Part shown: piece by piece, positions 1 through 31,014 of the stretch | Layout of the letters: each line of letters opens with the position of its first letter | How positions within the stretch are numbered: position 1 is the stretch's first letter | IMG/VR virus record: IMGVR_UViG_3300028829_003511 | Coordinates: 1-31,014 of that record | Strand: one strand, 5' to 3' | Length of the DNA: 31,014 nt | DNA from: a virus | Program-made: the position numbers and the translations under genes | Notes under the pieces: model-generated | Seen by the model: the letters and a program-made list of their open reading frames with translations, nothing else | Told to the model about the DNA's origin: nothing | Databases searched by the model: none

Positions 1-351
1 CCAATGTTAAAGTCCCTCGGGTATCTTGAATTTCATCTTACATCACACAAGCGGGGTACAACATTTGACAATACCATCTTTTTGTTGGATGAAATTCAAA
101 ATTTTGACTCCGGCGAACTTATGACAATTTTGACACGATGCGGTGAGAATAGTAGAATCATTTTGTGTGGTGATTCAAAGCAGAATGATCTTGAGCGGTA
201 TCGTGAGAAGTCATCTTTCGGATATCTACAAAAACTTATCAACAACATGCCATATGATAGTACTGCCATCATCAAGTATACAGTTGATGATGTTGTTCGG
301 TCCGGCCTTGTTAAAGATATCTTGATCGCAGATTCGGGAATTGTTGATTAA
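1..351 (+). CDS. phoH: PhoH-like P-loop ATPase, C-terminal part
   Basis: The frame is open at the left edge, so this is only the C-terminal part (about 116 residues). It shows a Walker B stretch (IFLLDEIQN) followed by the PhoH-type motif ILCGDSKQNDL, then a helical end. PhoH proteins are ATPases of the helicase-like P-loop class that are common in large phages; their role is unsettled, with phosphate stress and RNA metabolism both proposed. The Walker A motif must lie upstream of the window. A rho-independent terminator follows 30 bases after the stop, so this gene ends its transcription unit. An ATG at position 4 lies inside the domain and is not taken as the start. Confidence 0.8.
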   Translation, partial: PMLKSLGYLEFHLTSHKRGTTFDNTIFLLDEIQNFDSGELMTILTRCGENSRIILCGDSKQNDLERYREKSSFGYLQKLINNMPYDSTAIIKYTVDDVVRSGLVKDILIADSGIVD

Positions 352-380
352 ATAAGGATAAGGAATCTAAAATCTAAATA

Positions 381-408
381 AAAGAGAGGTACAATTGCCT
401 CTCTTTTT
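381..408 (+). terminator. Rho-independent terminator after phoH
   Basis: A 9-bp perfect stem (AAAGAGAGG with CCTCTCTTT, positions 381-389 and 398-406) with an 8-base loop ends in a run of five T. It lies just after the phoH stop and before the next start. Confidence 0.85.
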
Positions 409-432
409 CGTTATAGACAATAGAGTTTAATC

Positions 433-1947
433 ATGAGTATTATAAAAGAAATCGTTAAAAGACAAACAGGTCACACTCTTACAGAGGCTCTGAGAATCGG
501 TAATAAAGAAATGTCTGCTGTTTTTCAAAACCAATCAAAATTCAGGGTTGGTCTTGAGTTTGAATTTGAAGTGACAGAAGGTGTTGATTTTATCACAGCG
601 ATCCAACAACGACACAATGCTGCTGGACCTAAGCAGGAAGAGTATCGCACAAAGGTTGCAGGGTTCATAAACAAGCTCTCGGGATTTGTCATTAAGGCCA
701 AGCTGGTCGATTTGGAAGATATAAGTATGATTGCATCAGATTTCCAAACAGCTGGTGAAGATGGTGTTGGTTATCTCCTTGAGGTTAATTTTGATGAGGC
801 TCTTAGGGCGTTCAGCATCTTCTTTAACTGTGTGGCGAATAGTGTATCTCTTTCAAAAGTTGAACACACTGAAGAACTAATTGGTTTTGGTATGTGGGGA
901 GGAAGTATACAAGACCCAATCATAAACAAAATTAAATTTGTTCAGGCAAACCGATCCACTTTCATGAGCATGGTGGAAAGAGAGCAGGTTAAATTTGCAC
1001 ATGTTTTCGGTGATGTTCTTGAGGCGTTCGTCGAGTACGTTGAAAATGATTGTGAATCAGTACCAGATATCATACAGAAAGACAAGTTATATCGGGGTAT
1101 GCTGAATATTGTTGAACAGTCATTTGCGGAGGAAAACCCAGACGACTATAAAGAACCACAGAAGTCGAAGATTGATGTTGTCAAAGACACACACCCATTG
1201 GACCCGTCTCTCGTACAGGACATTGTTCCAGACATTACTGTCACAGAAGGGGCTGAACTTGTGACGGTCCCATTGGCTCTATCAGACTTAAAACCGGTAC
1301 TGGAGCAAATGTCTTCTTACATAAAGAATGTTGGGGGTACAAGTCGGAACACCGGTCTTCATGTGAATATATCGATTAAGAACATGGATTCTGTCAATAC
1401 CGCTAAATTCATCACTCTGATTGATACGGATTTCTTTCAGAACATGTCACCAAGCGGGTTGGATAAAGTTAAATACGATCCTCGATATATGGTTGAACCT
1501 TTCATAGAGTCGTTGAATGACAATATTGAACACCTTGCACCTCGATATATGGTTGAACCTTTCATAGAGTCGTTGAATGACAATATTGAACACCTTGCAT
1601 CTGTGTATGTGTTCAAAGGTCAGGGTGAGTTCTTCCAAGAGTATGAGAGAGTCATTAACAATGCGGCCAAGAAAGAGAGGAATGTAAACCTTACGAACTT
1701 CTTCAGTAAGGATGTAAAAGCCAGTGAGCGTCGTATTGAGATAAGGGCAATCGGTGGACAGGGATATGAGAATCGTGTGGATGAAATCTACAACGACATT
1801 ATACACTTTCTGTATGTTTTGATGGTTGCCACTGATAACGACTTTGAGCGACGTAAGTACCAAGAAACAACAATCAGATGGCTGAACAGGGTTAGTGGTG
1901 GTCGTTTCATGGACCTCATACAACAAAACAGAAGAAAGATGATGTAG
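433..1947 (+). CDS. Amidoligase-like protein (ATP-grasp-related)
   Basis: This 504-residue protein shows the hallmarks of the amidoligase family. They are an early G-x-E-x-E stretch (VGLEFEFEV, about residues 39-47), the NTGLHVNIS motif near residue 310, and RRIEIRAIGG near residue 432. Members of the family join amino groups to carboxylates using ATP, and phage copies have been suggested to modify proteins or cell-wall peptides; the substrate here is unknown. Residues 350-369 are repeated exactly at 370-389, reflecting a 60-bp tandem duplication that leaves the frame intact. The start has only a weak ribosome site (GAG). Terminators flank the gene, so it looks like a single-gene unit. The family call is by motif only. 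Confidence 0.55.
   Translation: MSIIKEIVKRQTGHTLTEALRIGNKEMSAVFQNQSKFRVGLEFEFEVTEGVDFITAIQQRHNAAGPKQEEYRTKVAGFINKLSGFVIKAKLVDLEDISMIASDFQTAGEDGVGYLLEVNFDEALRAFSIFFNCVANSVSLSKVEHTEELIGFGMWGGSIQDPIINKIKFVQANRSTFMSMVEREQVKFAHVFGDVLEAFVEYVENDCESVPDIIQKDKLYRGMLNIVEQSFAEENPDDYKEPQKSKIDVVKDTHPLDPSLVQDIVPDITVTEGAELVTVPLALSDLKPVLEQMSSYIKNVGGTSRNTGLHVNISIKNMDSVNTAKFITLIDTDFFQNMSPSGLDKVKYDPRYMVEPFIESLNDNIEHLAPRYMVEPFIESLNDNIEHLASVYVFKGQGEFFQEYERVINNAAKKERNVNLTNFFSKDVKASERRIEIRAIGGQGYENRVDEIYNDIIHFLYVLMVATDNDFERRKYQETTIRWLNRVSGGRFMDLIQQNRRKMM
1480..1599 (+). repeat. Perfect 60-bp tandem duplication inside a gene
   Basis: Two identical 60-base units lie head to tail at 1480-1539 and 1540-1599. The unit equals 20 codons and begins on a codon boundary, so the protein gains one extra copy of PRYMVEPFIESLNDNIEHLA. 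There is no base difference between the copies, which argues for a very recent event (or an assembly error), since silent sites would otherwise drift. Confidence 0.97.
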
Positions 1948-1954
1948 AAATGTG

Positions 1955-1983
1955 TTGACATTTTGAGAAGCCCAATATACAAT
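1955..1983 (+). promoter_or_regulatory. Sigma70-like promoter inside a terminator
   Basis: TTGACA (1955-1960), a 17-base spacer and TACAAT (1978-1983) match the sigma70 consensus at 11 of 12 positions. The -10 box forms the loop of the terminator hairpin at 1968-2003. The expected start point is about 1990, and the first downstream gene is dCMP deaminase at 2013. Confidence 0.7.
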
Positions 1984-2003
1984 ATTATTGGGCTTTTTTT
2001 TTT
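1968..2003 (+). terminator. Rho-independent terminator
   Basis: A 10-bp stem (AAGCCCAATA with TATTGGGCTT, 1968-1977 and 1986-1995), an 8-base loop and a run of ten T make a strong terminator after the amidoligase-like gene. The ribosome site of the next gene (GGAGG, 2004-2008) follows directly. Confidence 0.9.
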
Positions 2004-2012
2004 GGAGGAAAA

Positions 2013-2495
2013 ATGATTTCTAATGATTTTGTTCTATATGAACCGAGATTGAGACCGGTTGGACGGTGTGGTGGACCTGAGAGGTATTCATCGCTGTGGA
2101 TGAACATTGCATCTGTGACGGCACTTGAATCATCAGCAACGAGACGAAAGGTTGGTTGTGTCGTTGTGACACAATCTATGGGGTTGTACACCGGTTATAA
2201 TGGTGTCATCGGAGGGTGTAACGAATGCGAGAATGATGATGGTCTTACGAAAGATGAGGTTATTCATGCCGAACAGAACGCATTTGATAAAATGTTGAGA
2301 GAGGGTGTGTCGTCAAAAGGATCAATCCTGTATGTCACTCTGGCACCATGTATTGAATGTGCCAAGAGGATTGTGAATTCTGGAATCCGAGCTGTCTATT
2401 ACAGGGACGAGTACCATACCACTAGTGGTATTGATTTTATAGCCAGACATGGTATAGAATGTAGACAGTGGGACGGTGTTTTTTTGAATACATAA
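2013..2495 (+). CDS. cd: Deoxycytidylate (dCMP) deaminase
   Basis: This 160-residue protein has the zinc site of the cytidine/dCMP deaminase family: HAE at residues 85-87, with the proton-shuttling glutamate, and PCIEC at 112-116 with the two cysteine ligands. It also has a G-Y-N-G substrate loop near 61-64. The enzyme turns dCMP into dUMP, feeding thymidylate synthesis for phage DNA. An extra C-N-E-C cluster near residues 69-72 recalls the second metal site of T4 dCMP deaminase. The start at 2013 is fixed by GGAGG four bases upstream. Its promoter overlaps the preceding terminator. Confidence 0.9.
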   Translation: MISNDFVLYEPRLRPVGRCGGPERYSSLWMNIASVTALESSATRRKVGCVVVTQSMGLYTGYNGVIGGCNECENDDGLTKDEVIHAEQNAFDKMLREGVSSKGSILYVTLAPCIECAKRIVNSGIRAVYYRDEYHTTSGIDFIARHGIECRQWDGVFLNT

Positions 2496-2511
2496 AAGAC
2501 GGAGATTTGTT

Positions 2512-2706
2512 ATGCTAGATTTTTTTATTGAGAAAAAGTACAGGTTGTTTGATATGGTTTGTGTCTTCATTATTGCACAATTGCTTATCGCTGGGTTTAT
2601 TATGTCATCAGTGGTATTCACTGTTATCGCTGCTGTTGTCTCAAACAGTCTCGATACCATATCTACCAAGAAAGAACAAGGCATTGGAGGTGATGGTAAT
2701 GAGTAG
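2512..2706 (+). CDS. Small membrane protein
   Basis: This 64-residue protein of unknown function has a long hydrophobic stretch (about residues 14-46) that could form one long or two short membrane helices, framed by a charged start and a polar, charged tail. An ACGGAG ribosome site lies just upstream. It follows the deaminase by 16 bases and overlaps the next gene by 8 bases, so the three are probably co-transcribed. It resembles the many small membrane proteins that T4-like phages make early against the host envelope, but nothing identifies its job. Confidence 0.6.
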   Translation: MLDFFIEKKYRLFDMVCVFIIAQLLIAGFIMSSVVFTVIAAVVSNSLDTISTKKEQGIGGDGNE

Positions 2707-3034
2707 TTCCGAGCGTAACCTAGGAAAGTTAACACCAATCGGGAATTCAGAGGAATATTGCAAATCAATTGGGGTTACTGAATTACCGGCATCATATGGG
2801 AACTTTAGAGAATACATCATAGAAGAACTGTGGGACAATGATGGTATCCTCGTCATTAACGATACCGTGTATTCTGTTGAGTGGAAAGTTAAGAGAGAGA
2901 AAGATGTACATTATTTCGCGGATGTGGAAGAGAACGAAGATGGAACCATCAATTTCCATACACTTCACTGGGATGGTGGTTCTAGTTTAAGTGAAGTCAT
3001 TGAGAGCGGTCTGAAACAGAATCGTGAAGGATGA
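2699..3034 (+). CDS. Hypothetical acidic protein
   Basis: This protein is 111 residues long when started at the ATG at 2699, which has GGAGG eight bases upstream. The same frame opens as far up as 2528, but that part overlaps the membrane-protein gene and has no ribosome site. The protein is acidic and probably globular, with no motif I recognise. It ends 68 bases before uvsX and is followed by a candidate promoter. Confidence 0.65.
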   Translation: MSSSERNLGKLTPIGNSEEYCKSIGVTELPASYGNFREYIIEELWDNDGILVINDTVYSVEWKVKREKDVHYFADVEENEDGTINFHTLHWDGGSSLSEVIESGLKQNREG

Positions 3035-3043
3035 TCTCCTGTA

Positions 3044-3072
3044 TTGCAAATCTATATGTGATATGGGATAAT
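3044..3072 (+). promoter_or_regulatory. Candidate sigma70-like promoter for uvsX
   Basis: TTGCAA (3044-3049), a 17-base spacer and GATAAT (3067-3072) match the consensus at 9 of 12 positions. They lie in the only gap before uvsX, about 30 bases from its start codon. Confidence 0.45.
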
Positions 3073-3102
3073 GAGTTGGTGAATCAAAAGAGGACACAAT
3101 GA

Positions 3103-4140
3103 ATGAGTTTAAGTAAATTTAGGAAAGCATTGGAGAAGAAAGAAATCGCAGTAGGATTACCTCCTATCGAGAAGTGGTTATCTTTCGATAACCTTGCTAT
3201 GAACTGGGTGTGTACCGGTTCCTTCAGACGTGCTGTTCCTCACCGTAGATCAATTCTGATCGGTGGAGAAAGCGGTGCCACGAAGACCATGAACCTTCTT
3301 CAACTTGCTAGAAAAGCACAAGATGGAGGATATCATGTCATATTGCTTGATAGTGAAACGTCTATTAGTGATCAAGACCTACAGATGAATAAGGTAAACA
3401 CAGACCCAGAGATGTTTACACCCATCGCCGTGACGACACATGAAGAAACTCTTGAGATCATCACAGAGGCTTTGAAGACGTTCGATGACGACGAAAAGAT
3501 ATTCTTCATACTCGATTCCATCACCGGCCTGATGACAGAATCAGAGGATGATAATTTCGATAAGGGTAAAACGACAAATGACATGGGTCGTATCGTTCAG
3601 GCAAATAAAAAATTCCTGAAGATGGTTGGTAACAGAATCCGTCACAAAGATTGGTTCTTTATAACAAGTTGTCACGTTTATCTGAACCAAGATCTACTCA
3701 ACGGAAAAGGAAAGTACATCTTCAGTAACGTGGGTAGCGCACTATATTACCCAAGTCTGTCTCTACAGCTAACAAAACTTGACCTCAAAGAAGGACAGGA
3801 GCAAATTGGTATTCGTGTGGATGTGACAACGAAGAAAAACCGGTTCTTCAAACTCGGTCAGAAAGTTCGTCTCAACCTACCATATGACCAAGGTGGTTTC
3901 GACCCATATGATGGGGTACTTGATATCCTTAAAGATCATGGGTACATCGGTCAAGCGGGAGCATGGTATTCTTTCGACCGTGTTGACGAGTATGGAGAGG
4001 TTACTGAAACCGTTAAGTTCCAGTCAAAGAACTTCTCTCAATATGCAGAAGAGCTTATCGACCGTTACGAAAAAGACCATGGTGATGTTCTTGAGCAAGA
4101 TGAGGTTGAGAATCACCTAGAAATGTTGGAAGAAGAATAA
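3103..4140 (+). CDS. uvsX: UvsX, RecA-like recombinase
   Basis: This 345-residue strand-exchange ATPase coats single-stranded DNA and drives recombination-dependent replication and repair. The Walker A region (GESGATKT, residues 55-62) has Thr where RecA has Gly; T4 UvsX also departs from consensus there. The Walker B stretch is IFFILDSITGL, and an acidic C-terminal tail is present, as in T4 UvsX, which has a similar length. The ATG at 3103 has AGAGGA eight bases upstream; a nearer ATG at 3099 stops after five codons. A bidirectional terminator follows. UvsY-like and UvsW partners lie beyond the minus-strand island. Confidence 0.9.
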   Translation: MSLSKFRKALEKKEIAVGLPPIEKWLSFDNLAMNWVCTGSFRRAVPHRRSILIGGESGATKTMNLLQLARKAQDGGYHVILLDSETSISDQDLQMNKVNTDPEMFTPIAVTTHEETLEIITEALKTFDDDEKIFFILDSITGLMTESEDDNFDKGKTTNDMGRIVQANKKFLKMVGNRIRHKDWFFITSCHVYLNQDLLNGKGKYIFSNVGSALYYPSLSLQLTKLDLKEGQEQIGIRVDVTTKKNRFFKLGQKVRLNLPYDQGGFDPYDGVLDILKDHGYIGQAGAWYSFDRVDEYGEVTETVKFQSKNFSQYAEELIDRYEKDHGDVLEQDEVENHLEMLEEE

Positions 4141-4147
4141 GAAAAAC

Positions 4148-4171
4148 AAAGGGGCTTTAAAGCCCCTTTTT
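4148..4171. terminator. Bidirectional terminator between converging units
   Basis: The palindrome AAAGGGGCTTTAAAGCCCCTTT (4148-4169) is followed by T on both strands. It lies between the end of uvsX (+) and the last gene of the minus-strand island, so it can stop transcription from both sides. Confidence 0.9.
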
Positions 4172-4180
4172 CATATCGTG

Positions 4181-5437
4181 TTATGTTACTTTCACTACTT
4201 TGATCCTTGGGTTTATGATTGCAAACCATCTTTCAGATGAGTTGTGATATTGATAAGAACCATCAATTCCGGTGTGCTTATTCCATGATTTGACGAATGC
4301 CTCAACACCAAAAGTACCGGCCAACATGGTCTGGAAGTTTCTTACCTCTTCACCTGAAATAAGGTCATATATCTCATCAATATGGTGCTTCTCTAACTCT
4401 TCCGGTTCTTCTAGGTAGACACCATAGTCGGTAACCAGATAGAACATCGCCTCTCTGTCCACCTTAGCCATATCGTACATGATGTTCATGATACTATGTT
4501 TACTGACGGCCTTTGATATCGGTATCCGACTGTCAATGAAGTTTCTCATATTAATGTCGGCCTTGATGATATTTTTACCATACGCTTTTGTGGTTTCCAG
4601 TCTGTCGGAAAAATATATCCCAACACCTTCTTGATTGTTACCGTTGTTCATGAGACGTGGCTCTAATGAACGTGTGTTGAAGTCATCACCGTGGTAAACT
4701 GTAATGATCCCTCCTACCGACTCGAACAGATCCCTTTTATTCTCATTTAAAACTTCATCATGTGAAATAAATTTGTCAAGTGACCTGTTGTACTTCTTCA
4801 ATGAATTTACAAAACCGTCGAAAGTTCCACACTCTAGTTTTATTTTAGTAAGATACGTTTCACATGTATTGAAATCCATTTTACCAAGAGCCACAGCTGC
4901 ATTAACCGTGTATTTGTATACTGGTGGTAGTACACTGGTTTGTGATAAAAGTTTACCATGGGCTTTCGTGTAGAGATCAAGAGATGATTTAACACTTGAT
5001 ACAAGGGTGTCATAGTCAATCCCCCTCATACTTGCCGTATTCCTCAGTTGTTCGTCTATCTCCATGTTAATCCCATATCCTGTTCTTATTATCTTTAGAC
5101 ACTTATTCACTTTATTGATAAGTGACTCGTGAGCGTATCCTATCGAGTGCATGGGTGTGGCACGATTGGTAAGATCCCCAATATGTTCAATCAGGTATGA
5201 TAGAGAACCACCCCCAATAACTTGTTGTGCTTTCATCATTGAAATTTCTGGTGCTCCTCTTTGATCATTACCTATTTTGGCGTATAACCATAAAACGTTT
5301 TTTGGGACACCTGTTACAGAATTCCATTCATTGATCAGGGGTTTCACCTTGCTTGGTATTCCAGACACAATGTTACTGATTGAAACAGCTTCATTAAATT
5401 GATTATGGATAGACTGGAATAAGTCTTTTATTTTCAT
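4181..5437 (-). CDS. Capsid-targeted ADP-ribosyltransferase-like protein
   Basis: This 418-residue protein is the last gene of the island. Residues 1-8 (MKIKDLFQ) are the shared leader, here with Q in place of the usual E at the likely cleavage site. Residues 10-240 are a helical region I do not recognise. Residues 245-418 match ADP-ribosyltransferases of the H-Y type found in phage polyvalent proteins: VYHGDD (His249), GVGIYFSDRLETTKAYG (272-288), and a C-terminal strand ending INPRIKVVKV. Such enzymes transfer ADP-ribose from NAD to host proteins or other targets; T4 Alt does this after injection with the DNA. The start lies 2 bases past the stop of the upstream gene. Target and activity are unknown. 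Confidence 0.65.
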   Translation of the reverse strand: MKIKDLFQSIHNQFNEAVSISNIVSGIPSKVKPLINEWNSVTGVPKNVLWLYAKIGNDQRGAPEISMMKAQQVIGGGSLSYLIEHIGDLTNRATPMHSIGYAHESLINKVNKCLKIIRTGYGINMEIDEQLRNTASMRGIDYDTLVSSVKSSLDLYTKAHGKLLSQTSVLPPVYKYTVNAAVALGKMDFNTCETYLTKIKLECGTFDGFVNSLKKYNRSLDKFISHDEVLNENKRDLFESVGGIITVYHGDDFNTRSLEPRLMNNGNNQEGVGIYFSDRLETTKAYGKNIIKADINMRNFIDSRIPISKAVSKHSIMNIMYDMAKVDREAMFYLVTDYGVYLEEPEELEKHHIDEIYDLISGEEVRNFQTMLAGTFGVEAFVKSWNKHTGIDGSYQYHNSSERWFAIINPRIKVVKVT

Positions 5438-5439
5438 TA

Positions 5440-6060
5440 TTAACCACCATATAGTTTAATAGTTTCTGAGGTAAGACCTAGATCGATGATAACAGGTTTC
5501 CCTTTGTATAATCCCCAGTTAGCCTTTCGTGAAAGATCCATAGGAGGTATGTCGAAGTTGACAACAAGATCTTGTAGATCTTCGAAAAACTCATTTTCAT
5601 GTAAACTGTCTGGGATTAACCCATCTCGTCGATTACCACTTCTGGCAAAATCAAGGTACAGTGCAATATCATCCATGCGAACGCCATCAAAATAACGTTC
5701 TAGCTGTTTCTGTGTGATCTTTTGTGCATACTCTGTATGTATCCAAGAAATCCGACTCCCGTTCTCTTCGTCGTAGTCAATAAGAGGGATCACAATGTCG
5801 AGTTGTTTAATGTACCAGTCTTCTAACAGGTGTGCTTCTTCAAAATTCTGGGCGATGCCTTTATTGTTTGTTGCCACCTTTATTACGGTCTTTCGACCTT
5901 GATATGGTATTTCGAACGCCACTCTACTACTACCACGTCCTACCTGACTAGCCCTTTCCTTTGCATAAGAAACCATCTGTCTGAATGATGTTCTTGGTGA
6001 GAACTTTTCCTTATCCCAGTCATCCGGTAACGGTGCTTCAAATAGTTCTTTTATTTTCAT
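5440..6060 (-). CDS. Capsid-targeted small kinase-like protein
   Basis: This 206-residue protein begins MKIKELFE followed by Ala, giving a clean L-x-E/A site of the kind cut by T4 prohead protease. The body has a kinase-type order of motifs: a glycine-rich loop (GRGSSRVAF, 41-49), a lysine strand (VIKVA, Lys61), a glutamate helix (EEAHLLE, 74-80), and a catalytic-loop-like DLSRKANWGL (Asn181) leading to VIIDLG (Asp193), equivalent to DFG. No clear HRD motif is present, so activity is uncertain. It may phosphorylate host proteins or act as a pseudokinase. The start and the eight leader codons lie inside the 144-bp repeat, and the ATG overlaps the stop of the orphan tail by one base. Confidence 0.55.
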   Translation of the reverse strand: MKIKELFEAPLPDDWDKEKFSPRTSFRQMVSYAKERASQVGRGSSRVAFEIPYQGRKTVIKVATNNKGIAQNFEEAHLLEDWYIKQLDIVIPLIDYDEENGSRISWIHTEYAQKITQKQLERYFDGVRMDDIALYLDFARSGNRRDGLIPDSLHENEFFEDLQDLVVNFDIPPMDLSRKANWGLYKGKPVIIDLGLTSETIKLYGG

Positions 6061-6179
6061 TATTCAATCCTAATTTTGTTTTTGATGACGATGATTGATG
6101 GGTCAAAAACTGCTATCTCGTACAGTCCTGGTTCGATTTTCTCATAACTTGCCTGTATCTTATACTTTTTTAGGAGTTC
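6036..6179. repeat. 144-bp perfect direct repeat, copy 1
   Basis: This stretch is identical, base for base, to 6688-6831, with an offset of 652 bases. Read on the minus strand it holds a 39-residue orphan C-terminal coding tail, then the TAATG junction, then the MKIKELFE leader codons of the kinase-like gene. Confidence 0.98.
6060..6179 (-). pseudogene. Orphan C-terminal tail of an ADP-ribosyltransferase, copy 1
   Basis: On the minus strand this frame reads 39 codons, from ELLKKYKIQ through GLYEIAVFDPSIIVIK, to a stop that overlaps the next ATG. The pattern of a small turn followed by E-x-A-V-F-D-P-x-x-I is the usual end of polyvalent-type ADP-ribosyltransferase domains. Here it follows the unknown gene at 6170-6712 in a different frame (shifted by one base), so it is not translated as part of that gene unless a frameshift occurs. 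It has no start of its own. It appears to be a recombination remnant. Confidence 0.6.
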
Positions 6180-6712
6180 GAACTGTCCCAAAAAGTACCA
6201 CCCTTGGTGCGTTTATCATATTCATATATGTATTTTTTACCGTTAAGTTCCACGAGAAATAAAGCCCCCGTGCTACTGTAGGTTTCAAAGTCTTGTGCAT
6301 TTGATCGTACACAGACCCGCATGTTAGAGCACAACTTTTTCGCTGCTGCAAAGTTTTCGATGATTGTGATTTTTATGTTCGATCTATCGACAATAAGCTC
6401 GAAGGATGGGATCTTGTCTTCTGCATCACTAAGAACTCCTCTGAATTTTAACAACCAACTATATGCCTCGTGGTGTGTTTTGGATGAGTTTGCTAACCCA
6501 ATCCACTTGCTTATGTCTTTCTCTTTTGGTCCTATAAGACCCCTTGATGCATAGTCCTTGAACCTCTGAAGGTCCATCTTGCTTACTTGAACTGCATTAT
6601 GATCTCCCATTCGATCACCAAGAGCGAGCTTATACGTTGTAGCAAAAATACGTTCTGCATCTTTATAACTTTCAAGGAGAACGTTTTCTTCAAATAGTTC
6701 TTTTATTTTCAT
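6170..6712 (-). CDS. Capsid-targeted protein of unknown function, probably cut short
   Basis: This 180-residue protein begins MKIKELFE, followed by Glu. The middle is helical. Residues from about 115 to the end hold a compact region with MRVCVRSNAQDFETYSSTG and then two strands (ALFLVELNGKKYIYEYD). Its layout recalls the PcfJ-like or polyvalent domains of phage head proteins, but that is only a resemblance. The last three codons (Asn-Ser-stop region) lie inside the 144-bp repeat, so the natural C-terminus has probably been replaced. Both its start and its end fall in copies of the repeat, so the gene is exactly framed by them. Confidence 0.5.
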   Translation of the reverse strand: MKIKELFEENVLLESYKDAERIFATTYKLALGDRMGDHNAVQVSKMDLQRFKDYASRGLIGPKEKDISKWIGLANSSKTHHEAYSWLLKFRGVLSDAEDKIPSFELIVDRSNIKITIIENFAAAKKLCSNMRVCVRSNAQDFETYSSTGALFLVELNGKKYIYEYDKRTKGGTFWDSSNS

Positions 6713-6831
6713 TATTCAATCCTAATTTTGTTTTTGATGACGATGATTGATGGGTCAAAAACTGCTATCTCGTACAGTCCTGGTTCGATTTTCTCATAAC
6801 TTGCCTGTATCTTATACTTTTTTAGGAGTTC
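6688..6831. repeat. 144-bp perfect direct repeat, copy 2
   Basis: This is the second identical copy of 6036-6179. It carries the orphan tail and the leader codons of the gene at 6170-6712. Sequence outside the two copies does not match on either side. Confidence 0.98.
6712..6831 (-). pseudogene. Orphan C-terminal tail of an ADP-ribosyltransferase, copy 2
   Basis: This is the same 39-codon tail as at 6060-6179, directly downstream of the short ADP-ribosyltransferase gene 6822-7220 but shifted by one base. Joined to that gene it would supply the missing end of the domain (GLYEIAVFDPSIIVIK), so this is the likelier original home of the tail. The junction suggests an internal deletion or a single-base indel in the transferase gene. 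Confidence 0.6.
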
Positions 6832-7220
6832 AAGCCGCCAATCAAACCACGCCCATGTTTCAACGTGCTATGCCCTGGTGTGTCGTATAATTCCGATGCA
6901 GATGATAGTCCTAATTCTCTTGCGATGTATTCAAACGCCGAACGTGTTCCGTCGTCCATTTTAACAATTGCATCATATGCATGACCTGTTATACGAAGCT
7001 GGACTTCATAAATATATTTTTCTGCTGTTTTTGCATATCTGGTATACATTTCTGCGTGGGCTCTATCGTTGATGAAATATATACCTCTCCCAAGTATGTG
7101 GTTATTTTCTCCACTTCCAATAAACCTCATATCAAACTTTGTTAAATCACCGCCTCCATGATACCAAGTTAAACCACGCAACATACTTTCTTCATTTTCG
7201 AATAACTCTCTGATCTTCAT
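6822..7220 (-). CDS. Capsid-targeted ADP-ribosyltransferase-like protein, C-terminus lost
   Basis: This 132-residue protein has the leader MKIRELFE. The body matches the N-terminal two thirds of an H-Y type ADP-ribosyltransferase: TWYHGGGDLTKF (His21), GRGIYFINDRAHAEMYTRYA (44-63), a strand YIYEVQLRI, and HGRGLIGGL near the end. It stops three codons into the 144-bp repeat. The expected C-terminal strands are present in the next 120 bases but in another frame. The product is therefore probably an inactive or altered transferase, unless the downstream frame is reached. Its ATG directly follows the stop of the gene upstream, showing operon coupling. Confidence 0.6.
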   Translation of the reverse strand: MKIRELFENEESMLRGLTWYHGGGDLTKFDMRFIGSGENNHILGRGIYFINDRAHAEMYTRYAKTAEKYIYEVQLRITGHAYDAIVKMDDGTRSAFEYIARELGLSSASELYDTPGHSTLKHGRGLIGGLNS

Positions 7221-8120
7221 TTAACGTGTACTCCACTTATCAACCAAGAAATCCGCTAAGTCTTTTGCGTCTCTCAAACCATTCTTTCTCATAAATTCAC
7301 CGATTTTTCTTAGCGTCGGTCTCAATGATGAGTAGTTCTGAGCCATATGCAATTCTGTCCCAATAGACCCTTTCGCGTCTATGGGTCTGGTATATCTGTC
7401 AAGACGATGCCATTCTTCTGATGTGAACAAATTTTTGTCATCAACAACCATCGCTTTGTAGATGAGGCCGAGGTCATTTTTCGGTTTCGCTCCCATGGTT
7501 GAGCGCATGTTCATGTACCTGTCATCATCTGTCTGTTCTCTTGAGATGGTCTTAACTTCCGGTCTATCGTAAGAGATTAGTTCTTCGAAGGACACGGTGT
7601 TACCGCTTCCCGTGATCCAGTCACGATTATCCTTGTACAACCTTACCGGTATTCCTTTTTTCTTGAGGATGCTGACGAGATCAAGAACGAGTTTGTTCTG
7701 CACCTGACTATCCCTTCCATCTGGGGCAATGAGAATGTCAACCCTGTTGACAAACTTAGATGCATCCTTTATTGTGTCTTTGTTGGAGTAAATGCGATCC
7801 TCTTGCTCATAGGAACCATTTGCAGCACGACGGAAATCAGCCCCCCAATAGTCCATGGGTTCACCGGTAAGATTGTTTGATAACAGTCTTCCATCAAGCT
7901 CAATCAACACGGAATACATTGAATTCTCAATGTGGTATTTTCCTGTGCGAGTTCTTGACGTTGACAGGTAGTAGTTATATTTTTCGTGGGACTCAATACC
8001 CTTTGTGAACGTCGGTGACATTCTGAACTCATTGTTCTTGAAGATGTCTAATGCACTTCTTACGCTACGTGCATAGAACAAGGTGGGGCTTAGACCTTCA
8101 AATAAATCTCTAATTTTCAC
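7221..8120 (-). CDS. Capsid-targeted protein, possibly ADP-ribosyltransferase-like
   Basis: This 299-residue protein is the first gene of the island. It starts at GTG with AAGGAAAG upstream; the leader MKIRDLFE followed by Gly fits an L-x-E/G cleavage site and supports this start. The next part contains LFYARS (Arg18), YYLSTSRTRTGKY (51-62), a strand VLIELDGRLL and EQEDRI (105-110). This set recalls a common phage protein family with a conserved E-x-E-(D/E)-R motif. The order Arg, S-T-S, E-x-E is also that of R-S-E ADP-ribosyltransferases such as T4 Alt, but this is inference. The C-terminal half is not recognised. Confidence 0.5.
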   Translation of the reverse strand: MKIRDLFEGLSPTLFYARSVRSALDIFKNNEFRMSPTFTKGIESHEKYNYYLSTSRTRTGKYHIENSMYSVLIELDGRLLSNNLTGEPMDYWGADFRRAANGSYEQEDRIYSNKDTIKDASKFVNRVDILIAPDGRDSQVQNKLVLDLVSILKKKGIPVRLYKDNRDWITGSGNTVSFEELISYDRPEVKTISREQTDDDRYMNMRSTMGAKPKNDLGLIYKAMVVDDKNLFTSEEWHRLDRYTRPIDAKGSIGTELHMAQNYSSLRPTLRKIGEFMRKNGLRDAKDLADFLVDKWSTR

Positions 8121-8149
8121 TTGACTTTCCTTACATGATCTAATAAAAT
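8121..8149 (+). promoter_or_regulatory. Sigma70-like promoter for the recombination genes
   Basis: TTGACT (8121-8126), a 17-base spacer and TAAAAT (8144-8149) match the consensus at 10 of 12 positions. They lie in the divergent gap, pointing at the UvsY-like gene at 8189. Confidence 0.6.
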
Positions 8150-8163
8150 ACTATTTCAGAATA

Positions 8164-8171
8164 TATTTATT
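8164..8171 (-). promoter_or_regulatory. Candidate T4-type late promoter for the effector island
   Basis: The minus strand reads AATAAATA, seven of eight bases of the T4 late box TATAAATA, about 43 bases before the GTG of the first island gene. Late timing would fit proteins packed into the head. One mismatch in AT-rich DNA makes this tentative. Confidence 0.35.
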
Positions 8172-8188
8172 CGTCATGGGGGTAATAA

Positions 8189-8638
8189 GTGATAACGAAA
8201 AAAGAAGCAATGGAGATGTTCGACAATCTTGTTGAGGTCTTCGAAAACACAAGTGACAAGACTTTACCTCTCGTGGAGCTATCCAATATCACTCTTGCAG
8301 AGGCTCTCAAGAATCAAGTCGTTCTTGAGTTGACATGGAATGAAATTGTCGGGAGGGTCAAGACTCTGAAGAGTCAAATTGATGTTGTTATTGAAGAGGC
8401 ATATTCAGATGCGATAACAAGAGAACTCAAAGATTCATATAGGTCAACTTCAATCTCCGAGGCACGAGAGTTTGCAAAGACGGATAAGGTGTACCGCGAT
8501 TTCAAGGGGTTGTCTGTAGAGGTGAATGATCTGTATGACGAATCAAAAGGAATACTTGACACAATTCACAGCAGACGTTATGTTCTTAACAACATGACGA
8601 ACAGTATAGTTGCATCTGTTGATAAGAATATTTTATAA
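8189..8638 (+). CDS. UvsY-like recombination mediator (tentative)
   Basis: This 149-residue, mostly helical protein starts at GTG with GGGGGT five bases upstream. Its size is close to T4 UvsY (137 residues). The C-terminal half has the same layout, ending in an I-L-D-T-I-H-S-R-R-Y-V-L-N-N-M helix comparable with the D-A-I-K-S-R-G-F-A-I-K-H-I stretch of T4 UvsY. UvsY loads UvsX onto single-stranded DNA covered by gp32. Position supports the call: in T4 uvsY also lies close to uvsW, and uvsW follows here after one small gene. A promoter lies in the gap just upstream. The identity rests on a weak alignment plus gene order. Confidence 0.45.
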   Translation: MITKKEAMEMFDNLVEVFENTSDKTLPLVELSNITLAEALKNQVVLELTWNEIVGRVKTLKSQIDVVIEEAYSDAITRELKDSYRSTSISEAREFAKTDKVYRDFKGLSVEVNDLYDESKGILDTIHSRRYVLNNMTNSIVASVDKNIL

Positions 8639-8653
8639 TTTGAGGTAAAATGT

Positions 8654-8989
8654 ATGTGTGACGAAAGGAAACATCTGACTTATGAAGAGCGCATGATGAT
8701 CGAAAGGGTCAAGTCTGACATTCTCTCAAAAATTGCGAAACATCAAGAGGTGGTTGATTCTTCGTCTTTTATGATTGTTGAACATTACCAAAACATCAAA
8801 GATGACAAAGAACGGGTCATGGATTGGTTGAACCGTCTTGTGTTGGAAAGTAACAGACGAGAAACCGGAGATATGAATCTTGAAAACGATCTGAAGTGTC
8901 TTTCATCGCTAATCGCCATCGAGGAGCTGCGAGAGCAATACGATAATATTGAAAAAACAAACAACATCAGAGGATATACAGTCGGATGA
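8654..8989 (+). CDS. Hypothetical helical protein
   Basis: This 111-residue, highly charged protein is predicted to be nearly all helix and may form a coiled coil. TGAGG lies eight bases before the ATG at 8654; a neighbouring ATG at 8650 stops after three codons. Its end overlaps the uvsW start by four bases (ATGA), so it is translationally coupled to the helicase. T4 has small genes between uvsY and uvsW too, but I cannot claim homology. Confidence 0.6.
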   Translation: MCDERKHLTYEERMMIERVKSDILSKIAKHQEVVDSSSFMIVEHYQNIKDDKERVMDWLNRLVLESNRRETGDMNLENDLKCLSSLIAIEELREQYDNIEKTNNIRGYTVG

Positions 8990-11367
8990 TATGTATAACT
9001 ATCTTGGATGAGGTTAACTGTGTCATTGATGGTTTAGAACCACAGGAACTCAGGAAACTTCAGGACAGTATAAAATTCAAGGAAAAGGGTGCACATATGA
9101 CAGCGGCCTTCCGTCTCGGTGAGTGGGATGGGTTTGTTTCTATGGTTGCTGATGATGGGGTGTTTGCTCTGTACCACATTGATCATGTTATCGATTTTGT
9201 TGTAGATCGTCTTGGTTATGGTGAGGATGAGATAGAACTCGTAGATGAGAGACCTGAATGTGTTGTCCCAGATGGGGTGACCGCCATTGATGAAAACTTC
9301 TTATTGAAGTACACGGGTAATGTCCTGAGGGACTATCAGGTCGATGGGATCAACGATGCCATATACAACAAGAAAGGTATCTTGCATCTTGCGACAAACT
9401 CCGGTAAGACTCAGATCACGCTTGGTATTTCCAAGTTACTGGACCCCTACATAAAGACAATTACGATAGTACCTTCTGCTCAGCTTGCGAAGCAGACATA
9501 CGAAGACTATCAGTTATGTGAAGACATAAAAAGCTGTCTACTGACATCAAAGGACTCTCAGTCCAAGAGGATCGAGAAGATAAGAGAACATAGACATTTC
9601 GTCATAACGGAGAAGCTCTTCCTCAATCTTATTGAGGAGTTTGAGAAAGATGTTTATGCCATCATGAAAGACGAATGCTTCCATCCGTCGCACATGTTGA
9701 TGGGTGAGAATGGGTGGAAACCGGTTGCGGATTTTGTTGAAGGGGAGAAGGTTCTTGCATACAACCCAGAAACGGGTAAATCGGCATTCGAACCGGTTCT
9801 AAGGACGGTCAAGAAGCCTTTCAGTGGAAACCTGAAGCATCTTAAAGGTCCGAATGGTCGATACGATTTACTGGTAACACCAAACCATGAACAGCCATAT
9901 TGGACATCTGATACAGGGAAGCTTAAACGCTGTACGTTTGGTGAGATGAAGAAGGGGTATGTAATCCCGACATCAACAGAGATCGAGGGTGATGAACCGC
10001 TTTCAGATCTCGATAGACTGAAGATCGCATTTGAAGCTGACGGTCACCTTCTAAGAACTGATCAGGATGGTGTGAACACATATCGTTTCATGTTCAGAAA
10101 GGAGAGGAAGATTGAGAGACTTGAGAGCATACTCAACAACCTCGGTAAGGAGTACAAGAAGAGTGTGAACATCCGTGGTGACACGTCGATCACGTTCAAA
10201 GAAGTTGAAACGTACCAAAAGTCGATCAAGTGGTTCGACCCATTCAAAAGTGGGAAGGCGAACGCGATGTTCATTGAAGAGCTGGTGTATTGGGATGGGT
10301 GGTATTGTGAGAATGCAAAGACCCCTTCACTGTTTTGGGAAAAGCAGATCGATAAGAGCGAGACGGAGCATGCATATCTAATAGCCAAACTTGGTGGGTA
10401 TCGCCCTAAGATGACAGAACATATCAACGGAGGAGGACATCCAGTATATCGGATATCCAGCATCAAGAAGGCTCGCACAAAGCTGACAAACAGTGTTCCA
10501 ATTGATGTACCATACACCGGCTATGTTCATTGTGTGACTGTGCCTAGTGGGAATCTAGTAACCATGAGGGAAGGGACAATATCCATAACAGGTAACTGTC
10601 ACATTTTTGGTGAGGTTCTTGAGGATGCTATTCGGTACAGAACCCCACATTATCCGGTACGAATTGGATTAACCGGAACAATCCCAACAGACCCATACAA
10701 GGCTGAAAGGATAAAGTGTGTTCTTGGTGGTGGTGTCTTGAGACATGTCCCACCAGCAGAGCTTATTGAACGAGGTCTTGCCGCAAAACCAACGATAAAG
10801 GTTGTGACCGTTACTCATACCGAAATTGAATCTCTGTTTAAGGCAATGAAGGATGAAAAACAGTTCGAATGGAGTATTGAGCAGGCTTATATGATGAAAA
10901 ACGTTGAGAGGGCTGAGGCAATCGCGGCGTACATCAAAAAGGTTGTTGACGACGACCCAAAAAATACATTGGTTCTGTGTCATGCAGCGTTTGGTAAGGT
11001 TCTCTCTGGTGTTATGGGTCTTCCTATCATCACAGACGATGTATCGGTAGATGAACGTGGGGAGATGTTTGCGAAGTTCAGAGAGAGTGATGATCACATC
11101 CAGCTTGCATCGTTCGGAACAAGTTCAACTGGTATTTCCGAAAACCGGATCTTCCGTCTCGTATTGATTGATGTTGGTAAGGATGAGACGACGATCATAC
11201 AGTCGATTGGTAGGGGTATTCGTCTCGATGGGGTTCATAACAAGGTTGATGTTATCGATATCTCCTCAAACACGTTCTATTCAACGAAACATCGCAAAGA
11301 GCGTCTGAAGGTTTACAAAAGAGAGAAGTACGAGTACCATGAAGACAATAATTTTATTTGTGTATAG
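8986..11367 (+). CDS. uvsW: UvsW DNA/RNA helicase, interrupted by an intein
   Basis: The 793-residue precursor contains a 486-residue helicase after removal of residues 231-537; T4 UvsW has 503. The N-terminal region (1-110) resembles the UvsW DNA-binding domain. LATNSGKT (Walker A, Lys141) follows VLRDYQVDG, motif II is DE plus CH once spliced, GLTGT is motif III, and IIQSIGRGIR is motif VI. UvsW unwinds and regresses branched DNA and removes R-loops, switching T4 from origin-dependent to recombination-dependent replication. Without splicing, motif II is broken and the helicase cannot work. The ATG overlaps the preceding stop. Confidence 0.9.
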   Translation: MICITILDEVNCVIDGLEPQELRKLQDSIKFKEKGAHMTAAFRLGEWDGFVSMVADDGVFALYHIDHVIDFVVDRLGYGEDEIELVDERPECVVPDGVTAIDENFLLKYTGNVLRDYQVDGINDAIYNKKGILHLATNSGKTQITLGISKLLDPYIKTITIVPSAQLAKQTYEDYQLCEDIKSCLLTSKDSQSKRIEKIREHRHFVITEKLFLNLIEEFEKDVYAIMKDECFHPSHMLMGENGWKPVADFVEGEKVLAYNPETGKSAFEPVLRTVKKPFSGNLKHLKGPNGRYDLLVTPNHEQPYWTSDTGKLKRCTFGEMKKGYVIPTSTEIEGDEPLSDLDRLKIAFEADGHLLRTDQDGVNTYRFMFRKERKIERLESILNNLGKEYKKSVNIRGDTSITFKEVETYQKSIKWFDPFKSGKANAMFIEELVYWDGWYCENAKTPSLFWEKQIDKSETEHAYLIAKLGGYRPKMTEHINGGGHPVYRISSIKKARTKLTNSVPIDVPYTGYVHCVTVPSGNLVTMREGTISITGNCHIFGEVLEDAIRYRTPHYPVRIGLTGTIPTDPYKAERIKCVLGGGVLRHVPPAELIERGLAAKPTIKVVTVTHTEIESLFKAMKDEKQFEWSIEQAYMMKNVERAEAIAAYIKKVVDDDPKNTLVLCHAAFGKVLSGVMGLPIITDDVSVDERGEMFAKFRESDDHIQLASFGTSSTGISENRIFRLVLIDVGKDETTIIQSIGRGIRLDGVHNKVDVIDISSNTFYSTKHRKERLKVYKREKYEYHEDNNFICV
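9676..10596 (+). mobile_element. Intein with a LAGLIDADG-type homing endonuclease region
   Basis: This is 307 residues, from Cys231 to Asn537 of the UvsW precursor. The N-terminal splicing block begins with Cys and includes GWKPVADFVEGEKVLAY. Block B is LLVTPNHEQPYW. The C-terminal block is YVHCVTVPSGNLVTM and ends ISITGN, followed by extein Cys. The usual penultimate His is replaced by Gly, a variant that can still splice. The middle holds two endonuclease-type motifs, LKIAFEADGHL and FIEELVYWDGWY, spaced like the two LAGLIDADG helices. Insertion is exactly between DE and CH of helicase motif II, a highly conserved site of the kind inteins favour. Codon use looks like that of the host gene. 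Confidence 0.92.
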
Positions 11368-11376
11368 GGTGATGAT

Positions 11377-11844
11377 TTGAGATATTTAGGAAATGATGAG
11401 ACGTTCAGTGCATCGTCACAGGACGTTATAGGTGAAAGAATATTCGAATACAGTATAAAGCATGACGACTATATGTTCACATTCCATGTCGGGTGGGATA
11501 TTGTCATGGCAGAATATGTTTTCGATATCGGTGGTTATCGATACGCACTACCATCTGGTATCTATGTGTTTAGTGGATGTGTGTCTGGGGCATATGATTG
11601 GATTCGTGTTGACGAGATAATTGATAGGGATATTGATATTTTTCAAGCACCAATCGATCTCAACAGTTGGACAATTGAGAAACAAAAACTTGTTGACACA
11701 ACGACAGAAAAAATCTACATGCCTCAGACAAAAAATCCATTACCGGTTGTTGACAGTACGGGGAAAAGGTGTATTTTCATTTCATATACTGACGTGTATA
11801 GTCGTATGAAGGATAGGGATTTTTCATCAATGTTTGTTCTTTGA
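11377..11844 (+). CDS. Hypothetical protein
   Basis: This 155-residue protein starts at TTG (11377) with AGGGTGA upstream; the nearest ATG (11372) stops at once and the next in-frame Met lies about 30 residues in. It is rich in aromatic residues and beta strands, with no recognised motif. It starts 9 bases after uvsW and is followed 16 bases later by the first DnaE-like fragment, so it is part of the same run of genes. Confidence 0.55.
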   Translation: MRYLGNDETFSASSQDVIGERIFEYSIKHDDYMFTFHVGWDIVMAEYVFDIGGYRYALPSGIYVFSGCVSGAYDWIRVDEIIDRDIDIFQAPIDLNSWTIEKQKLVDTTTEKIYMPQTKNPLPVVDSTGKRCIFISYTDVYSRMKDRDFSSMFVL

Positions 11845-11860
11845 AAACAGGTGAGTGGTG

Positions 11861-12385
11861 ATGTACAGAGACTCTGTGAGAAATCGATACTTGGCAAGGG
11901 ATGGCACGTCTCTTGTCACAGAATTTCAATATGCTCGCATGATAGCCAATGATGATGGTGACATTAACAAGTATCATGTGTTGTCATCTGATGAGACCGA
12001 TTTCTATGAAAACACGTTCAACGAGATCATATCAGTTGATGATGTTTTAGATGAACCTGAAACCACATCGCATCTTCATACCGGTGAGGATCTGGATTTG
12101 CTCATAGAACGGTTAACCACGTCAGATAGGTTTGATAGTGCCAACATTGATAGACTTGAGGAGGAACTTGAGTTCTTTGTAAGGACAGAGAACGTCTTGT
12201 TTCTTAATAGGCTCTATGATATCATACAAAAATTCAGAGAGGATGGAGTTGTGTGGGGTGTTGGGCGTGGTTCGAGTTGCAGTAGCTATGTGCTGTACCT
12301 ATTGTTCGTGAACGACGTGGACCCTGTGAAATACGATATACCGTTCCATGAAATGTCAAAAGAATATAAAACAAAATGGGAGTAA
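11861..12385 (+). CDS. DnaE-like fragment with the GRGS motif (first half of a split palm)
   Basis: This protein is 174 residues from the ATG at 11861, with AGGTGAG upstream; two GTG codons lie just before it. Residues 1-110 are acidic and not recognised. Residues 112-165 closely follow bacterial DNA polymerase III alpha: a helix FLNRLYDIIQKFREDG, then WGVGRGSSCSSYVLYLL and DVDPVKYDIPFHEM. In DnaE the GRGS loop touches the incoming nucleotide phosphates, and this block ends just before the PDFDVDF catalytic motif. The protein stops there, with no catalytic aspartates and no PHP domain. The missing part is encoded 18 kb away at 30340-30957. It could assemble with that protein, or serve some other nucleotide-binding role. 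Confidence 0.65.
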   Translation: MYRDSVRNRYLARDGTSLVTEFQYARMIANDDGDINKYHVLSSDETDFYENTFNEIISVDDVLDEPETTSHLHTGEDLDLLIERLTTSDRFDSANIDRLEEELEFFVRTENVLFLNRLYDIIQKFREDGVVWGVGRGSSCSSYVLYLLFVNDVDPVKYDIPFHEMSKEYKTKWE

Positions 12386-12391
12386 AAAAAA

Positions 12392-12694
12392 ATGAGCGAA
12401 CTTGATATCCGAAGCATCCGACCACTGAATGATGATGTTGTTCTGGTGCGGGTGCCGAAGAACGAGATCGAAGGTAGTGGTGGTTTGATTTTTGCTGATA
12501 TGCAAGAAGAGAACGATATCCAATATTTTGAGGTAATCTCAAAAACCGATACGGTATCGACGGTTGAGGTTGGTGACATTGTTGTTGTCTCGTGGAAGCG
12601 TATCACCGAACCACAGACCGGTGTGCTTGATGGTAAAACACGGCAGTTTGGTATCACTTCTCAGAGTGAGCTGTTAGCAGTGATTGAGCGATAG
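12392..12694 (+). CDS. GroES-like co-chaperonin
   Basis: This 100-residue protein has the GroES pattern: IRPLNDDVVLVRV at the start, a mobile-loop region with GSGGLIFA, EVGDIVVVSW in the middle, and the closing strand SELLAVIE. In T4 the functional equivalent is gp31, which caps host GroEL so that the large capsid protein can fold; unlike gp31, this protein looks openly GroES-like. GGAG lies upstream. The gene starts 6 bases after the previous stop, in the accessory run that leads to the MoxR and VWA genes. Confidence 0.8.
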   Translation: MSELDIRSIRPLNDDVVLVRVPKNEIEGSGGLIFADMQEENDIQYFEVISKTDTVSTVEVGDIVVVSWKRITEPQTGVLDGKTRQFGITSQSELLAVIER

Positions 12695-12702
12695 GGAGTT
12701 GT

Positions 12703-12975
12703 ATGATGAAAATCTGTATGGTGCGGGGTGAAAACTTTAAAGGTGCTCTTGCCGTTGGAGAAAAGGAGGAAGACGGGTTTCGGCTCGTCACTGGAAAAGG
12801 AATCACCATCAAGGGAGGTCTTCTAAAAGTCGTATCAACAATGAACATGATGGGTGAACAAATTTTAGACGGACATGAGACCATTGTAACGGGATGTGGT
12901 CTTGTTGTTTCAGACTGTGGATCTTTCGTCACAGTTGTCGAAAAAGAAACCCTTTCTGCTTTTGAAAAAATCTAA
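12703..12975 (+). CDS. Hypothetical small beta-rich protein
   Basis: This 90-residue protein has GGGAG just before tandem ATGs (12703 and 12706). It reads as a series of short strands with many glycines (GKGITIKGGLLKVV, ETIVTGCGLVVSDCG) and no known motif. It lies 8 bases after the GroES-like gene and before the MoxR gene. I do not recognise it. Confidence 0.6.
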   Translation: MMKICMVRGENFKGALAVGEKEEDGFRLVTGKGITIKGGLLKVVSTMNMMGEQILDGHETIVTGCGLVVSDCGSFVTVVEKETLSAFEKI

Positions 12976-12987
12976 CTGGTGAGTGTG

Positions 12988-14103
12988 ATGGGTAATAATA
13001 ATAAGTTGAATGTTGTTTCTATCAAAGAAGCGTCCGATATAATTACAAATCTTATATCTTCGTCTTTTCTCAGATCATCAGTACCACCGAACATAATGCT
13101 TCACGGTTCTGTTGGTGTTGGTAAATCGACTATCATCAACAAGCTACCTGTTGGTATTTCTGAGATGACCGGTATACCGGAGTCCGACATAGTTGTGATA
13201 GATGTTCGTCTCAATGGTATGTGTGATGGTGCTGAGTTGACGGGAATCCCCCATGTCGTTGATGGTGAGATGCGGTTTTCAACACCGGAGTGGTTCCCTG
13301 AAGATGATGGTAAATTTTACATTCTATTCTTTGATGAGATCACAACCGCAAATCAGTCGGTGTTGGCTGCTGCTCTTCGTGTCCTATTGGATAGAAGTAT
13401 TCAAAATGGTAAGAAATTACCAGACACATGTGCCATTGTTGCTGCTGGTAACAGGAAAGAAGACAAGACTGGGTGTGTGCCACTGAAACCTGCGGCAAGC
13501 AACCGTTTTGCACTACATCTTGAGATCGGTAAGATTGCTGAAGCGACTCTCTCCTACATGGTCAATAAACGGTTCGATAGAGATCTCATAGGTTTCCTTG
13601 AGTGGAAGAAAGATCTGATCAATAAGCCGACAACGGAAGAGGCGGGGTTCCCAACACCCAGATCTTGGGAATTTGTCAATGAACATATTCTGTCGTCTGA
13701 TTACATCACACACAATGAACATTTGTTACCGTCATGCGTTGCTGCTGCTGTGGGAACAGAAGCTGCCATCCAGTTTATGGCATATCGTGAGGTTTCAGAA
13801 CGATTACCTGATTGGGGAGCTATCCGAGCAGGCAGTGTCGTATATACGTTTGATCGGAACGGGAATAATGACTCAATTCTTTATGCAATCGGGGTTGCAA
13901 TTTGTTTTGAATTTATTGATACTCTTAAAAATGGTCTTTCGGATGAAACCGCCAGACTTGTTGGTGTGTTGAAACAGCTCCCACGGGAGTGTAAGATCGT
14001 ATGTTTCAGAACAATGAAACGGGACACGGTAGCGGCCTCGAAGATGTTCTCAAGTTTAGAACTCCTAGAGGAGTTTAAGAAAGTTGCAGCATATGTTAGA
14101 TGA
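12988..14103 (+). CDS. MoxR-type AAA+ ATPase
   Basis: This protein is 371 residues from the ATG at 12988, with GGTGAG five bases upstream; a GTG at 12979 is possible. It has Walker A GSVGVGKST (40-48), Walker B ILFFDEI, sensor 1 AAGN and a late FPTPRSWEFVN stretch typical of MoxR proteins. MoxR ATPases work with VWA-domain partners to remodel or mature protein complexes and insert metal cofactors. The next gene, 10 bases on, encodes a VWA protein, which is the classic pairing. The client in phage infection is unknown; it could act on host complexes or on phage assemblies. Confidence 0.85.
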   Translation: MGNNNKLNVVSIKEASDIITNLISSSFLRSSVPPNIMLHGSVGVGKSTIINKLPVGISEMTGIPESDIVVIDVRLNGMCDGAELTGIPHVVDGEMRFSTPEWFPEDDGKFYILFFDEITTANQSVLAAALRVLLDRSIQNGKKLPDTCAIVAAGNRKEDKTGCVPLKPAASNRFALHLEIGKIAEATLSYMVNKRFDRDLIGFLEWKKDLINKPTTEEAGFPTPRSWEFVNEHILSSDYITHNEHLLPSCVAAAVGTEAAIQFMAYREVSERLPDWGAIRAGSVVYTFDRNGNNDSILYAIGVAICFEFIDTLKNGLSDETARLVGVLKQLPRECKIVCFRTMKRDTVAASKMFSSLELLEEFKKVAAYVR

Positions 14104-14113
14104 GGGGTAGGAA

Positions 14114-15388
14114 ATGGACGTTTTTCAGACTCTTATGGATGGTAGAGTGGAAATAACTGAAAAGCTCTCAGAAGAGCTTTCAGAAGCCAGAACAAACGTC
14201 ATTCTTGGGTCATCACTCATTTCATATGCCTTGTTCACATGTGAGATATATTTTACGTCATGTGATGAAAACCCAACTGCGTGTGCTCTTGTAAGAGGTA
14301 GTGGTAATTACATATTCATTGATACGACCCTGTGGGGATCGATTAAACTGAAACACAGGGCGGGAATATTGTATCATGAGACACTTCACATATTCTTGGA
14401 ACATGGATATCGTGGTCGTGATAATATGTATGATCCTCAGAAATGGAACAAAGCGACTGACTACAATATCAACCCGACATGTAAAGGTTTGTATAAGGAT
14501 GCTTTTGGTGTGGTCAAAGACCCTAGAGCCTCAAAGTATTTTGATATGCCTGAATGGGTTCTCTATGAAGAACAATATGTTGGAATGTCTTCTGATGAGA
14601 TTTATGAGTTGCTTGATGATGATGATGATGATGATGATGAAACTGAGGCATTCGATGTTGTTGACATGCAGGGTGATGGTTTCGGGTCAGATGAACGCAT
14701 AGATGCTCAGGTCCAAAAGAATAGACAGACTATGATGGCATCTATAAAGATGGCTGAGGATATGGGTGGTATCGGTAAACATGAACTCGGTATAGTGAGA
14801 CAAATTCATGAACTGACAAAGCCTGTTGTCGGGTTTCGTGATTACCTTGAGACGTTTATAAGAAGCTCCGTTCCGACAAGAACTACATACAGGAGAATCA
14901 GTCGTAAAAGTTCCGATGTTATATTCCCGTCTCTTGAGGGAAACCACATAAATCTTCTTGTTGGTATTGACACTTCGGGTTCAATGAGGGACAGTGACAT
15001 TGTTGAGTGTATGTCTGAGATCGTTGGGCTGGCAGAAGACCTAGACAGTTGGACAGTCCATGTTGTGAGTTGTGATTCAAAACCATACTATGTTGCTGAA
15101 TTGTCATCTGATACCTTTGAAACCTGTGAAATAAAAGACTTGCAATTGCGAGGTGGGGGTGGTACACTTTTGGGACCAATGTTGAACTCTGTTGAAGGGG
15201 TAGAATATGAAAGTATAGATGCAGCCATCATCATGACAGATGGACATTTAATTGATAATGATGTTGAATCTTGTTATGATGGAAGTTTCCCTGTTATCGT
15301 CATGGTCACGGAAAACGGTAACAATGACCTTGTTATGAAAAACAATGAAATTCGTGTAATCAAAGTTGACAAAAGAGAGAGAAAATAA
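14114..15388 (+). CDS. Metallopeptidase-like plus VWA domain protein (MoxR partner)
   Basis: This 424-residue protein has two domains. The N-terminal part has a zinc-peptidase-like motif HETLHIFLEH starting at residue 88. An acidic linker contains eight Asp in a row, encoded by eight GAT codons at 14615-14638. From about residue 280 a VWA domain has the metal-binding signature DTSGSMRDS, then GGGGT and MTDGH. This layout is that of the VWA-like/putative metallopeptidase family that sits beside MoxR ATPases in bacteria. It probably works with the ATPase upstream. The His and Glu of the peptidase motif are intact, so proteolysis is possible but unproven. Confidence 0.8.
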   Translation: MDVFQTLMDGRVEITEKLSEELSEARTNVILGSSLISYALFTCEIYFTSCDENPTACALVRGSGNYIFIDTTLWGSIKLKHRAGILYHETLHIFLEHGYRGRDNMYDPQKWNKATDYNINPTCKGLYKDAFGVVKDPRASKYFDMPEWVLYEEQYVGMSSDEIYELLDDDDDDDDETEAFDVVDMQGDGFGSDERIDAQVQKNRQTMMASIKMAEDMGGIGKHELGIVRQIHELTKPVVGFRDYLETFIRSSVPTRTTYRRISRKSSDVIFPSLEGNHINLLVGIDTSGSMRDSDIVECMSEIVGLAEDLDSWTVHVVSCDSKPYYVAELSSDTFETCEIKDLQLRGGGGTLLGPMLNSVEGVEYESIDAAIIMTDGHLIDNDVESCYDGSFPVIVMVTENGNNDLVMKNNEIRVIKVDKRERK

Positions 15389-15392
15389 CATT

Positions 15393-16346
15393 ATGAGTAT
15401 TCTGAAAGTAGCTGTTAAAGGTGATCGAGGACTTGGTGAATATGATGAATATGATGATGAAAAATCGGGTGGTGAAATTCTGATTCAGCAACCGAAGTTC
15501 ATCGAGATTCTTGAAACACCATCTCGGATTGAGGTTCATCTTCGCGGTGTCTTCTGTCCGCCGATGTATGTGTCAAAAGAGATCGCATATCTCTATCAGA
15601 TGAGCAAGAAGCATGATACTGTTATTGTGTATATTAACAGTATCGGTGGTGATGCAAGCCTGTTGTCTGAACTTGTTAGTGTTTTTCGTACATATAAATC
15701 TATCATTACTGTTGCGTCTGGTAATCTCGCATCAGCAGGATTTATGATGTTCGGTATTGGTGATGTTCGTGTTGTTCAGGATCATACATGGATGATGGCT
15801 CATCGTGAGTCATATGCGGCACCACCAAACAAAACCGAAAACCACCTCGACCTTGCGAATTACAATAAAGAACTGTATGGTAATTTGCTCGCAGATACAT
15901 GTGGTGATATTCTGACAGAAGAAGAGATCGAGCGTGCGACACGAACAGAGGTTTATATCACCGCCAACCAACTCATTGAACGCAAAGCTGCAATTTCATG
16001 GTCAGACTTCATGCAGGCGGAACAAAGAGAGATCGAACCTCGTAACATCGTTTCGGTTGATGGTGTCCCATTCCTGTTCAATGAAGAGGAACACACATTG
16101 ACGATGATTCAAAATATTGAGCTTGGTGAGACTTTCCCTGTTCATGATGTCATCTATCATATGGAATTCGTCAGTGAAGAAGAAGCTGAAAAAATGATGC
16201 AAGAATGTGTTGACATAGAAGAAACAACCGAGTATACTACACAGACTGAAGAATCAAGAGAAGGTTGTGTTGGTTGTGGAAACTGTAGCTGCAAAACCGA
16301 AAAAGAGACAGATGGAGGTTCGGAGGTACTTTCAGATCCTTCCTGA
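15393..16346 (+). CDS. ClpP-like serine protease with a cysteine-rich tail
   Basis: This protein is 317 residues from the ATG at 15393; the TTG at 15366 overlaps the VWA gene and is unlikely. The ClpP fold is clear: oxyanion strand INSIGGDA (82-89), nucleophile in NLASAGFMM (Ser114), and His137 in WMMAHRES. It is longer than bacterial ClpP (about 200 residues). The extra C-terminal part ends with a C-x2-C-x2-C-x-C cluster (292-300) that could bind metal. It may be a self-acting protease, a partner of host Clp ATPases, or less likely a head-maturation protease that cuts the leaders of the island proteins. Its place after the MoxR-VWA pair suggests a joint proteostasis unit. Confidence 0.8.
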   Translation: MSILKVAVKGDRGLGEYDEYDDEKSGGEILIQQPKFIEILETPSRIEVHLRGVFCPPMYVSKEIAYLYQMSKKHDTVIVYINSIGGDASLLSELVSVFRTYKSIITVASGNLASAGFMMFGIGDVRVVQDHTWMMAHRESYAAPPNKTENHLDLANYNKELYGNLLADTCGDILTEEEIERATRTEVYITANQLIERKAAISWSDFMQAEQREIEPRNIVSVDGVPFLFNEEEHTLTMIQNIELGETFPVHDVIYHMEFVSEEEAEKMMQECVDIEETTEYTTQTEESREGCVGCGNCSCKTEKETDGGSEVLSDPS

Positions 16347-16725
16347 AAACCTAGATGAAGATTCTGTTGGTCTTGAGGTGATGGTTGGTCTTGCTGAGGC
16401 AGGATCAGCCACAAAGAAAGGTGTTATACACAAGTTTGATGAAAATAAGATCTGGATAAAATTTGGTGAAGGAAAACCCAAACCTTTTAAATATGATCCA
16501 GACGATATTCTTCTTTGTGTATATCAGTTTGAAAAGGGTATAGAGTACAGAAGCAAACTGCCGGAAGAGGTTGAATATGAAAAACAGTTAGCAGAAGAAC
16601 GAAGAAAAGAGTTGCTTGAGAAAAAAGAATCTGTTAAAATTGAACAAGCTCCTGTTAAGAAACCAAGAAAGACACGTTCTGACAAGGGCAAACCGCGAAA
16701 AAGAAAACCCAAAACAACATCATAA
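16312..16725 (+). CDS. Hypothetical protein with a basic tail
   Basis: This protein is 137 residues from the ATG at 16312, which overlaps the protease gene by 35 bases; the ribosome site is weak, and a start at 16381 cannot be excluded. Residues about 25-70 form a short beta domain (KKGVIHKFDENKIWIKF). It is followed by a charged helix and a strongly basic end (KKPRKTRSDKGKPRKRK) that could bind nucleic acid. No family is recognised. Confidence 0.55.
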   Translation: MEVRRYFQILPENLDEDSVGLEVMVGLAEAGSATKKGVIHKFDENKIWIKFGEGKPKPFKYDPDDILLCVYQFEKGIEYRSKLPEEVEYEKQLAEERRKELLEKKESVKIEQAPVKKPRKTRSDKGKPRKRKPKTTS

Positions 16726-16738
16726 GTGAGAAATTGTA

Positions 16739-17005
16739 ATGGCAAATCTGAACCCGAAAGACTTCAAAGCGAAAAAGTCCGGTACATACTACAAGTCACC
16801 TCTGGAAGGAAAGTTCAAAAAGGCGATGTACATGCTGCGCGGCAAGCATAGTATCATCGAGACTGGGGATCAAATCGATCTTGCATATGCGATCAATAAG
16901 GTGAAACAATATGGTTTCAACTTCTTCCCAAACATGTACATCTATGATGAGATTCAACTGATTTGGGATATGGCTGTGAAATACAATGATGGTAAAGTTA
17001 GTTAA
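16739..17005 (+). CDS. Hypothetical small protein
   Basis: This 88-residue protein has GTGAG upstream of the ATG. It is basic at the N-terminus and aromatic-rich toward the end (YGFNFFPNMYIYDEIQLIW). I do not recognise it. It sits between the basic-tail protein and the DsbA-like gene, a place where T4 relatives carry late-transcription factors, but no similarity to gp33 was seen. Confidence 0.6.
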   Translation: MANLNPKDFKAKKSGTYYKSPLEGKFKKAMYMLRGKHSIIETGDQIDLAYAINKVKQYGFNFFPNMYIYDEIQLIWDMAVKYNDGKVS

Positions 17006-17019
17006 GGGGGTATATAGAG

Positions 17020-17295
17020 ATGGTAGAACAACTGACACAATCAGAACTGGTTAAACTGGATGGTATGGTTCGTGAGGCGGTAGACTCAAAGTATCGCCAA
17101 CAGGCAGAAGTGGATTTCCGTAAAGAAGTTGCCGAAAATGCTAAAGAGACATTCGGGATGGCTTCTTCTTTCTTCAATGATCTTGTCAACGAGCGTTATA
17201 ATGAGAAGCTGACGGAGATCATCAACAAGAAACAAGAAATCATTGATCTGAATGATGAGATCATGGAAGCTGTTAGAAAGAACAAGAATCCTTGA
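17020..17295 (+). CDS. dsbA: DsbA-like double-stranded DNA-binding protein
   Basis: This 91-residue helical protein is the same size as T4 DsbA (89). The pattern VREAVDSKYRQQAE, then DFRKEVAENAKETFG, FFNDLVNERYNEK and a final glutamate-rich helix IIDLNDEI follows the T4 protein closely. In T4, DsbA binds double-stranded DNA and has been linked to late-gene transcription. A GGGGG ribosome site precedes the ATG. The stop codon overlaps the -35 box of the DNA polymerase promoter, so the operon ends here or reads on through the polymerase leader. Confidence 0.6.
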   Translation: MVEQLTQSELVKLDGMVREAVDSKYRQQAEVDFRKEVAENAKETFGMASSFFNDLVNERYNEKLTEIINKKQEIIDLNDEIMEAVRKNKNP

Positions 17296-17321
17296 CAACC
17301 GCTTGAAATGAATCATATAAT
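17292..17321 (+). promoter_or_regulatory. Consensus sigma70 promoter for DNA polymerase
   Basis: TTGACA (17292-17297), an 18-base spacer and TATAAT (17316-17321) are perfect boxes; only the spacer is one base longer than ideal. The expected start is near 17328, about 40 bases before the polymerase ATG. The -35 box overlaps the dsbA stop codon. Confidence 0.85.
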
Positions 17322-17343
17322 ATACCCTCTAAGTGAGGGTATA
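17321..17343 (+). other. Inverted repeat over the polymerase transcription start
   Basis: A perfect 9-bp stem (TATACCCTC with GAGGGTATA, 17321-17329 and 17335-17343) with a 5-base loop directly abuts the -10 box, followed by only a short T run. In read-through RNA from upstream it could act as a weak terminator or processing site. In DNA it could be an operator. A transcript starting at 17328 would lack most of the 5' arm. Confidence 0.7.
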
Positions 17344-17367
17344 TTTGTTTATAGAGGACACGGGAAT

Positions 17368-19089
17368 ATGGATTATAGTTATATTGATGTCACGGACAAC
17401 AAAGAAAATGTCGTTGTTTGGTGTCGTGACATGTCGGGAACACTCATAAAGAAAGAACACCCGATAGAAGAGTTTCTGTACTGTTTCACTATCTCAAATA
17501 CGGGGGAGACCGAATACAAAGACATTTATGGGGCACCTCTGAGGAAAGTCACATTCAACGACAAATGGGAAATGCGGGACTATAGCAAGACTCATGACGG
17601 TTTATGTGAGTCTGACGTACAACCATCATACAAGGCTCTGCTGGACATGTTTGCCGAAGCTCCTACGAATGCCCCATATAATGTTCTCTATTATGATATT
17701 GAGAACGACTTTGACCTTTCGGATGGACGTGGATATCCACTACCCAGCAACCCGTTCGCACCAATTAACAGCTTCCAATTTTACGACTCGAACACCAAGA
17801 CGTATGGGGTTGTGTATGTCTGTGACAAGCCGTTTAAAAAGACCGTAGACCCAGACGGTGATGATGTTGAATTTATCAAGTGTAAAGATGAGCGAGAGCT
17901 TATCCTGACGGTTGCGAACCTCCTTGATGTGCTTGATGTTGATATCATGACTGGGTGGAACGTTGATGGATATGACTTACCGATGATCATGGCACGGGCG
18001 TCAATTCTGTTTGGTGAGAGTCAGGCAAAGACCATGTTTTGCCGTAACGGGTTTCCTGCAAGGAAGAGGGAATATGTTGATGACTTCGGTGGGGATGCTG
18101 TTAAGTGGACATTGGTTGGACGCCAGCACCTCGATATGATGGAACTCTACAAGAAGTTCATTCCATCTGAGAAGAAGTCTTTCAGTCTGTCGAATGTGTG
18201 TAAGGAAGACCTTGGGGTTGATAAGGTCAACTATGATGGTGACCTCGGTGAACTTTATAGGACGAACCCAGACAAGTTTTTTGAATATGCTTTCTGGGAT
18301 GCTAAACTACTTAGGATGTTGGACGAGAAACATGAAATCATCCGTTTGGCTGTGACACTGGCACGTATGAACTGTGTGAAACCCTCGGATGTAACCGGTG
18401 CAGTGAAACCCATTGAGTCAGGTATCATGAAATACGCACATAAAGACGGTATCAGATTGCCAGACAAGAAGGATAACAGTAAAGAGAAGTTCGAAGGTGC
18501 TATTGTATATGATACTATTGCAGGAAGACATGGTTGGGTATCCACTATTGACTTGAACCAATTGTATCCAGCAACTCTTATGATGTTGGGACTGTCACCT
18601 GATACGATGATAATGGAACTTGACGACGGTTATGAAGGCTATGTCAAGGTTATGTCAAAGAGTGAAGAGGTTATCGGTGTGAAGATCTTGGATAGGGGAA
18701 TCGAGTCGGAACATGTTGAAGTGAAGGCGTCCGAGATTGAGTCTGTCATAAGAGAGAACGGGTATACCCTGTCTGCTGCTGGTATTGTGTTTAGTGGTAA
18801 GTTCGGTTTTCTCGCCAGTTATGTGAAATATGTAACAGATCAGAGGTCTGTCTATAAGAAGAAGATGAAAGAAGCGCTTAATGCCAATAATGAATATGAA
18901 TATGAGTTGAATAACCTATATCAGAAAGTTATTAAGATCCTTGCGAACTCAATCTATGGGTGCTCGGGTGAGGTGTCTTTCCGGTTGTTTGACTTACGTT
19001 TGAGTCGTAGTATAACATTGACAGCCCGAATCATTTCTAAATGGCAGGCATGGAAAGGTAATGATGTCATAAATTTGTTGAAAGGGTAA
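17368..19089 (+). CDS. 43: Family B DNA polymerase, N-terminal part (exonuclease, fingers, motifs A and B)
   Basis: This protein is 573 residues from the ATG at 17368, which has AGAGGA nine bases upstream; the frame also opens at 17308 but that lies inside the promoter. The exonuclease site is YYDIEND (Asp110, Glu112; T4 gp43 has 112 and 114, which supports this start), GWNVDGYDLPM and YAFWDAKLL. Polymerase motif A is TIDLNQLYPAT (Asp395) and motif B is KILANSIYG. The frame ends at LLKG, before motif C. The missing palm is in the next frame, so the product alone should keep proofreading but not synthesis. Confidence 0.92.
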   Translation: MDYSYIDVTDNKENVVVWCRDMSGTLIKKEHPIEEFLYCFTISNTGETEYKDIYGAPLRKVTFNDKWEMRDYSKTHDGLCESDVQPSYKALLDMFAEAPTNAPYNVLYYDIENDFDLSDGRGYPLPSNPFAPINSFQFYDSNTKTYGVVYVCDKPFKKTVDPDGDDVEFIKCKDERELILTVANLLDVLDVDIMTGWNVDGYDLPMIMARASILFGESQAKTMFCRNGFPARKREYVDDFGGDAVKWTLVGRQHLDMMELYKKFIPSEKKSFSLSNVCKEDLGVDKVNYDGDLGELYRTNPDKFFEYAFWDAKLLRMLDEKHEIIRLAVTLARMNCVKPSDVTGAVKPIESGIMKYAHKDGIRLPDKKDNSKEKFEGAIVYDTIAGRHGWVSTIDLNQLYPATLMMLGLSPDTMIMELDDGYEGYVKVMSKSEEVIGVKILDRGIESEHVEVKASEIESVIRENGYTLSAAGIVFSGKFGFLASYVKYVTDQRSVYKKKMKEALNANNEYEYELNNLYQKVIKILANSIYGCSGEVSFRLFDLRLSRSITLTARIISKWQAWKGNDVINLLKG

Positions 19090-19096
19090 AGAAGAT

Positions 19097-20017
19097 ATGG
19101 TATATGAAGATTTTAGAGAAGACCAGAAGAAACCCAATACCTGTTGGTGTTGGGTTCCATATGAGGTTGGTGGGTTTTCATGGGAAGAAGCGTGGTTGAA
19201 CAATGTTGTGGCTGGTGACACCGACTCTGCCATGTTCTCACTGTCATCACTGTTTGATGATGACCATTCTGATATTGATGAGGTGGTAGAAGTTGCGGAT
19301 GCTATTGGGGAAATAGCGAACGACTCATTTTCAGATTTTTGTAAATTTGCATTTAACTGCCCAGACGACAGAACGTTTTTCATCAAGACGGAACGTGAGG
19401 TGGTATCGGATAAATCCCTGTTTCTGTCTAAGAAACGATATATAATGCATATCGTCGATAACGAGGGTGAGCGATGTGACAAGTTGAAGATACAAGGTGT
19501 CGAACTCAAAAAATCAGATACATCCATCGCCGTCAAGGACATGCTCAATGAGCTTGTTATGATGATATTGGACAATAAGGGAATGGCCGATGTTGTGGGT
19601 CGTGTGTCTCAGATGCGGAACGAGTTTAAGAAACGAACGGTACATGAGATTGCTGTTCCGTGTAACACAAAGACACTGACAAAAGTTCAAAAAGGTTATG
19701 AGGTGACTGGGAGCCTCAAAGGTGCTCATTATTCGGCCAAGTCTGCATTTTGGTGGAATAAGATGAAAACCCCACAAGACCAAGAGGTATTCGCTGGGCA
19801 GAAAGTCGGTCTTGTGTATGTTAACCACCCAAAATTTGATAGCATCGGGTTCCCAATTGACCTTGAGACCCTGCCTGAGTGGTTCACCAGTATCCCTATT
19901 GATTACAATACTATGTGGGAGAAGGCATATAAAAAGTTGACAAACTATCTCAAGGCTGTAGAATGGGATATAGAATCTCGTAGAGAGAACAAGAAGAAAG
20001 AACTATTTGGATTTTAA
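19097..20017 (+). CDS. 43: Family B DNA polymerase, C-terminal part (motif C and thumb)
   Basis: This 306-residue protein supplies motif C (AGDTDS, Asp41 and Asp43), the KKRYIM motif, a KIQGVELKKSDTS stretch like that of T4 gp43, and a C-terminal LFGF resembling the clamp-binding end of T4 polymerase. It starts 7 bases after the first part stops, in the +1 frame. That frame is already open from 19082, so a single base change or a +1 ribosomal shift would give a joined protein of about 880 residues (T4: 898). Residues 1-35 lack a counterpart in T4, so the break lies in an expanded loop. A two-subunit polymerase, as known in some T4-related Aeromonas phages, is also possible. Confidence 0.9.
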   Translation: MVYEDFREDQKKPNTCWCWVPYEVGGFSWEEAWLNNVVAGDTDSAMFSLSSLFDDDHSDIDEVVEVADAIGEIANDSFSDFCKFAFNCPDDRTFFIKTEREVVSDKSLFLSKKRYIMHIVDNEGERCDKLKIQGVELKKSDTSIAVKDMLNELVMMILDNKGMADVVGRVSQMRNEFKKRTVHEIAVPCNTKTLTKVQKGYEVTGSLKGAHYSAKSAFWWNKMKTPQDQEVFAGQKVGLVYVNHPKFDSIGFPIDLETLPEWFTSIPIDYNTMWEKAYKKLTNYLKAVEWDIESRRENKKKELFGF

Positions 20018-20032
20018 TGGACGGTTTAAAAT

Positions 20033-22084
20033 ATGTTTAATATTGTTGGCGTCAAAGGCGCAAAAACGGCTGTATCAAAAGAAGCATGTCACTACGTATA
20101 TCTCGTTGATTGCTCATATAGCATGAGTGGTGACCTTGAAAATATCCGTGATCATCTGAAAACGATCATGATGAATCTTGTGTCGGAAGATGACCGGCTT
20201 AGTGTTGTTTACTTCTCTGGTAAGGGGCAGGTTGGTACTGTCTTTGAGAATGTCCAAATCAACGAACATACCGTGTCATTGCAGAACAGTGTCATCGATT
20301 CAAACCTTAAACCGATTGGCATGACGTGTTTCAAAGATGCGCTTGATTATGCCATTGGTGTTTCTGAGAGAGACGGCAGTCCCATCACAAAATGTCTCGT
20401 GATGTTGACTGATGGCTACGATAACCAATCTGGTAAAGACGTTGTTCGGGATACGGCACAGACCGCAGCTCAACACTTCGACTCTATCGCATTCTTGGAA
20501 TATGGGTGGTATGCAGACCGTGAACTACTTTCTGAACTAGCTCATAAAGTTGGTGGTGCACATGTATTTTCTGAGGGACACACCCAATACAATAAGGCGA
20601 TTGAAACCTCTTTTAAATCAGCCCCTCGTGAGAAGATGGTAGAAATTCCTGTTGGTGAACTCAAATGTGATATTGTATACATCCACAACGGTATGATCAA
20701 GATCACGTCGGTGTCAAACGGTGTTATAAAAGTACCGGAGACACTGCACTGGTTCTATCAAATCATGCCAGACGAACACATTCCTGAACATGCCGGTGAA
20801 AACCAGCTTTATATGATGCTGTATTACGCTGTGTCTGTTGGTAATGATGAGCTGTGTTGGGATGTTCTGAAACGTCTAGGTGATGTTTGTCTAATTGACG
20901 AATATACGAATGCATTCACAAAACAAGAACTTACAGAGTTCAAGGATCATGTCGAAACATGTGTTTTCGATGTTGATGCTAGGTTTGTTGATGGGGTGGA
21001 CCATGACAAAGTACCATCGAAAGACTGTTTGACGGTTGTTGATGTAATTGAACATCTGTCTACTACCGGTGCCGAGATGATCACAGATTCTCCATATTTC
21101 TCTTACAATCGCATTGGGCGAAAGAAAAAAGAAGAAGAAGGAGAACTCCCACGCTTCACGAAAGCACCAAAATCTGCATTCTCTATGACAAACATTGTAT
21201 ACAACAAGTCTCGACCAAATGTAAGTGTTCAGGTCACCGTTGATGGAACTGTTGAAGTACCGGAGAATGAGTTCGGGGTTCAGTATGTACCGAGTAAGAT
21301 CATTCGGAATTATGCTATCATCCGTGATGGTATTTTGAACATGAGCGATTTACCTGTTGTGATCAATGATGAATGTGTTGATTGGTTGAACGAAAATGAT
21401 GTAAAATACACACCAATCAGTGAAAATGGTGGTGAACACTACGTCGTTGTTCATCTTAACACGCTACCGGTTATCAACCGTGCAAGTGTTGAAAATATTA
21501 ACCTTGAGGATTTCAAGAATCTCATTGGTAAACAGCAGGAGCTACAGGCAATCCTTAAAGCCGCGAACCACAAGATGGTAGAGCTGAATGGTGATGATCG
21601 AGGTAAGACCGAAGGACTTAAAGAGGTTTACGGAGTAGATGCTGCGAAATGGTTGTCAAGTATCGGTGTTCGTGATTACGGTTTTTCGCCGAAGGTCAAG
21701 TCACAAGACGTAGAAGATGTGTATGTGTCCATTGAGGTGAATACCAAGATTAAAGGTTTGAGTTCACTGCCTTCATTCAATGCACTCAACAAGAAGATCG
21801 ACGGCGACAAGAAACTCAACATTGCAGATAAAACTCTGCGGCACGGAGTTTATGCGGTGAAAGCTCTCATGGAGATTAACGACGACAACATTTACAACGT
21901 TGTCACCAGTACGAAGGCGGCGTTGAGAAATGTCAACGTTCAACTGGCGAAATACATTTATGCACTTGTACTGGGTCGTAAGTGGTTCGATGGACAGGAT
22001 GAACCGTTTGAGACTCCTATTACCATCTTCGGAGAAGAAAGTACGTTAACCGTTTCTAAAGATCGAAAAGAAGTAAAAATTTAA
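20033..22084 (+). CDS. Large VWA-domain protein
   Basis: This 683-residue protein has an N-terminal VWA domain (about 20-210) with a complete metal-binding site: DCSYSMS (26-32), GMTCF and LTDGYDN. The remaining 470 residues are not recognised; residues about 360-380 carry a basic and acidic patch (RKKKEEEGE), and there are mixed alpha/beta regions after it. VWA domains mediate metal-dependent protein contacts. It could be a second partner for the MoxR ATPase encoded 6 kb upstream or a separate scaffold. It follows the polymerase by 15 bases and ends at a hairpin. Confidence 0.75.
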   Translation: MFNIVGVKGAKTAVSKEACHYVYLVDCSYSMSGDLENIRDHLKTIMMNLVSEDDRLSVVYFSGKGQVGTVFENVQINEHTVSLQNSVIDSNLKPIGMTCFKDALDYAIGVSERDGSPITKCLVMLTDGYDNQSGKDVVRDTAQTAAQHFDSIAFLEYGWYADRELLSELAHKVGGAHVFSEGHTQYNKAIETSFKSAPREKMVEIPVGELKCDIVYIHNGMIKITSVSNGVIKVPETLHWFYQIMPDEHIPEHAGENQLYMMLYYAVSVGNDELCWDVLKRLGDVCLIDEYTNAFTKQELTEFKDHVETCVFDVDARFVDGVDHDKVPSKDCLTVVDVIEHLSTTGAEMITDSPYFSYNRIGRKKKEEEGELPRFTKAPKSAFSMTNIVYNKSRPNVSVQVTVDGTVEVPENEFGVQYVPSKIIRNYAIIRDGILNMSDLPVVINDECVDWLNENDVKYTPISENGGEHYVVVHLNTLPVINRASVENINLEDFKNLIGKQQELQAILKAANHKMVELNGDDRGKTEGLKEVYGVDAAKWLSSIGVRDYGFSPKVKSQDVEDVYVSIEVNTKIKGLSSLPSFNALNKKIDGDKKLNIADKTLRHGVYAVKALMEINDDNIYNVVTSTKAALRNVNVQLAKYIYALVLGRKWFDGQDEPFETPITIFGEESTLTVSKDRKEVKI

Positions 22085-22088
22085 TGGG

Positions 22089-22109
22089 AGGGGTGAATTA
22101 TTCACCCCT
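22089..22109 (+). terminator. Hairpin with weak T run
   Basis: A perfect 9-bp stem (AGGGGTGAA with TTCACCCCT, loop TTA) lies just after the VWA gene. Few T follow, so it is either a weak terminator or an RNA-end stabiliser before the ligase gene. Confidence 0.5.
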
Positions 22110-22129
22110 TAGTTTCGGGAACTGATAAT

Positions 22130-23518
22130 ATGTTTCAAGTGATTGATGAGATCATTACCGATCTCAAAAACATTAGCAAAACAACAGAAAAAGTGAAATA
22201 CATCGCCAGCCTTGGTGACGAAGAAAAGCGAGCATTCTCATCTTATTGCCATGTTGTTCTTGACACGACGTTTTTACAGTATAATGTGTCGGAGTCGTGG
22301 TTGAAGAAACAAGACATACCGTCCTCAGATGAAGTAGAATTGGATTTCAAAGAAACCATTGACTACTTTCTTGCGATGGGCGTTACCTCTGGTTTTAACA
22401 ATAACACCGAGAAGGAAAAATTGCTTGGGATCTTCGGTAGTCTGCCTGAGAAGTATCATCACATAATCCATAGCATAATCAACCGAAAAATGCGGTGTGG
22501 TGTGTCTGTCAATACCATCAATAAGGCGGTTGGGGAAGAGGTCGTCTTCATCCCTCCATATATGCGTTGTGATAAGTTGACAGAAAGAACGTTTAACAAA
22601 ATCGGTGATACCTTTATGGTCCAACCAAAGGTCGATGGTCTTTTCGTTAATATGGTCATTCATCCTAATGATGGTATTTGGTTTTTCACACGGCAATGGA
22701 AAGATATTACAGAAAAAGTCATTGACCGAGAACGACATGACGACCTTATTGAGGCATACAATGCGGTTGGCATCAAGCACCCAGTCGTTATTCATGGTGA
22801 ACTGATCGTAATGGACGATGACAGGGTTTTGCCTCGTGAAGAGGGTAATGGGTATATCAATTCCGATAACCCCGACAAGGACCGGCTTCACCTCGTTGCG
22901 TGGGATTGTGTACCTTTGGATGACTTTTTCAATAAGAAGTCAGAAGAACCGTACAAGAAAAGATTACAGATGCTTGGTCATGTATTTGCACAGGCGAAGT
23001 TCTTTCACAGTGGGATGGAAGTAATCAAGACCATTGAGTGTTCAACGATAGAAGAGGTTAAGGAAAACTTTCAGGAGATCGTAAAAACCGGTGGTGAAGG
23101 GCTTGTCATTAAGAAAATTGATGGCATGTGGAAACATGGTACATCGAGAGAACAACTCAAGGTTAAGGTAGCTGTTGACTGTGACCTAAAAATTGTTGAA
23201 TGGAAAGAAGGGCTGGGCAAATATTCCGGTATGGTAGGTTCTATACGGGTACAGTCTTCTGATGGTATCATTGACACATGGGTCGGGTCGGGACTATCGG
23301 ATGATATCAGAAAGAAAACCAAAATCTTTGATGATGCAATCGAGTCTTCTAAGATTGTCTGTGTTCGGTATAATGATGTTGTTGAGAGTGAAAATGCGGA
23401 TAGGGTTGGTTTGAAATCACTGTACTTGCCACGTTTTATTGAAATTCGTGAGGATAAGACGGAAGCAGATAGTTTCCAGAGAGTGGTTGCTCAATTGGAG
23501 CAAATCGACCTGTTTTGA
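22130..23518 (+). CDS. 30: ATP-dependent DNA ligase
   Basis: This 462-residue enzyme seals nicks in phage DNA and joins Okazaki fragments. Motif I is QPKVDGLF, with Lys167 as the AMP-accepting residue (T4 gp30: Lys159). Motif III is VIHGELIV, motif IV GGEGLVIKK, and motif V QLKVKVAVDCDLKIV, followed by an OB-fold region. The overall length is near that of T4 ligase (487). The ATG at 22130 has no strong ribosome site, so translation may depend on the leader structure upstream. Placement beside DNA polymerase fits a replication unit. Confidence 0.92.
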   Translation: MFQVIDEIITDLKNISKTTEKVKYIASLGDEEKRAFSSYCHVVLDTTFLQYNVSESWLKKQDIPSSDEVELDFKETIDYFLAMGVTSGFNNNTEKEKLLGIFGSLPEKYHHIIHSIINRKMRCGVSVNTINKAVGEEVVFIPPYMRCDKLTERTFNKIGDTFMVQPKVDGLFVNMVIHPNDGIWFFTRQWKDITEKVIDRERHDDLIEAYNAVGIKHPVVIHGELIVMDDDRVLPREEGNGYINSDNPDKDRLHLVAWDCVPLDDFFNKKSEEPYKKRLQMLGHVFAQAKFFHSGMEVIKTIECSTIEEVKENFQEIVKTGGEGLVIKKIDGMWKHGTSREQLKVKVAVDCDLKIVEWKEGLGKYSGMVGSIRVQSSDGIIDTWVGSGLSDDIRKKTKIFDDAIESSKIVCVRYNDVVESENADRVGLKSLYLPRFIEIREDKTEADSFQRVVAQLEQIDLF

Positions 23519-23524
23519 TGGAGG

Positions 23525-23532
23525 TATAAATA
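23525..23532 (+). promoter_or_regulatory. T4-type late promoter
   Basis: TATAAATA is a perfect match to the T4 late box recognised by the gp55 sigma-like factor. It lies in the short gap after ligase and about 37 bases before the glutaredoxin start. It was the only perfect copy I noticed in an intergenic gap of this window. Confidence 0.65.
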
Positions 23533-23568
23533 ATTGCACTTACTTGATGTTACCTTGATGGAGTTGTG

Positions 23569-31014: not shown

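Follow-up and report, generated by a model that had tools for sequence, protein, structure and literature searches.

The 144-bp direct repeat described here is probably a true and unusually fresh recombination scar, which lies in an operon of probable capsid cargo; the scar is of a known kind, and each of its components is an already known kind of thing. The window analysed is a complete virus record of 31,014 bases. With modest confidence, we lean towards the view that the scar formed when the gene between the two repeat copies, g180, joined the putative cargo operon through a shared leader, and that the repeat itself is no functional element.

A whole-window repeat search and a script agreed with the earlier note that positions 6036-6179 and 6688-6831 are identical at 144 of 144 bases and that their flanks diverge at once. 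The copies start 652 bases apart, and a chance origin of such a match in 31 kb is excluded. The contig holds 1.22 copies of this 652-bp unit, that is, fewer than two copies head to tail. On the minus strand each copy runs from GAACTCC through 39 codons ending in KIRIE and a stop codon, a TAATG stop/start overlap and the leader MKIKELFE to one further base, with a ribosome-site-like AGGA preceding the start codon in both copies (Table 1). The shared gene start that had been noticed before is real, and its extent is here corrected to eight leader codons plus one base, so that the repeat ends one base beyond the predicted leader cleavage point. As also described before, the middle gene begins with its ATG (6712) within one copy and ends in Asn-Ser-stop (6170) ten bases into the other. 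That both copies contain the 39-codon tail and the leader is correct; that the tail belongs to the genes upstream of both copies is not, as it lies in the -1 frame relative to each. Both upstream genes (the ART ORF and g180) terminate within the first ten repeat bases, in the same other frame. Because the identity is perfect although the sequence now lies mostly outside reading frames, a recent event is suggested, in line with the earlier proposal. Elsewhere in the window, a perfect 60-bp tandem duplication (1480-1599), in frame and with a unit of 20 residues, lies within a 504-aa gene (433-1947) and constitutes a second exact duplication within the same 31 kb.

Table 1. Features of the leader-gene island and of the repeat (window coordinates)
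Feature	Position	Strand	Remarks
Terminator-like hairpin	4148..4169	-	directly beyond the last island gene
418-aa gene	4181..5437	-	C-terminal ART-like domain (sub-threshold PF18760); leader MKIKDLFQ
Kinase-like gene, 206 aa	5440..6060	-	leader, then conserved mature start APLPDDWD; fold match weak
Repeat copy 2, 144 bp	6036..6179	-	displaced ART 3' end, AGGA, start and leader of kinase-like gene
Kinase-like leader, codons 1-8	6037..6060	-	bases identical to those of g180; AGGA at 6068-6071
39 codons and stop, second copy	6060..6179	-	3' of g180 and out of frame with it
g180, 180 aa	6170..6712	-	weak match to start of phrog_28193 (1.2e-5); stop codon from repeat copy 2
Repeat copy 1, 144 bp	6688..6831	-	ART 3' end, ribosome-site-like AGGA, start and leader of g180
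g180 leader, codons 1-8, MKIKELFE	6689..6712	-	putative capsid-targeting sequence; AGGA at 6720-6723
39 codons, ELLKKYKIQASYEKIEPGLYEIAVFDPSIIVIKNKIRIE, and stop	6712..6831	-	not in the frame of the ORF upstream; probable displaced C-terminus of ART
ART-type gene, 132 aa as read	6822..7220	-	PF18760 positions 7-62 of 140; C-terminus displaced, frame break near repeat border
299-aa gene, first in island	7221..8120	-	leader MKIRDLFE; four matches in Slicko01

As judged from sequence, the ART gene (7220-6822) has likely had its C-terminus displaced, and the 39 codons would be that C-terminus. Against the ART-PolyVal profile (PF18760) this gene scores 26.8 bits, below the curated cut-off of 31.2, and its two orthologues, from Alishewanella phage Slicko01 and record L065, pass that cut-off with 38.4 and 45.2 bits, covering profile positions 10-131 and 8-134 of 140, respectively. 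Because these full-length orthologues pass, the window's gene reads as a broken member of the family. Moreover, the ART part (129 residues), one residue X and the 39-codon tail add up to 169 residues, as compared with 170 in the Slicko01 counterpart and 169 in that of L065, and the proteins can be aligned over their full length. The ART frame break is located to some 45 bases around the repeat border, above which 12 codons are free of stops. A programmed -1 frameshift is unlikely, as inspection revealed no in-frame slippery heptamer before the stop.

Further comparisons of the tail gave mixed results. An IMG/VR scan with the tail motif EIAVFDP, itself taken from the tail and thus the means by which these contigs were selected, yielded 37 viral contigs; in 11 of these, by eye, the motif closes the ART domain of an ART ORF, about eight of the cases being independent. 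Among the 37, L047, L050 and L062, and also L042 and L046, are near copies, and L056 is a fragment. The window's own tail was absent from the printed stretches of the 37 contigs. When the tail was compared with ART C-termini, the match was weak, with shuffled tails scoring as well in 103 of 2000 trials (L065) and 246 of 2000 (Slicko01); the corresponding counts for island proteins other than ART were 382-1994 of 2000, and 67 for a protein from L011 that is matched elsewhere. Joining the tail to the ART ORF brought no gain in score, neither against PF18760 (26.6 vs 26.8 bits for the ORF alone) nor against phrog_4700 (0.0031 vs 0.0018); the matches to both stop before the tail. These unimproved profile scores count against the tail being the ART C-terminus.

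By sequence, orthology of the ART gene is weak, with a single tblastn match (L065, 9.7e-4, 34% over residues 1-87), no match at 0.01 in seven other records and none at 1e-3 by phmmer. The assignment rests on PF18760, on length and on position within a leader island. A pattern search of IMG/VR with the 132-residue protein returned nothing, and the ART protein with joined tail had no match at 0.001 among phage records, where four records reached E values of 0.5-3 at a limit of 10. With the repeated tail most likely derived from the upstream ART gene, copy 6688-6831 is probably in its native context at the 5' side, and copy 6036-6179 is probably the additional one.

The earlier note had explained the arrangement by a duplication whose second body was later replaced by the kinase-like gene. 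This we could not uphold: relatives share the kinase-like gene together with its conserved mature start, and g180 was found in none of those searched, a weak negative. The kinase-like gene is present in Slicko01, L065 and L066, which have comparable leader islands, and also in L004 and L005. Among homologues from six contigs the length and sequence of the leader vary, and conservation sets in from the final leader E, after which comes [A/T]PLP. Given its presence in relatives, the gene is probably an old resident and not a replacement. Its kinase fold is suggestive only. The predicted model has a pLDDT of 55.6, and of the best 50 of 521 Foldseek rows 44 are kinases or kinase-like by title, with a best E value of 0.19 and none of the 521 at 0.001 or better. 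For this weak model, VIA gave kinases Z scores of at most 2.1, lower than those of non-kinase rows (up to 3.1), and a PDB sequence search with the protein retrieved no kinase.

If either gene is the newcomer, the sequence comparison makes g180 the likelier one, because the kinase-like gene is common to relatives and g180 was found in none. No match to g180 was seen in any relative searched, by tblastn against phage records at E 1 or by a pattern search of IMG/VR; diverged copies could be missed, and this negative is a weak one because the ART orthologues, too, escaped such a search at 1e-3. A search of 14 records with the phrog_28193 profile was silent for the controls too and so shows nothing. 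A native C-terminus of g180 was not found, its base composition does not set it apart, and its predicted structure (pLDDT 42.7) is too poor to use.

The course of events that we favor may be outlined as follows. The ancestral order would have been an ART gene ending in the 39-codon tail, the TAATG overlap and a leader-bearing gene, perhaps the kinase-like one. The g180 body would then have joined the operon, with one side recombining through the shared leader and the other end being joined to an earlier position within the ART gene, where no homology is now visible; the stretch from this join point to the leader end would thereby have been copied twice. In this process copy 1 would have supplied g180 with its ribosome site, start and leader and copy 2 with its stop codon, the kinase-like gene would have stayed intact behind the copied start and leader, and the ART gene would have come out with its frame broken at the join or close to it. 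That leaders may act as recombination seams, as suggested earlier, is plausible, given that one repeat border coincides with the end of this common leader; recombination at this border is understandable from the homology that existed there. The product also looks, as had been supposed, to lie in a series of effector-type genes that bear leaders. No relative with the same junction was found, and the order of events is an inference. The position of the ART frame break so near the repeat border is a coincidence that insertion of g180 alone does not explain. Once formed, the two 144-bp repeats around g180 could recombine with one another, leaving the gene open to deletion or amplification with the 652-bp unit of repeat and g180.

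The same final sequence would also result if ART, g180 and the kinase-like gene were the original order, the segment from within ART to within g180 was duplicated in tandem by microhomology, and the second g180 body was subsequently lost by recombination of its leader with that of the kinase-like gene. We regard this sequence of events as unlikely, if still a serious contender. It accounts for the cut end of g180 without recourse to foreign DNA, and it has precedents: segmental duplications in T4 are reported to arise at microhomologies of 6-10 bp (PMC9391042), and a 718-bp unit in T6 to truncate a gene at its end in a similar way (PMC13096335). However, it requires two events, no native C-terminus of g180 came to light, and g180 was seen in no relative searched while the kinase-like and 299-type genes were found there, weak as that negative is.

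A variant in which a broken DNA end plays the central part appears quite improbable to us. The repeat border would be a favoured site of breakage. Both GAACTCC joins (ART to repeat, with its frame break, and g180 to repeat) would have been made to one broken end, such as a homing endonuclease leaves, and the repeats would let the phage extend or trim an array of leader and g180 units, thus multiplying or shedding an injected effector gene as needed, with the assembly possibly hiding copies. One relative, L065, has a gene resembling those of homing endonucleases in its uvsX slot (8719-9771), and an agent of this sort would be required. A variable array, if real, would make the finding more notable.

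Repeats of about 144 bp are difficult for short reads. The record is a virus contig and the repeat is longer than the usual assembly words; the contig might thread two strains of a mixed population, or a multi-copy array, through the repeat, and the ART frame break close to the repeat border might be a joining error. We consider an origin of this kind improbable. An assembler can set g180 between two copies only if it has a junction leading from repeat into g180 and another leading from g180 into repeat; some molecules should therefore carry both, and it is mainly the number of units that is doubtful. Moreover, the perfect 60-bp tandem repeat mentioned above, short enough to read through, suggests that this phage undergoes real duplications.

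The PeSL cassettes of T4-type phages combine an early promoter with a stem-loop in the space between genes and may help to shuffle modules. A working cassette of this type, with a promoter and stem-loop or a recombination signal reused between effector bodies, would suit the observation that ribosome site, start and leader sit together in the repeat as a single unit between bodies, and terminator-like hairpins do occur beyond the 5' borders, one 17 bases away at 6867-6848 (-) and the other 16 bases away at 6195-6210 (+), on opposite strands. Yet the repeat contains no terminator-like site, nor any promoter-like site on its coding strand, and thus no such pair there as PeSL cassettes have. In a scan with the sigma-70-type consensus, which leaves phage-specific promoters outside its scope, each copy had one 9-of-12 promoter-like match on the other strand, and the region had 13 matches against 10.9 expected. 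The RNA fold of the repeat is not unusual (z 0.45) and there is no Rfam match. In four related islands, among the repeat families shown (5 of 8, 1 of 1, 5 of 5 and 5 of 15), junctions share only the leader and a few bases. With no combination of promoter and stem-loop, no distinctive fold and no Rfam family, we rejected a regulatory cassette or RNA element, and a shuffling function of the repeat seems highly improbable.

As far as primary structure can tell, the leader resembles the capsid-targeting sequences of T4-type phages, with a putative site for the prohead protease (L-x-E) at its end. All five island genes (8120-4181, minus strand) start with MKI[KR][ED]LF[EQ], the 299-aa gene from GTG. 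The eight genes of the Slicko01 island have leaders of the type MKIxxLYExxLxE, a motif present in 8 of 8 island genes and in 1 of 188 other CDS. T4-type internal proteins share, across unrelated bodies, an N-terminal propeptide of about 10-20 residues; the island leaders fit this pattern, those of the window being shorter at about 8 residues. A strict [LI]xE ending at residues 7-17 was found in 34 of 37 island proteins, as against 16 of 68 controls (36 flanking Slicko01 CDS and 32 hand-picked window ORFs), of which two matches (L013 1141 and 23389) themselves resemble leader genes. Four of the five window proteins have an L/I-x-E site; the 418-aa protein is among the three of 37 that have no strict site. 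Both the Slicko01 leader motif and the [LI]xE rule were written after the island leaders had been viewed, and hence describe rather than predict. A search with a typed leader pattern found nothing.

Within one phage, the leaders of different families are more alike (similarity 0.55, 47 pairs) than are the leaders of one family in different phages (0.37, 31 pairs), a difference reached in none of 5000 shuffles; when g180 was set aside the values were 0.52 and 0.37, reached in 15 of 5000, and L011 was excluded from this comparison throughout. Peptidase_S77 (PF03420, the gp21 family) is present in five of seven records searched, including Slicko01 and L065; the gp21-type protease is thus known here from relatives, the window not covering head genes. 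Slicko01 head proteins have, by eye, similar E-ending N-terminal stretches. In T4, the internal proteins and Alt are packed by means of such a leader and gp21 cuts after L/I-x-E (PMC9026906, PMC5694885). By analogy, the five genes of the window would form one operon. Its products would use a capsid-targeting sequence at the N-terminus to enter the prohead, would lose it when a gp21-type protease cuts after L-x-E, and would be injected with the DNA; we infer that the island probably encodes packed, injected proteins.

Leader-bearing genes also lie outside the main islands, at L013 1141-1599 (MKIDDLLENLLVE...), L065 852-1316 (MNIDQLYTTLTE...) and 56478-56972 of the Slicko01 record (MNITELYEALTSE...). 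L011 (1611-12056) has about 15 genes in a run, most with a leader of the MRAIELYE type and with varied bodies; its leader DNA is 66-88% alike in the families shown.

Comparison of island content among relatives, as the earlier note had advised, showed kinase-like, 299-type and ART genes to be present in some of them and the window's junction to recur in none. L065 and L066 carry islands similar to that of Slicko01 (OQ508956.1), where eight leader genes include ART, 299-type and kinase-like members; the 299-type and kinase-like genes are found in all three, the ART gene in Slicko01 and L065. The Slicko01 island differs from that of the window in being free of such a repeat, its leaders being 63-78% alike in DNA, and in its location: in Slicko01 and L065 the island adjoins a PhoH gene (PF02562), whereas in the window it lies between uvsX and a 149-aa gene. 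The island has thus moved between genomic sites. Between uvsX and the 149-aa gene the window has its island (4141-8188), L065 a gene with a GIY-YIG domain (8719-9771, minus strand) and Slicko01 only 33 bases (L013 16018-16050), so that this slot is possibly an insertion hot spot. Closer relatives did not emerge: among 50,697 phage records, neither 20 kb searched by megablast nor the island searched by blastn had a match, and a UvsX pattern search of IMG/VR gave none either. Nor did NCBIfam and PADLOC models match any of the five island proteins above cut-off, PADLOC giving none at 0.1.

Among known systems, the island is most readily likened to T4 IPI-IPIII and Alt, with which it has in common a short N-terminal leader of the type ending in L/I-x-E, diverse bodies, ART cargo and, in relatives, a gp21-type protease. 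It differs in that the gene families are others and that packing and cleavage are predictions here. Moreover, the window has five genes in one run beside uvsX, whereas T4 has three ip genes at two loci; Ip1, Ip2 and Ip3 of T4, cargo of this leader type, are reported to counter one type IV restriction enzyme of the host each (PMC12373910). The repeat in turn resembles the segmental amplifications of T4 and T6 (TifA, SegB/tRNA-Tyr) in its direct-repeat unit of several hundred bases, its junction-cut gene and the presence of a UvsX-type recombinase. Unlike those laboratory-selected cases, the window displays a natural 144-bp repeat around one gene, in two copies as read in the contig. T4 and T6 are reported to form tandem segments at microhomologies, and T6 to need UvsX for this (PMC9391042, PMC13096335).

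A review of T4-type genomes finds few clues to the agents of lateral transfer and describes junctions as typically bearing no known mobile-element signature (PMC2993671). The junction in the window may be fresh enough to read, with one side at the end of a packing signal and the other in the neighbouring gene. If this is true, packing signals would be landing points that give a new protein a ticket into the phage head. Among the top-ranked papers in open-access full text, and in passages of papers on T4 heads, jumbo phages and viral ARTs, no earlier account of leader islands like these or of their recombination was found; what these sources say of the internal proteins of T4 and of phage ARTs that are packed is general.

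Two further features of the window have counterparts in the relatives. Its UvsW-like helicase gene (8986-11367) has an intein-like insert, with a sub-threshold Intein_splicing match; the Slicko01 counterpart also has an insert, with a sub-threshold Hint match, and that of L065 is shorter. The family B DNA polymerase is divided between two ORFs, 17308-19089 and 19097-20017, matching PF00136 positions 13-189 and 222-411, and the annotation of Slicko01 likewise has two adjacent DNA polymerase genes (2491-4194 and 4194-5129).
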